Positions 1 through 64,000 of a DNA stretch of 64,000 nucleotides are shown here, in pieces. The stretch is from Bifidobacterium breve. Its GTDB lineage: Bacteria; Actinomycetota; Actinomycetes; Nanopelagicales; Nanopelagicaceae. The stretch lies in contig CAMDHH010000001.1 of NCBI GenBank assembly GCA_945898065.1, positions 98,830 to 162,829 on the forward strand, given 5' to 3'. Made by a program: the position numbers and the translations under genes. The notes beneath the pieces were generated by a model that worked only from the letters and a program-made list of their open reading frames with translations, was not told the origin of the DNA and did no database searches. Within the stretch, counting starts at the first letter, position 1. The number at the start of each line of letters is the position of its first letter.

Positions 1-1
1 T

Positions 2-694
2 TCACCTCTGATTTTGGCCCTTGACACATCTGATCTTAAAACGGCTCACGAATGGATTGAAAATACTCGAGACTCAATTGGTCTCTATAAATTGGGACTT
101 GAGTTTTTTAGCATGTTTGGTAGCAAAGGTGTTGCGGAAATTGTGAGCCAACACGATGTTGATATATTTCTCGATTTGAAATTGCACGACATCCCACACA
201 CTGTCGCTGCTGCTACACGTGCCGTTTCACATCTCAAACCACGATTTTTGACGGTGCACGCATCCGGTGGATCAGCAATGGTTACAAGCGCGGTTGAAGC
301 CGCTCCCAATGCACATATAACTGCAGTGACTATTCTGACATCGCTATCAGATGAGGATGTAAGTGCTGTTGGATATGCCAAGAATGCATTGCTTAGCGCC
401 GCACAATTAGCGGCTCTTGCAGTGCACGCTGGTGCGCGTGCGATTGTTTGTTCTCCTTTTGAAATTGAAGCGATCCGTAAATCTGTAGGAAATGAGCCAA
501 TAATTATCACCCCAGGTGTTCGTCCTGCTGATTCACAAGGTAGCGATGATCAAATCAGAGTCATGACTCCTGCGCAGGCACTCTCACGTGGAGCAAATTT
601 TGTTGTCATTGGTCGCCCTATCACTTCACTCTGGTCGCAAGGAGCGCTAGCGATGAAAGAGAAAGCTGCGCAGATTCTTGCGGAAAGTATTTAG
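2..694 (+). CDS. pyrF: Orotidine 5'-phosphate decarboxylase, 5'-truncated by the window edge
   Basis: ORF 14-694; frame is open to base 2 (SPLILALDTSD...). LALDTSD, LDLKLHDIPHTV and ITPGVRP motifs are typical of PyrF. Confidence 0.93.
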   Translation, partial: SPLILALDTSDLKTAHEWIENTRDSIGLYKLGLEFFSMFGSKGVAEIVSQHDVDIFLDLKLHDIPHTVAAATRAVSHLKPRFLTVHASGGSAMVTSAVEAAPNAHITAVTILTSLSDEDVSAVGYAKNALLSAAQLAALAVHAGARAIVCSPFEIEAIRKSVGNEPIIITPGVRPADSQGSDDQIRVMTPAQALSRGANFVVIGRPITSLWSQGALAMKEKAAQILAESI

Positions 695-716
695 TATTTA
701 CCGATAGATTTAGCCC

Positions 717-1592
717 ATGCCCACTCCTCCCAAACTCACACCAGAAGAGCGAGCGGCTGCTCTTGCTAAGGCATCAATTGCTCGAAAGCGCAGGGCGGAG
801 ATCAAGGCAGAGATCAAGTCGGGCAATTTAGATATCCAAGGCGTGTACGAGTTATCACAGAGTGACGATGCGGTTTCAAAGATGCGCGTTGCCGAAATGC
901 TTGAATCGATTACGGGTGTAGGAAAAATTAGGGCTCTAGCCATGATGGATAGACTCAACATTTCTCCAACAAGACGCATCAAGGGTTTGGGCACAAATCA
1001 ATTGAAGAACCTTTTATCGGAATTCTCTCCGACCTCTACAAAAGCTAAGCGTGGAAGACTTATTGTTTTATCTGGCCCAGGTGGAGTTGGTAAGAGCACT
1101 GTTGCTGCGCAACTGCGCGCGACAGGTGATTACTGGGTAAGTATTTCTGTAACAACTCGATTACCGAGAATAAACGAAAAGGATGGAGTTGATTACTACT
1201 TCATCAATAACGTTGAGTTTGAAAAAAGAATTCGCGGGTCATATTTCTTAGAATGGGCACAATTTGCTGGAGCAAAATATGGAACGCCGCGAGAAGGCGT
1301 AGAACAAGCACTCCTTGATGGCCACAATGTTTTACTAGAGATAGAAATTGATGGTGCAAAGCAAGTGAAATCGCATATGCCAGAGGCGATGTTGGTATTT
1401 CTTTCACCACCTAGTTGGGAAGATCTAGTATCAAGGCTTGAGGGACGCGGCACAGATAGTCCTGAGAGACGAACAGAACGCCTGGCGCTGGCCCAAGAAG
1501 AAATAGCTGCTGCCCCTTCTTTTGACCTTGTAATCGTCAATACCTCGGTCAAAGAGGTTGTCGACCAACTGGTATCCTTGCTCTCTGCTTAG
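717..1592 (+). CDS. gmk: Fusion protein: N-terminal actinobacterial integration host factor (mIHF) + C-terminal guanylate kinase
   Basis: One uninterrupted 291-aa ORF. Residues ~1-105 mIHF-like (ITGVGKIRALAMMDRLNISPTRRIKGLG); residues ~112-291 guanylate kinase (LIVLSGPGGVGKST, SVTTRLPR..DGVDYYFI, YGTPR). Confidence 0.92.
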   Translation: MPTPPKLTPEERAAALAKASIARKRRAEIKAEIKSGNLDIQGVYELSQSDDAVSKMRVAEMLESITGVGKIRALAMMDRLNISPTRRIKGLGTNQLKNLLSEFSPTSTKAKRGRLIVLSGPGGVGKSTVAAQLRATGDYWVSISVTTRLPRINEKDGVDYYFINNVEFEKRIRGSYFLEWAQFAGAKYGTPREGVEQALLDGHNVLLEIEIDGAKQVKSHMPEAMLVFLSPPSWEDLVSRLEGRGTDSPERRTERLALAQEEIAAAPSFDLVIVNTSVKEVVDQLVSLLSA

Positions 1593-1636
1593 CCGCTGAG
1601 CTAGCTGTCAACAGATCGCATTGTTAGGGGAGTTAC

Positions 1637-1885
1637 ATGGACGGCATCACAAATCCACCAATTGATGAACTTTTAGATAAGAGTGGTTCGAAGTATGGTC
1701 TCGTTCTTTACGCAGCAAAGCGTGCGCGTCAGATAAATGCATATTATTCACAACTAGGTGAAGGTCTTCTTGAGTATGTCGGACCACTAGTTGAAACGCA
1801 TGTACACGAGAAGCCACTTTCAATAGCCCTACGTGAAATCAACGAAGGTTTATTGACAATCGAAAATCTCGAACCAACCGCGTAA
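1637..1885 (+). CDS. rpoZ: DNA-directed RNA polymerase omega subunit
   Basis: 82 aa; [29 protein letters not shown]; located between gmk and coaBC. Confidence 0.93.
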
Positions 1886-1906
1886 TTTCGCGCGTCACCA
1901 ACCGCA

Positions 1907-3094
1907 ATGACTAAAAGCGGAAGAGAAGTTGTTCTCGGAGTTGGTGCTGGTATCGCAGCATACAAAGCATGTGATCTACTGCGCCGCCTCCAAGACGAAG
2001 GTTATTTAGTCAGCGTTATACCGACTCCCTCATCTCTCAACTTTGTTGGTAGTGCCACGTGGGAAGCCCTCTCTGGTCGTAGCGTTTACACGCAAGTGTG
2101 GGAGAACGTTGCCGGTGTTACGCATATTCACTTGGCTGAGAGAGCAGATTATTTTCTGATTGCACCTGCAACTGCAGATCTCATTGCTCGCATAGCCGCA
2201 GGTAGGGCCGATGATTTACTGACAAATCTAGTTCTCGCAACAACTGTTCCGATCATGATCGTTCCTGCCATGCATACAAGCATGTGGAATGACCCGGCCA
2301 CGAAATCTAATGTTGAAACACTGCGTGAGCGTGGTTACATAGTGATGGAGCCTGCTGTAGGTCGCCTCACAGGTGCAGATTCTGGTCAAGGAAGATTCCC
2401 CGAGTCGGCGGCAATAATTGATGAATTTTCGAAAGTGACTGGTGCGAAACGAGACTTACTAGGCAAGCAAGTTCTTATTTCAGCAGGGGGAACGCGGGAA
2501 CCAATCGATCCTGTTCGATTTATAGGTAATCGTTCTTCAGGAAAACAAGGTTTTGCACTAGCGCACGCTGCGCTCTCTCGTGGTGCGCAGGTTTCATTGG
2601 TCGCGGCCAACTGCGACATCGATGATATTCCTGGAGTCGCCATGTATCGCGTTGAACGTGCGGATGAGATGCTGTCTCAATTGGAAAATCTCTTTGATGC
2701 AAGTGATGTAGTGATTATGAGCGCCGCTGTTGCAGATGCAAAACCAAAGCAAATATCACTTGAGAAGATCAAGAAGGCTCTCTTCGGCTCCATTGAATTA
2801 GAAGCTAATCCTGATGTAATTGCAACGTTGACCAAGAGACGTCACAAGGGTCAAGTAATTGTTGGTTTTGCAGCAGAGACGACAGATCATATGATTTCTG
2901 CACAGAGGAAGTTGGAGAGTAAAGATCTTGATTTGCTCTATCTCAATGATGTTAGTGGGGGAGCTATCTTCGGAAGTGACTCAACAACAGGTTCAATTCT
3001 TGACCGCAATGGCGCGGTAATACCAGTAGATGAGATGAGCAAAGACACGCTCTCACACCTTCTGCTAGATCAAGCACTACACAAGTTAGGTTAG
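1907..3094 (+). CDS. coaBC: Bifunctional phosphopantothenoylcysteine decarboxylase/phosphopantothenate-cysteine ligase
   Basis: [55 protein letters not shown]. Confidence 0.95.
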
Positions 3095-3098
3095 GGCA

Positions 3099-4289
3099 AT
3101 GTCGAAACGTCTATTTACATCTGAATCAGTTACTGAAGGTCATCCAGATAAGATTGCGGACCAAATCTCTGATGCAATTCTAGATTCACTTATCGGTCAA
3201 GATAAGAAGAGCCGCGTCGCTGTTGAAACACTGATCACAACTGGTCAAGTACACGTTGCTGGTGAAGTTACAACTGATGCTTATGCCGACGTTATGGGCA
3301 TCGTTCGCGAAACTGTATTGAATATTGGATACGACTCATCAGATAAAGGCTTTGACGGAAATTCATGCGGTGTATCTGTCTCGATTGGGCAACAGTCACA
3401 AGATATTGCGCAAGGGGTTGATGATGCCTACGAAAATCGCGTTTCCTCATCAGTTGATCCCTTGGATCTTCAAGGGGCAGGCGATCAAGGTCTTATGTTT
3501 GGGTATGCCTGCGATGATACGAAGGAACTCATGCCGCTACCTATCTGGTTGGCGCATGAACTAGCGCAACAACTATCTAAGGTTCGCAAAGATGGTCTAC
3601 TTCCATATTTGCGCCCAGATGGCAAAACACAAGTAACGATTGAATACGATGGCGATAAAGCAATCGCTCTCAACACGGTCGTCATTTCTAGTCAGCATGC
3701 AGAAGAAGTAGATGTCGCAAAGAAACTCACGCCAGAGATTATTGCCTCAGTAATTGATCCAATCTTGGCAAAGATTGATCTTCCCAAGAATGATTTGCGA
3801 ATCCTTATTAATCCAACAGGTCGTTTTGTTATCGGCGGACCAATGGGAGATGCGGGTCTTACTGGCCGCAAGATTATTGTTGATACATATGGCGGCATGG
3901 CACGCCATGGCGGTGGAGCATTTAGTGGCAAGGATCCTTCTAAGGTAGATCGTTCTGCGGCGTATGCAATGCGCTGGGTTGCAAAAAATGTAGTTGCAGC
4001 TGGCTTAGCAAGGCGTTGCGAAGTACAAATTGCATATGCAATTGGTAAAGCTCAACCAGTAGGTCTATTTGTTGAGACTTTTGGAACTGAAACTGTTCCA
4101 GTTTCTCGCATTCAAGATGCTGTACTTGCAACTTTCGATCTTCGCCCAGCAGCGATTATTCGTGATCTTGACTTGTTGCGCCCAATTTATTCGAAGACAA
4201 GTGCATATGGACACTTTGGTCGCGAGCTCCCTGAATTTTCCTGGGAGAAGACAGATCGTGTCAGCGCTTTGCAATCAGCCATTCGTTAG
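3099..4289 (+). CDS. metK: S-adenosylmethionine synthetase
   Basis: [55 protein letters not shown]. Confidence 0.97.
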
Positions 4290-4307
4290 TTCTGATAACG
4301 ATCTAAG

Positions 4308-6197
4308 ATGGCAACACCTCGTCTTTTTCTTCTCAAGTCTGAGGTAATTGCTAAGCCAGCGGGCGAAATTGCACTTGATGCACCGATTGCTCGTATCTGG
4401 GTGGAAACGGGTGTCGATCATTTAGATCAGCCATACGACTACCTGGTGCCGCAAGCGCTTTCATCTCGAGTCGCTGTTGGTATTCGAGTTCAAATTCCAT
4501 TTTCACATCATGAAGTAGAAGGCATTGTTATATCAAGACATTCGAGTGCCCAAACCGGCGCAAAACTAAAGAGTATTACTAAAGTGCTTTCAAATTTTTC
4601 TGTTGCAACGCCTTCTTCTCTAAAACTCTACGAACGCGTTGCCAATCATTTTGCAGCCTCAACGAGTGACGTCCTTCGAAGTGCGATTCCTCCACGTGTC
4701 GCAAGTGCAGAAAAGGGCAGAAGTGCTTACGAAGCAATACCTGATGAAAAAAAGAAATCTAGGCAGAGAGTTGAGTTTATAGCTTTAGCGCCGCACATCT
4801 CGCCATTAGAACAACTAGCAGGGCTAATAGATGTAGGTAGCGGCTCACCGCTCGTTATTGTTCCCGACGAACGAGATTTACTCTCTTTAGCCACCCTGTG
4901 GAACGAAAAGAATCCAGGCAATGAGGCAATTACTCTTGGAAGTTCATTGAGTCGAAGCGAAAGATACAAAAATTATCTAGATTCCCTATCTCAGTCAAAA
5001 AGATTAGTCATAGGAACTCGCAGTGCAATCTTTGCGCCCGTTGCAAACCTTGCCTCAATTATCGTCTACAAAGAATCTTCTCCTGATTATTTCGATCCTC
5101 GTTCTCCTGGATGGAATGTTGGAGATGTAGCACGGATGCGCGCCTCTGATGAATCTGTAGATCTACTTTTTCTATCATTTGTTCCTTCACTCAATATTGC
5201 CCGTGAGATTGATCAACGTCGTATCAAATACATTCATGAATCGCACCGCTTGAGCGTACGAGCATTTTCTCCATTGCCAGCGCAATTACTACCTGATCGA
5301 ATCTTTCAACCTGTCCGAGATGCAATCAAAAAGGGACCAGTCCTCTTCTTAGTTTCGCGAAAAGGTTATGCAAGTGCGTTGATATGTGGACAGTGCAGAA
5401 ATTTTGCTCTTTGTGCTTGCGGTGGACGTGTAAAAATTGTCGCAGGTAATAAGCCACCTCAATGCTCGCACTGCGCGGGGGAGTTTCCAACATGGAGATG
5501 CGCATGGTGTAAAAGCGATAAACAGTATGCGGGAGGAAGAGGCATCGATCGTGCAAGTGAAGAGATCGGACGCGCATTCCCTAATGTCACAATCATCTCT
5601 TCTTCAGGAGATTCAATAAAGAATGAAATTTTGGATGAAAAGTGCATTGTTATATCAACTCCTGGGGCTCAACCGATTTCAAAAAATGGGTACAGCGCTG
5701 TAGTGATCCTGAATGCCTTAGCGTTCTTCTCTCATGATGATCTTTGCGCAGGGGAGCGTGCTCGAGAGATGCTTTTCGAAACATGTGGACTTGTCAAAAA
5801 GGATGGTCAGATACTTATTGCGATAGATGATGCGCATCCAATTATTGGCGCGATCACTCAGTGGAACCCTGCAACAATGATTCAGAGAGAGTTGCGCGAA
5901 CGTGAAGAACTTTGCCTTCCACCTTTCGAGAAGAGCGCATATCTTCGTGTTTCAAGCGAGGAAGTGACCCAGCTTGTATCCGGCCTTCGTAGTTCCATCG
6001 CTTCTGGACGCTTGAATTCAACGGTATCGATCTTAGGTCCTGTTGAGTTAGGTAATGATGAATCAAAAATCATCCTACGCTTCAATGAGAAAGATCATGA
6101 AAGTACTGCAATTTTCTTACGTGAACTACAACGCAAACGTGGAATTGCCAAGAAGCCACTTCTATATATTCGAATAACTCCATACTCACTCGCGTAA
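4308..6197 (+). CDS. priA: PriA-like primosomal protein N', helicase motifs degenerate
   Basis: N-terminal 3'-binding domain, four CxxC/CxC zinc motifs (CGQC, CAC, CSHC, CAWC) and synteny with metK/def/fmt; no Walker A, and DEEH replaced by YKES. Confidence 0.85.
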   Translation: MATPRLFLLKSEVIAKPAGEIALDAPIARIWVETGVDHLDQPYDYLVPQALSSRVAVGIRVQIPFSHHEVEGIVISRHSSAQTGAKLKSITKVLSNFSVATPSSLKLYERVANHFAASTSDVLRSAIPPRVASAEKGRSAYEAIPDEKKKSRQRVEFIALAPHISPLEQLAGLIDVGSGSPLVIVPDERDLLSLATLWNEKNPGNEAITLGSSLSRSERYKNYLDSLSQSKRLVIGTRSAIFAPVANLASIIVYKESSPDYFDPRSPGWNVGDVARMRASDESVDLLFLSFVPSLNIAREIDQRRIKYIHESHRLSVRAFSPLPAQLLPDRIFQPVRDAIKKGPVLFLVSRKGYASALICGQCRNFALCACGGRVKIVAGNKPPQCSHCAGEFPTWRCAWCKSDKQYAGGRGIDRASEEIGRAFPNVTIISSSGDSIKNEILDEKCIVISTPGAQPISKNGYSAVVILNALAFFSHDDLCAGERAREMLFETCGLVKKDGQILIAIDDAHPIIGAITQWNPATMIQRELREREELCLPPFEKSAYLRVSSEEVTQLVSGLRSSIASGRLNSTVSILGPVELGNDESKIILRFNEKDHESTAIFLRELQRKRGIAKKPLLYIRITPYSLA

Positions 6198-6233
6198 TGT
6201 GAAAGTTGCTTCATGCCTTGGTAGACTCAGAGC

Positions 6234-6788
6234 ATGTCAATTCAACCGATACGCCTCTTTGGTGACCCAGTATTGGTTACGAAAACGGCGCCAGTTATTG
6301 ACTTTGATAAAGAGTTGCGAATATTGGTTCAAGATTTAACCGATACCATGCTCGATGCTCCAGGAGCCGGACTAGCTGCTCCACAAATAGGCGTCCCTCT
6401 TCGTGTCTTCGTCTGGGATGTTGATGAAACGCTCGGGCATCTCATTAATCCGTCGTTAGATTTGAGTGAAGAATTGCAAGAGGGTGAGGAAGGGTGTCTG
6501 TCGTTTCCTGAACTTCGCTACCCAGCGCCGCGCGCAATGAGAGTTGTAGCAAAAGGTTGGAATATGTACGGGGAACCAATTAGCGTTGAAGGTTCGGAAC
6601 TCTTAGCGCGTGCGATCCAACACGAGAGCGACCATTTGGATGGAATACTTTTTATCGACCGTCTTAGCGTCGAAGATAGAAAGTTGGCAATGAGAGAGAT
6701 TCGTGAATCAGAATGGTTCAATGAGAATAACGGAGCTCTTCCAACGATCAAAGAATCTCCTCATTCCTTATTTGGACGGAATACTTAG
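6234..6788 (+). CDS. def: Peptide deformylase
   Basis: GAGLAAPQIG, EGCLSFPELR, QHESDHLDGILFIDRL motifs. Confidence 0.95.
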   Translation: MSIQPIRLFGDPVLVTKTAPVIDFDKELRILVQDLTDTMLDAPGAGLAAPQIGVPLRVFVWDVDETLGHLINPSLDLSEELQEGEEGCLSFPELRYPAPRAMRVVAKGWNMYGEPISVEGSELLARAIQHESDHLDGILFIDRLSVEDRKLAMREIRESEWFNENNGALPTIKESPHSLFGRNT

Positions 6789-7699
6789 TGCGTATAGGCG
6801 TGGCGGCAACGCCGGCAGTCGCGCTTCCATCTTTGAATTCGCTCTTAGATAGCGAACACGAGTTAGTAAGAACGATTACCGTGCCTGATAAACCATCAGG
6901 ACGTGGAAGAGTTCTAACACCATCAATTGTGGCGAAGTGGTCGAACGAGCATGCAATACCTTGCCAAAAGCCAGTACATAGTGATGATTTGATAGGTCAC
7001 ATTGAAGATTTAGATTTAGTGATAACAATTGGCTATGGGGTGATTTTGCCGGAGAAAATTCTTTCGCTACCTAAACATGGTTTCATCAACCTGCACTTCT
7101 CACTTCTTCCCAAGTATCGCGGAGCCGCTCCCGTCCAACGTGCCCTAGCAAACGCGGAGCAAGTCACGGGCGTAACTGTCTTTGCACTGGATAAAGGAAT
7201 GGATACTGGACCGATTTACCTTTCAGAGAGTGTTCCAATAGATCCAACATGGAGAGCGAGTGAGTTACTTGAAGCACTTGCTCACATAGGGCCCAAAGCA
7301 CTTGCTCAAACCTGCGAAATGATTGCGCGAAATGAGAGTCCAAGGATTCAAAGTGGTCAGTCGAGTCTTGCGCCGAAAATTTCGGTAGAGGAAGCCAAGT
7401 TGGATTTCACTGACTGCGCTCAGGTGGTTTCTAACAACGTGCGTGCTTTCTATCCTTCACCTAGTGCTTGGACACTATTTCGCGGTGAAAAAATGAAGAT
7501 CGCTCGAACCGGAAATATGGCCACTACATCAGATTTGTCTATCGGTGAAATCAGGGTAGACGCGAATTCTGTAACAATCGGATGCGCCAAGAATGAAGGC
7601 ATTGAGATATTGGAACTGACTCCAGCGGGGAAAAATGAAATGAGAGCGATTGATTGGGCTAGAGGAGCACGCATACTTCCTGGTGAAATCTTTGGTTGA
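6788..7699 (+). CDS. fmt: Methionyl-tRNA formyltransferase
   Basis: FINLHFSLLPKYRGAAPVQRAL, GVTVFALDKGMDTGPI. Confidence 0.95.
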   Translation: MRIGVAATPAVALPSLNSLLDSEHELVRTITVPDKPSGRGRVLTPSIVAKWSNEHAIPCQKPVHSDDLIGHIEDLDLVITIGYGVILPEKILSLPKHGFINLHFSLLPKYRGAAPVQRALANAEQVTGVTVFALDKGMDTGPIYLSESVPIDPTWRASELLEALAHIGPKALAQTCEMIARNESPRIQSGQSSLAPKISVEEAKLDFTDCAQVVSNNVRAFYPSPSAWTLFRGEKMKIARTGNMATTSDLSIGEIRVDANSVTIGCAKNEGIEILELTPAGKNEMRAIDWARGARILPGEIFG

Positions 7700-9056
7700 A
7701 GCCCGTCGCAACATATTCAAGTCTCCTAAACCAGATGCGTCACGCCTTCTTGCATTTGATCTTCTGAGTGAAGTCAACCGAAATGGTGGCTTTTCAAATC
7801 TTCTTCTGCCTCAAGCACTCTCTGCAAGTTCATTGGATGAACGCGATCGCTCATTCGTAACAGAATTGCTCTATGGCACTTTGCGTATGCAGGGTAAGCA
7901 CGATTGGGTCCTATCCCATATTAGTGATCGACCATGGAGTGAAGTAGATGCAGGAATAGTTGATATTGCCCGTATGGGTGTACATCAGATTCACGAGATG
8001 CGTGTGCCCGATCACGCTGCAGTCAGTGCAACAGTTGAGGTTGCGCGCAAACGTATTGGTGAATCAAAAGCGAGTTTCGTCAATGCCTTGCTAAGAAATG
8101 TGACTCGTACCTCGATAGAAGATTGGTTTGCTCCACTTGCATCAATCAGTGATCCAGTTGAAAGATTCTCTATTCAGTATTCGCATCCTCAATGGATCGT
8201 CTCTGCATATTTTGATCTGCTCAAAGATTGGGAGGCAGTTGAGTCACTCCTTGCGATAAACAATGTTGCAGCTAAGCCAACCCTTGTTTCATGGCCAGGT
8301 CGCTCTACACAGAAAGAGTTAGTGGATCTCGGGGGAGTCGCAACAAAATTCTCGAGCTACGGTGCGCAATTTGATGGAGCACCAGGAACACTTGAAGTCA
8401 TTCGACATCGCAATGCTGGCGTACAAGATGAAGGCTCCCAGTTGGTAACAACAGTCTTTGCAGCAGCGGTATCGGGGAAAATGAATTGGTTAGACCTTTG
8501 CGCGGGCCCAGGTGGAAAAGCTGCGCTTCTATCTAGTATCGCCGGCGTGGATGGAGCGAAATTTACAGCGAATGAAATATCTACGCCTAGAGCGCAATTA
8601 GTGAAACAAGTTGTGGCGGGTGCACGTGTATGGGTTGGCGATGGACGAGAGATATCTACTCATGGCGAAACTTTCGATGCAATTCTTATTGATGCACCGT
8701 GTACCGGTTTAGGTGCTCTTCGCCGTCGTCCCGAAGTTCGCTGGCGTAGAACTGTTCAAGATTTACGTGAACTTACCCAATTACAAAGAGAGCTTTTAGA
8801 GGGAGCATATGAAGTTCTAGAGTCAGGTGGAATTTTGGGCTATGCAACATGTTCTCCGCATTTAGCTGAAACTCAAGTTCAGGTGATGGGTTTACTCAAA
8901 GCCCATCCTGACTTAGAGCAAATTCCAGTAGATGCTTTTATGCCAAAGAACTTAAAAGTGGCAACTCGCTCAGAATCTATGACCTTATGGACACATATTC
9001 ACGGAACTGATGCGATGTTTTTAGCACTCTTTCGTAAAAAAAGTGAAGTGAAATAG
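7683..9056 (+). CDS. rsmB: 16S rRNA (cytosine-C5)-methyltransferase RsmB/Sun family
   Basis: ORF 7650-9056, likely GTG start near 7683 overlapping fmt; NusB-like N-terminus; LDLCAGPGGKAALL, DAPCTGLGALRRRPEVRW, GYATCSP. Confidence 0.9.
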   Translation: MKSLVEARRNIFKSPKPDASRLLAFDLLSEVNRNGGFSNLLLPQALSASSLDERDRSFVTELLYGTLRMQGKHDWVLSHISDRPWSEVDAGIVDIARMGVHQIHEMRVPDHAAVSATVEVARKRIGESKASFVNALLRNVTRTSIEDWFAPLASISDPVERFSIQYSHPQWIVSAYFDLLKDWEAVESLLAINNVAAKPTLVSWPGRSTQKELVDLGGVATKFSSYGAQFDGAPGTLEVIRHRNAGVQDEGSQLVTTVFAAAVSGKMNWLDLCAGPGGKAALLSSIAGVDGAKFTANEISTPRAQLVKQVVAGARVWVGDGREISTHGETFDAILIDAPCTGLGALRRRPEVRWRRTVQDLRELTQLQRELLEGAYEVLESGGILGYATCSPHLAETQVQVMGLLKAHPDLEQIPVDAFMPKNLKVATRSESMTLWTHIHGTDAMFLALFRKKSEVK

Positions 9057-9068
9057 TAAGGTTATTTC

Positions 9069-9731
9069 ATGGCCTCCGAAATCCGAATTACGCCATCCAT
9101 TCTCAACGCTGACTTCAGTCATCTACAGTCAGAGATAGCAAAGATTGCCAGCGTCTCAGATCTTCTGCATCTAGATGTCATGGACAATGTTTTTGTCCCA
9201 AATTTCACATTCAATTACGAGAGTGCTTCAAAAATTATCAAAGAGAGCGCACTTCCTGTTGACGCACATTTGATGGTTGCCGATGTAGATCGCATTGCTC
9301 CAGAATATGCGCAAGCTGGTTGTGCGAGTGTGACTATTCATGCTGAAGCGACAAAGGATATATCTGAGACCTTGCGTGCTATTAGAAAAAGCGGCGCACG
9401 CTCTGGTTTAGCACTCAAACCCGCAACGCAGATTGAGGATTACGCCGATTTCATCGATGATGTAGATATGTTTTTGATAATGACAGTTGAGCCAGGTTTT
9501 GGTGGTCAAAAATTCATGACCGACATGATGAGCAAGGTTTCGCGCACGCGTGCAATTATTGGTTCCAGACCGATATGGCTTCAGGTAGATGGTGGTATCT
9601 CGACGGAGACTATTGAAATCGCCGCCGATGCAGGAGCAGACACTTTTGTTGCTGGCAGCGCTGTATTCAACGCCCAAGATCCTGCTGCGATGGTGACGTC
9701 ATTGCGAGAACTTGCTTCAAAATCCTCATAG
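9069..9731 (+). CDS. rpe: Ribulose-phosphate 3-epimerase
   Basis: ITPSILNADFSHLQSEI, LHLDVMDNVFVPNFTF, VEPGFGGQKF. Confidence 0.95.
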   Translation: MASEIRITPSILNADFSHLQSEIAKIASVSDLLHLDVMDNVFVPNFTFNYESASKIIKESALPVDAHLMVADVDRIAPEYAQAGCASVTIHAEATKDISETLRAIRKSGARSGLALKPATQIEDYADFIDDVDMFLIMTVEPGFGGQKFMTDMMSKVSRTRAIIGSRPIWLQVDGGISTETIEIAADAGADTFVAGSAVFNAQDPAAMVTSLRELASKSS

Positions 9732-9796
9732 ACCATATTCGAATCTGACTCAATAATGGTCAATGCAAGCGGCTTCTCCTCTAGTAAACTCACACT

Positions 9797-10060
9797 ATGA
9801 AAACATTCGAAGGGCTTTGGACTGAGCTATCCCAGATAGCGCTGACTCGCCCCGAGGGTTCAGGAACTGTAGCTGCCTTGGATGCAGGCGTTCACGCAAT
9901 CGGTAAGAAGATAATTGAAGAGGCTGGCGAAGTATGGCTGGCAGCTGAGCACGAGAGTAATGAAGCGTTAGCGCAAGAGATAAGCCAACTTCTCTATCAC
10001 CTACAAACGCTGATGATTGCGCGAGGACTGACCCTCGACGACATCTACAAAGACCTCTAG
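9797..10060 (+). CDS. hisE: Phosphoribosyl-ATP diphosphatase
   Basis: 87 aa; [32 protein letters not shown]; adjacent to hisG. Confidence 0.93.
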
Positions 10061-10068
10061 GAGATCTC

Positions 10069-10914
10069 ATGTTACGAATTGCAATTCCTAATAAGGGATC
10101 TTTAGCAGATGAATCGATTGCAATATTGAAAGAAGCGGGTTACCGTCAACGAACTGATAGTCGCGACTTAGTTCTTTTAGATAATGAAAATGGTGTTGAG
10201 TTTTACTATCTTCGCCCGCGCGATATCGCACTCTATGTGGGCAGTGGCGAACTCGAAGCAGGCATCACAGGTCGTGATTTATTAATCGATTCTGGCGCAA
10301 AAGCAGATGAGGTTCTAGAACTCAATTTCGGTGGCTCTACTTTCAGATTTGCAGGAAGAGCTGATATTGATTGGGATATAAAGAAGATTTCGGGTAAGAG
10401 AGTTGCAACGGCCTATCCAGGATTGGTCGAAAAACACCTAAATTCACTTGGTATCAAGGCAGAAGTGGTCCGACTTGATGGAGCAGTTGAAAGTAGTGTT
10501 CGACTTGGTGTTGCCGATCTAATCGCCGATGTCGTAAGTACAGGTAACACTTTACGACAGGCTGGTCTCAAAATATTTGCAGAACCAATTCTCGTCAGTG
10601 AGGCGGTACTCATTACTCGATCCGGTGTTGCTATTCCGACCGAATTAGAAATCCTTATACGTCGACTACAAGGCGTTGTGACAGCCCGTAAGTATGTTCT
10701 CCTTGATTACGATGTGAAGAAGGTTGATTCAGAGGCCGCTTGTGCGATAACGCCAGGCTTGGAATCGCCAACTATTTCACCGCTGCAAAATGCTGAATGG
10801 GTCGCTGTACGTGCAATGGTTCTGCGCAAGGAGACCAATAGAGTTATGGATGAGCTTTGGGCAATCGGAGCGCGTGGAATTTTAGTTACAGATATCCACG
10901 CTTGTCGTCTCTAA
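10069..10914 (+). CDS. hisG: ATP phosphoribosyltransferase (long form)
   Basis: LRIAIPNKGSLADESIAIL, AYPGLVEKHL, ADLIADVVSTGNTLRQAGL. Confidence 0.95.
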   Translation: MLRIAIPNKGSLADESIAILKEAGYRQRTDSRDLVLLDNENGVEFYYLRPRDIALYVGSGELEAGITGRDLLIDSGAKADEVLELNFGGSTFRFAGRADIDWDIKKISGKRVATAYPGLVEKHLNSLGIKAEVVRLDGAVESSVRLGVADLIADVVSTGNTLRQAGLKIFAEPILVSEAVLITRSGVAIPTELEILIRRLQGVVTARKYVLLDYDVKKVDSEAACAITPGLESPTISPLQNAEWVAVRAMVLRKETNRVMDELWAIGARGILVTDIHACRL

Positions 10915-12116
10915 CTATGTGAGTCGGCTTCTTCGATCTCTTCACGGCCAATACCTAACAAATATAGAACTGAATCCAAATACGGCGCGCTTACAGAACT
11001 ATCTGCCGCAGCTTTAACTGCTGGCTTAGCGTTGAATGCGATACCAAGTCCAGCCATCGCGATCATATCGAGATCATTAGCGCCATCACCGATAGCGATT
11101 GTCTGATCGATATTTATTTTTTCTGTAGCAGCGAAATCTTTGAGTGCCTGCGCTTTAGCAGCACGATCGATAATAGGACCAACGACTTTGCCAGTCAGTT
11201 TTCCATCAATAATTTCTAATGTGTTTGCGCGGTAGTGAGTGATATTGAGTTCTTTGAGTAGTGGATCAATTACATTGTGGAAGCCACCAGAGACAACGCA
11301 TACAGTGTGGCCGAGACGTTGTAGAGTTCTAATCAATGTACGGGCCCCTGGGGTGAGCACGATCTCGTTTTGAACCTGACTAATAGCATCGTCTGATAAG
11401 CCGGCGAGTAAGGCGACGCGAGCAATGAGCGCTTGCGCGAAATCGATTTCCCCGCGCATGGCAGCATCAGTTATTTTGACAACTTCTGCATTCACACCAG
11501 CCTTAGAGGCTAGCAACTCAATAACCTCTTGTTGAATCAGAGTTGAATCCACATCAAGAAGTACGAGTTTTCTCGCGTGCCTAATGAGACCACCCGGTTG
11601 CACTGCAATATCTACACCTTGCTCTATCGCAACGCGCGCTAGAGAAGACTTCAGTACTTTTTGGTCGGCGTGAGAGATGACGAATTCAATTGCAGTCACT
11701 GGATATGAAGCAGTTCTAGAAATCGACTCAATATTGCCTCCAAGTCCGCTTATAGTCTGCGCAACTTTTGCAACGGCAGATGGCACTAGTTTTGGAGAAA
11801 GGAGTACGGCGTGAACTAATCCTGTTTTAGCGGCAATGGATGAGATCGGAGCACTTGAAAAAGATGTCGCTATATCAACATCAAGAGTCTTAGAGAGTTC
11901 TTCGAGATCGCTATCTATTGCCTCACTATGCGCAGGATTACACGCAATCAAAAGGGTGAGAATGAGTCTCTCGCGAATAACTACCTGTTCAATATCCAAT
12001 ACGGTAAGTGAAAATGGAGCCAAGGTCTCAAATAGTGTTGCCGTAATACCTGGTTTATCGATTCCAGTAAGAAGAATGAGTCCGGTGAACTCTTCTTTAT
12101 CGTTGGTAGCGCTCAT
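10911..12116 (-). CDS. serB: Phosphoserine phosphatase with N-terminal ACT domains
   Basis: KLVLLDVDSTLIQQEVIELLA HAD motif, VVSGGFHNVIDPLL, IGDGANDLDMI; two ACT-like repeats at the N-terminus. Confidence 0.93.
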   Translation of the reverse strand: MSATNDKEEFTGLILLTGIDKPGITATLFETLAPFSLTVLDIEQVVIRERLILTLLIACNPAHSEAIDSDLEELSKTLDVDIATSFSSAPISSIAAKTGLVHAVLLSPKLVPSAVAKVAQTISGLGGNIESISRTASYPVTAIEFVISHADQKVLKSSLARVAIEQGVDIAVQPGGLIRHARKLVLLDVDSTLIQQEVIELLASKAGVNAEVVKITDAAMRGEIDFAQALIARVALLAGLSDDAISQVQNEIVLTPGARTLIRTLQRLGHTVCVVSGGFHNVIDPLLKELNITHYRANTLEIIDGKLTGKVVGPIIDRAAKAQALKDFAATEKINIDQTIAIGDGANDLDMIAMAGLGIAFNAKPAVKAAADSSVSAPYLDSVLYLLGIGREEIEEADSHS

Positions 12117-12201
12117 AAGGAGTCGAGGTTATCGCGAATCACTCCTTGAATATGCGCAATTTTGCCACCTTGCGGCGTGATTGCGACTATCTTTTTCGCC
12201 T

Positions 12202-12990
12202 ATGGGTAATGAATCGATATTAGAGCTGCGCGATGTCAGTGTTCGTCGCGGTGAGTCAACGATTCTTGGTCCCATAAATTTCTCAATTGCTCCAGGGGAG
12301 CGATGGGTCATTCTGGGTCCCAACGGCGCGGGTAAATCAACCCTTCTCAATATTCTAGCCACCCGAATCTTTCCAACCCAAGGTAAGGCGTTTTTATTGG
12401 GAGAGGAGATGGGCAAAGTCGATCTATTCGAACTTAGAACTCGAATTGGAACGTGTGCCTCAATAGTTGCCGAAGATATTCCATATGACGAACTAGTACG
12501 CGATGTAGTTCTTACTGCAGCCTATGCAATTCTTGGAAGATGGAATGAAGATTACGATTTATGGGATGAATCACGCGCAATCGCACTGCTAACTAACTTC
12601 GGAGTACGAGATCTCGGTGATCGACTCTACGGCTCACTCAGTGATGGAGAGAAGAAGAGAGTTCAAATTTCGCGTGCACTCATGGCCGATCCAGAATTAC
12701 TCCTATTAGATGAACCAACAGCAGGTCTGGATCTAGGTGGCAGGGAAGATTTGTTGCGTCGCTTCTCCGCCTTTTCGCAAGATCCGAGCGCACCAGCAAC
12801 GATTTTGGTCACGCACCACATAGAAGAAATTCCTTCTGGCACGACGCATGCACTACTTCTCCATAATGGAGTCATTGCTGTCTCTGGTCCAATCGCACAA
12901 GTAATTACTCAGGAACACTTGAGTGCCGTCTTTGGGATTTCAATGAGTGTTCTACATCAAAATGGACGATTCTTTGCCCGTGCAATGTGA
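12202..12990 (+). CDS. ABC transporter ATP-binding protein
   Basis: Walker A LGPNGAGKSTLL, signature LSDGEKKRVQISRAL, Walker B LLLLDEPTAGLD. ORF opens at 12181; ATG at 12202 preferred. Confidence 0.88.
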   Translation: MGNESILELRDVSVRRGESTILGPINFSIAPGERWVILGPNGAGKSTLLNILATRIFPTQGKAFLLGEEMGKVDLFELRTRIGTCASIVAEDIPYDELVRDVVLTAAYAILGRWNEDYDLWDESRAIALLTNFGVRDLGDRLYGSLSDGEKKRVQISRALMADPELLLLDEPTAGLDLGGREDLLRRFSAFSQDPSAPATILVTHHIEEIPSGTTHALLLHNGVIAVSGPIAQVITQEHLSAVFGISMSVLHQNGRFFARAM

Positions 12991-13597
12991 TGAAAGTTGG
13001 GCAAAGGTCTTAGCTGCGTTTTCATCGGAAATAGAAAGTATTGAAAGATCTCTTGAAGGAAAGATTTCCTACCCACGATTTGATATAGCATTTCGAGCAC
13101 TTACTCTTCCGATTGAAAGTGTTCGAGTTGTAATTTTCGGTCAAGATCCTTATCCAACGCCTGGTAATGCAACGGGATTTGCTTTCGCTGTGCCCAATGA
13201 GAAGAAGATTCCGGCATCATTGCAAAATATCTTCAAGGAATATCGACAGGATTTGGGGTGTGAAGATGCCCCATCATCAGACTTATCGAAGTGGAGTAAC
13301 CAAGGCGTCTTGCTTCTCAATCGAGCATTGACTTTTTCACCTGATGGCCACATTTCAATGAAGCAGTGGGCTCCTATTACTAATGCAATTGCGCGTGAAT
13401 TAGGCAAGCGCGATGTTGTGGCAATTCTTTGGGGCAACGATGCTAAGAGTTTGAAGGAATATTTTCGAGGTGATTGGGTAATTGAGAGCGCACACCCGAG
13501 CCCATTATCTGCCTACCGAGGATTCTTTGGTTCCAAGCCGTTTACAAAATCAAACGAAATCCTGAGAAGCAACGCGCTACCAACTGTTACTTGGTAA
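12962..13597 (+). CDS. ung: Uracil-DNA glycosylase (family 1)
   Basis: VIFGQDPYPTPGNATGFAFAV, LLLNRALT, SAHPSPLSAYRGFFGSKPF; ORF from 12947, overlaps the ABC gene. Confidence 0.93.
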   Translation: MDDSLPVQCDESWAKVLAAFSSEIESIERSLEGKISYPRFDIAFRALTLPIESVRVVIFGQDPYPTPGNATGFAFAVPNEKKIPASLQNIFKEYRQDLGCEDAPSSDLSKWSNQGVLLLNRALTFSPDGHISMKQWAPITNAIARELGKRDVVAILWGNDAKSLKEYFRGDWVIESAHPSPLSAYRGFFGSKPFTKSNEILRSNALPTVTW

Positions 13598-13602
13598 AAA
13601 GA

Positions 13603-13632
13603 AAGAGGGCCCAGGTTGCCCTGAGCCCTCTT
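13603..13632. terminator. Bidirectional intrinsic terminator between convergent ung and permease genes
   Basis: AAGAGGGC (13603-13610) / GCCCTCTT (13625-13632) perfect inverted repeat in a convergent gap. Confidence 0.7.
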
Positions 13633-13650
13633 CCAACAAAATTTCTACAA

Positions 13651-15087
13651 TTAGCCTACCCAAGTATTAATTGGTGAGGATAAGAAGTAGATCATAAATA
13701 GACCCGCTACAAGGAATAGCAAAGGATGAATCTCTTTGCGACGTCCTTGAATCAAGCGAATCACTACGAATGAAACGAATCCTGCGCCGATACCGACAGA
13801 GATATTGTAGGTAAATGGCATCAAGATGATTGTAAGGAATGCAGGAATCGAAATTCCGTAATCTTCCCAATCAATCTTCTTTACTTGTGTCATCATCAAG
13901 AAACCAACGATGATCAAGGCAGGAGTTGCAGCCTCGTAAGGAATAACGGCTACTAATGGTGCGAAGAATGTCGTTAGCAAGAAGAGCAAGCCTGTAACAA
14001 CTGATGCCAATCCTGTTCGAGCGCCTTCGCCAACACCCGATGCTGACTCGATATAGCTTGTGTTAGAGGAGATGCTTCCCGCACCACCTGCAACAGCTGC
14101 TAATGAGTCGACAAGAAGAATGCGATCATTATTTGGAACATTTCCATCTTTATCGATCAGTCCAGATTCATGACCAATTGCTGTAACGGTTCCGACAGTG
14201 TCGAAGAAGTCAGAGAGCAATAAGGTGAAGACCAAAAGAATTGCAGTGATAGCAGATACCTGACCGAATGAACCAAATAGGTTGAATTGGCCGAATAGAC
14301 CGAAGTCGGGTGTAGCAACAATCGTTGAGGGAACTGCAGGTACATTCAGGTTCCAACCCTTTGGATTGACAGCACCTGTTGCACCATTGAAGAGTGGACC
14401 AATTTTGAAAGCTGACTCAATGGCAATAGCTGCAACTGTCGCAACTGCTATACCGATGAGAAGAGCACCCTTTACTTTCTTGACCATCAAGCCGATCATC
14501 AAGAAGAGACCGAGTGCGAATACAACAATTGGCCAGCCAACCAAAGTTCCGCTATCACCGAGTGTTACAGGCACTGGACCTGAGCCAGTACGGCGAACGA
14601 AGCCTGCATCAACTAATCCGATGAGGGCAATGAAGAGACCGATACCAACTGAGATCGCGATCTTGAGTTGTGCTGGTACTGCGCGAAAGACAGCAGTTCT
14701 AAATCCTGTGAGAACAAGAACCGTGATGATGAGACCTTCGAGAACTACGAGTCCCATTGCATCGGCCCATGACATTTGTGATGCGATTCCAACTGCAACG
14801 AATGTATTGAGGCCAAGTCCTGTTGCAAGTGCAAGTGGATAGTTTCCAACGACACCCATAAGAATTGTAAGAATTCCTGCGATAAGTGCAGTCATTGCAG
14901 CAATCGCTGCGAGATTTGGTGCATCGCCACCACCCAAGAATTTACCTTCGGCATCTTTTGAGAGACCGATGATCAATGGATTGAGTGCGACGATATAAGC
15001 CATAGTGAAGAATGTGACGAATCCGCCACGTACTTCACGTCCTAGCGTTGAACCACGTTCTGATATTTTAAAATAGCTATCAAGCAT
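13651..15087 (-). CDS. NCS2 family purine/xanthine permease (AzgA-like)
   Basis: 478 aa, polytopic; TVGTVTAIGHESGLIDKDGNVPNNDRILLVDSLAAVAGG, SNTSYIESASGVGEGARTGLASVVTG. Confidence 0.88.
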   Translation of the reverse strand: MLDSYFKISERGSTLGREVRGGFVTFFTMAYIVALNPLIIGLSKDAEGKFLGGGDAPNLAAIAAMTALIAGILTILMGVVGNYPLALATGLGLNTFVAVGIASQMSWADAMGLVVLEGLIITVLVLTGFRTAVFRAVPAQLKIAISVGIGLFIALIGLVDAGFVRRTGSGPVPVTLGDSGTLVGWPIVVFALGLFLMIGLMVKKVKGALLIGIAVATVAAIAIESAFKIGPLFNGATGAVNPKGWNLNVPAVPSTIVATPDFGLFGQFNLFGSFGQVSAITAILLVFTLLLSDFFDTVGTVTAIGHESGLIDKDGNVPNNDRILLVDSLAAVAGGAGSISSNTSYIESASGVGEGARTGLASVVTGLLFLLTTFFAPLVAVIPYEAATPALIIVGFLMMTQVKKIDWEDYGISIPAFLTIILMPFTYNISVGIGAGFVSFVVIRLIQGRRKEIHPLLFLVAGLFMIYFLSSPINTWVG

Positions 15088-15111
15088 GGTGAGCCTTTCT
15101 CATTTTGGTGT

Positions 15112-15170
15112 CGGGGGTGGTTGCGACCCCGTGTGAATTCATGGCTCACAAGCCAGGGGGAGATAACCCC
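15112..15170 (-). promoter_or_regulatory. Candidate structured 5' leader of the NCS2 permease
   Basis: Several inverted repeats within 93 nt upstream of the start codon: CGGGG/CCCCG, TGTGA/TCACA, GGGG/CCCC. Confidence 0.3.
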
Positions 15171-15180
15171 ACACTAATCG

Positions 15181-15849
15181 CTACTTCGCGGTAAATCGGG
15201 AAACAACACCAAGAGAAATCGCTATCGATTGCCCAATCAATAGCGCAAAGAGCGCAGTTCCAAGTCCGATACGCCCACCGAGGAGCGCGCCGAGAATCAA
15301 TACGGTCGCCTCAATCGCTAGGCGCACGCGTCCAATTCGGATCCCACTGCGATTATGAATCGCCGTCATTAGACCATCGCGAGGGCCGGGTCCCAATCCA
15401 CACGTAATGTAAAAAGTAGATCCCAATCCCACCATTGCAATTCCAACTAAACAATAAAGAATTCCAACAAAATAGTTTGGAGCTACTGGGAAATAGAGAA
15501 CTCCAAATTCAATTGCAGCTGCGATGAAGACAATGTTCATCAGCGTTCCAAAACCTGGTCTTTCACCTAGTGGTATCCAAATGAAGAGGACAAGTGAACT
15601 CAGTATAAATGTTGACCACCCAAGAGTGATATTCAGATTTTGTGAAACACCTTGTGCAAGTACTGACCATGGGGCGTTACCAATATGACTTTGAATGAGT
15701 AATGAATCTCCGAGACCAAAAATAATCAAGCCAAATATCAAGATAAGAGAGCGTTTAGTTGATAGATCCCATCGACCTGTACCAGTCCACGGCATTATCG
15801 GAATCGTTTTATGTGGGCGTAACCAATTGAGCACTGAATTCAATGACAT
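15181..15849 (-). CDS. YczE/YitT-like integral membrane protein
   Basis: 222 aa, multiple TM segments; GLGPGPRDGLMTAIHNRSG motif typical of YczE-type proteins. Confidence 0.7.
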   Translation of the reverse strand: MSLNSVLNWLRPHKTIPIMPWTGTGRWDLSTKRSLILIFGLIIFGLGDSLLIQSHIGNAPWSVLAQGVSQNLNITLGWSTFILSSLVLFIWIPLGERPGFGTLMNIVFIAAAIEFGVLYFPVAPNYFVGILYCLVGIAMVGLGSTFYITCGLGPGPRDGLMTAIHNRSGIRIGRVRLAIEATVLILGALLGGRIGLGTALFALLIGQSIAISLGVVSRFTAK

Positions 15850-15882
15850 TAGTGGAGGCTACTACACGATATCCTGCTCCAT

Positions 15883-16743
15883 ATGGAATTCACCTATTTT
15901 CAGGCCATCCTTATCGGACTGATTCAAGGAATAACAGAACTCTTTCCCATCTCATCTCTCGGTCATGCTGTTTTGATTCCCGGTTGGATTGGTGGATCGT
16001 GGTCGAGTTTTACTACAGATCCGAATTCGCCGTATCTTGCAGTAACAGTTGCATTACATGCAGCAAGTGCAATCGCTCTCTTCTTAGTCTTTCGTGTGAG
16101 ATGGTTTGCGCTAATAGGGGGAGCGTTCAACTCTTTACGAGGGCAACATAATGATGCTTCTCGTGTTTTTTGGAGAGTATTTTTAGCAACAATTCCGGTA
16201 GCAGTTCTAGGATTTACTTTCGAGAAATCATTACAAGATGTTTTCGCCAGCCCACTCGCTGCTGGAACATTTCTCACTATTAATGGGCTCTTACTCTTCA
16301 GTGCTGAGAGATTGACTCGCAAAAGCAATCGATCACATGTAAACGAAGATTCTAATTCGCAGATTGTTGAACATCTATCGATTCCGGTAGCAATAACAGT
16401 CGGCTTTGCACAGTCATTAGCCCTGCTATCTGGAATAAGTAGATTTGGCGTGAGTATGAGTGCTGGATTATTGAGAAAGCTCTCACACGCCACGGCATCG
16501 GATTTTGCTTTTCTCCTAGCGCTACCAGTTATTGCAGGTGCGGCATTTTTGAAATTGCCTGATTTATTTGCACCCGAATATAGATCTTTGCTGGGTCCTA
16601 TTGCTGCAGGTTCGATTGTTTCATTCTTTGCAACGTATGTATCAGTGACATTTTTGGTCAAATGGTTTAAAACAAAGACACTTTATCCATTTGCAATTTA
16701 TTGCCTAGTTTTCGGTCTTGCCTCAATCATTAGGTTTGCGTAG
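15883..16743 (+). CDS. uppP: Undecaprenyl-diphosphatase
   Basis: AILIGLIQGITELFPISSLGHAVL, LSGISRFGVSMSAGLLRKLS motifs of the BacA/UppP family. Confidence 0.92.
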   Translation: MEFTYFQAILIGLIQGITELFPISSLGHAVLIPGWIGGSWSSFTTDPNSPYLAVTVALHAASAIALFLVFRVRWFALIGGAFNSLRGQHNDASRVFWRVFLATIPVAVLGFTFEKSLQDVFASPLAAGTFLTINGLLLFSAERLTRKSNRSHVNEDSNSQIVEHLSIPVAITVGFAQSLALLSGISRFGVSMSAGLLRKLSHATASDFAFLLALPVIAGAAFLKLPDLFAPEYRSLLGPIAAGSIVSFFATYVSVTFLVKWFKTKTLYPFAIYCLVFGLASIIRFA

Positions 16744-16750
16744 GTAGATA

Positions 16751-17485
16751 ATGTTTCCTGGAATCGGTACAGTCATCAACATAGTCACGATTATTGGCGG
16801 TGCATCAATCGGTGTTCTCATAGGTAATCGGATGAGAATTAGGACGCGAGATCTACTCACTGATGTTCTCGGGTTAGTCACATTTTTAGGTGCGGCAAGT
16901 GCTCTCATTCCACTCTGGTCACCGCAATATATTGATTCTCTGCCATCTGGTTGGGCTTTGCTTGTTGTTCTTGGTTCATTACTCATTGGTGGCCTCATCG
17001 GTTCCGCTCTCAATCTTGAAGAGCGACTCGATGGTCTGGGGGAGAAGTTACGTCAGCGATTTGGTGCATCTCAAGAAAGCCCATTTGTTGAAGGTTTTGT
17101 TTCCGCTTCGCTTTTATTCGCAATTGGTCCACTTGCAATTCTTGGAAGTATTAGCGATGGAATGTCGACAGGTATCGATCAACTTCTACTCAAGAGCACA
17201 CTCGACTTCTTCGCGGCGATGGCATTTGCTACATCACTTGGTTGGGGAGTTGCAGTATCTGCACTTCCTGTTGGCATATACCAAGGGGTTTGGACGGTCA
17301 TAGGCCTTGCATTGGGCAAGGTTCTAGATGGTTACCAAATTGATGCGATGACTGTCGTTGGTGGCATCATGCTTTTATGTATCGCATTGAGATTACTGAA
17401 AATCAAGTCTGTGGCAGTCGGCAATCTTCTGCCAGCACTTGCTATAGCGCCGTTATTGGCACTCGTTATGCATCAGTTTATTTAG
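16751..17485 (+). CDS. DUF554 family membrane protein
   Basis: GTVINIVTIIGGASIGVLIGNRM..., FAIGPLAILGSISDGMSTG. Confidence 0.82.
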   Translation: MFPGIGTVINIVTIIGGASIGVLIGNRMRIRTRDLLTDVLGLVTFLGAASALIPLWSPQYIDSLPSGWALLVVLGSLLIGGLIGSALNLEERLDGLGEKLRQRFGASQESPFVEGFVSASLLFAIGPLAILGSISDGMSTGIDQLLLKSTLDFFAAMAFATSLGWGVAVSALPVGIYQGVWTVIGLALGKVLDGYQIDAMTVVGGIMLLCIALRLLKIKSVAVGNLLPALAIAPLLALVMHQFI

Positions 17486-18534
17486 ATAGTTGCAGCATCA
17501 ATAACGAAGCGATATTTGACATCGCTTGAAACTGTTCGGTTATACGCTGCATCAACATAGTCAGCCTTGATTACCTCTACATCACTGACGATGTTGTGCT
17601 TACCGCAAAAATCAAGCATCTCTTGGAGTTCAGGCATTCCACCGATCATCGAACCGGCCATTGAGCGACGGCCATTGAGGAGCGCTCCTGGTTGAACAGC
17701 ATAAGGCTCTCCTGGTAATCCGATAATGACAAGGGTTCCATCGAGCTTGAGTAGATCTAGATATTCATTGATATCTAGGCGTGCACTTACAGTATTGAGA
17801 ATCAGGTCAAACTTTTTGTGATGAGGTTTCAAGTTTGAAATATCTTTTGTTGAAACAAAGTGGTCGGCTCCCATCGCTAGTGCATCTGCTTCTTTGCTAG
17901 GTGAATGAGAGAAAACAGTTACATCTGCGCACATCGCATGAGCAAATTTCACTCCCATATGACCAAGTCCTCCTAGACCCATAACTCCAATCTTCATTCC
18001 TGGTCCAGCTTTCCAATTTTTTAATGGAGAGTAGAGAGTTATTCCCGCACACAAAAGTGGTGCAACTCCGCTCTGATCTAAATGCGCTGGAACATGAACG
18101 GCATAATCGGCATCGATAACAAACTTATTTGAATATCCACCCATAGCAACTGTTTTACCATCGCGCTCAAGGCCGTTATATGTACCTGTCATCCCTTCTA
18201 GGCAATAATTCTGTAAGCCTTTTTTGCAGCTATCGCATGTACGACAGGAATCAACAAATACACCGACGCCAACAGTTTCTCCAATAGTGAATTTTTTCAC
18301 CGATGAACCAAGTGCGGTTACTGTTCCTACGATTTCGTGGCCTGGAACCATAGGAAAGATCGCTGGACCCCATTCCTCGCGCACCTGATGAATATCCGAA
18401 TGGCATATGCCCGCGTATGTAATATCAAGGGAGATATCGTTTGGACGTAACTCACGACGATCAAAATCGAAGTTAGTAAATTCTCCAGATGCTTTCAAGA
18501 CAGCAAGGCCACGAGTTTTCATTTTCTCCCCCAA
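17482..18534 (-). CDS. Zinc-dependent NAD(P) alcohol dehydrogenase (YahK/CAD-like)
   Basis: ITYAGICHSDIHQVREEWG, GHEIVGTV, CRTCDSCKKGLQNYC, GLGGLGHMGVKFA. Confidence 0.9.
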   Translation of the reverse strand: MGEKMKTRGLAVLKASGEFTNFDFDRRELRPNDISLDITYAGICHSDIHQVREEWGPAIFPMVPGHEIVGTVTALGSSVKKFTIGETVGVGVFVDSCRTCDSCKKGLQNYCLEGMTGTYNGLERDGKTVAMGGYSNKFVIDADYAVHVPAHLDQSGVAPLLCAGITLYSPLKNWKAGPGMKIGVMGLGGLGHMGVKFAHAMCADVTVFSHSPSKEADALAMGADHFVSTKDISNLKPHHKKFDLILNTVSARLDINEYLDLLKLDGTLVIIGLPGEPYAVQPGALLNGRRSMAGSMIGGMPELQEMLDFCGKHNIVSDVEVIKADYVDAAYNRTVSSDVKYRFVIDAATI

Positions 18535-18535
18535 A

Positions 18536-19180
18536 TTAGAGTGTGAATGGTAGCGGTTCGGTTGAAGTATGAGCAGCGCGAGAACCGCGTGCCGTAACTT
18601 GTCTCATATGATGGCGACGGCAAAGAACTTCATAGGCAATTTCAGAACCTGTGGCCACGTCACCGACTACAACTTGCTCACCTTCAATAACCATAACGCC
18701 GCCCATGGTTCGCGCATTGTGAGTTGCTCGCGCGCCACACCAACAGAGAGCCTCAACTTGCAATGTGTGCACCCGGTCGGCCAGTTCAACTAAACGAGCA
18801 GATCCTGGAAATAGTGAAGTTCTAAAGTCTGTGAGGATTCCAAATGCAAAAACATCAATACTCAATCCGTCAACAATCTTTGCTAACTGATCTATTTGCG
18901 CACTCTCATAGAACTGCGCTTCATCGCAAATAATGTAATCAATACGTTCACCAACCGAGAGATGGTCAACAACGTATCGATGAATATCTAATGTGGGAGC
19001 GACTTCGATTGCAGGACTTTGCAGACCAAGGCGAGATGAAATTACACCAGTGCCAGCCCTGTCCTTGGAGGTGAATATAAGACCAGTACGTCCGCGACTT
19101 TGATGATTGTGGGCAGTTTGAAGGGCAAGGGTAGATTTTCCACTATCCATAGTGCCGCAGTAATAGATGAGTTCAGCCAC
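18536..19180 (-). CDS. tdk: Thymidine kinase
   Basis: LIYYCGTMDSGKSTLALQTAHNH, IICDEAQFYE, GIRTDF-like segment (GILTDFRTSLFPGS). Confidence 0.92.
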   Translation of the reverse strand: MAELIYYCGTMDSGKSTLALQTAHNHQSRGRTGLIFTSKDRAGTGVISSRLGLQSPAIEVAPTLDIHRYVVDHLSVGERIDYIICDEAQFYESAQIDQLAKIVDGLSIDVFAFGILTDFRTSLFPGSARLVELADRVHTLQVEALCWCGARATHNARTMGGVMVIEGEQVVVGDVATGSEIAYEVLCRRHHMRQVTARGSRAAHTSTEPLPFTL

Positions 19181-19192
19181 CGGCGTATCCTG

Positions 19193-21052
19193 TCACGAAA
19201 ATTGGAAAATCTGTCGCGCGGTTAGTTCGGCACGGAGTCGAGATATTAAGGCCAAAGACATGTCCACTGAGATATGGGAATTATCTCTGTAGGCAACGAC
19301 ACCATCGACGATTGCAGGGCAGTAGCTCGTGCACAGCCATCGCGTCGGATCAATAATGTCAAAACCCCGAATTATTCTTACTGGTGTCTTCCGAGTTGAG
19401 TCGCAGGTAGAACTCTTGCGTGATGCCAAACAGGAAGGAATATCGCGCTGAGGTTGCGGGGTATCAGCGATGTAGATGATATTCGAAGTTGATCCTTTCA
19501 AATTTGCAAGAAGTCGACGTTGACCATCGCTCCACCATATAGATCTACTTGGATAGTTACGTGGTGCTTCGAAATGTGCGAAACTGCTAGTTATAACTGC
19601 AACTGGTCTTATCTTTGCAATTCTCTTTATTGAATTTTCTCGCCATTTACTACAGTCCGCCATTTTGAAGGCGCCTTGATCTCTGCGCTTAGAATCTACT
19701 GCTGAGCAAGCAGATTTTGTGAGAGATATGAGTTTGAGATTATTTTGCTTCGCTAATTCGTTGAGTGCAGGGAACCATTGAGCCGCATGTGAGTCTCCGT
19801 ATAGGACGAGTGTTCTCGTACTTGTTTTATCTCCATAGGTGCAATCACCCGATTCTATTTCTCCATAATTTGCATGACAGGTATCACCATAAATATCTGG
19901 TCGTTTCATCACATCGGCTAGTGAGAATTTTGTCGTAGTGACACCTTGAATCGAGATTTCATCTGACGATGTGAGTGTTATTCCTACGGAGAGTAAGGCT
20001 GAGATCAAAGTAACGGATATGGCACCTTGATATATTTTTCGTGGCGAGAATTCTTTATGCCGTAATGGTTGCTCAACAAAGCGATGAGTTAGGTGCGCAA
20101 GAAGAATTGTTAGAGCAATACATGCAAATCGCTCTGGTAGATGAAGGGGGCGTCCCACAACAGCGCTTGGAATAACTAATGCAGGCCAGTGCCAAAGGTA
20201 GAGCGGGTAGGAAATTGCACCAAGCCATTGCGAAACACGATTATTGCTCAAGTCATTGAATATTGGAGGCCAAGAATTTATTGAGGCAATGAAGAGGGCA
20301 GTTGCCACCACTGGAAGGAGCGCTTTCCAACCTGGGAAAGCGGTGTTTTCATCGTATCGAATCGCAGAAATGATGATTCCGATAAATGCAATCCAAGGAA
20401 GTAATCGTGACCTGAAAATATTTGGCGGAATAAAGAGAAGTAAAGCGCCGATACCTAATTCCCAAGCACGTGTTGGTAATCCGTAAAAGGCCCATATTGC
20501 CGAAGTCTGTGTTTGGTAGATTGAGAAGAGAAGTGAGAGAGCAGTAACAACGCTAATGCCACCAATGAGGTAAATTCGCTTACCCAATTTAGCAAGAGCG
20601 AGAATGAAGATTGGCCATACTAGATAAAACTGCTCTTCAACGGCTAAGGACCAATAGTGAATTACTGGTGATGGCGTTGCATTAAGGTTCTGATAATCAT
20701 TTTCCCACCAGGCAAAAAGATAATTTGAAACATAGAGTGATGCGGCTATGAGATCTTTTCCGAGGTTATTTCGAGTAATTGCGGGGAGAAGAATCCACGA
20801 GATGAGCGCTGTGCATATGAGAACAAAGGCTGATGTTGGTAGTAATCGCTTGATACGGCGTTGATAAAACGCGGGGAGATCTAGATTCCCATCGCGATCA
20901 ATCTCTCGCAGGATGAGTCCCGTTATAAGAAAACCTGAAATCACATAGAAAATATCGACACCAATGAAGCCCCCAGGCATCAGTCGGGCATGGAAAAGTG
21001 TCACTAGGACTGCCGCTAGCGCACGGAGCCCTTGAATTTGCTTGATGCGCAT
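19193..21052 (-). CDS. Acyltransferase-3 (OafA-like) membrane protein with C-terminal SGNH domain
   Basis: IQGLRALAAVLVTLFHA, GFIGVDIFYVISGFLITG, WSLAVEEQFYLVWP; GDSHAAQWFPAL and DNSHIS SGNH motifs. Confidence 0.9.
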   Translation of the reverse strand: MRIKQIQGLRALAAVLVTLFHARLMPGGFIGVDIFYVISGFLITGLILREIDRDGNLDLPAFYQRRIKRLLPTSAFVLICTALISWILLPAITRNNLGKDLIAASLYVSNYLFAWWENDYQNLNATPSPVIHYWSLAVEEQFYLVWPIFILALAKLGKRIYLIGGISVVTALSLLFSIYQTQTSAIWAFYGLPTRAWELGIGALLLFIPPNIFRSRLLPWIAFIGIIISAIRYDENTAFPGWKALLPVVATALFIASINSWPPIFNDLSNNRVSQWLGAISYPLYLWHWPALVIPSAVVGRPLHLPERFACIALTILLAHLTHRFVEQPLRHKEFSPRKIYQGAISVTLISALLSVGITLTSSDEISIQGVTTTKFSLADVMKRPDIYGDTCHANYGEIESGDCTYGDKTSTRTLVLYGDSHAAQWFPALNELAKQNNLKLISLTKSACSAVDSKRRDQGAFKMADCSKWRENSIKRIAKIRPVAVITSSFAHFEAPRNYPSRSIWWSDGQRRLLANLKGSTSNIIYIADTPQPQRDIPSCLASRKSSTCDSTRKTPVRIIRGFDIIDPTRWLCTSYCPAIVDGVVAYRDNSHISVDMSLALISRLRAELTARQIFQFS

Positions 21053-21054
21053 AG

Positions 21055-21582
21055 TTATGAACTTATCAAAGTGTGTATCGCAATCCCAGGATGTAATGCA
21101 GAGATTCGCGCTCGGCCACCGAGACCCGGTATCTCAAGTATTGTTGCAATATCTCGGACTACTCCACCACACGCACCGATGAGTTCTATAGCAGCGCACA
21201 TTGTTCCGCCGGTAGCAAGCACATCATCGACTAATAGGACATCTTGACCTAGGGCGATCGCATCGATATGAATTTCTAGAGTTGATTCGCCGTATTCAAG
21301 CGCGTAGTTGCGTGAGTGTGTTGTAAATGGAAGTTTGCCGCTCTTGCGAATCGGAATGAAACCTCGATGTAAGTATGTTGCGATAGTTGATCCAAATATG
21401 AAACCACGTGCCTCAATCCCCGCGATAGCGCAGGTGGGTGATGCAAAAGCAGCAAGGGATTCTGTGACTACATGAAAAGCCTCACCATTAGCGAGCATGG
21501 GAGTAATATCTTTGAAGATTATTCCTGGCTTTGGATAATCTGGAATAGTGCGAATCAAGGCCAGCGCTTGTTCAACATTCAC
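21055..21582 (-). CDS. apt: Adenine phosphoribosyltransferase
   Basis: IRTIPDYPKPGIIFKDITPML, IEARGFIFGS, VLLVDDVLATGGTM. Confidence 0.95.
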   Translation of the reverse strand: MNVEQALALIRTIPDYPKPGIIFKDITPMLANGEAFHVVTESLAAFASPTCAIAGIEARGFIFGSTIATYLHRGFIPIRKSGKLPFTTHSRNYALEYGESTLEIHIDAIALGQDVLLVDDVLATGGTMCAAIELIGACGGVVRDIATILEIPGLGGRARISALHPGIAIHTLISS

Positions 21583-21613
21583 GAAGCCACCGCCGTAACT
21601 TTATCGAGAAGAG

Positions 21614-21697
21614 TGACCGAAAGGGGACTTGAACCCCTAATCCCTTGCGAGAACTAGCACCTCAAGCTAGCGCGTCTGCCAATTCCGCCACCCGGTC
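21614..21697 (-). tRNA. tRNA-Leu (anticodon GAG), CCA not encoded
   Basis: Reverse complement folds: acceptor GACCGGG/TTCGGTC, anticodon arm CTAGC-TTGAGGT-GCTAG, long variable arm, T-arm AGGGG-TTCAAGT-CCCCT. Confidence 0.93.
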
Positions 21698-21718
21698 GAG
21701 TGCGGGCTAACGATAGCA

Positions 21719-23086
21719 ATGAGAACGCGTATGGTGCAAAAGAAGGGAGGAACAGGGGAGAATATGGAGATGATCAGCCAACAAGAGCGCGAAGAACTTG
21801 AATTGGAAACTGTTCGCATTTGCCAAGAATTGATTCGATTTCCTAGCGTCAATTATGGAGATGGCAAAGGTGATGAAAAAGATATTGCGAACTATGTTGT
21901 TGCTTCTCTAGCCGAAGTAGGGATAGAGGCAAAGATTTATGAATCTGCACCTGGGCGTTGCAATGTAATCGCTAACATCAAAGGTGTCGACGATTCCAGA
22001 CCGGCGCTAGTTTTACATGGACATCTAGATGTAGTTCCCGCAAATGCAGAAGATTGGTCAGTAGATCCTTTTGCCGCAGTTATCAAAGATGGAATGATCT
22101 GGGGTCGCGGCGCTGTCGATATGAAAAATATGGATGCAATGATGCTCGCGACGGTGCGTTCTTGGGCACGACGTGGCTATGTACCACCTCGAAGAATAGT
22201 GTTGGCTTTTTTTGCTGATGAAGAGGCGGGGAGTATTTTTGGCTCTCGTTGGATGGTTGCACATCATCCGCAAGTTTTTGCAGGCTGCTCAGAAGCTATT
22301 TCGGAAGTCGGTGGTTTCTCAGTAACTGTGGGAGATAACAAGCGCCTCTATTTTGTAGAGACAGCAGAAAAGGGAATTCATTGGATGCGACTAACGGCAT
22401 CAGGTCGCGCTGGACATGGTTCAATGATAAATCCCGAGAATGCCCTTACTCGATTAGCAGAAGCTGTTGTAAAAATTGGTAATTTTGAATGGCCTCAACG
22501 CTATTCAAAGACAGTCAAAGAATTATTTGCCCGCGTAGCGAAAGTGACTGGGCAGCCATATAACGAGAAGGATTTGCGTCCATTGCTCACGGAGTTGGGA
22601 AGTACATCTCGCATGATTGGCGCGACCTTGCAAAACACAGCAAACCCTTCGATGCTTCAAGCTGGATATAAAGCAAATGTTATTCCACAGATAGCAACTG
22701 CTGTCGTTGATGGTCGATTTATTCCAGGTTATGAAGATGAATTGAATATAACGATCCGTGAATTAGTGGGTCCAGATATACAGATTGAAACAATTACACG
22801 CGACATCGCTTTAGAGAGTGATTTCTCTGGCCCGCTTGTAGATGCAATGTGTGCAGCGCTCGTGAGTGAGGATCCTGAGGGTCTACCAGTTCCGTATTTG
22901 ATGAGTGGTGGAACTGATAACAAGGCACTTTCTGAGTTGGGAATTGTTGGTTACGGTTTTTCCCCACTCAAACTTTCTCCCGATCTAGATTTCATGGCAC
23001 TATTTCATGGAGTAGATGAACGGGTTGAGATTGAAGGACTGCACTTCGGCGTACGCGTTCTTTCACATTTCCTGGAGAATTGCTAA
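21719..23086 (+). CDS. M20 family metallopeptidase (dipeptidase/ArgE-DapE type)
   Basis: LVLHGHLDVVPA, WGRGAVDMKNMDAM, FFADEEAGS, MSGGTDNKALSELGI. True start may be 21764. Confidence 0.9.
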   Translation: MRTRMVQKKGGTGENMEMISQQEREELELETVRICQELIRFPSVNYGDGKGDEKDIANYVVASLAEVGIEAKIYESAPGRCNVIANIKGVDDSRPALVLHGHLDVVPANAEDWSVDPFAAVIKDGMIWGRGAVDMKNMDAMMLATVRSWARRGYVPPRRIVLAFFADEEAGSIFGSRWMVAHHPQVFAGCSEAISEVGGFSVTVGDNKRLYFVETAEKGIHWMRLTASGRAGHGSMINPENALTRLAEAVVKIGNFEWPQRYSKTVKELFARVAKVTGQPYNEKDLRPLLTELGSTSRMIGATLQNTANPSMLQAGYKANVIPQIATAVVDGRFIPGYEDELNITIRELVGPDIQIETITRDIALESDFSGPLVDAMCAALVSEDPEGLPVPYLMSGGTDNKALSELGIVGYGFSPLKLSPDLDFMALFHGVDERVEIEGLHFGVRVLSHFLENC

Positions 23087-24030
23087 AGCGCTGAAATATC
23101 GTTGAGTGCTTCTCGAACGATATCGGGCAAAGTGATTTGTTCGGTGGTAAGTGCACCACGTAATTGCGCACCAGTTCGAGCACCGATGACTGCACTAGTA
23201 ACACCAGGTGCATCTCGTACCCACGAGAGCGCTACTTCAAGCGGTGAATATCCAAGACCCTGAGCAGCAACGCAGACAGCATCGACGATGCGAGAGGATC
23301 GTTCATCCAAGTATGGCTCTATGAAGTGTGCAAAGTGAGGAGAGGCGCCCCGAGAATCACTAGGTGTTCCATTGCGATATTTACCTGATAAAACACCGCG
23401 GCCAAGTGGAGACCATGCTAAGAATCCAACACCTAGTTCTATAGCGCTATCTAACACCTCTTCTTCAACACTTCGATTGAGCAGAGAATATTCATTTTGT
23501 ATTGTCGCAATCGGAGCCTTCATAGCGTGTGATTCTTGAAGAGTAACTGCTCTGGCGCTTTGCCAACCAGAATAATTAGTTACTCCTACATAGCGTGCTT
23601 TACCTGATGAGTACGCGAAATCAAGAGCAGACAAGGTATCTTCGAGAGGTATCTTTGAATCCCACGAATGTATCTGCCAGAGATCAACGTAGTCAGTTCC
23701 TAGTCGGGTGAGAGATTTTTCTAATTGCGAAATCAAACTATGGCGGGAGACATCAATATTTCTTTCACCATCAGTAAATGAAATGCCGGCTTTTGTAGCC
23801 AGTACAACATCATCTCGATTGAAGAGCGTTCCAATAAGTCCGCCAATAACGCGTTCGCTATCTCCATCTCCATAGGTGGCGGCAGTATCGAGAAAATTAC
23901 CGCCGGCCTCTATATAGGCCCGACATTGATCGGCCGCCTCGTGTTCGTCCGTATCTCGACCCCACGTCATTGTGCCGAGTCCAAGACGGGAAATATCTAG
24001 TCCTGTCCGTCCTGCACGTCGCAATTCCAT
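23083..24030 (-). CDS. Aldo/keto reductase
   Basis: RLGLGTMTWGRDTDEHEA, DTAATYGDGDSERVIG, YVDLWQIHSWD. Confidence 0.92.
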   Translation of the reverse strand: MELRRAGRTGLDISRLGLGTMTWGRDTDEHEAADQCRAYIEAGGNFLDTAATYGDGDSERVIGGLIGTLFNRDDVVLATKAGISFTDGERNIDVSRHSLISQLEKSLTRLGTDYVDLWQIHSWDSKIPLEDTLSALDFAYSSGKARYVGVTNYSGWQSARAVTLQESHAMKAPIATIQNEYSLLNRSVEEEVLDSAIELGVGFLAWSPLGRGVLSGKYRNGTPSDSRGASPHFAHFIEPYLDERSSRIVDAVCVAAQGLGYSPLEVALSWVRDAPGVTSAVIGARTGAQLRGALTTEQITLPDIVREALNDISAL

Positions 24031-24080
24031 GTGGCGACCTTAGCAATACTGAGTCTGCAACGTTGCGATAGCCTTGCTCT

Positions 24081-24767
24081 GTGTCCTTAGTTGTTTTAGT
24101 TCGTCATGCACATTCGCAAGCCAATGCTGCTGGAATACTTTCTGGACGACGTCCGAATATCGCTTTGAGTGAGAAGGGGCGCACACAAGCCCAGGAATTG
24201 GCTACTCGTTTGGGTACCTTGAAAGTCAAAGAGATTCGAATTAGTCCATTACAACGTTGCGTTGAAACCATCGACCCTTGGCTATCAACAAAGTCGCGAA
24301 TTCGTAGAGTTGAAGACCATGGAATAACGGAAGTGGATTACGGAACGTGGAGCGGGCGCACATTGCGTTCCCTCTCACGTGAAAAACTTTGGAAGATCGT
24401 TCAAGAAAATCCAAGTCGCGTCTTTTTCCCCGATGGTGAAGGTATGGCCAATATGCAGGCACGAGCAATCGATTCTATGCATTTAGGACTATCGTCAACT
24501 GGTACCGGCGCGATAGTCATGGTCAGCCACGGTGATGTTATAAAAGCGCTTGTAGCTGCGAATCTAGGAATGCGACTCGATGATTTTCAGCGCATTATTA
24601 TTGATCCGGCTTCGATTACTGTTTTTGATTTTTCTTCTCGTACACCTCGGCTATTGCTTCTCAATGATTCACATTCAAAAATTGAAGAGATGGGGAATTC
24701 GCCCACGAGGAAACGTCTCTTAGTTGGTGGTGGCAGCGGTCCATCGTCAAAGAAGAAGAGTAAATGA
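24081..24767 (+). CDS. Histidine phosphatase family protein (MSMEG_4193-like)
   Basis: VVLVRHAHSQANAAGILSGR (RHG-type), ISPLQRCVETIDPW, VSHGDVIKALVA; next to DUF3090 and mshC. Confidence 0.88.
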   Translation: MSLVVLVRHAHSQANAAGILSGRRPNIALSEKGRTQAQELATRLGTLKVKEIRISPLQRCVETIDPWLSTKSRIRRVEDHGITEVDYGTWSGRTLRSLSREKLWKIVQENPSRVFFPDGEGMANMQARAIDSMHLGLSSTGTGAIVMVSHGDVIKALVAANLGMRLDDFQRIIIDPASITVFDFSSRTPRLLLLNDSHSKIEEMGNSPTRKRLLVGGGSGPSSKKKSK

Positions 24768-25288
24768 GTCGCATAACCCATATTTACAATCCAGTTGAAC
24801 GCTTTGTAGCAGGAACTGTTGGACAACCAGGAGAGCGAACATTCTTCCTGCAAGCACGCACTGGGAGCCGCATGACATCGGTTTTGCTAGAGAAGGCACA
24901 AGTTGCCGCTTTGGCGCAGCGGGTTGAGATGCTCATCAGAGATTTACGGCGAACAAACCCATCCGTTGCACTCATTCCTACTAGCCGCGATGAAGCACCA
25001 TTAGAGCAACCTATTTTTGAAGAGTTTCGTGTGGGGGTTATTTCACTTTCGTGGGATGAGAGTAAATCGTTGGTCTGTATCGAATGTGAAGCAGCGGGAG
25101 AAGAATCTGCACAAATAGATGAAGAGGGAGATTTACTGCAGGTTTATCTAGCACCAGGTGCTGCTTCAGCATTTGCAACACGATCCCTAATCGTGGTCGA
25201 TGCAGGTCGAACACAATGTCCTTTCTGTGAAATTCCAATTGATCCACAAGGTCACCTGTGTCCTAGGGCAAATGGTTACCGACGCTAA
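24764..25288 (+). CDS. DUF3090 family protein with C-terminal Cys/His cluster
   Basis: FVAGTVGQPGERTFFLQARTGSRMTSVLLEKAQVAALA; CPFCEIPIDPQGHLCPRANG. Confidence 0.87.
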   Translation: MSRITHIYNPVERFVAGTVGQPGERTFFLQARTGSRMTSVLLEKAQVAALAQRVEMLIRDLRRTNPSVALIPTSRDEAPLEQPIFEEFRVGVISLSWDESKSLVCIECEAAGEESAQIDEEGDLLQVYLAPGAASAFATRSLIVVDAGRTQCPFCEIPIDPQGHLCPRANGYRR

Positions 25289-25979
25289 TTTAGAACTCCT
25301 CAAGACAGGAGTCATCACTGTAACTGGACGATTAGTTGACGCTTCTAATGCAACGCTATTCGCCTCCATTGAGAACGGAAACGTTCAAGGACAATGCATC
25401 TACAAACCAATAGCGGGGGAGAGACCATTATGGGATTTCCCTGATGGCCAACTCGCTCACAGGGAGTACGCAGCGTTTTTGATTAGTGAACTTTTAGCGT
25501 TGCACATCGTTCCTCCAACAGTTCTGCGAGATGGTCCTTTTGGAATAGGAATGGTCCAACTCTGGATTGATATCGATGAAGAGATTGATCTTGCTCAATA
25601 TTTCTCACAAGACGATCCCCAACTTCGAACGATGGCACTCTTTGATGCAATCATCAACAACACAGATCGCAAAATAGGTCACCTTTTGCCGGATAAATCT
25701 GGTCGTCTATTCGGCTGCGATCATGGAGTTACATTCCATAGTGAATACAAATTGCGTACGGTCTTGTGGCAATGGGCCGGAGAGCCATTATTGGAAACAG
25801 AGATAGAGATACTCCGTAAGGCGATTTCGGATTTCGCGCACATAGAAGAGTCTTTGAATGAGTATCTAACTAAGGACGAACTTATTGCTTTGGAGATTCG
25901 AATACAAGATCTTCTAGAAAATGGAACTTTTCCTTTACCTAATCCTGATTGGCCAAGTATTCCTTGGCCCGCCTTCTAG
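25272..25979 (+). CDS. SCO1664-family protein, kinase-like (PI3K/HipA-like) motifs
   Basis: Likely ATG at 25272 (ORF opens 25200). YKPIAGERPLWDFPDGQLAHREYAA, NNTDRKIGHLL, GCDHGVTFH, LRTVLWQWAGEPL. Confidence 0.85.
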   Translation: MVTDANLELLKTGVITVTGRLVDASNATLFASIENGNVQGQCIYKPIAGERPLWDFPDGQLAHREYAAFLISELLALHIVPPTVLRDGPFGIGMVQLWIDIDEEIDLAQYFSQDDPQLRTMALFDAIINNTDRKIGHLLPDKSGRLFGCDHGVTFHSEYKLRTVLWQWAGEPLLETEIEILRKAISDFAHIEESLNEYLTKDELIALEIRIQDLLENGTFPLPNPDWPSIPWPAF

Positions 25980-26001
25980 TCCAATGCAATACTATTTCTA
26001 A

Positions 26002-27243
26002 ATGAAATCGTGGCCGCAGGTCTATATCCCTCCCATCGAGAGTTCATTTGATTTTCCGCAATTACGTCTCTACAACACCGCTAGCCAATCAATTGAAGAA
26101 TTGCCACGCAAGAATCTCTATCAAATGTATGTCTGTGGCATTACTCCCTACGACGCAACCCACCTAGGCCATGCAGCAACGTATACAACCTTTGATCTCA
26201 TCAATCGATTCCTGCGCGCTAGTGGTGCGCGCGTTGACTTTGTTCAAAACATTACCGATATTGATGACCCGCTCTTTGAGCGCGCTAAGCGCGATAATGT
26301 CGATTGGAGCGATTTGGCAACAAGCCAGATTGAACTATTCCGAGGTGACATGGTTGATTTACATATCATTCCTCCTAAAGATTACATCGGTGTAGTCGAG
26401 GCTATTCCAATCATCATTGATTCAATTTCGAAGATTCGTGAAGCCGCTCCCACTTACTCGGTTGAATCAGATCTCTACTTCGATGTTCACAGTGATTCCA
26501 ATTTTGGAAAAAGATCACATCTAAGTAAAGAAGAGATGATAGAAATATTTGCCGAGCGAGGAGGCGATCCATCCAGAGAGGGAAAGCGCAATCCACTCGA
26601 TGCACTTCTCTGGTTGCATCAACGAGATGGCGAACCAGGATGGGAATCACCTTACGGTAAAGGGCGTCCTGGTTGGCATATCGAATGCAGCGCAATCGCT
26701 ATGCATTATTTGAGCCGCGATACTGACTCCCAATTCTCAATTGATATTCAAGGCGGCGGAAAGGATTTGATTTTTCCTCATCACGAAATGAGCGCAGCTC
26801 AAAGCAAAGCAATATCGGGTAAGGAGTTTGCACGTTCCTACGTTCACACGGGAATGATCGGTCTCGATGGCGAAAAAATGAGTAAGAGTAAAGGAAATTT
26901 GCTTTTTGTTTCAAAGATGGTCAACGAAGGAATTAGTCCAATGGCTATAAGACTGGCGCTAATTTCGCAACACTATTCTGCAGATCGCATGTGGACTCAA
27001 TCAGTACTCGATGATGCAGTTGTACTGCTAGAAAAGATAAGCATCGCGCTTTCACGCGAGGAAGTTGCGCCAACAAAGACAGTCATCAACGAAATTATTG
27101 GGGCTCTGTCAAATAATTTAGATACGTCTGGTGCCCTTGATGCTCTATCGACATGGTGTGATAAGACGCTAGAAGGTAGCGTCGGGGGAGAAGCAGGAGA
27201 ACTCTCAAGAGCGATTGATTCACTCTTGGGTATCGCTATCTAA
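26002..27243 (+). CDS. mshC: L-cysteine:1D-myo-inositol 2-amino-2-deoxy-alpha-D-glucopyranoside ligase (mycothiol biosynthesis)
   Basis: CysS-like: MYVCGITPYDATHLGHAATYTTFDLINR, GWHIECSAIA, FPHHEMSAAQS, KMSKSKGN; no C-terminal anticodon domain; linked to DUF3090/SCO1664. Confidence 0.92.
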   Translation: MKSWPQVYIPPIESSFDFPQLRLYNTASQSIEELPRKNLYQMYVCGITPYDATHLGHAATYTTFDLINRFLRASGARVDFVQNITDIDDPLFERAKRDNVDWSDLATSQIELFRGDMVDLHIIPPKDYIGVVEAIPIIIDSISKIREAAPTYSVESDLYFDVHSDSNFGKRSHLSKEEMIEIFAERGGDPSREGKRNPLDALLWLHQRDGEPGWESPYGKGRPGWHIECSAIAMHYLSRDTDSQFSIDIQGGGKDLIFPHHEMSAAQSKAISGKEFARSYVHTGMIGLDGEKMSKSKGNLLFVSKMVNEGISPMAIRLALISQHYSADRMWTQSVLDDAVVLLEKISIALSREEVAPTKTVINEIIGALSNNLDTSGALDALSTWCDKTLEGSVGGEAGELSRAIDSLLGIAI

Positions 27244-28103
27244 TCTTGAGTACGTCTGCGCAAATAGCGCTCAAATTCCTTTGCAATACTCTCACCTGAT
27301 GCCTCAGGAATTTCTGTTGCATCCTTGCTCTCCTCCAGAGACTTTATATATTCGGCGATATCAGAATCTTCTTTCGCCATTGAATCAACAGCTGCCTCCC
27401 ATTGAGTTGATTCAACTGGTAATTCACCTAAAGGAAGATCGATTTCTAAGAAATCTTCGAGTGCATTGATTATCGCTAGAGATGCTTTTGGTGAAGGAGA
27501 CTGTGATGCATAGTGAGGAACTGCAGCCCATAACGAGATTGCATCTATTCCACGTTTGAAGCAATTATCTTGGATTATTCCCAATATTCCGGTCGGGCCT
27601 TCGTAACGTGAAGTTTCCACTCCTAATCTCCGTGCTAAATCAGGGTGGCCTCCTGTACCAGTGACTCCAATTGATCGTGAGTGAGGAGTATCTGCCAAAA
27701 GGGAGCCAAGAGTAATTACCAATGAAACATCTAGATCATCAGCAAGATCCAAGATTTCGCGAGTGAAGTATTTCCAACGCATCGAAGGTTCAGCGCCTTG
27801 AACTATTACAAAATCATTAGGCAGATGCGGGGTTTGTATTCCAAAGACTCGAGTAGTTGGCCACGTAATCGAGCGAATCTGAGATTCATCTAAATCAATA
27901 ATTGGTCGATTGACCTGAAAATCATAAAACTCTTCGGGATCTATATCAGCAATGAGTTCTGGGAGAATTGAAGTTTCATCTTCGCTCCATGCTCCAAGAA
28001 GGTGAGCTAATGCTCCTGAGGCGGCTTCGCCCGCATCATTCCAGCCGGTGAAAGCAATCACCATGATGGGGGTACGAAGCGCAGGAATTTTGTGAATCTC
28101 CAT
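27240..28103 (-). CDS. PAC2 family protein
   Basis: PIMVIAFTGWNDAGEAASGAL, GSLLADTPHSRSIGVTG. Confidence 0.88.
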   Translation of the reverse strand: MEIHKIPALRTPIMVIAFTGWNDAGEAASGALAHLLGAWSEDETSILPELIADIDPEEFYDFQVNRPIIDLDESQIRSITWPTTRVFGIQTPHLPNDFVIVQGAEPSMRWKYFTREILDLADDLDVSLVITLGSLLADTPHSRSIGVTGTGGHPDLARRLGVETSRYEGPTGILGIIQDNCFKRGIDAISLWAAVPHYASQSPSPKASLAIINALEDFLEIDLPLGELPVESTQWEAAVDSMAKEDSDIAEYIKSLEESKDATEIPEASGESIAKEFERYLRRRTQD

Positions 28104-28131
28104 ATCGACACCTTACGGTAACCTTCGACAA

Positions 28132-31100
28132 GTGAGTAAGTTGAAATCGTCCTCAAAGAGCCCTGGTCTCCTGCGCAGAGCCCTCTCAACTCGGGTTGTT
28201 ATTGCAGATGGCGCCATGGGAACAATGCTCCAAGAAGCGAATCCGACACTGGAAGATTTTCAAGGCCATGAAGGTTGTAACGAGATTCTCAACGTCAGCC
28301 GCCCAGATGTTGTCGCCAGTGTTCATGATGAATATTTGAGCGTGGGTGTAGATGCAATTGAGACAAATACCTTTGGAGCCAACTGGGCAAATCTTGCCGA
28401 ATACTCGATCGAAGATCGCATTTACGAATTGGCTTTCGAGGGAGCAAAGATTGCTCGCGCATGTGCTGATTCATTTTCTACTGCGGAGAAGCCGCGCTTC
28501 GTTTTAGGTTCACTCGGTCCCGGTACAAAATTGCCAAGTCTTGGACATACAACATATGAAAAATTGCGAGACGCTTATGAATTAGCGTCGCAAGGACTCA
28601 TTGATGGCGGCGTTGATGCATTGCTCATCGAAACAACACAAGATTTATTACAGGCAAAAGCTGCCATCAATGGCGGACGCAATGCAATCGATAAGTGTGA
28701 GCGCGATATTGTTCTCATTGCACAAGTAACTGTAGAAACTACTGGCACTATGCTGCTCGGTTCTGAAATCGGTGCGGCTCTCAATGCCTTAGAGCCACTC
28801 GATATTGATCTTATTGGTCTCAATTGTGCAACTGGTCCAACTGAAATGTCGGAGCATTTGCGTTACTTATCTAAGAGTGCACATTGCGCAATATCTGTCA
28901 TGCCAAATGCCGGTCTACCGATTCTTGGTGCTAATGGTGCTCATTACCCACTCAACCCTGAAGAGTTAGCAATAGCCCTCAAAGGTTTTGTAAAAGATTA
29001 TGGAGTATCACTCATTGGCGGATGTTGTGGAACAACCCCATTACACCTCAAGGCTGTAGTCGATGAAATTGGGGGAACGCTAAATATTAATCGAGTCACA
29101 GATATCGAGCCAGGAGCATCATCTCTCTATCAATATGTTCCCTTCAGGCAAGATAAGACGTATCTCGCTATCGGTGAACGTACAAATTCAAATGGATCGC
29201 GAGCATTTAGAGATGCGCTTCTCGAAGAAGATTGGCAGACATGTGTTGAAATAGCACGTGATCAGATTCGCGATGGTGCACACATGCTCGATCTTTCGGT
29301 GGATTATGTAGGCCGCAATGGTGTCTCAGATATGTCCGAACTTGCTTCACGTTTTGCAACTGCCTCAACACTTCCTATTGTTTTGGATTCTACCGAACCA
29401 GCAGTTCTCAAAGCGGGATTAGAAAAACTTGGCGGCCGAAGCATCATCAACTCTGTGAATTTCGAAGATGGTGACGGACCCGATTCTCGTTTCGCCAAAA
29501 TCATGCCACTAGTTGTTGAGCACGGTGCTGGAGTTGTTGCTCTCACGATCGATGAAAAAGGCCAGGCGCGCGATTGCGAATGGAAACTTCAAGTTGCTAG
29601 GCGACTCATCAATGATCTAACGCAAAAGTGGGGTATGCAGACTGGAGATATTTTGATTGACTGTCTCACTTTTCCAATTGCCACAGGACAAGAAGAGACT
29701 CGTCGAGATGGAATTGAGACAATTTCTGCAATCAAGCAATTAAAAATTGAATTCCCTCAGGTACAAACAACCCTAGGAGTCAGTAACGTCTCATTTGGCC
29801 TCAATCCCGCTTCACGCGTTGTTTTGAACTCAGTCTTCTTGAATGAATGTGTCAATGCTGGATTGGATTCTGCAATTGTGCATCCTTCTAAAATTATGCC
29901 TATGGCGCGTATTCCAGAGCGCCAAAAGGAAGTCGCACTCGATCTCATCTACGACCGTCGAATATTCAATGGCGATGAATGTATTTATGACCCACTCACT
30001 GAATTTCTCCAACTCTTTGAAGGTGTAGAGCTCGCTGCATCGCGTAATACACGTGCCGCTGAACTGGCGGCTCTTCCGCTCGAAAAACGTCTAGAGCGAC
30101 GCATCATCGATGGTGAAAAAGTCGGACTTGAAGATGATCTAGATGCAGCTCGAGCGCAAGGAATAGCACCACTAGCGATAATCAATGATTACCTTCTCGA
30201 AGGCATGAAAGAAGTTGGAGAGCTTTTCGGTAAAGGTGAGATGCAATTGCCATTTGTGCTTCAAAGCGCTGAAGTAATGAAGAGTGCGGTCGCACTTCTA
30301 GAACCGCATATGGAGAAGACTGATGAAGCAGGGCGTGGAACTATGTTGCTCGCTACAGTCAAAGGTGATGTTCACGATATCGGTAAGAATTTGGTCGATA
30401 TTATTCTTACAAATAATGGTTATCGCGTTGTAAATATTGGTATTAAGCAGACGGTAAACCAGATTATCGACGCCGCTCTTGAATCGGATGTAGATGCAAT
30501 CGGTATGAGTGGATTGCTCGTCAAGTCAACAGTAATTATGAAAGAAAATCTTGAAGAGATTACATCTCGAGGACTCGATCAGAGATGGCCAATTGTTCTC
30601 GGGGGAGCAGCTCTCACACGTGCCTATGTTGAACAAGATTTGGCCTCTGTATTTCCAGGTGAAGTTCGCTATGCCCGAGATGCATTTGAAGGACTACGCC
30701 TGATGGATTCAATCATGGCCATTAAACGTGGCGACCTTGGTGCAGCTCTACCCGCTCTTCGCGAACGTAGAGTCGCGAACACGCGCAAGATTGCAAGTGA
30801 GACACAAATCGATACACGACGCAGTGATGTGGCAATCGATATTGATATTCCGAATACTCCATTCTTTGGTTCGCGAGTTATCAAAGGAATCCCTCTTGCG
30901 CAATATTCAGGGATGCTCGACGAGCGAGCACTCTTCGTGGGTCAGTGGGGACTAAAAGGTAACCGCGGCGAATACGAAACGATGGTCGAAGAGGAAGGGC
31001 GTCCGCGATTGCGCGCTCTTATCAATCAAGCACAATCACAGGGTTGGCTCAATGCTGCTGTCGTATATGGATACTTCCCTTGCGTTAGCGACGGCAATGA

Positions 31101-31641
31101 CTTAGTAATTTTGCATCATGAAGGTTCCGATAAAGGTAAAGAACGCACCCGATTCAAGTTTCCACGACAAACGCGAGATCGACGTCTTTGCATCAGTGAT
31201 TTCTTTGCCAGTAAGGAATCAGGAAAAGCAGATGTGGTCGCTTTCCATATCGTAACGATGGGTGCATCAGTCAGTGCTGCAAGTGCCAAACTCTTTGAAG
31301 CAAATGCCTATCGAGATTATTTGGAACTCCATGGTTTATCTGTGCAACTCACTGAAGCGTTAGCAGAGCATTGGCATGCGCGTATTCGTGAGGAGTTAGC
31401 ACTAAATAATCTAGATTCACCTGATTTACAGGAGATATTGGATCAGGGTTATCGAGGCTCCCGTTATTCATTTGGTTATCCTGCCTGTCCAGATCTTGAG
31501 CAGCAAGTTCAACTCTGTGAATTATTAGATCCTGGTCGCATTGGAGTTGAATTATCAGAGGAGTTCCAATTACATCCCGAACAATCGACTTCTGCAATCA
31601 TCGTGCATCACCCAGAAGCAAAGTACTTCAACGCTAACTAA
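28132..31641 (+). CDS. metH: Cobalamin-dependent methionine synthase
   Basis: 1169 aa; DGAMGTMLQ, GGCCGTTP, GERTNSNGSRAFRDALL, VKGDVHDIGKNLVDIIL, activation domain FGYPACPDLEQQ. Confidence 0.97.
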   Translation: MSKLKSSSKSPGLLRRALSTRVVIADGAMGTMLQEANPTLEDFQGHEGCNEILNVSRPDVVASVHDEYLSVGVDAIETNTFGANWANLAEYSIEDRIYELAFEGAKIARACADSFSTAEKPRFVLGSLGPGTKLPSLGHTTYEKLRDAYELASQGLIDGGVDALLIETTQDLLQAKAAINGGRNAIDKCERDIVLIAQVTVETTGTMLLGSEIGAALNALEPLDIDLIGLNCATGPTEMSEHLRYLSKSAHCAISVMPNAGLPILGANGAHYPLNPEELAIALKGFVKDYGVSLIGGCCGTTPLHLKAVVDEIGGTLNINRVTDIEPGASSLYQYVPFRQDKTYLAIGERTNSNGSRAFRDALLEEDWQTCVEIARDQIRDGAHMLDLSVDYVGRNGVSDMSELASRFATASTLPIVLDSTEPAVLKAGLEKLGGRSIINSVNFEDGDGPDSRFAKIMPLVVEHGAGVVALTIDEKGQARDCEWKLQVARRLINDLTQKWGMQTGDILIDCLTFPIATGQEETRRDGIETISAIKQLKIEFPQVQTTLGVSNVSFGLNPASRVVLNSVFLNECVNAGLDSAIVHPSKIMPMARIPERQKEVALDLIYDRRIFNGDECIYDPLTEFLQLFEGVELAASRNTRAAELAALPLEKRLERRIIDGEKVGLEDDLDAARAQGIAPLAIINDYLLEGMKEVGELFGKGEMQLPFVLQSAEVMKSAVALLEPHMEKTDEAGRGTMLLATVKGDVHDIGKNLVDIILTNNGYRVVNIGIKQTVNQIIDAALESDVDAIGMSGLLVKSTVIMKENLEEITSRGLDQRWPIVLGGAALTRAYVEQDLASVFPGEVRYARDAFEGLRLMDSIMAIKRGDLGAALPALRERRVANTRKIASETQIDTRRSDVAIDIDIPNTPFFGSRVIKGIPLAQYSGMLDERALFVGQWGLKGNRGEYETMVEEEGRPRLRALINQAQSQGWLNAAVVYGYFPCVSDGNDLVILHHEGSDKGKERTRFKFPRQTRDRRLCISDFFASKESGKADVVAFHIVTMGASVSAASAKLFEANAYRDYLELHGLSVQLTEALAEHWHARIREELALNNLDSPDLQEILDQGYRGSRYSFGYPACPDLEQQVQLCELLDPGRIGVELSEEFQLHPEQSTSAIIVHHPEAKYFNAN

Positions 31642-32303
31642 TGGAGAAATTTTTTAGCGCTGTCTTCTTTGATATGGATGGGCTATTCGCCAATTCTGAA
31701 CCTTTGTGGCTTGAGGGTGAAACTGAATTAATGGCTCGATATGGCCATGCGTGGACACATGACGATCAGGTTTATTGCCTTGGTGGCCCGTTGACTCGCG
31801 TTGGAGAATATATGTTCTCCTTAGCAAAGGTTGAAAGTCAGAAATTTTTTACAGACGAACTCATAAAAATCGTTGTCGCAAAACTTTCAGCCGGAACGCA
31901 ACTGATGCCTGGAGCACAAAAATTGGCTAGCGCTCTGAAGGCTGCGGGAGTTCCCATTGCTATGGTTTCTGCAAGTCCACGAAATATTGTCAATGCAGTT
32001 CTTCGTGGAGTTGATCATGATTTTGCCACAACCATTTCATCTGATGATGTTAAAGAAACGAAGCCAGCACCTGAGGGTTACCTCAAGGCGGCAGAGTTTT
32101 TTGGTGTTGATATTAGTAATTGTCTAATTTTTGAAGACTCACTTACCGGGGTAGCGGCAGCTACCTCATCAGGGGCCTTCCTTATCGCTGTTCCGCATTT
32201 TGTGACTGTGAATGAATCGCCACGAGTGCGAGTGATAAAAAGTCTTGAAGAACTCGACCTGGATGTATTAGGCGAGTACTACAAGCATTTCACTTTACAC
32301 TAA
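31641..32303 (+). CDS. HAD-superfamily hydrolase
   Basis: VFFDMDGLFANSEPLW, MVSASPRNIVNAVL, KPAPEGYLKAAEFFG, FEDSLTGVAAA. Confidence 0.88.
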   Translation: MEKFFSAVFFDMDGLFANSEPLWLEGETELMARYGHAWTHDDQVYCLGGPLTRVGEYMFSLAKVESQKFFTDELIKIVVAKLSAGTQLMPGAQKLASALKAAGVPIAMVSASPRNIVNAVLRGVDHDFATTISSDDVKETKPAPEGYLKAAEFFGVDISNCLIFEDSLTGVAAATSSGAFLIAVPHFVTVNESPRVRVIKSLEELDLDVLGEYYKHFTLH

Positions 32304-33058
32304 TTATTGTGGGCTGGGCAGATAGATTTGAAATGGCACCAGTCGCATAGGCGACTAGTTTTAGTTGGCCAGTAATCTTTTTCATATGATGCTTCTAAAT
32401 CACGGGCAATTTGTAAGAGTATTTTTTCTGTAGATTCGAGATCAGCGATAGTTGGTTGGCTACGAACCACTTTCCCATCACCCAAGTAAATCAACTGCAA
32501 TAATCGAGTAAGAACTCCGTGATTCTTCCAGTAAAGGAGTGCGTAGACGCGTAATTGGAAGAGGGCTTTCTCTTCCCATCCAGGTTTTGGAGATTTACCA
32601 GTCTTGTAATCAATAATTCGAACTTCACCAGTTGGCGCAACATCGAGTCTGTCAACGTATCCATGCAGATAGAGTTTTTCACTGAGGTCGTTCTCCAAAT
32701 GCAATTCACGATGTGTTGCATCAAAAGAGGAAGGATCTTCTAACTCGAAATAAACTCGTAAGAGAGCACTCGCTCTATCTAGCCATTCCTTTTCATTCGT
32801 AATCATTGTCGCTAATTCTGGTTTGCTTTCCATTTGTTCAACCCAGCGTGAAGGCAGTAATTCAATAGCCTTTTCTGGAGTTCGCTCTGCGGCAGGAGAT
32901 TCGAAGAGGTCATGTAAAACTGTATGGACAAGGGTTCCGCGTTCGGCATCAATACTTGGTGGTTCGGGTAACTTATCAACGACCCGGTATTTGTAATGCT
33001 GGGGACAATTATTGAAATCAGAGATGCGACTAGGCGATAGTCGAAGAGGTAGTTCCAT
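32300..33058 (-). CDS. RecB-family PD-(D/E)XK exonuclease
   Basis: LSPSRISDFNNCPQHYKYRVVDKLPEPPS, GTLVHTVLHDLF, VRIIDYKTGKSPKPG, RLCDWCHFKSICPA (Fe-S-type Cys cluster). Confidence 0.88.
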   Translation of the reverse strand: MELPLRLSPSRISDFNNCPQHYKYRVVDKLPEPPSIDAERGTLVHTVLHDLFESPAAERTPEKAIELLPSRWVEQMESKPELATMITNEKEWLDRASALLRVYFELEDPSSFDATHRELHLENDLSEKLYLHGYVDRLDVAPTGEVRIIDYKTGKSPKPGWEEKALFQLRVYALLYWKNHGVLTRLLQLIYLGDGKVVRSQPTIADLESTEKILLQIARDLEASYEKDYWPTKTSRLCDWCHFKSICPAHNN

Positions 33059-33095
33059 AGAGGCGAAGATACCCTCAAACGCCTAGAATGCTCAG

Positions 33096-33947
33096 GTGTC
33101 TAACCTCGGGTATTTCGCAGATGGTGATCGTATTCAACTTACTGATCCCAAGGGCAAGCTCTATAGCTTCACAATCACTCCTGGAAAAGAATGGCACACA
33201 CATAAGGGATGGATTGTCCACGATGAACTCATCGGTCTGCCTGAAGGTAGCGTTGTAAGTACAACAGCGGGATTAAAATTCACTGCTTTCAAACCACTTT
33301 TAGCAGATTATGTTCTAACTATGCCTCGCGGGGCAACAATTGTTTACCCCAAAGATGCGGCAATGATTGTGGGACTTGCTGATATTTATCCAGGTGCACG
33401 AGTTCTAGAAGCGGGTGTTGGTAGCGGCGCACTTACAATCTCACTTCTGCGAGCAGTTGGACCATCTGGAAAAGTGAACTCAATAGAGCGACGTGCAGAC
33501 TTTGCCGAAAATGCGCATTCAAATGTTTCGAACTACTTTGGAGAAAAACCAGCTAACTGGTCACTCAGTGTCGGAGATTTACAGGATCAAAATTTCGAAT
33601 CTGAGTATGACCGTGTAATCCTCGACATGTTGGCACCCTGGGAATGCGTTGATCTTGCTGCTCGAGCGCTGCGACCAGGCGGAGTATTTCTAGCCTATGT
33701 CGCAACGACAACACAGCTTTCCGTAACTGCTGAAGCCCTCAAAGATGATGGTCGCTTCACTGAACCAGAGAGTAGCGAAACGATAGTGCGTGGATGGCAC
33801 CATGAAGGATTAGCAGTTCGCCCTCAACAGCGGATGATTGGTCACACAGGTTTTCTTATTCAGTCTCGTCGAATGGCACCTGGTGTTGAGGTACTTGCGC
33901 GTCGACGACGTCCTGCGAAAGGCTCTTACGGTGTCGCGGAAGAGTGA
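33096..33947 (+). CDS. trmI: tRNA (adenine-58-N1)-methyltransferase
   Basis: YPKDAAMIVGLADIYPGARVLEAGVGSGALTISLLRAVG; DRVILDMLAPWE. Confidence 0.92.
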   Translation: MSNLGYFADGDRIQLTDPKGKLYSFTITPGKEWHTHKGWIVHDELIGLPEGSVVSTTAGLKFTAFKPLLADYVLTMPRGATIVYPKDAAMIVGLADIYPGARVLEAGVGSGALTISLLRAVGPSGKVNSIERRADFAENAHSNVSNYFGEKPANWSLSVGDLQDQNFESEYDRVILDMLAPWECVDLAARALRPGGVFLAYVATTTQLSVTAEALKDDGRFTEPESSETIVRGWHHEGLAVRPQQRMIGHTGFLIQSRRMAPGVEVLARRRRPAKGSYGVAEE

Positions 33948-34872
33948 GCGTTTAGTCAATCTCACAATCGCACTTCTTGCGACAAAGAGATTTATTACAA
34001 AGAGTGAAATATTTAGAACCGTTGAGGGATACGAAGGCGCAGCAGATACAAAAGAGAGAATGTTTGAGCGCGATAAAGATGATCTTCGCAATTTAGGTAT
34101 CGAAATTGAAGTTGGAAGTTTCGATCCGCTATTCGATGATGAAGCAGGTTATCGAATCAGACCTGAGAGCTATGCACTCAACCTCGATGATATTTCTGGT
34201 GAAGATCTTGCTCTCCTCTCACTCGCAGCGGAGGCTTGGAGAGGCGCTGCACTTGATGGTGCAGCGCAAAGCGCTCTTCTGCGACTCTCTTCTATAGGTG
34301 TTGTCTCTGATATTGACGCCTTGCCGGCAATGACACCTAGATTGAGTTCTTCACATATAAGTTTTGAAACTCTCACAGCAGCTATTACCTCTCGAATTCC
34401 AGTTACTTTTAGTTACATTGCAGCTGAATTGAGTATCGAAGAAAGAATTGTAGATCCATATGGAATTGCCACTAGAAATGGGCATTGGTACCTCGTCGGT
34501 TTTGATCACAAGCGCGAAGGCATTCGCATGTTCAGATTTGATCGTATCGATGGCGATATTGCTAAAGCATCCAAAGGTAAAAGCTACGAAATTCCAAAAG
34601 ATTTCGATTTGGCCGCTCAACTCAGTGGTGCTGATGCGCTTATGAAATCAGATCTCGATATACGTAAAGGTAAAGCACATGTTTTGCGCCATATGGCGAT
34701 AAGTCTTGAAGATATGGGGGAGTGGGATCGAATTAAGATTTCCTATCCAGATGTTGAGCGAATGATAAAACTAGTTCTCTGGCATGGCGCAGATGCAAAA
34801 GTTGTTAGCGACGATTCCTTGCGTACCGGCGTCATAGATGCACTCCGGCAGTTGGTGGTGCTTCATGGCTAA
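33931..34872 (+). CDS. pafB: WYL-domain transcriptional regulator PafB
   Basis: GTG at 33931 (ORF opens 33838) overlaps trmI stop. SRKSERLVNLTIALLATKRFITKSEI; WYLVGFDHKREGIRMFRFDRI; paired with a second WYL gene and tatA. Confidence 0.88.
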   Translation: MSRKSERLVNLTIALLATKRFITKSEIFRTVEGYEGAADTKERMFERDKDDLRNLGIEIEVGSFDPLFDDEAGYRIRPESYALNLDDISGEDLALLSLAAEAWRGAALDGAAQSALLRLSSIGVVSDIDALPAMTPRLSSSHISFETLTAAITSRIPVTFSYIAAELSIEERIVDPYGIATRNGHWYLVGFDHKREGIRMFRFDRIDGDIAKASKGKSYEIPKDFDLAAQLSGADALMKSDLDIRKGKAHVLRHMAISLEDMGEWDRIKISYPDVERMIKLVLWHGADAKVVSDDSLRTGVIDALRQLVVLHG

Positions 34873-35800
34873 GAATCCAACTTCCCCGCTAAATAAAGCA
34901 GCGCGTATGCTCGATCTTGTTCCCTATTTGCATGCTCATCAAGGAATTGCATTATCTACTCTTGCTCAAAATTTTGGCGTGAGTGAGAGTGAAATGAATG
35001 CTGACCTGATGACGCTATGGATGTGTGGCTTACCGGGCTATACGCCACTGGAGTTGATTGATCTCTCATTTGACTCTGGCTATGTGACGATTCGAAATGC
35101 ACAAACACTAGAGAGTCCGCGATCACTCAATAAAGAAGAAGCGATTGCTCTTCTACTAGGACTTGACCTTGTTCGTAGTGCTCTCGCACTTGACCGTAAA
35201 GATCTACTATCGAATATCGATGTTTTGTCGCAGCGTTTGCGAACACTGATCGGTTTGCAGGCGCAGTTGAAAGCGGAACCGGCCATTGACGGCTCCATAC
35301 GTTCTGCGATCACCACAGCAATTTCTTCAGGAACATCTTTAAATATCAAATATCACTCACTCTATGCCGATCGAATTTCGGAGCGAACAATATTGCCCAT
35401 CGAATGGCAGAACGATTCATTCCACGAATATGTATTTGCTTACTGCGATCAGGCTCAATCTTTTCGAACTTTTCGACTTGATCGCATTCAAAGCGCCTCT
35501 ATCGCCGAAAAGAAATTGAAGCCAGAGCATCTTTCACAAGGTATAGAGAATCCTCAAATTTCTTATCGAATTCGCATTCATAGTCACTTACGCGCTGCTA
35601 GAGAACTCTTTGAATTTGAAGGAGATGATAAGGAGCTCCATTCCGGTATCGAAAAGGAGATTTCTTCCTTCACTTCAGAATGGATGAGAAGGATGATCTT
35701 CTCGGCGGCGGCATCAGTTGAACTCATCTCTCCAGAGAGCGAAAGGGGCGATATTGCGACTTCGGCGAAAGCCCTTTTGGCCCTCTATGAGAAGAAGTAA
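34865..35800 (+). CDS. pafC: WYL-domain transcriptional regulator PafC
   Basis: ATG at 34865; AARMLDLVPYLHAHQGIALSTLAQNFGVSESEMNADL; FRTFRLDRI; overlaps the pafB stop. Confidence 0.88.
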   Translation: MAKNPTSPLNKAARMLDLVPYLHAHQGIALSTLAQNFGVSESEMNADLMTLWMCGLPGYTPLELIDLSFDSGYVTIRNAQTLESPRSLNKEEAIALLLGLDLVRSALALDRKDLLSNIDVLSQRLRTLIGLQAQLKAEPAIDGSIRSAITTAISSGTSLNIKYHSLYADRISERTILPIEWQNDSFHEYVFAYCDQAQSFRTFRLDRIQSASIAEKKLKPEHLSQGIENPQISYRIRIHSHLRAARELFEFEGDDKELHSGIEKEISSFTSEWMRRMIFSAAASVELISPESERGDIATSAKALLALYEKK

Positions 35801-35869
35801 GGGACCCTTAGATAAGAAAGAGGTTTCGGGGTAGTATTTCCGCAAGGCACGAACCACAAAGGGGTATCC

Positions 35870-36055
35870 ATGTTTCTACGCGAGCCAAGTCATATTCTGA
35901 TTCTTCTTATTGTCGTTCTTGTCCTCTTTGGAGCAAAGCGTCTTCCAGATTCTGCTCGCTCACTCGGTCGCTCAATGCGAATCTTTAAGAGTGAGATAAA
36001 AGAGATGAATCAAGATGAGAAGAAGAGCGGCGAAGAGGGCAGCACCGAAAAGTAA
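35870..36055 (+). CDS. tatA: Sec-independent translocase TatA
   Basis: 61 aa; single N-terminal TM then [23 protein letters not shown]; followed by tatC. Confidence 0.93.
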
Positions 36056-36060
36056 TATCT

Positions 36061-36870
36061 ATGGCGGCCACCTCAAGCGGTCGTATGCCGCTGCTCGATC
36101 ATTTACGCGAATTTAGAAAAAGACTCTTTCGCGCCGTTTTTGTCATCGTTGTGGGAGCAATCATAGGGTGGTTTTTCTATAACCCGATCATTACCCAACT
36201 CGCTACACCAGTGTGTGATTTGTCTGCTGCGCAAGCTAACGGAGATGCCAGCTGTGGTTCCCTCTATATCAACGGAGTCTTAGGTCCTCTCAATTTACAA
36301 ATAAAGGTAGCTCTCCTGACTGGAGTAATTCTCTCTGCACCACTGTGGCTCTACCAACTGTGGGCATTTATTGCTCCAGGACTTCATCGCAAAGAGAAAC
36401 GTAACTCCATCTTTTTCATTCTCTCGGCGACGCCATTCTTTGCAGCAGGTGCAACTCTTGGATACCTAGTTCTGCCTGTCGCAATCAAGGTCCTCTTCGG
36501 ATTTACACCTAGCTCGTTATCAAATCTAATTCGCTTTGATGATTATCTCGATTTCGTAATGCGTATCATTTTGATCTTCGGTTTAGCCTTCGAACTCCCG
36601 GTTTTCTTAGTCACTTTCAATCTCATCGGATTTTTGCGAGGAGAGACAATTCTCAAACCGTGGAGAATTTGGATATTTTCTATCGTATTATTTACAGCCG
36701 CATTCACTCCTACAGCGGATCCATTCACGATGCTTCTGTTAGCAATTCCGTTGTGTTTGCTTTACTTTATGGCTGGCGGTATTGCATTGCTTGTCGATAA
36801 GCGACGAGATAAGAAAAAATTGAAGGCCCTTGATGGAGTCATGCCAATTGAGAGTGCACAAGAAATCTAA
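36061..36870 (+). CDS. tatC: Sec-independent translocase TatC
   Basis: MPLLDHLREFRKRLFRAVF, FIAPGLHRKEKR, FGLAFELPVFLV, TPTADPFTMLLLAIPL. Confidence 0.96.
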   Translation: MAATSSGRMPLLDHLREFRKRLFRAVFVIVVGAIIGWFFYNPIITQLATPVCDLSAAQANGDASCGSLYINGVLGPLNLQIKVALLTGVILSAPLWLYQLWAFIAPGLHRKEKRNSIFFILSATPFFAAGATLGYLVLPVAIKVLFGFTPSSLSNLIRFDDYLDFVMRIILIFGLAFELPVFLVTFNLIGFLRGETILKPWRIWIFSIVLFTAAFTPTADPFTMLLLAIPLCLLYFMAGGIALLVDKRRDKKKLKALDGVMPIESAQEI

Positions 36871-36873
36871 CTA

Positions 36874-37746
36874 ATGTGGCTCATAGCAATCAATCCGACA
36901 TCTGGACAGGGTCGTGGAGCCACGATGGGTACGAAAGTTGCAGGATACTGCGCAAGTAAAGGAATTGATTATGAGATTGTCACCGGTGTCAGTGCGCAAT
37001 CTCTTTCTACTTCACTCAAAGAAAAGATTTCTAGAAATCGCGACCTTATCGATGGAATCATTGCAGTTGGGGGAGATGGTTTAGCTCACCTGATTCTGCA
37101 ATCGGCAGTTCCTGCAAATATCCCGATTGCATTTATTCCTGGCGGTACCGGAAATGATCTTGTGCGAACTCTTGGTTGGTCACTCGATGACATTACGGCC
37201 TATCTTCAACGAGTATTCGAAACTAAGCCCGTAAATATCGACTTGGGGTTAGTCGATGGTGAGTGGTTTGCAGTAGTTCTCTCCTCTGGTTTCGATGCAG
37301 TTGTAAATGAACGTGCAAATGTTTTGAAATGGCCCAAGGGACCTATGCGTTACAACGCAGCAATGGCACTCGAGTTACCTAGGTTCAAAGCCATTCAGTA
37401 TGAGATTGAATTAGACGATCAAGTTATTTCTACTCAGGCGATGCTCATAGCGATTGGAAATGGCTCTTCATATGGTGGCGGAATGAGAGTCTGTCCCGAT
37501 GCAAATATCCAAGATGGATTATTTGATGTGATGATTCTTAGGCCAGTATCTATACCTGAATTTATTCGTGTCTTTCCGAAGGTCTACAGCGGCAAACATA
37601 TACATCATCCAGAAGTCACGGTTTATAGAAGTAGAAGAGTTCGCATTGAAGCCGATACTGTTGCTTATGCAGATGGTGAGCGAATAGGTCAACTACCTAT
37701 TTCGGCTGAATGCGTAATGGGGGCTCTATCTACATGGATTCCATAG
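36874..37746 (+). CDS. Diacylglycerol kinase family lipid kinase
   Basis: INPTSGQGRG, AVGGDGLAHLIL, PGGTGNDLVRTLGW. Confidence 0.9.
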   Translation: MWLIAINPTSGQGRGATMGTKVAGYCASKGIDYEIVTGVSAQSLSTSLKEKISRNRDLIDGIIAVGGDGLAHLILQSAVPANIPIAFIPGGTGNDLVRTLGWSLDDITAYLQRVFETKPVNIDLGLVDGEWFAVVLSSGFDAVVNERANVLKWPKGPMRYNAAMALELPRFKAIQYEIELDDQVISTQAMLIAIGNGSSYGGGMRVCPDANIQDGLFDVMILRPVSIPEFIRVFPKVYSGKHIHHPEVTVYRSRRVRIEADTVAYADGERIGQLPISAECVMGALSTWIP

Positions 37747-40118
37747 CCTCTCCAGCAGAAAAATTCGCAGCAGCGAGTGCGCGCAAGAAGTACCAGATCA
37801 CTGCTGAATTTATCGAAACTTTTGATTTCCCCTTTGATCCCTTTCAAATTGCGGCATGCAATGCTGTCGAGGATGGCAAGGGAGTTCTAGTTGCAGCACC
37901 TACAGGAGCAGGTAAAACCGTCGTAGGGGAATTTGCCGCCTACATTGCGCTGCGTCGCTCCATGAAGTGTTTTTATACAACTCCTATCAAAGCTCTTTCA
38001 AATCAAAAATATCAAGAGTTTGTAGCCCGTTTTGGCGAAGATCGCGTTGGTCTTCTGACGGGAGATACCAGCATCAATAGTGAAGCAGATATTCTTGTAA
38101 TGACCACTGAAGTGCTTCGCAACATGCTCTACGCAAATTCTTCGACACTAAAGAATTTGGGCTGTGTTGTCATGGATGAGGTTCACTATTTGGCAGACAA
38201 ATTTCGTGGCGCCGTTTGGGAAGAAGTTTTGATTCACTTGATGGAGAGCGTGCAAGTGATTTCACTTTCTGCAACAGTCTCAAATGCTGAAGAGTTCGGC
38301 GAATGGCTGGGGGAGATTCGCGGAAGTACCGAAGTGATTGTCAGTGAAATTCGACCTATTCCTCTCTACCAACATGTTCTCATTGGAAATCGACTCATTG
38401 ACCTCTTCTCTCAACCCGGACAAATTAGTCCTGAAATTTTGAAGTTAGAACGTGAGGCGATGCGAAAGGTACGAATACCTCGCCATCGCCGCGAACGATT
38501 TAGCGAAGAAGGCGGTCGCCTCACTCGCGCAGATATTATTGAAAAGCTCAATCGTGAAAACCTCTTGCCCGCTATTACATTCATCTTCTCTCGAATCGGA
38601 TGTGATGCAGCAGTAAAGCAATGCCTGCAGACCGGCCTTCGACTTACTAGTACCGAGGAAAGAACGATCATCAGAGAGACGGCGCTGAGATACACACAGA
38701 ACCTCGCTGACGAAGATTTAGTTGTTCTTGGTTTTGATGATTGGCTCACCGCGCTTGAGCGCGGAATAGCTGCACACCATGCAGGTCTACTTCCTAGTTT
38801 CAAAGGTGCGGTAGAGGAATTATTTCAAAAGGGTTTAGTCAAAGCAGTATTTGCAACAGAGACGCTTGCACTCGGCATTAATATGCCGGCACGTACCGTT
38901 GTACTCGAAAAACTTGTGAAATATAACGGTGAGGCACATGTTCCGATTACGCCAGGGGAGTACACACAACTCACTGGTCGCGCAGGTCGTCGTGGAATCG
39001 ATATCGAAGGTAATGCAGTTATTCAATGGTCACCTACTGTTGATTCAGCAACCGCAGCTGGACTCGCATCTACTCGTACTTATCCTCTGCGTTCCTCTTT
39101 CGCCCCGACCTATAACATGGCGATAAATCTCATCTCTCGATTTGGTCGCGAACGCGCTCGTGGTTCCCTCGAATCATCATTTGCGCAATTTCAGGCAGAT
39201 AGAGCAGTTGTGGGTCTAACGCGACAGATCAAAAAGAATAAGGTTGCAATGGATGATCTAATGAAAGATGCAACCTGCCATCTCGGGGATTTCAATGATT
39301 ATGCACGATTGCGACGCGAGATTCGTGAGATTGAAATTCTCCTCTCTAAGCGCGATGGTAAGAAAACTTTTGATAATAGGCAGAGGGCTCATCTCGAAAG
39401 CGAAATGCAAGGACTAAAAAAAGGGATGCGCGAACATAGTTGCCATGGCTGCAGTGATCGTGAGACTCATGCGCGTCTTGCTGAGAGAGCAGATAGATTG
39501 AGACGCGAAAATGATGGTCTGACCAAACGTGTTGAAAATAGAACACATGTTATTGCTAAGACATTTGATCAAATTTGCGATGTTCTAACCCATCTCAAAT
39601 ATATTGACGGGGAGAAGAGCTCTCCTCAAGGCAAAATTCTTGCCAAAATTTATGCCGAATCCGATCTCTTATTAACGGAGACAATCCGACTTGGCCTACT
39701 CGATAATCTGAGTGCACCAGAACTCCTATCTGTTGCATCATCGATGATCTTCCAATCTCGCTCTCAAGAGAATCTCGCTCCCAAAATTCCTCATATCAAT
39801 GTTGCAAATGCACTCTCTGAGATCGCTTCGCTTTGGGCACAATTAGAGAAGTTAGAAAATGATTTCGGTGTGAAAACTCAGAAGGAACCCGACTTTGGTT
39901 TCTGTTCCATTTCATACCGTTGGGCAAATGGCCAGTCGTTATCAAGTGTTCTCAAAGGTAGTGACTTATCCGTAGGAGATTTTGTCCGCTCGACTAAACA
40001 ACTCATCGATTTACTCACGCAAATAGGTGGAGCAAGTGAAAATCTTCGTGATAAATGTAAAGATGGCGTGAAGCGTTTGGATCGCGGCGTCGTTGCATAT
40101 CTCATGGGGGACTTATGA
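37734..40118 (+). CDS. helY: Ski2-like DEAD/DEAH-box helicase (HelY family)
   Basis: VAAPTGAGKTVVGEFAAY, VMDEVHYLADKFRGAVWEE, LSATVSNAEEFGEWLG, QLTGRAGRRGID. Confidence 0.9.
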   Translation: MDSIASPAEKFAAASARKKYQITAEFIETFDFPFDPFQIAACNAVEDGKGVLVAAPTGAGKTVVGEFAAYIALRRSMKCFYTTPIKALSNQKYQEFVARFGEDRVGLLTGDTSINSEADILVMTTEVLRNMLYANSSTLKNLGCVVMDEVHYLADKFRGAVWEEVLIHLMESVQVISLSATVSNAEEFGEWLGEIRGSTEVIVSEIRPIPLYQHVLIGNRLIDLFSQPGQISPEILKLEREAMRKVRIPRHRRERFSEEGGRLTRADIIEKLNRENLLPAITFIFSRIGCDAAVKQCLQTGLRLTSTEERTIIRETALRYTQNLADEDLVVLGFDDWLTALERGIAAHHAGLLPSFKGAVEELFQKGLVKAVFATETLALGINMPARTVVLEKLVKYNGEAHVPITPGEYTQLTGRAGRRGIDIEGNAVIQWSPTVDSATAAGLASTRTYPLRSSFAPTYNMAINLISRFGRERARGSLESSFAQFQADRAVVGLTRQIKKNKVAMDDLMKDATCHLGDFNDYARLRREIREIEILLSKRDGKKTFDNRQRAHLESEMQGLKKGMREHSCHGCSDRETHARLAERADRLRRENDGLTKRVENRTHVIAKTFDQICDVLTHLKYIDGEKSSPQGKILAKIYAESDLLLTETIRLGLLDNLSAPELLSVASSMIFQSRSQENLAPKIPHINVANALSEIASLWAQLEKLENDFGVKTQKEPDFGFCSISYRWANGQSLSSVLKGSDLSVGDFVRSTKQLIDLLTQIGGASENLRDKCKDGVKRLDRGVVAYLMGDL

Positions 40119-41014
40119 CCTTGATGCTCTTAGATAGCGCTTCCCTTTGGTATCGCGCTTATTACGGAATGCCAGACACGCTTACCGCTCCTGATGGAAT
40201 GCCCGTCCATGCAATACGTGGCTATCTAGATATGACATCTCGTTTGATTGGAATGTATAAACCAGATCGAATAGTTGCTTGCATCGAAGGTGATTGGCGT
40301 CCTTCATGGCGCGTGGATCTATTTCCAGATTACAAAGCGAATCGCCTCGATGTTGAGGGGGAGGAGGAAGAGCCTGAAACACTCACTGCGCAAATTCCAA
40401 TCCTTTTAGATTTACTAGATCTTTTCGGTATTCCGTTAGTCGGTGTAGATGATTATGAAGCAGATGATGTGATGGCGACTTTTGCAGTGCGCGAAAAGGG
40501 ACCCATACGTATTGTTACTGGTGATCGTGATCTTTTTCAACTAGTTGATGACAAGCAAGATATAAAAGTTGTCTATCTTGCAAAGGGAGTTTCACAACAC
40601 GATTTAGTTGACCATGCATGGGTCACGAACAAATATCTCATTCCTGGCGATAGATACGCTCTCTTTGCAATTTTTCGTGGAGATCCCTCCGATGGTTTAC
40701 CAGGGGTTAAAGGTATTGGCGAAAAAGGCGCGGCAATAATTGCGAATAATGCAGCAGATGTTGATGAAGCAATTGCGAAAGCAAAGGGAGCTGATTCACC
40801 TTTCGCTCCAGCTCTGAGCAAAAAAATTCTAGAAGGTCTCGATTATTTGAAAATTGCGCCAACACTGGTTCACTGTGCACGAGACGTTTCTATTCCTTCA
40901 ATGGAAATTGCTATGCCTAGTAAGCCCAAAGATCTCTCTGAGATTTATAAGTTTCAAGAGAAATACGGACTGGGTGCATCGGTTGATAAAATGATTGCTG
41001 CACTGGGCTGGTAA
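40115..41014 (+). CDS. 5'-3' exonuclease (Pol I N-terminal-like)
   Basis: LLDSASLWYRAYYGMP, DDYEADDVMATFA, VTGDRDLFQLVDD, DGLPGVKGIGEKGA. Confidence 0.92.
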   Translation: MTLMLLDSASLWYRAYYGMPDTLTAPDGMPVHAIRGYLDMTSRLIGMYKPDRIVACIEGDWRPSWRVDLFPDYKANRLDVEGEEEEPETLTAQIPILLDLLDLFGIPLVGVDDYEADDVMATFAVREKGPIRIVTGDRDLFQLVDDKQDIKVVYLAKGVSQHDLVDHAWVTNKYLIPGDRYALFAIFRGDPSDGLPGVKGIGEKGAAIIANNAADVDEAIAKAKGADSPFAPALSKKILEGLDYLKIAPTLVHCARDVSIPSMEIAMPSKPKDLSEIYKFQEKYGLGASVDKMIAALGW

Positions 41015-42408
41015 TGCTTCTCGTCTCAATCTTCACTGGATGGCTCTTATCCGCGAGTTTTCCACCCATTGGGCGATGGTACTTAGCGCCTCTTGCCATC
41101 TCTCTATGGATCTGGATTCTTCAAAAAGGTAAACGATCGATTATCAATACATTTGTCGTGGCATTTACATTCAATGCATTTCTTCTGCATTGGAGCTCCA
41201 CCTATGTGGGCAATATCCCATGGCTCATTCTTTGCTTGGGGGAGTCACTTCTTTTCTTGCCACTTGCATGGGCGCGGAAAAAGCGAATAGTTTACTTTCC
41301 AGCGATATTTCTTTTGTTAGAACAAATCAGATCGATTTTTCCATTTGAAGGATTTGCATGGGGGCGTTTAGCATTTGGCCAAGCGGATGCACCATATCGA
41401 GAAGTGGTTGCGATGGGGGGAGTCTCACTACTTACATCTGTCGTCACCTGTATTGGAATCACGCTCTTTTTTGTCAAACGTCAATTCAAAATCGCTGCGA
41501 TCTATGGCTCTGTGGTGGTTCTTCTCATTCTTTCAGTAGCTGCATTGCCATCAATACAATCGATTGGAAATTTCAAATCGTTGCTTGTGCAGGGCAACGT
41601 TCCCCAACTTGGTTTAGATTTCAATTCCAGAGCTAAGGCTGTTTTCAACATGCATGTCAAAGAGACGCTACGAGCGGTTGAAGAGAAAGAGGATTACAAC
41701 GTCATCATTTGGCCCGAGAATAGTGTCGATGTGGATCCATTTAGGAATGCAGATGTTCGCTCATCACTATCGGCTATCAATGAAGAGACTGGTAAACCAA
41801 TCATCATTGGAGCTGTTTTAGGTGCAGATAAAAGGATTGAAAATACCTCACTACTGTGGGGCAAAGGTGCGGTATCGACATATATCAAGCAACATTTGAC
41901 ACCTTTTGGTGAATACATTCCACTTCGTAGCATTGCCAGGTATTTCTCACCATTTGTCGACGATGTGCAAGATTTCTCTCCTGGCACAAGCGATATTGTA
42001 CATAATGTTGATAACGCGCTCCTGGGGCCAATCATTTGCTATGAACTCATCGATGATTCGTACATTAATCGCATAAGTCGGCAATCGAATTTACTCGTTG
42101 TTCAAACGAATAATGCAACATTTGGAACAAGTGCCCAAAGTGCGCAGCAATTGTCGATTTCTCGAATCCGAGCGATTGAAAACCATCGAGATCTCGTTAG
42201 TGTTTCAACAACAGGAATTTCAGCAGTTATCGATTCACAAGGAAATATTGTTCAATCAACAACCAGTAATCAACCGGATCATTTGTTTGCAGACTCAACA
42301 CTCTATTCCGATCAAACATTGGCAAATAAATTGGGGAATTGGGCTTTCTGGCTAACCTTGGTAGGCCTTGGAATCGTCGGATTTATAGCCCGGCGTATAT
42401 ACGACTGA
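41014..42408 (+). CDS. lnt: Apolipoprotein N-acyltransferase
   Basis: FEGFAWGRLAFGQADAPY, VIIWPENSVD, YIKQHLTPFGEYIPLR, GPIICYELI (E, K, C catalytic positions present). Confidence 0.92.
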   Translation: MLLVSIFTGWLLSASFPPIGRWYLAPLAISLWIWILQKGKRSIINTFVVAFTFNAFLLHWSSTYVGNIPWLILCLGESLLFLPLAWARKKRIVYFPAIFLLLEQIRSIFPFEGFAWGRLAFGQADAPYREVVAMGGVSLLTSVVTCIGITLFFVKRQFKIAAIYGSVVVLLILSVAALPSIQSIGNFKSLLVQGNVPQLGLDFNSRAKAVFNMHVKETLRAVEEKEDYNVIIWPENSVDVDPFRNADVRSSLSAINEETGKPIIIGAVLGADKRIENTSLLWGKGAVSTYIKQHLTPFGEYIPLRSIARYFSPFVDDVQDFSPGTSDIVHNVDNALLGPIICYELIDDSYINRISRQSNLLVVQTNNATFGTSAQSAQQLSISRIRAIENHRDLVSVSTTGISAVIDSQGNIVQSTTSNQPDHLFADSTLYSDQTLANKLGNWAFWLTLVGLGIVGFIARRIYD

Positions 42409-42418
42409 GCCTGAATCT

Positions 42419-42446
42419 AACGCCGATAAGTTGCATTATGTAAAGT
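42419..42446 (+). other. dif: Candidate chromosome dimer resolution site (dif), XerCD target
   Basis: AACGCCGATAA-GTTGCA-TTATGTAAAGT: 11+6+11 layout with ATAA..TTAT dyad; right arm near-identical to XerD-type arms; lies in the convergent lnt/gcvP gap. Confidence 0.75.
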
Positions 42447-42459
42447 AAATAAGAATCAC

Positions 42460-45315
42460 CTAGGAGCTATACGCCTCTATCGGCGCACAGGAGCAGACCA
42501 AGTTGCGATCCCCAAAGGCGCCATCGATGCGTCCAACGGTTGGCCAGTACTTACCTCTAGTGCCTATCAATTCACCAGGAATAAGGCCTGTAATCGTGGC
42601 TGGAAAGGCTCCTACTTCACGTGAATAGGTGTGCTCCCAATTAGTCGCTGCAATAGCTCCAATGGTGTGTGGCGCATTTCGAAGTGGTGAAGCATCGATA
42701 TCTTGCTTGCCATCGATGATCTCTTGGATTTCGAAGCGAATACCGATCATGGCATCAACAAAGCGATTCATCTCAAGAACATCTTCGGATTCAGTTGGCT
42801 CGATCATTAAAGTTCCAGCAACTGGGAAAGACATCGTTGGTGCATGGAAACCAAAATCCATTAAGCGCTTTGCAATATCATCGACGCTTACTCCAGAAAT
42901 CTTCGTAATCTCACGTAGATCCAAAATGCATTCGTGTGCAATCAAACCCTTGTTTCCTGTGTAGAGAATCGGGTATGAGGACTTGAGGCGCGCAGCCATG
43001 TAGTTCGCATTCAAAATTGCGACCTCTGTTGCATGCGTTAGCCCTTCTCCCCCCATGAGGCGAATATATGCCCACGAAATTGGCAAAATACTTGCAGAAC
43101 CAAATGGTGCAGATGAAATTGGTCCGGGACCTGTTGCAGGGCCTGCACTTGCATCTAATGGATGGTTAGGTAGAAAAGGTGCCAAATGTGCCTTGGAGAT
43201 TACTGGACCAACACCCGGTCCCCCACCACCATGAGGAATGCAGAAAGTTTTATGAAGATTGAGATGAGAAACATCAGCGCCAAATTTTCCAGGTTGCGCC
43301 GTTCCAACGAGTGCGTTGAGGTTTGCGCCATCTACATAGACTTGTCCGCCTGCATCATGAATCATTGCGCAGATTTCTGAGATTGCAGATTCAAAAACAC
43401 CATGCGTCGATGGATATGTGACCATCAGCGCTGCAAGTGAATCAGCATTGAGTGCAATCTTTAACTTTAGATCTTCCAAACTAACATTTCCTTCGTCATC
43501 ACAATCTATTACTACAACAGACATTCCAGCCATCACCGCACTGGCTGCATTTGTGCCATGTGCACTCGATGGAATCAGACAAATATTTCGTCCAGTATCG
43601 CCACGTGAATCATGATAATTGCGAATTGCTAATAGGCCGGCGAATTCTCCTTGGCTTCCAGCATTTGGTTGCAATGAAACAGCGTCATAGCCGGTGATCT
43701 CCACCAACCATTTAGAAAGTTGTTCGATGAGTAAACGTGAACCCTTTGACTGATCTGCTGGCGCGAAGGGATGAAGTGAGGAGAACTCTGGCCACGTTAC
43801 TGATTCCATCTCCGTTGCCGCATTTAATTTCATGGTGCACGAGCCCAAAGGAATCATTGTGCGATCAAGGGCGAGATCGCGATCTGCCAAAGTGCGCAGA
43901 TAGCGCATCATTGAAGTCTCGGATTTATATGTATTGAAAACTGGGTGCGTGAGATACGTTGAAGTACGCGCGAAGGCAGGTGCAATCGAATTTTCTTTCG
44001 TGTCAGATAGTCCAAGAATTGCTAGTACTTCATTGAAAGATGAATCAGTTGTAGTCTCATCGAAAGAGATTCGTATCTGTGTATTTGAGATTCGGCCAAA
44101 GTTATACTTTTTGGCAATCGCTCTCGTGTGTATCGCTTGCGCATCGACGACATCAATCGTTACCGTATCGAAGATATTTACATTACGAGATTTTGCTGCG
44201 CTTTGAAGACGTGATGCATATCCATGTATTCGCTCTGCTATCTCACGCAGACCATCAGGTCCATGCCACATTGCGTAAAAGGCGCTCATATTTGCAAGTA
44301 AAACTTGAGCGGTACAGATATTGCTCGTTGCCTTATCGCGCCTAATATGTTGTTCGCGAGTTTGCAGAGCTAAACGAAAAGCGGGATTGCCATGCGCGTC
44401 GATACTTTGACCGACCAATCGACCAGGCAGAGATCTCTCCAATCCAGCACGTACAGCCATAAAGCCGGCATGTGGCCCACCAAATCCCATTGGCACTCCA
44501 AAGCGTTGAGCAGAGCCAACTGCGATATCGGCGCCCCACTCCCCTGGTGCTTTGATCAAAGTCAGCGCTAACAGATCAGTTGCAGCAATGACAAGTGCGC
44601 CTTTGGAGTGTGCATACTCCGTTACTTTTGCGTAGTCACAAATTTCTCCAGTCGTATCTGGATATTGCACCAAGAGACCAAAGAACTCTTGATCAAATCC
44701 ATCACGTGCAAGATCGCCAGCATCAACTTCAATTACTCGTATCCCTAATGGCTTTGCACGAGTTTGAACAACAGCTTTGGTTTGTGGGTGTAGATGTTCT
44801 TCAATAAGAAATACTGCATCTTCACTGGTTTTTGAGGTGCGTCGCGCAACTGTCATTGCTTCAGCTGCAGCAGTACCTTCATCAAGCATGGAAGCGTTGG
44901 AAAGAGAGAGCGCTGTCATTTCACAGATTACTGTTTGAAAAGCAAATATTGCTTCTAAGCGACCCTGCGAAATCTCTGGTTGATACGGTGTGTACGCGGT
45001 ATACCAAGCGGGATTTTCCAAAACATTTCGCTTAATGACAGCGGGCGTAATAGTTCCGTAGTAACCCCCGCCAATGAGGGAAGTAAAAACTTGATTGTGT
45101 GAAGCAATCTCACGAAGTTCTGCAATAACCTCAACTTCACTCTTTGCAGAATCTAAGGTTTGGGAAAGTTTCTTAGCAATCGCGATATTTGCAGGTACAA
45201 CATCACTAATGAAAGTTTCGATATCGCGGTATCCAAGCAGCGCCAACATCTCTTGCTCGTCCGAGCTAGATGGCCCGATATGGCGCTTTGCAAAGCGCTC
45301 ACCGTTATACGTCAT
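42460..45315 (-). CDS. gcvP: Glycine dehydrogenase (decarboxylating), P-protein
   Basis: 951 aa; [60 protein letters not shown]. Confidence 0.97.
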
Positions 45316-45321
45316 TACCGC

Positions 45322-45347
45322 TCCCCTACATTATTTTAATTAGGGGA
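45322..45347 (-). promoter_or_regulatory. Hairpin overlapping the gcvP Shine-Dalgarno
   Basis: TCCCCTA (45322-45328) / TAGGGGA (45341-45347), 7-bp perfect stem; in RNA the 3' arm contains the GGGGA of the SD before the gcvP AUG. Confidence 0.45.
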
Positions 45348-45360
45348 AAGAGTATTATCT

Positions 45361-45861
45361 TTAGGCTCCTTTGGCCTTGCGACGTTGCGAAAGCTCATCG
45401 TTACTTTCCCCACCTGCTGGCTTGCCATTAATCTCACCCACAAGTGTTGAAAGAGAACCCTCAACCTCATGCCAAACTTTACTCACAGCAATACCAAAGA
45501 CCCCCTGACCGCCCTGAAGTAGATCGATTACCTCATCTGGTGTTGCGCATTCATAAATTGATGCACCATCACTCATCAATGTCATGCGCTCTAACTCTGT
45601 AACACCGCGACTGCGCAAGAATGTAACGGCAGTACGAATATTTTGCAGTGATACACCTGCATCAAGGAGTCTCTTTACAATTTTGAGAACTAAAATATCG
45701 CGGAATCCATAAAGGCGTTGAGTTCCAGAACCACTTGCACTTCTAATACTTGGTTCAACTAAACCGGTGCGTGCCCAATAATCGAGCTGACGATATGTAA
45801 TACCTGCGGCTGAACATGCAGTTGCGCCACGGTAGCCAATTTCGAGATCTTGGGAAGTCAC
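45361..45861 (-). CDS. MerR family transcriptional regulator (Rv1830-like position)
   Basis: GYRGATACSAAGITYRQLDYWARTGLVEPSIR helix-turn-helix; sits between DUF151 and gcvP as in other actinobacteria. Confidence 0.9.
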   Translation of the reverse strand: MTSQDLEIGYRGATACSAAGITYRQLDYWARTGLVEPSIRSASGSGTQRLYGFRDILVLKIVKRLLDAGVSLQNIRTAVTFLRSRGVTELERMTLMSDGASIYECATPDEVIDLLQGGQGVFGIAVSKVWHEVEGSLSTLVGEINGKPAGGESNDELSQRRKAKGA

Positions 45862-45940
45862 GGGAAGTGCTCGTTTCTCTTGGGGAGTGTGATAAATGTA
45901 GGAGTCGGAAGGCTCCTATTCAATCACCGACACGGGGCAA

Positions 45941-45957
45941 ACCTCTACTTGAGGTTG
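45941..45957. promoter_or_regulatory. Candidate MerR-type operator
   Basis: AACCTC-N5-GAGGTT inverted repeat just upstream of the MerR gene. Confidence 0.35.
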
Positions 45958-45961
45958 AGAC

Positions 45962-46468
45962 TTATCCGGCAAAATCATCTGGGTTTATCTGATCGAGAAA
46001 CTCTCTGAAGCGCTCGAGTTCCTGGCTCTCTTCGCCTGTACCGCCCTGCGCGCCGCCTTGGTCTGGGATTTCAATACCGACCTGATCAAGAAGTTCACTC
46101 GTCGCCAAAATATTGCTCTTCGTGCGAAGCGCCAAGGCAATCGCATCGGAGGGTCTAGCTGACAAAGTCATCAGCGTTAATGAGGCATCGCGCAGATTGA
46201 GTGTCGCGTAGAAAATCCCATCGACGAGCTCCGTCAAATGAATTGCAGTCAGCGTTGCACCGAGGAGGTCAAGGAGATTGCCCATCAAGTCGTGAGTCAT
46301 TGGCCTTGGTGGACTCATCCCCTGCTGAGCAAATGCGATTGCACTCGCTTCTACAGTTCCGACCCAGATAGGCAGAAAACGAGGGCCATCAATCTCTTTG
46401 AGCAAAACTATCGGTTGATTAGAGGGCATCTCGATTCGCACCCCGACAACTTCCATCGGAATAAGCAT
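45962..46468 (-). CDS. Bifunctional nuclease family protein (DUF151)
   Basis: VLLKEIDGPRFLPIWVGTVEASAIAFAQQG, SARPSDAIALALRTKSNIL. Confidence 0.92.
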   Translation of the reverse strand: MLIPMEVVGVRIEMPSNQPIVLLKEIDGPRFLPIWVGTVEASAIAFAQQGMSPPRPMTHDLMGNLLDLLGATLTAIHLTELVDGIFYATLNLRDASLTLMTLSARPSDAIALALRTKSNILATSELLDQVGIEIPDQGGAQGGTGEESQELERFREFLDQINPDDFAG

Positions 46469-47193
46469 TAGCGAAGTCGGTGGAGACCACCACGTACTAA
46501 TGCAGCATGGAGTCGAATGGAAAGGGATGCAATCTCGCGTTGTACTTCTTCGGCGCGTGCTTTTGCTTCGGCACTTTTTTGACGAGTCAAGGGAGTAATG
46601 ACCTGCTCGATAAGTCCAATCTCACGATCTGCAGCTGATCTAAATGATCGCAAATGGCGTGATTCAATTCCAAAACTTGCCATCTCTGTGACGGCCTTTG
46701 CAACAGCTAGCGCATCACTATCGTAGTGACGGCCACGAATTGCAATCATGGCATATGACTCAAGTTCAACTAGTTGATCCTCAGTAAGCCCGCTTGCTTT
46801 GAGAAGTTCTTCGCGTGAAAGACGCATCTCATTTGTTGCACCAAATGAACTCGCTGCCATCTCTCCATCAATTGTTGCTAGTCCCAGAACGGGACGAGGA
46901 GCTGCTACTCCCCCGATAGTTGATGTTGGTTCAAGACCGCGATCCATTGCATCAAGATTTTCCTTGATGACTTTGAGTGGCAAATATTGGTCGCGTTGAG
47001 CAAGGAGGACATAACGCAATCTCTCTAAATCAATGCCTGTGAACTTTCGGTAACCAGATGGCGTTCTCTGCGGGTCAATCAAACCTTCCGATTCAAGGAA
47101 TCGAATCTTTGAGATTGTTATATCTGGGAAATCCCCACGCAACTTTGTGAGTACTTCACCAATGCTCAAATAGGCTCTCGCTGGAACTGCCAT
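46468..47193 (-). CDS. ftsR: MerR family regulator, FtsR-like (Rv1828 orthologue by position)
   Basis: YLSIGEVLTKLRGDFPDITISKIRFLESEGLIDPQRTPSGYRKF; next to garA. Confidence 0.87.
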   Translation of the reverse strand: MAVPARAYLSIGEVLTKLRGDFPDITISKIRFLESEGLIDPQRTPSGYRKFTGIDLERLRYVLLAQRDQYLPLKVIKENLDAMDRGLEPTSTIGGVAAPRPVLGLATIDGEMAASSFGATNEMRLSREELLKASGLTEDQLVELESYAMIAIRGRHYDSDALAVAKAVTEMASFGIESRHLRSFRSAADREIGLIEQVITPLTRQKSAEAKARAEEVQREIASLSIRLHAALVRGGLHRLR

Positions 47194-47246
47194 CTTTAAT
47201 TCTCCCCTGTTGATATCGGATATGAATATTTAGCGCTTATTGCTTT

Positions 47247-47705
47247 TTACTTTGTACTACGAATGAAAACAAAATGGAACTTTCCAATTTGTATCTCATC
47301 TCCGCTTTTCAATGCATTATTTTGGATCGAAATATTGTTGAGGTAGGTGCCATTGAGACTCGAATTATCGATGAGAATAAATGAACCACTCTCTTCTCTC
47401 TTTATCTGTGCATGTGAACGAGAGACCGTTACATCATCGAGAAAGATCGCACTCTCTGTTGATCGACCGATGCTCACACCTTCTGCAGTGATGAGAAAGC
47501 GTGATCCCTTTTGGGGGCCACGGGCAATAACGACCATCGCCTTATCGCCTGAAGATTGCGTAATTTCTCGCGCAATTTCTTTAGATTTTTCGTCAAGAGT
47601 AGATAACAAATCTTCGAGTGTTTTAGCTGGGGAATTTTGCGCAACGCCTCGAACACCTAGATGGATTGTTGATGTGAGCTCGCTCTGCGATTCTGCTGCA
47701 TTCAT
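47247..47705 (-). CDS. garA: FHA-domain protein GarA/OdhI-like
   Basis: C-terminal FHA domain: GSRFLITAEGVSIGRSTESAIFLDDVTVSRSHAQIKREESGSFILIDNSSLNGTYLN. Confidence 0.88.
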   Translation of the reverse strand: MNAAESQSELTSTIHLGVRGVAQNSPAKTLEDLLSTLDEKSKEIAREITQSSGDKAMVVIARGPQKGSRFLITAEGVSIGRSTESAIFLDDVTVSRSHAQIKREESGSFILIDNSSLNGTYLNNISIQNNALKSGDEIQIGKFHFVFIRSTK

Positions 47706-47765
47706 TGCTCTCCACCTCCATCACCTTCAACTTAAGGGTGACACTAGAGAGTGAATGGCCTTAGG

Positions 47766-48146
47766 TCAAGCGGTAAAAGTTGCGTATTCTGTCGCACTCA
47801 TAAGATCTGATGCCTGTGCGCTCACGGTAATTTCAAGGAGCCAGCCATTTTCATATGGTGAGGAGTTGATAATTTCAGGATTAGCGACTAGGCCTTCATT
47901 GACTGCACTGACAGAGCCGCTCACTGGTGAGAATATTTCTGAAACACTCTTAGTCGATTCGATTTCACCACAAACTTTTCCTGCAGTGACACTCTCTCCT
48001 ACCTTCGGTAATTGCACATATACGATGTCACCTAGCGCGCTCTGTGCAAAATCTGTTATGCCAACTCGAAGGACAGATTGATTAGAAGTTGGCGCTACCC
48101 ACTCGTGCTCTTTTGTATAGTGCAACGAATCAGGAATCTGTGACAT
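47766..48146 (-). CDS. gcvH: Glycine cleavage system H protein
   Basis: YTKEHEWV, GITDFAQSALGDIVYVQLP, CGEIESTKSVSEIFSPVSG (lipoyl-Lys site). Confidence 0.95.
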   Translation of the reverse strand: MSQIPDSLHYTKEHEWVAPTSNQSVLRVGITDFAQSALGDIVYVQLPKVGESVTAGKVCGEIESTKSVSEIFSPVSGSVSAVNEGLVANPEIINSSPYENGWLLEITVSAQASDLMSATEYATFTA

Positions 48147-48716
48147 CTAAGCAACTCGCTTTCCGTGACGATAAAGGTCAAGACCTTTGGCGAAATATGA
48201 AATACCGGTAGAAATGTAGAGGGCGATTCCCCATATAGCAAAAGACCATCCCACAATGAAGGCCACTGTTCCAACCCGCGATTGCGCAAGGGCTAGAAGT
48301 AGAAAGGGAAAGGCATACATGAGGTTGAAGGTTGCTGCCTTTCCAAGAAATGTAACGGTCAGTGGACCATGACCACGAGCTTTAAGAGCAATCGTTAGCA
48401 TTCCTAGAATCACATCTCGTCCAAGTAGAACGATGACAATCCATAGCGGAATTGCATCACGCAGAACGAGGGCGACAAGTGTTGCAATGATGTAGAGACG
48501 ATCTATTGCGGGATCTGCCAATTCACCAAAACGTGACTCTTGTCCCCATGCGCGTGCCAATTTTCCATCAAAATAATCCGTGGCTCCCCCAATAGCTAAA
48601 ACAAATATCGCCCAACCATCGGCCTCGAGCGATAGCGCTAGGTAGAGAAAGAGTGGAATTCCAAGGCCTCGCAAGAATGTCAGCCCATTAGGAATATTGA
48701 GGAGAGATCTATTCAT
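48147..48716 (-). CDS. CDP-alcohol phosphatidyltransferase family protein
   Basis: GGATDYFDGKLARAWGQESRFGELADPAIDRLY matches the CDP-alcohol phosphotransferase motif. Confidence 0.9.
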   Translation of the reverse strand: MNRSLLNIPNGLTFLRGLGIPLFLYLALSLEADGWAIFVLAIGGATDYFDGKLARAWGQESRFGELADPAIDRLYIIATLVALVLRDAIPLWIVIVLLGRDVILGMLTIALKARGHGPLTVTFLGKAATFNLMYAFPFLLLALAQSRVGTVAFIVGWSFAIWGIALYISTGISYFAKGLDLYRHGKRVA

Positions 48717-48717
48717 G

Positions 48718-50679
48718 CTAGTCGCGCTCTTTTACCCGAATCGCAACCATGACAGGAGTTCCTGGGAAACCGAATTCTTCGCGCAAACGTCGCTCAATAA
48801 AGCGGCGGTATGAGGCCTCAATCCAGCCGCTGGAGAAGACCACGAACTTAGGTGGAGCGATACCTGCTTGTGTTGCATAGTAAATTTTAGGTTGTTTTCC
48901 ACCGCGTACAGGTGGCGGGGTCGCACCGATCAAGGCGCCTAGGAATGAATTGAGTTTGGCTGTTGGAACTCTTCGCTCCCAACTATCGAGTGCTGTTCGA
49001 AGTGCCGGTGCCAGACGATCTCGGTGCCAACCTGTCTTGGCTGCAACATTGACTCGTTGAGCCCACTCAACTTGGTCTAAGTGTCTATCTATTTCGCGAT
49101 CGAGCAGGTCTCTGCGATCTTCATCAACTAAGTCCCACTTATTCATCACGATAACCATTGCCTTGCCAGCCTCTTCAACCATCGTGATAACGCGAAGATC
49201 TTGTTCAGAAATTGGAATGGAGGCATCGAGTACAACAACTGCAACTTCACATCGTTCCAGTGCTGCTTGTGTTCGAAGCGTTGCGTAATAATCCGTTCCC
49301 GATGCTTGATTAGCACGTTTGCGCAATCCAGCTGTGTCGACAAATCTCCAGATCGACCCACCAAATTCAATAAGCTCATCAACTGGATCTCGAGTTGTCC
49401 CTGCAACATCATCGACGATTGCACGATTTTCACCAGCGAGTGCGTTGAGCAGACTTGATTTACCAACATTAGGGCGACCAATGAGTGCAACACGACGGTA
49501 ACCATCGTTGTATTGCGCGCCACCAACTTCTGGCAAAACCTCAATCAGACGATCTAGTAAATCTCCACTGCCACGACCATGAAGTGCCGAAACGAAATAA
49601 GGTTCGCCAAGTCCAAGATTCCACAGTGCATGTGCATCAGATTCTTCACGTTCACCATCTACTTTATTTGCAACGAGAATAGTTGGCTTCTTTGCTTTGC
49701 GTAACTCTTGAACCAAAATATCATCTTCATCGAGTGCTCCAACTTGTGCATCTACAACAAATGCAAGTACATCTGCCTCTTGCATCGCAAGTTCAGCACC
49801 AGCACTTACCTGAACAGAGATTCCATCAGGTTTTGATTCCCAACCACCTGTATCCATGACAATGAATCGGCGACCACCCCATTCGCATTCGTATTGAACG
49901 CGATCTCGAGTAACGCCAGGAGTGTCTTCAACGATTGCTTCGCGACGACCAATAAATCGATTGATAAGAGTTGATTTTCCAACATTTGGTCTTCCCAATA
50001 TCGCGATAATTGGCAGACCTAACAATGAACGCTCTTTGAGAATCTCCCAAATACGTTCAACAGTTTCTTCAAGTGAGAGCAATGTGGAATCTACTTCTAC
50101 TGCATCGGTCGCTACAGCAAGTGGGGATACTGCTCGAGTCGAGTCCGTATGGTCGCGATTACTCAATGATTGCGCTACTTCTGCCACATCGCGATCGAGA
50201 GGCAATTCTTTTTCTCTTCGGTCAGCACGTGCATCTAAATCTGCAGTCAGATAAATCTTGAGTGGCGCTTTCGGAAAAACTACAGTTCCGATATCGCGAC
50301 CTTCAACAACAATTCCGCGATCTGCATCATCAATCATTGAACGTTGCACATTCAATAACTCGGCACGTATCTCTGGCATCGCACTAATTCGACTAACTTC
50401 ATTTGTTACTTGATCACTTCGAATATCCTGTGTAACATCTGTATCACCAACAAATATTAATGGTGCAAGTGGATTTGCAACGAAGCGAAGTGGTGCGCGA
50501 CCTAATTCTTTGAGAATATCTTGAGCACTTTCTACATTTTTTTTTAGTGCTAACCAGGTTACACCGCGATAAAGGGCTCCAGTATCTAAATAATTCCAGC
50601 CGGCCCGTTGCGCAATAGCGCGAGATGTGCTTGATTTTCCAGCTCCACTTGGGCCATCTATTGCTACGACTATGGCCAT
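48718..50679 (-). CDS. der: Bifunctional cytidylate kinase / GTPase Der
   Basis: 653 aa: Cmk ([30 protein letters not shown]) fused to Der with two GTPase domains ([30 protein letters not shown]) and KH-like C-terminus. Confidence 0.95.
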
Positions 50680-50695
50680 ATGTTGAGTCTATTCT

Positions 50696-51763
50696 CTATT
50701 TGCGAACCGGATGGACATTCCATCCTTGAGCAATCAAATGCTGTGACAATTTCTCTGCACCTTGTTCTGAGAGTCCTAATGTAATCAGACCAGTGAGTTG
50801 TCCAGGTGAATGCTCTATCGATAGGTCCTCTACGTTGACATCTATCTGCGCACACATATTAAATATTGCAGCGAGGTTTCCAGGAGCGTCGGCAATCACA
50901 ATTGGTAAATAGGAATAGCTGCGTGCTTTGCCTCCATGTTTGCCTGGAATTTTCGCGCGACCGACGCGTCCCTCTTCAATAAAAGCACCAATCTCTAATG
51001 AATAATCGCCATCGCTATTCAATAATTTTTCGAAGGATTGAAGATCATCAATGAGAGTGTGCAAAAGTGGAGCAATTTTTTCACGATTCATCGAAATAAT
51101 TTCTTGCCATAAATTTGGATCAGAGCCAGCTATACGCACCGTGTCGCGCAATCCTTGGCCCGCCAGCGCGAGCCATTCATCAGGAAATTCCTGGAGCTGT
51201 TTACCTAAAAGCGAGGAGAGAATCTGAGGCAGATGAGAGATTGCAGCGACCGCTTTGTCATGTTCCAGAGGATCCATCTCGACAGGTGTTGCCCCTAGGA
51301 GTGTGACTAGTTTTCTCGTCTGCTCGATCGATTTCGGCGAACTCCCCTGAGGAGTCAAAACCCAACTACGCCCCTCAAAGAGATCGCCTCGCGCTGACTC
51401 AGGACCACCTATTTCACGCCCTGCCATGGGGTGTGTGGCGACGAACTGCGCTAAAGGTAGCCTTGAAGCCGCAATTGTTACTAAAGGATTGGTCTTAACA
51501 CTGCCTATATCTATAAATGTAGAGTTAGGGTTTAGTGCAAATTCTCTCTCAATGACCATGGGTAAATTCTGAGATGGCAAAGCGAAGATAACAAGTTCTG
51601 GATCAACGAGCTTCTCCCCCATAGCCAGATCATTAGCCAAGTTTTCACTTCTGGCATCGCTATCGACTAGATCTACTGGAATCGAATTCTTCGCTAGGGC
51701 TAGAGCAATTGAGGTTCCGATCAGGCCTGATCCCACGATTCGTACACCCGATAATGATGACAT
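50696..51763 (-). CDS. tyrA: Prephenate dehydrogenase with C-terminal ACT domain
   Basis: VRIVGSGLIGTSIALAL, VATHPMAGREIGGPESA, WVLTPQ; followed by aroH. Confidence 0.92.
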   Translation of the reverse strand: MSSLSGVRIVGSGLIGTSIALALAKNSIPVDLVDSDARSENLANDLAMGEKLVDPELVIFALPSQNLPMVIEREFALNPNSTFIDIGSVKTNPLVTIAASRLPLAQFVATHPMAGREIGGPESARGDLFEGRSWVLTPQGSSPKSIEQTRKLVTLLGATPVEMDPLEHDKAVAAISHLPQILSSLLGKQLQEFPDEWLALAGQGLRDTVRIAGSDPNLWQEIISMNREKIAPLLHTLIDDLQSFEKLLNSDGDYSLEIGAFIEEGRVGRAKIPGKHGGKARSYSYLPIVIADAPGNLAAIFNMCAQIDVNVEDLSIEHSPGQLTGLITLGLSEQGAEKLSQHLIAQGWNVHPVRK

Positions 51764-51773
51764 GAGCGCTCGA

Positions 51774-52136
51774 TTACTGGGCTATATCGCGGCGAAGAGC
51801 CTGAGCTCCACCGAGGTAAATATGCGAAATTTCATTCGCTTTGAGCTCACTCTCCACATGCAACATCACACGAATAACACGCTCCAGGGCGCCTTTGACA
51901 TCAATCTCGGCTGCGCACATCAGCGGAATTTCAGTAAAACCAAGAGCGCGGGCGCCAGCGGCGGGAAATGCAGCGGTGAGATCGGGAGTTGAGGTGAGGA
52001 GGACAGAGATAATCGAATCCAATTCGAGGTGGTTCGCCTCCATGATCGCCTTCAAGAGCTGAGCCACACCCGCATTGATATCGCTCTCGGTATCAGCAGC
52101 GATTTGAATCGCTCCTCTAATGGCACGTGTAGGCAT
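51774..52136 (-). CDS. aroH: Chorismate mutase, AroH type
   Basis: RAIRGAIQIAADTESDI, ISVLLTSTPDLTAAFPAAGARALG, PLMCAAEIDV. Confidence 0.94.
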   Translation of the reverse strand: MPTRAIRGAIQIAADTESDINAGVAQLLKAIMEANHLELDSIISVLLTSTPDLTAAFPAAGARALGFTEIPLMCAAEIDVKGALERVIRVMLHVESELKANEISHIYLGGAQALRRDIAQ

Positions 52137-52407
52137 GGGCTAATGGTACTGGGAATATTAAAGATACGAGGTTGAATAGAATAATGTCTAAGAAGTTTAG
52201 CCATTTATCGATATAACCTTTTTGCTACAAAAGAGATTTTTTCAGAGAGAAACGGCTTCGATCATAACTTCTTTACTAATATCGACTTATAGTTATTGAG
52301 AGGGCCTTATGGGCTTGGATAATATCGATAAATCGTTACTTATCAAGTTGAATACCTATTTATCGATAAAACGTTATTTGTCGCATTAACCTTAAAGCGT
52401 CTTAAGG
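52137..52407. repeat. AT-rich intergenic region with ATCGAT palindromes and repeats
   Basis: ATTTATCGATA 52203-52213; TATCGATAAATCGTTACTTATC 52323-52344; TTTATCGATAAA palindrome 52359-52370; TATCGATAAAACGTTATTTGTC 52361-52382; hairpin AACCTTAA/TTAAGGTT 52388-52409. Confidence 0.8.
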
Positions 52408-53133
52408 TTACATATCTAAAGCGTTACGGAGATTTAGCAATTCTCCGTCGTGGAGGTCGCGCCAACGTCCTTCAGTCGTATCCCCCAGGGAGATTGGACC
52501 GAACTTGGTTCGCACCAATCTCAAGACATCGACTCCTACCGCCTCCATCAGTCGCCGGATGATGTGATAGCGACCTTCGTGAATTGAGACTTCGATCCAG
52601 CGAGGTGATAGTTCACGGAATGATAAAACTCGTCCAATTCCATCTTCTAGCTCTACCCCCTTCAAAAGGGTTTTCTCCACACCTGAGGGCAAAATTCCAT
52701 CGAATTCAATAATGTAGGTCTTTTCCAAGCCAAAGGATGGATGGGTCGCTCGAAAGGTGAGATCGCCATCATTTGTCAGCAAGATCAGGCCTTCAGAATC
52801 CTTATCTAGGCGCCCTACATGGAAGAGTCTCTCGCGGCGAAGGTCTATAAAGTCGCTCAGAGAAGGACGACCTTCCGGGTCATACATCGTTGACAAAACG
52901 CCCTTAGGCTTATGAAGTGCAAGGTAAGTCTTAGTCGTTGAACGAGTAATTGTCTCACCATCAACCATTACTTGAGCCTTTTCAGGGTCTACCTTCTTCC
53001 CCATCTCGCGTACGACATATCCATCGACGGTAACTCGACCATCTGAGATCAGTTCATCTGCTCCGCGACGACTCGTAATTCCAGCATCAGCGATAATTTT
53101 ATTGAGGCGCATTTCGGCCATGTGGCTATCCAT
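52408..53133 (-). CDS. rluB: Pseudouridine synthase RluB/RsuA family
   Basis: RLNKIIADAGITSRRGADELISDGRV (S4), HKPKGVLSTMYDPEGRPSL, HVGRLDKDSEGLILLTNDGDL. Confidence 0.94.
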   Translation of the reverse strand: MDSHMAEMRLNKIIADAGITSRRGADELISDGRVTVDGYVVREMGKKVDPEKAQVMVDGETITRSTTKTYLALHKPKGVLSTMYDPEGRPSLSDFIDLRRERLFHVGRLDKDSEGLILLTNDGDLTFRATHPSFGLEKTYIIEFDGILPSGVEKTLLKGVELEDGIGRVLSFRELSPRWIEVSIHEGRYHIIRRLMEAVGVDVLRLVRTKFGPISLGDTTEGRWRDLHDGELLNLRNALDM

Positions 53134-53170
53134 TCCCGACAGTCAAGTGAAGGGAAAGTCTAGAAGATGC

Positions 53171-53761
53171 TTAGTCAGTAAGCGAATCGAGCACTTCGTC
53201 GAGGGCATCCAGATTAGGCAGGTATGGAGCCAAGGCTGGAAGATCTTCGAGCGAATTCAATCCCAGACGCTCGAGAAAGAAGGTAGTTGTCTTGTAGAGG
53301 ATGGCTCCCGTTTCGTGCTCAACTCCCGACTCCTCGACCAATCCTCGCGTCACCAAAGTCTTCATTACCGCTTCAACATTGACGCCTCGGATAGCCGAAG
53401 TCCGAGCTCGTGAGACTGGCTGGCGATAGGCGATTACGGCCAGAGTTTCAAGGGCAGCCTGTGTGAGCCTGGATTGCTGGCCATCGAGTACAAATTTTTC
53501 CACAACGGCCGAATATTGTGGGTCGCTGTAGAAGCGCCATCCCCCAGAAATCTTCTTGAGGGCAAATCCGCGCTCGTCATAGCTCGCTTCAAGGGCGAGG
53601 AGTGCTGACTCAATCTCTTCGACTGGTTTCTCTAAGACTTGGGCGAGAATAAGTTCGCTAACAGGCTCATCGACGACCATCAAGATCGCCTCAATCGAAC
53701 GCTCAACCTCAGGATTAGACATCTTCACTCCCCTTGCTCTCATCCACAACTGGCTCTCCAT
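53171..53761 (-). CDS. scpB: Segregation and condensation protein B
   Basis: SIEAILMVVDEPVSELILAQVL, AALETLAVIAYRQPVSRARTSAIRGVN, TTTFFLERLGL. Confidence 0.94.
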   Translation of the reverse strand: MESQLWMRARGVKMSNPEVERSIEAILMVVDEPVSELILAQVLEKPVEEIESALLALEASYDERGFALKKISGGWRFYSDPQYSAVVEKFVLDGQQSRLTQAALETLAVIAYRQPVSRARTSAIRGVNVEAVMKTLVTRGLVEESGVEHETGAILYKTTTFFLERLGLNSLEDLPALAPYLPNLDALDEVLDSLTD

Positions 53762-54602
53762 CGAGGAGGCTCATATCAACTGGAATATCGAATTCATCAG
53801 TAATCTCAACCTCACCCGATTCCGAACCAGTCCAACGGATCTGAAGTTCTCCCAGCGCCACAACTTGGTCGAAACGCAGCGCCCCCTGACGGTAGAGATC
53901 GAGCAGAGCGAGGAAGCGCGCAACAATAACGAGGGTGCTCGAGGCATCAGAGATCAGGCTTCGAAAACTCATACTCTTAGAGCGTCGCAGCGCTTCGACA
54001 ACGAGTTTGGACTCCTCTGCCACGCTCACAAGGGGCATATGGAGGTGGGTGAGAGCGAGAGCGGGAGTGAGCTTAGGCGTGAGCACACGCTCGGCTATAG
54101 CGGCGAAACGTTGCGCCCCTACCCCGATTAGGACTTCTGGCAACAAGGTCGCTAGCGCTGGATCCAGGGCTACGACTCGAGCAAAGGACTTATCAGCTAG
54201 AAGAATGCGCTCATTGAAAGTCGCGGCAATCTCCTTGAAGGCTCGATATTGCAGTAGGCGGGCGAAGAGAAGGTCGCGAGCCTCAAGTAAGGCGAGATCT
54301 TCCTCATCCTCAACTTCCCCACTGGGAAGCAGGCGGGCTGCTTTGAGATCGAGCAGAGTCGCGGCAATCACCAAGAACTCAGTGGCTTGATCCAAGCGCC
54401 ATCCCTCACCAGAGGCTTCCAGCCCTCTGATAAATGAGATGAACTCATCGGTGACTGCGCTGAGCGCAATCTCTGTGACCTCCATCTTGTGACGCGAGAT
54501 CAACTGAAGGAGCAAGTCAAAGGGTCCATCAAAATTGGTGAGGTGAACTGAGAATGGCGCAGAGGCGCTATCTATTACATTCTCATCGATTCTCGTTTCC
54601 AC
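53715..54602 (-). CDS. scpA: Segregation and condensation protein A
   Basis: VHLTNFDGPFDLLLQLISRHKMEVTEIALS; likely GTG start at 54602. Confidence 0.94.
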   Translation of the reverse strand: METRIDENVIDSASAPFSVHLTNFDGPFDLLLQLISRHKMEVTEIALSAVTDEFISFIRGLEASGEGWRLDQATEFLVIAATLLDLKAARLLPSGEVEDEEDLALLEARDLLFARLLQYRAFKEIAATFNERILLADKSFARVVALDPALATLLPEVLIGVGAQRFAAIAERVLTPKLTPALALTHLHMPLVSVAEESKLVVEALRRSKSMSFRSLISDASSTLVIVARFLALLDLYRQGALRFDQVVALGELQIRWTGSESGEVEITDEFDIPVDMSLLDGEPVVDESKGSEDV

Positions 54603-54641
54603 GGTGCGAACCTTACGCCACACTTGCCCCAACTCTGTGTA

Positions 54642-55568
54642 ATGCGTAGGCTCGGACGCATTATAAAGAAAGAGGTTTCTCGCTTGAACGCTAAATCGAC
54701 AATTGATAATGCAGTGGCAACAACTGCCAACCTTTTAGGCAAAAAAGCGAAAGCAATTGCAAGCCCAGCGCCTCTCACGGAGCATGGAAAAGCAAAGGTC
54801 ATCTCTATTTTCAATCAAAAAGGTGGCGTCGGTAAGACAACGACGACTATCAACTTGGGTGCAAGCCTTGCAGAGCTGGGACGTCGCGTTCTCCTCGTCG
54901 ATTTCGATCCACAAGGCGGTCTCTCACTTGGCCTAGGCGTCAATGCCCATTCACTTCCTCTTGAGCAGACTGTCTACTACGCACTGATGACACCAACAGC
55001 CAATATTGATGAAATCATTTTAAAGTCTGCCGTTGCTGGACTCGACTTTCTTCCAGCAAACCGCGATCTAGGAACTGCAGAGACAACGCTCGGCGCCGAA
55101 ATTGGTGGACAGCAATATCTCAAGCGCGCTCTAAATTCATTACGCGATTATTACGACGTAATTTTGATCGATTGCCAGCCAACAATGGGACAACTCACTA
55201 TCAACGCACTCGTAGCATCCGATGAAGTAATTGTTCCCATGCAGTGTGAATATTTTGCGCTTCACGGTTTTATCGAACTCAAAGGAAACCTAGATAAAGT
55301 CAAGAGCTTCCTGAACCCTGATCTCAAACTCATTGGAATCTTGGCAACAATGTATGACAAGAAGACTTCACATAATCGCCAAGTTTTAGAGCGCATACTT
55401 GAGCAATTTCCCGATGATGTTTTCGAAACAATTATTGCAAAAACTATTCGTTTTGCAGAGACAACTGTCGTAGGTGAGCCGATTACAAGTTACGCATCAT
55501 CATCCGGTGGTGCAGCTTCATATCGTCGACTTGCTCGCGAACTTATTGCCAAGGGAGGCGCACGATGA
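54642..55568 (+). CDS. parA: ParA-family chromosome segregation ATPase
   Basis: VISIFNQKGGVGKTTTTINLGASLAELG, LVDFDPQGGLSLGLG, DVILIDCQPTMG; ORF from 54624. Confidence 0.92.
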   Translation: MRRLGRIIKKEVSRLNAKSTIDNAVATTANLLGKKAKAIASPAPLTEHGKAKVISIFNQKGGVGKTTTTINLGASLAELGRRVLLVDFDPQGGLSLGLGVNAHSLPLEQTVYYALMTPTANIDEIILKSAVAGLDFLPANRDLGTAETTLGAEIGGQQYLKRALNSLRDYYDVILIDCQPTMGQLTINALVASDEVIVPMQCEYFALHGFIELKGNLDKVKSFLNPDLKLIGILATMYDKKTSHNRQVLERILEQFPDDVFETIIAKTIRFAETTVVGEPITSYASSSGGAASYRRLARELIAKGGAR

Positions 55569-55978
55569 CACGTAGAGCGAATTTGCCAGGAGCCGACGAA
55601 CTATTTCGTTCAACAGCGCCAGCACTATCTTCTGTTCCGGCTACCAATGAAGCTATCAATGCGCCATTAGTCGCTCCTGCGATTACAACACCTAAAGCAC
55701 CATCATCTAAAAAAGGTGTTCGATCAATTACGCGACGTCGAGTTACAACTGTTGATCGTTCACCATCTGGTCGCGAACGCCATGATGAAAAAATTACTGT
55801 CTATCTATCCCCCGACGAACTCTACGATTTAGATCAAGCACGTCTGCAACTTCGTGGTGATTTGGGTCTTGCTGCAGATCGCGGACGTATTGTTCGCGAA
55901 TCAATTGCAGTCATAATTGCAGATTTGGAAGCTAAGGGCGATCAATCAATCTTGGCACGACGACTTAGAGGTTTATAA
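55565..55978 (+). CDS. ParA-linked protein of unknown function, possible ribbon-helix-helix C-terminus
   Basis: 137 aa; Pro/Ala/Ser-rich N-terminus; KITVYLSPDELYDLDQARLQLRGDLGLAADRGRIVRESI resembles RHH folds; 4-nt overlap with parA. Confidence 0.65.
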   Translation: MTRRANLPGADELFRSTAPALSSVPATNEAINAPLVAPAITTPKAPSSKKGVRSITRRRVTTVDRSPSGRERHDEKITVYLSPDELYDLDQARLQLRGDLGLAADRGRIVRESIAVIIADLEAKGDQSILARRLRGL

Positions 55979-55980
55979 AA

Positions 55981-56895
55981 CTACTTCGCACGAGGATGCG
56001 CGGAACTATAACTTTCGCGAATCTTATCTATCGTTACCAAGGTATATATCTGCGTTGTTGTAACGGAGGCGTGTCCTAATAACTCTTGTACAACGCGAAT
56101 ATCTGCGCCTCCATCTAAAAGATGCGTTGCATATGAATGGCGAAAGACGTGGGGCGAAACTTTTTCTTGCAAACCCACTGATGTCGCTGCATCCAAAACG
56201 ATTTGCCAGGCACTTTGACGCGATAATCGAGTCCCGCGAGTATTGAGAAATAGAGCACTATCAGCCTTCTTTTGTTTGGCTATGAGGGTCGGACGAACTC
56301 GTACTTGATAGTCGAGGAGTGCTTTTGTAGCGAAGGAGCCAAGTGGAACAATTCTTTCTTTGCCACCCTTACCGCGTAATTTCACGGTAGCAATCTCTCC
56401 ACCATCATTAGATGTTGAGGAAATATCTAACACATTGATTCCAATCAACTCACTTACACGAGCACCAGTTCCGTATAGAAGTTCTAAAAGAGCACGATCT
56501 CGTAGCGATGTTGAAATACCTGGTCGATCCGCTGCTTCAATCATCGAAATTATTTGATCAATACTCAGCGCTTTGGGCAATTTCCTCGGGATCTTCATCG
56601 TCTCTAAATTCAGTGTTGGATTAGGAAGACCAAACTCACTCACTACATATTTGTAGAAGTTACGAAGCGTTGATTCAACTCTATTGGTACTCGATGGTGC
56701 CAAATCTTTACGCATCTCGATATGAAATGCCTCGACAAAAGTGGAATCAATATCATCGAATTTCACTCCTCGACTTTGTGTATAGGAGGTGAAAAGTTCT
56801 AAATCTCTTTGATAGGAAACTAGTGTATTTGTCGATAATCCTCGCTCAATTCGCAAATGATCTAGAAACGATTTACTAGCTAATTCCAGATTCAT
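55981..56895 (-). CDS. xerD: Tyrosine recombinase XerD
   Basis: LELLYGTGARVSELIGI, KGGKERIVPLG, HVFRHSYATHLLDGGADIRVVQELLGHASVTTTQIYT. Confidence 0.94.
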   Translation of the reverse strand: MNLELASKSFLDHLRIERGLSTNTLVSYQRDLELFTSYTQSRGVKFDDIDSTFVEAFHIEMRKDLAPSSTNRVESTLRNFYKYVVSEFGLPNPTLNLETMKIPRKLPKALSIDQIISMIEAADRPGISTSLRDRALLELLYGTGARVSELIGINVLDISSTSNDGGEIATVKLRGKGGKERIVPLGSFATKALLDYQVRVRPTLIAKQKKADSALFLNTRGTRLSRQSAWQIVLDAATSVGLQEKVSPHVFRHSYATHLLDGGADIRVVQELLGHASVTTTQIYTLVTIDKIRESYSSAHPRAK

Positions 56896-56906
56896 GATGC
56901 GCTGTT

Positions 56907-60293
<3,387 letters not shown>

Positions 60294-60301
<8 letters not shown>

Positions 60302-61148
60302 CGCGCCATCCTTCAACGGGAAGTTTGAATTTAGCAACTAAGCGATCTGTAAAGATTGTTCCTTTCGTATGTGCAAGTTTGACAATTGAAGAATCCTTTT
60401 TGATGTGGACACGATCTCCTAATTGCAAAGGGAATTTGCGTATTGCATCCGCCGATAAAAGCGCATCGGAGGATTCAACAAGGACAACAATCTCTGATTG
60501 CGGTGAGACAACCATCGGACGCGAGAAGAGAGCATGTGCCGAAATTGGTAGCAATACAAGTGCTTCAACTTCTGGCCATAGAACAGGACCACCTGCAGAG
60601 AATGCATAAGCAGTGGAACCAGTTGGAGTGGAACAGATAAGGCCATCGCAACCCCAGCGTGAAAGTGGACGCGAATCAATCTCGACTAAGAGATCAACCA
60701 TTGTTGTTGAATTTCGCTCAACAGTTACTTCATTGAGAGCCCAACCAGAATTTACGATTGCGCCATTTCGTGTGACTGAATAAGACAAGACCATACGTGA
60801 ATCCAACACATAATCTTTAGAAATGATTGATTGTGAAACTTCCTTCAAATCAATTTTTTCGACTTCTGCTAAGAAGCCAACATGACCAAGATTTATGCCG
60901 AGTAGCGGAATATTTTGCTCACGCGCAATCTCAGCACCTCGCAAAATTGTGCCATCTCCCCCGAGAACAATAACTATCTCACTTGCTGGCAACTCTGACG
61001 CATCACAGGCAGTTACTTGCTTGAGTGATACTTTAGAAATTGTAAAGAGTTCGAAATTAGCAGAAACTAATTCGGCTGCAATCTTTTCACTTGCCGCTAT
61101 CGCCTCTGAGCGATCTCCTTTGATTACAAGTATTGCCCGTCTTGTCAT
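60294..61148 (-). CDS. nadK: NAD kinase
   Basis: VLGGDGTILRGAEIAR, LLGINLGHVGFLAEV, DGLICSTPTGSTAYAFSAGGP. Confidence 0.96.
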
Positions 61149-61933
61149 TGCGGACCCATCTCTATTGCACGATCTAGTGCGCCTTCATCAATTTGTGGTG
61201 CTCCACGTCGAAGCCACAAGAAATATTCAACATTGCCAGCCGGTCCAGGTAATGGACTCGCTGCAATGCCCAATGTTCCAAGACCAACATCGTATGCAGA
61301 TTCTGCAACATCTATCACTGCTGATTTTCGAAGTGCCGGATCGCGCACTACTCCACCAGCACCCAATTTTTCACGACCGACTTCAAATTGTGGTTTCACC
61401 ATAATGACAAAGTCTGCCTCCGCCTTTGAAACCGCGGCGAGTGCAGGAAGAACCAACGTAAGTGAGATAAATGAGAGATCAGCAACGACGAGATCGATTG
61501 CTTCGCCCACCATCTCCCCCGTCAGGTGTCGAATATTTGTTCTATCCAAAATACTCACGCGCTCATCTTGACGCAGTTCCCACGCTAATTGGCCATATCC
61601 AACATCGACTGCAACGACATGTGCTGCGCCTCGACGCAATAGAACATCTGTGAAGCCACCCGTAGATGCACCTGCATCAAGGCATCGCTTTCCCGTTACT
61701 TCGATATCAGTGAAGGCATCGAGTGCGCCAGCTAATTTGTGGCCACCACGCGAAACGAAATCATCGCGATCGCCAGCAATGACAATTGAGGTCTCTGCAT
61801 CTACTTGGGTTGCTGGCTTCGTAGCGGGAATTCCATTTACTAGAACTGATCGTTTTTCAATAAGGTCTGCCGCCTGCTCGCGTGAGCGCGCCAATTCGCG
61901 TCTCACTAGTTCGGCATCCAAACGTGTCTTCAT
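61145..61933 (-). CDS. tlyA: TlyA family rRNA methyltransferase/hemolysin
   Basis: RLDAELVRRELARSREQAADLI (S4), CLDAGASTGGFTDVLLRRGA, VKPQFEVGREKLG. Confidence 0.94.
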   Translation of the reverse strand: MKTRLDAELVRRELARSREQAADLIEKRSVLVNGIPATKPATQVDAETSIVIAGDRDDFVSRGGHKLAGALDAFTDIEVTGKRCLDAGASTGGFTDVLLRRGAAHVVAVDVGYGQLAWELRQDERVSILDRTNIRHLTGEMVGEAIDLVVADLSFISLTLVLPALAAVSKAEADFVIMVKPQFEVGREKLGAGGVVRDPALRKSAVIDVAESAYDVGLGTLGIAASPLPGPAGNVEYFLWLRRGAPQIDEGALDRAIEMGPQ

Positions 61934-61942
61934 TTTTCTAAA

Positions 61943-62101
61943 TTAAAGACCGTCAATAGTTGTTAGAGCCTCATGCAATTTTTTATGAAGATTTTCAAAG
62001 CGCTCTGCATGCTCTGAGATATCTAAAGAGTCAATCTCTGAAAGTTCACTACGTACCTCATCGGCCAGAGTGCTCTCTTGTGCAATCTCGTTATTCTCCA
62101 T
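61943..62101 (-). CDS. Small conserved-position protein, 52 aa
   Basis: Not in the supplied ORF track: MENNEIAQESTLADEVRSELSEIDSLDISEHAERFENLHKKLHEALTTIDGL; TAATG overlap with the upstream gene. Confidence 0.75.
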   Translation of the reverse strand: MENNEIAQESTLADEVRSELSEIDSLDISEHAERFENLHKKLHEALTTIDGL

Positions 62102-62451
62102 TAGGCAGATTTCCTTACCTTTTTAGCTGGGCTTTTCTTAGTTGGACTTTTCTTAGTCGCTACCTTTTTTGTCGATGATTTTTTCGCAGAGCTTGCACTC
62201 GCTGCCTTCTTCGGGGTGCTCTCAGAACTCATGGCATCAAGTTTGCGCTTGAGTTCATCAAACTCTTCGCGTTTTACAAAGCCCATCTTGGATACTGAAC
62301 TTTCAACCTCTTCTTCGATCTTTGATTTGAGAGCCTCTCCGCTCTCGCGCACCCAAAGATTGAGTCCTGCTGCAATTTCCGCTGGAGATTTTTCTCCCTC
62401 GCTCACCTTCGTGAGATAGGTGCGTAGAGTGCTAAATAGATCGTTAGCCAT
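62101..62451 (-). CDS. Helical protein with Lys/Ser/Ala-rich histone-H1-like tail
   Basis: 116 aa; MANDLFSTLRTYLTKVSEGEKSPAEIAAGLNLWV...KKSSTKKVATKKSPTKKSPAKKVRKSA. Confidence 0.8.
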   Translation of the reverse strand: MANDLFSTLRTYLTKVSEGEKSPAEIAAGLNLWVRESGEALKSKIEEEVESSVSKMGFVKREEFDELKRKLDAMSSESTPKKAASASSAKKSSTKKVATKKSPTKKSPAKKVRKSA

Positions 62452-62508
62452 GGTGCTCCAAAATCAAAGTGAAATGAGATCTGCGACCCCGTCGAGTTCT
62501 TAGCCTAC

Positions 62509-62856
62509 CTAAATCTTGCTAATCCCGACTGCTTCAACCTGCCAGCGGCTTGCTACTCCCGTGGGGCTCTTCCAGAATCTTCGGTGAATCGCTCCAGAGA
62601 TTTCAACCCATTCATCATCTTTGAGGGCTAGTGCCTGTCTGCGCATTTTTGCACTCCACGCGGCGATATCGAGAGTATCGACCCCATTGCTTTCTAGGCG
62701 AGTAACGATGAGGCGAAACTCAACAACTTTATCGCCGCTCGGTAATTCTTTTTCGATTGCTTTGGCTGATACCCGACCCCGCAGTAAAACATCATTGAGT
62801 GAGTAATCTGGCAACTCTTCTTCATCTGCAATCTTCTTCTTACTGACTACGCTCAT
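62509..62856 (-). CDS. Single-stranded DNA-binding (OB-fold) family protein
   Basis: LNDVLLRGRVSAKAIEKELPSGDKVVEFRLIVTR...LDIAAWSAKMRRQALALKDDEWVEISGAIHRRFW; start probably 62856 or 62868 (ORF opens 62964). Confidence 0.75.
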   Translation of the reverse strand: MSVVSKKKIADEEELPDYSLNDVLLRGRVSAKAIEKELPSGDKVVEFRLIVTRLESNGVDTLDIAAWSAKMRRQALALKDDEWVEISGAIHRRFWKSPTGVASRWQVEAVGISKI

Positions 62857-62938
62857 TTCGAACTCCATTCGTAAAGGAGTCGCATCATCTCTATAGCCTC
62901 TGACAATGTAGAGAACTATTTCCTGCTTCTGTGGAAAA

Positions 62939-63808
62939 CTATTGATCGACTCTCTCAGATGCATCAGTCATTTCTTCGCGATCAATTTCCGCACATTTGA
63001 TAAACCATTCACGCGCTTCTTCTTTTCGCCCTGCATGATCGAGTGCATCGGCATATGCATAGCGAAGACGAACTGACCACTCTTCACTCTCATTTTTCAA
63101 TTCTTTGCATGTCAAAGTAATTACTGCAGCATCATTTTCGCCAAGATCGCGACGAGCACCTGATGCAACAATGCGCATCTCTATCTCTTCTGCTTTCCCC
63201 AATTTTTTTACTTCAGGTGAACCCGCTAAAGCAAGTGCTTTCAAAGGGTTTCCAAGGCCTCTCTCGCAATCTGCCATCACTGGCCACATGCTCACATCAC
63301 CAGAGATTCGGTTTGAGGCACGCAGTTCTTTGAGCGCGATCTCGTAATGCCCTGCGCGATATGCAGCGTATCCAGCACTTTCGCGAACAACAGCGAGGCG
63401 ACCTGCGTGATGGGCAGCTGCAATTCCATGCTTGTGCGCTAATTGGGGATCGCTATCCATATACATATTTACGCAGACAAGATGGCGCGAAACTACTTTT
63501 GCATTCTCTGCAGAAAGACTGAGCAATTCTGCGCGAACAGTTTTCTCTAACTCTTCGCCTGTAACTTCTTCAGGAATATCTGGTTCAAAAATACGTGGAC
63601 GAAGTCGAGATTGATCGCGATCTACTGGCGCTGGACGTGCGCCGCGAGGATCAGAGCCATCGCGAGTTTGTCGTGGTGCACCAGGTCGCGATGAACTTCC
63701 ACCACGAGCAGGTCGCTCACTTCTATCTGAGCTTGAACGATCAGTGGATGGGCGATCTGATGATTTTTTTTGGGGAGGACGTCCGGAAGAGTTTCCTCGA
63801 GATTCCAT
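62939..63808 (-). CDS. TPR-like protein with low-complexity Arg/Ser N-terminus
   Basis: KKSSDRPSTDRSSSDRSERPARGG N-terminus; helical repeats (AGHYEIALKELRASNRI); near tlyA as in other actinobacteria. Confidence 0.78.
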   Translation of the reverse strand: MESRGNSSGRPPQKKSSDRPSTDRSSSDRSERPARGGSSSRPGAPRQTRDGSDPRGARPAPVDRDQSRLRPRIFEPDIPEEVTGEELEKTVRAELLSLSAENAKVVSRHLVCVNMYMDSDPQLAHKHGIAAAHHAGRLAVVRESAGYAAYRAGHYEIALKELRASNRISGDVSMWPVMADCERGLGNPLKALALAGSPEVKKLGKAEEIEMRIVASGARRDLGENDAAVITLTCKELKNESEEWSVRLRYAYADALDHAGRKEEAREWFIKCAEIDREEMTDASERVDQ

Positions 63809-63870
63809 TCGTTACTCCTTCCGTCAGAAAAATATTTAGTATGCAATCAAGAAAAACATTCTAGAGAAAT

Positions 63871-63904
63871 AAAAAAGGGGCGCTCGTTAAAGCGCCCCTT
63901 TTTA
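63871..63904. terminator. Intrinsic terminator downstream of 5S rRNA
   Basis: GGGGCGCT (63877-63884) / AGCGCCCC (63891-63898), flanked by A- and T-tracts. Confidence 0.85.
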
Positions 63905-63910
63905 TAAAAG

Positions 63911-64000
63911 AAGTCCGGCGACGTTCTACTCTCCCACAAGGTCACCCTTGCAGTACCATCGACGCTGAGAGGCTTAACTTCCGGGTTCGGAATGGGACCG
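63911..64000 (-). rRNA. rrf: 5S rRNA, 5'-truncated by the window edge
   Basis: Reverse complement CGGTCCCATTCCGAACCCGGAAGTTAAGCCTCTCAGCG...GGGAGAGTAGAACGTCGCCGGAC is canonical 5S. Confidence 0.95.

Follow-up and report, generated by a model that had tools for sequence, protein, structure and literature searches.

Why should a nucleoid protein and a guanylate kinase be made as a single polypeptide, and what could the cell gain from it? The question is raised by an open reading frame near the beginning of the window, a 64,000-nt stretch of contig CAMDHH010000001.1 to which all coordinates refer. An earlier note on this DNA had read the frame as an actinobacterial IHF (mIHF) joined to guanylate kinase (Gmk). 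The relevant features are as follows.

14..694, + strand: pyrF, upstream neighbour, whose true start may precede the window (NF001273, TIGR01740)
717..1592, + strand: fused mihF-gmk open reading frame, 291 aa, ATG start
729..1025, + strand: actinobacterial IHF domain, residues 5–103 (NF041260; PDB relatives 4itq/6bek and 6tob)
972..983, + strand: RRIK, residues 86–89, within the basic stretch PTRRIKGLG common to mIHF and sIHF (PDB-chain alignment)
1026..1052, + strand: linker, residues 104–112, variable in sequence and without in-frame ATG, GTG or TTG (pLDDT dip at residues 101–110)
1053..1586, + strand: guanylate kinase domain, residues 113–290 (TIGR03263; fold match to Mycobacterium tuberculosis Gmk)
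1074..1097, + strand: P-loop GPGGVGKS, residues 120–127 (sequence)
1152..1205, + strand: guanylate kinase signature TTRLPRINEKDGVDYYFI, residues 146–163 (sequence)
1637..1885, + strand: rpoZ, downstream neighbour (TIGR00690)

Translation of positions 717–1592 gives 291 amino acids with no internal stop, and the two full domains do lie in one frame, as the earlier note had it. Both NCBIfam matches exceed their curated cut-offs: NF041260 (actino_IHF) scores 117.7 bits against 60 and spans model positions 3–101 of 102, while TIGR03263 (guanylate kinase) scores 206.4 bits against 160.45 and spans positions 1–179 of 180. Pfam places H2TH_5 at residues 33–103 and Guanylate_kin at 113–290 of the same protein. 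The gap between the domain matches (residues 104–112) agrees with the linker of about ten residues described before. A stop or frameshift at the junction had been named as a finding that would undo the fusion. None is present, and the frame is unbroken in fused relatives at 39–90% identity, including those at 74–90%, which rules out a sequencing or assembly error or a frameshift.

The residues expected to matter are conserved across 57 aligned fused proteins. Within the mIHF part, G92 and Q95 are invariant and R87, G90 and L91 nearly so; RRIK is presumably a DNA contact. Invariant residues of the kinase part are G120, P121, V124, G125 and K126 in the P-loop and T146, T147, R148, R151, E154 and Y160 in the segment that follows the guanylate kinase signature pattern. 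An AlphaFold2 model based on the alignment of these 57 proteins has a mean pLDDT of 94, a dip at residues 101–110 and a pTM of 0.68, scores to be expected if both domains are well folded but their relative orientation is not fixed. The N-terminal domain is predicted to bind and bend DNA, and the C-terminal domain to convert GMP to GDP.

Each half closely resembles a known protein. Residues 4–105 align with mIHF of Mycobacterium (PDB 6tob) and sIHF of Streptomyces (SCO1480, PDB 4itq/6bek), TRRIKGLG is kept, and the gmk-rpoZ neighbourhood is shared with their loci. However, mIHF and sIHF are separate proteins of about 105–110 aa, whereas here the domain forms the N-terminal third of a kinase. 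The Gmk domain is 46% identical to M. tuberculosis Gmk (Rv1389, PDB 1s4q/1znw), with the same fold, P-loop and signature residues, but the M. tuberculosis enzyme is stand-alone, while this one is preceded by mIHF across a junction that lacks its own start codon. The mihF gene of M. tuberculosis is followed directly by gmk and rpoZ, both of which had to be supplied when it was deleted, owing to polar effects (PMC6155035). The genes around the fused frame are pyrF, rpoZ, coaBC, metK and a priA-like gene. The last of these (4308–6197) scores far under the cut-offs of all PriA models and thus may encode a diverged PriA, perhaps helicase-deficient.

Adjacent but separate mihF and gmk genes had been supposed to be usual in actinobacteria, and this holds in most other actinobacteria. 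The fusion itself is far from rare. A survey of Nanopelagicales, which the earlier note had suggested, covered 151 genomes from 15 genera and found a match in all of them. By hand count from the resulting table, 128 of the 151 carry the fusion (two of these cut by contig ends), 21 have a split pair (three of which appear as one match with an internal stop) and 2 have a marginal match only. Within Nanopelagicaceae, the fused genera are g1, g2, g3, g4, g6, g9, g10, g12 and g14, and the split genera are g5, g7, g8, g11, g13 and g15. The class sample shows the fusion in the window's family and in one other only, f36, where it occurs in 110 of the 118 genomes with a match (hand count). This second family is probably Microbacteriaceae, to which Clavibacter belongs. 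Among the 111 genomes of the phylum sample, the window's genome alone is fused. Many genomes of that sample, from outside the class, have mihF and gmk in phase but separated by one stop, frequently TAG (for example G424, G439, G413, G443 and G466).

Fusions in the two families have the same domain order and a single frame, but those of f36 mostly have a longer linker and a more diverged mIHF, and their origin is separate. A tree of 121 rows, built from concatenated mIHF and Gmk, requires three changes between the fused and split states, and the AU test rejects a constraint that places the Nanopelagicaceae and f36 fusions in one clade (p = 0.0046, or 0.005 when rounded). The fusion has arisen at least twice. 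The split genera g7 and g11 sit beside one of the two fused Nanopelagicaceae clades, which implies either a pair of fusions in the family or a single fusion followed by a re-splitting; comparison of one against two fusions within the family favours neither (p = 0.40). One f36 locus, L143 (G296), has its mIHF and Gmk matches in separate frames and no clear stop/start junction, which probably reflects sequencing frameshifts rather than a true split in this single-contig genome of 86% completeness.

The split relatives indicate how the fusion may have come about. Pairs in g5, g7, g8, g11, g13 and g15 share both genes, their order and the short junction with the window's gene, but occupy two frames or are interrupted by an in-frame stop, and give two proteins. 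In several, the stop and start codons overlap, as in ATGA or TGATGA (L085, L086, L089, L090, L091, L092 and L094), and one (L080) has an in-phase TAG with an ATG immediately after it. Such junctions suggest that the pair is translationally coupled and therefore only one or two mutations away from fusion. Judging from these arrangements, the fusion would be a small step, probably taken when the stop codon between adjacent and coupled mihF and gmk was lost, or through a small indel there. The earlier note was thus right that the fusion is genuine, but it missed how common it is, the second family, the two or more origins and the coupling in unfused relatives.

The fusion also appears to be the only copy of either gene. 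The window's genome has a single match, although its assembly is 84.8% complete and a second copy is possible there. Eight single-contig genomes of the same genus have one whole-protein match each and exactly one actinobacterial IHF each, always within the fusion. No second copy of mihF or gmk was found in the window's genome, at that completeness, or in the closed genomes of the genus, and from the latter it follows that the fusion should supply both functions. All eight genomes tested encode HU, seven of them by a single gene, so mIHF is not the sole nucleoid protein; RelA/SpoT is encoded by one gene in each of the eight.

The two halves do not share the same fate everywhere. In three single-contig f36 genomes (G297, G378 and G381), Gmk is present without any match to actinobacterial IHF, a fourth (G300) has only a marginal, partial one, and no IHF domain is present in the sequence upstream of gmk in these genomes. 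Consequently, the mIHF half can be dispensed with while the kinase stays. In several small-genome lineages (L145–L149 and L169), gmk stands alone and mihF is apparently missing from the genome.

The favoured reading, with a probability of about 0.72 for the whole, is that one bifunctional chain fixes the co-production of two coupled neighbour genes, that its domains are independent, and that the fusion gene is the cell's sole source of mIHF and GMP kinase. The domains would fold and act separately on either side of a short, variable linker. The main outcome would be fixed co-production, and placement of the kinase on the nucleoid would probably be a side effect. Several signs suggest independence: the linker varies, the domain placement looks unfixed, some lineages have lost mIHF, and mIHF changes faster relative to Gmk. 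The ratio of mIHF to Gmk change is 1.58 and 2.07 in the fused sets compared with 0.84 in unfused families of the class, although it is already 1.35 in unfused members of the window's family. Some considerations count against this reading, the possible second copy in the incomplete assembly among them. Both mIHF in M. tuberculosis (PMC6155035) and sIHF in Streptomyces (PMC3784963) are very abundant, and a 1:1 ratio of such a protein with a metabolic enzyme would be unusual. In addition, an obligate fusion may not be neutral, to judge from relatives that may re-split the pair or make free Gmk.

Whether Gmk is also made on its own depends on starts within the frame, a caveat that the earlier note had raised by pointing to codons 105–115. 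The junctions of 76 fused genes from Nanopelagicaceae and 36 from f36 were mapped for in-frame ATG, GTG and TTG codons, with junction codons numbered back from the P-loop glycine. The caveat applies to many relatives but not to the window's gene. There, no ATG, GTG or TTG lies at codons 105–115; indeed, the gene is free of them between codon 96 and the kinase core, and an internal start at its junction was rejected. The junctions of its nearest relatives likewise have none. Upstream of the core, the last codon that could serve is TTG at codon 96, where Shine-Dalgarno pairing is weak. The kinase should therefore be made as the fusion only, and from the codons present there would be no evident route to free Gmk short of cleavage.

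The situation differs in the clade of g3, g4, g6, g9, g10, g12 and g14, where a start codon occurs at codons −17 to −13 in 35 of 36 genes. The codon that serves varies by species, yet one is nearly always retained. For example, in g3, Ile at −14 pairs with TTG at −15, while Met at −14 goes with another Leu codon at −15. This is the least expected part of the picture. It may mean that a full fusion is made together with a free Gmk begun at the old gmk start within the frame, the start and its ribosome-binding site being under selection. Such a nested gene is reasonably probable for g3, g4, g6 and g9 and may extend to the main subclade within the window's genus; the window's gene is excluded from it. 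Where the clade's genes lack Met at the junction, TTG or GTG is present in 20 of 21, against 8.0 ± 2.2 expected from synonymous resampling. The junction ranks first for this excess among 159 windows along the gene, with z = 6.8 compared with 2.9 for the best window elsewhere, and anti-Shine-Dalgarno pairing upstream reaches −6.0 kcal/mol compared with −4.05 ± 0.35 in resampled sequences, none of 100 being as low. The main g1 subclade, in the window's genus, has ATG at −16 in all 25 genes. Against this, the rows are related, and the excess persists after thinning at 80% identity but weakens at 70% (p = 0.01). Pairing is strong mainly in g3 and g4, and g9, g10 and the g1 subclade show weak pairing; z reaches 4.6 elsewhere in the gene in other groups; and f36 shows no start-codon excess at codons −19 to −16, the junction start being missing there as in the window's gene and its nearest relatives. 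The kept starts nevertheless suggest that many fused Nanopelagicaceae make some free Gmk as well, probably in addition to the fusion, while the window's lineage would make the fusion only.

Two further explanations concern the joined protein itself. The earlier note had proposed that the fusion links GMP/(p)ppGpp metabolism to DNA. On this account, the only GMP kinase of the window's lineage and f36 would sit permanently on a DNA-bending protein, GDP/GTP would be made at the nucleoid, and GMP, ATP or (p)ppGpp on Gmk might alter DNA binding, each activity influencing the other. Fixation of the fusion in many genera, on at least two occasions, fits this, as does the single RelA/SpoT gene, and, the fusion gene being single-copy, the kinase of the window's lineage would always be tethered. 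Furthermore, lowered GTP is reported in a review to carry the effect of (p)ppGpp on transcription in Actinobacteria (PMC10107265). Such regulation is nonetheless unlikely and gains no specific support here: the linker is variable and domain placement unfixed, relatives retain a route to free Gmk, several lineages of f36 dropped mIHF beside a gmk that they kept, and mIHF changes faster relative to Gmk in the fused sets. The other explanation, that the chain is cut after translation in an exposed linker to give mIHF and Gmk, is likewise improbable. The linker is short, variable, rich in Ser, Thr, Lys and Arg, and modelled with low confidence, as a cleavage site might be, but the junctions have no common cleavage motif. 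A 10 kDa 'integration host factor' is listed in a secretome table of Clavibacter nebraskensis (PMC7839047); this would favour cleavage if it derives from a fusion gene, but it may be the product of another gene.

In dozens of genera, and on at least two independent occasions, one chain has come to join a nucleoid protein to an essential GTP-synthesis enzyme, each single-copy. Related lineages cover every stage, namely overlapping genes, an in-phase stop, fusion with an internal start, fusion without one, and loss of mIHF. They therefore form a natural series for asking whether a fusion was selected for function or is a by-product of translational coupling. Both families are well known, and no paper describing the fusion was found among open-licence literature on IHF with guanylate kinase. 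The model type of NF041260, 'equivalog_domain', suggests that its curators were aware of longer carriers. The junction starts kept in relatives are newly noted here. When named genomes were scanned with one protein as the query, only close relatives and some kinases unrelated to it turned up. The same fusion is present at 90% identity in a metagenome-assembled genome labelled Bifidobacterium breve (L032, CAMCCH010000001.1), which is probably a misnamed Nanopelagicales genome.

Follow-up and report, generated by a model that had tools for sequence, protein, structure and literature searches.

A predicted chromosomal dif site in a streamlined freshwater actinobacterium and its overlap with gene ends in relatives

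At a dif site, which lies opposite the replication origin, the recombinases XerC and XerD resolve chromosome copies that are still joined when the cell is about to divide; the sites of B. subtilis and E. coli have been confirmed experimentally. For the Actinobacteria a predicted dif has been described in F. alni, CACGCCGATAATGCACATTATGTCAAGT (Kono et al. 2011, PMC3025954), and the same study supplied the E. coli and B. subtilis sequences used as references here. The window analysed (the whole stretch of DNA, 64,000 nucleotides) comes from the Planktophila/Nanopelagicaceae (acI) group; its dif core also occurs in named records such as Candidatus Planktophila lacus and IMCC26103.

Positions 42419–42446 of the window read AACGCCGATAAGTTGCATTATGTAAAGT, that is AACGCCGATAA-GTTGCA-TTATGTAAAGT (Table 1). 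A first-pass annotation had proposed an 11-6-11 layout with an ATAA/TTAT inner dyad at this point, lying by itself between convergent lnt and gcvP genes, and both sequence and coordinates proved exact. The lnt gene ends at 42408 and the gcvP stop codon occupies positions from 42460, leaving a 51-bp gap that holds the site, and the identities of the two genes were confirmed with NCBIfam models. The organism is a streamlined freshwater actinobacterium of the Planktophila group, and the 28-bp sequence is almost certainly the single dif of its chromosome. As such it is a standard bacterial feature, real and typical; the novel detail is that it overlaps genes in related genomes. A short dyad in a convergent gap could also represent a transcription terminator common to lnt and gcvP, but the inner dyad spans only 4 bp and is AT-rich, the conserved bases extend over the whole of both arms, and in many relatives the site falls within coding sequence or the upstream stop codon. 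No terminator-like match was found in the lnt–gcvP gap, and we consider this origin of the dyad extremely improbable. Across the full arms only 5 of 11 dyad positions are in common, as expected if two different recombinases bind the arms of a dif.

Table 1. Coordinates of the predicted dif site, its parts and associated genes in the window.
Feature	Position	Strand	Comment
dif site, 28 bp (11-bp XerC-side arm, 6-bp centre, 11-bp XerD-side arm)	42419..42446	+	Single copy, conserved in genus and class, at GC-skew switch
dif left arm AACGCCGATAA, presumed XerC site	42419..42429	+	10/11 vs F. alni dif; arm assignment inferred from E. coli/B. subtilis
dif central region GTTGCA	42430..42435	+	GTTACA in most congeners
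dif right arm TTATGTAAAGT, presumed XerD site	42436..42446	+	10/11 vs B. subtilis and F. alni, 9/11 vs E. coli
lnt, apolipoprotein N-acyltransferase, left neighbour of dif	41014..42408	+	TIGR00546 223.6 bits vs cut-off 132.9
gcvP, glycine dehydrogenase, right neighbour of dif, convergent with lnt	42460..45315	-	TIGR00461 1329.5 vs cut-off 859.2
xerD, tyrosine recombinase	55981..56895	-	TIGR02225 317.5 bits vs TIGR02224 284.7; PRK00283 above cut-off

Taken together, the two arms are identical to those of the F. alni dif at 20 of 22 positions (10/11 in each), and the right arm differs from that of B. subtilis at a single position, as had been annotated. When the F. alni arms were searched against the 64-kb window at up to 3 mismatches, the only match was 42419–42446, with 2 mismatches, against a chance expectation of 0.01 per window estimated from shuffles.

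At up to 3 mismatches the 28-mer occurs once in the organism's own 1.39-Mb genome (assembly 84.8% complete), in line with the single copy anticipated for a dif, and almost all relatives likewise carry one each. Its predicted conservation between diverged flanks was also found. One copy with up to 3 mismatches is present in 29 of 36 congeners, and 2 of the other 7 carry a slightly diverged dif; the congeners missed at this threshold are assemblies 56–82% complete, and in five of them no dif site was found. Weak 3-mismatch matches in incomplete congeners were set aside as chance-like, except for the exact-arm sites of G008 and G030. In an alignment of 32 loci (31 from the genus and 1 from another family) neither GCCGATAA nor CATTATGT shows any variation, whereas the flanking columns mostly carry 0–0.7 bits, near random, and conservation ends at the edges of dif save for a TAA directly after it. 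The arm pattern was recovered from 163 of 247 genomes of the class, against about 6 for a reversed control, and is retained in distant families. In this class-wide search none of the 25 genomes sampled from one genus had it; their chromosomes measure 5.8–11 Mb, and they could be Streptomyces with linear chromosomes.

Actinobacterial dif arms are found outside chromosomes as well. In a collection of viral contigs (L093 onward) they occurred in at least 117 stretches compared with 27 for the reversed pattern, hinting that phages may carry dif-like sites. This would fit a reading of the 28 bp as a place where a Xer-using integrative element attaches or has left a scar, but the site is single copy, nothing is integrated between lnt and gcvP, the genus-specific form of dif was not found on any contig of the viral collection, and such elements would target the host's own dif anyway; we attach hardly any probability to it. 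Five dif-like sites were seen in the genome G271 (L277 at about 3715 and 3951, L278, L279 and L280). Two of them are separated by 236 bp and adjoin an ORF of 382 aa that resembles a tyrosine recombinase, and these sites possibly reflect an element exploiting Xer sites.

The GC skew of the window switches sign at dif, as the first-pass annotation had expected. The cumulative maximum lies at 41872, 0.5 kb from the site, and the block-bootstrap interval for the change point is 41.8–45.7 kb. Whole-chromosome skew was followed in 20 sampled stretches of one complete congener, G013 (1,328,793 bp, dnaA at base 162), in which the local cumulative maximum is 81 bp from dif and the skew is mostly positive before the site and negative after it. 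The expected placement opposite the origin was seen in all 17 single-contig relatives, with dif at 47.3–52.6% of the circle from dnaA. Neither dnaA nor xerC, the latter present in congeners, was found in the window's own assembly (84.8% complete), so the links of dif to these genes are drawn from relatives. Of the claim that the 28 bp are the replication terminus, the part that stands is that dif marks the terminus region and the skew switch. No octamer among KOPS-like motifs rose above the general strand skew, and KOPS are therefore not counted as evidence for dif.

An rRNA gene also lies close to the terminus in this family. Operons of rRNA are usually nearer the origin. In each of the 14 complete genomes of the family that were tested, the sole 16S rRNA gene lies at the terminus, 23.2–28.9 kb away from dif (at G013:C1:684475-685989 in G013), and a 5S rRNA occupies positions 63913–64000 of the window, on the minus strand at the contig end. 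Such tight linkage of 16S rRNA and dif was not seen in 14 other complete genomes of the class. No paper on dif or rRNA placement in the Planktophila/Nanopelagicaceae (acI) lineage was found among those searched; the word dif is absent from the acI complete-genome paper, which describes a single rRNA operon.

The relationship of dif to its neighbours was compared at 54 loci of the family, where either lnt or the gene of a polyprenyl-phosphate-type glycosyltransferase stands upstream. At 25 of these loci, including L211, L213 and L238, the 28-mer forms the last nine codons (NADKLHYVK) of the glycosyltransferase, written AAC GCC GAT AAG TTA CAT TAT GTA AAG and usually followed by TAA. At 25 further loci dif bases supply the stop codon of the upstream gene: at 19 of them lnt or the glycosyltransferase gene ends with the TAA inside the left arm, and at six the upstream stop codon runs into dif and includes its first two bases. 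The upstream gene ends clear of dif at only 4 of the 54 loci, the window among them, and at eight loci the final dif base is also part of the gcvP stop codon. This overlap with gene ends is read directly from the sequences. Since 93.92% of predicted dif sites are non-coding (Kono et al., PMC3025954), the Nanopelagicaceae clade is unusual in this respect. Genome streamlining has probably fused dif with the gene ends of its neighbours, such that the same 28 bp act as recombination site and as last codons or stop. The overlap may have functional consequences, for example if transcription through dif influences recombination by Xer.

The 25 coding loci could be taken to mean that the 28 bp are conserved as the present or former C-terminal end of the glycosyltransferase, the window copy being the remnant of a lost gene tail. 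Conservation is, however, equal at the 29 loci where the 28-mer lies outside that frame, the arms are kept in distant families, and in the congener G001 a stop codon interrupts the frame in the dif centre. At conserved amino acids, moreover, there are 1.3 synonymous codons per position inside the coding dif compared with 3.2 just upstream. Codon choice in dif is therefore nearly frozen, indicating constraint on the DNA, which the protein tail follows. These frozen synonymous positions rule out the glycosyltransferase tail as the main cause of conservation, an explanation to which we give almost no weight; as a description of the overlap seen in relatives it still holds. Selection at dif acts on DNA, and as the upstream gene varies by species while dif is fixed, the recombination site probably dictates the protein tail. 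Where a genome of the genus has no glycosyltransferase at dif, a relative of it is mostly present at another place, in two cases next to xerC.

The two flanks of dif differ in their similarity to the window. In other species or another genus, the gcvP gene beside dif is 93% similar at L219 (G183) and 84% similar in both G062 and G244 (L232), while lnt on the other side is 42–43% similar, a contrast which suggests that DNA may have been replaced on one side of dif.

A xerD gene had been noted 13.5 kb from dif, and it was located there (Table 1); a spacing of about 13.5 kb recurs in G013, G014 and G036. Its product scores higher with the XerD model than with the XerC model, slightly under the XerD model's own cut-off of 329.6, and passes that of the broader XerC/D family; the XerS model gives 87.5 bits against a cut-off of 267. 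The best PDB match is E. coli XerD, and the catalytic residues of the two line up. G013 has a second recombinase, which is XerC-like (314.9 vs 279.2 bits), and FtsK gamma (PF09397) is present in the window's own genome (G000) and in relatives. The original reading of the site as the XerCD target is supported by the match of the arms, by its single copy, by conservation at the DNA level, by its location at the skew switch and, in relatives, opposite dnaA, and by the recombinases and FtsK gamma of the group. By analogy with established Xer biology, when two chromosomes are left joined as a dimer by recombination, FtsK at the septum would translocate the DNA and so bring the two dif copies together. 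XerC would bind the left arm and XerD the right, and once FtsK gamma had activated XerD, strands would be exchanged at the edges of the 6-bp centre to give two monomers.

The site provides a firm dif and terminus landmark for a highly abundant, hard-to-grow lineage of freshwater bacteria, one that helps to order fragmented genomes and supports estimates of replication rate from read coverage. Its overlap with gene ends illustrates the extent of compaction in streamlined genomes, even at a site needed for recombination.

Compared with known systems, the site resembles the predicted dif of F. alni and other Actinobacteria (PMC3025954) in its 11-6-11 layout, its arms (10/11 and 10/11) and its single copy near the GC-skew shift. 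It differs in that only 2 of 6 central positions are shared with F. alni, and in that its host belongs to a streamlined lineage of 1.2–1.8 Mb in whose relatives dif overlaps gene ends. With the B. subtilis and E. coli sites it shares the XerD-side arm (10/11 and 9/11, respectively), a two-recombinase system and an FtsK-type translocase, whereas the XerC-side arm matches at only 6/11 in each. The single-recombinase systems difSL/XerS and difH/XerH likewise have a terminus site on the 28-bp scale that is cut by a tyrosine recombinase; unlike these, the complete congeners of the window have both XerC-like and XerD-like proteins.
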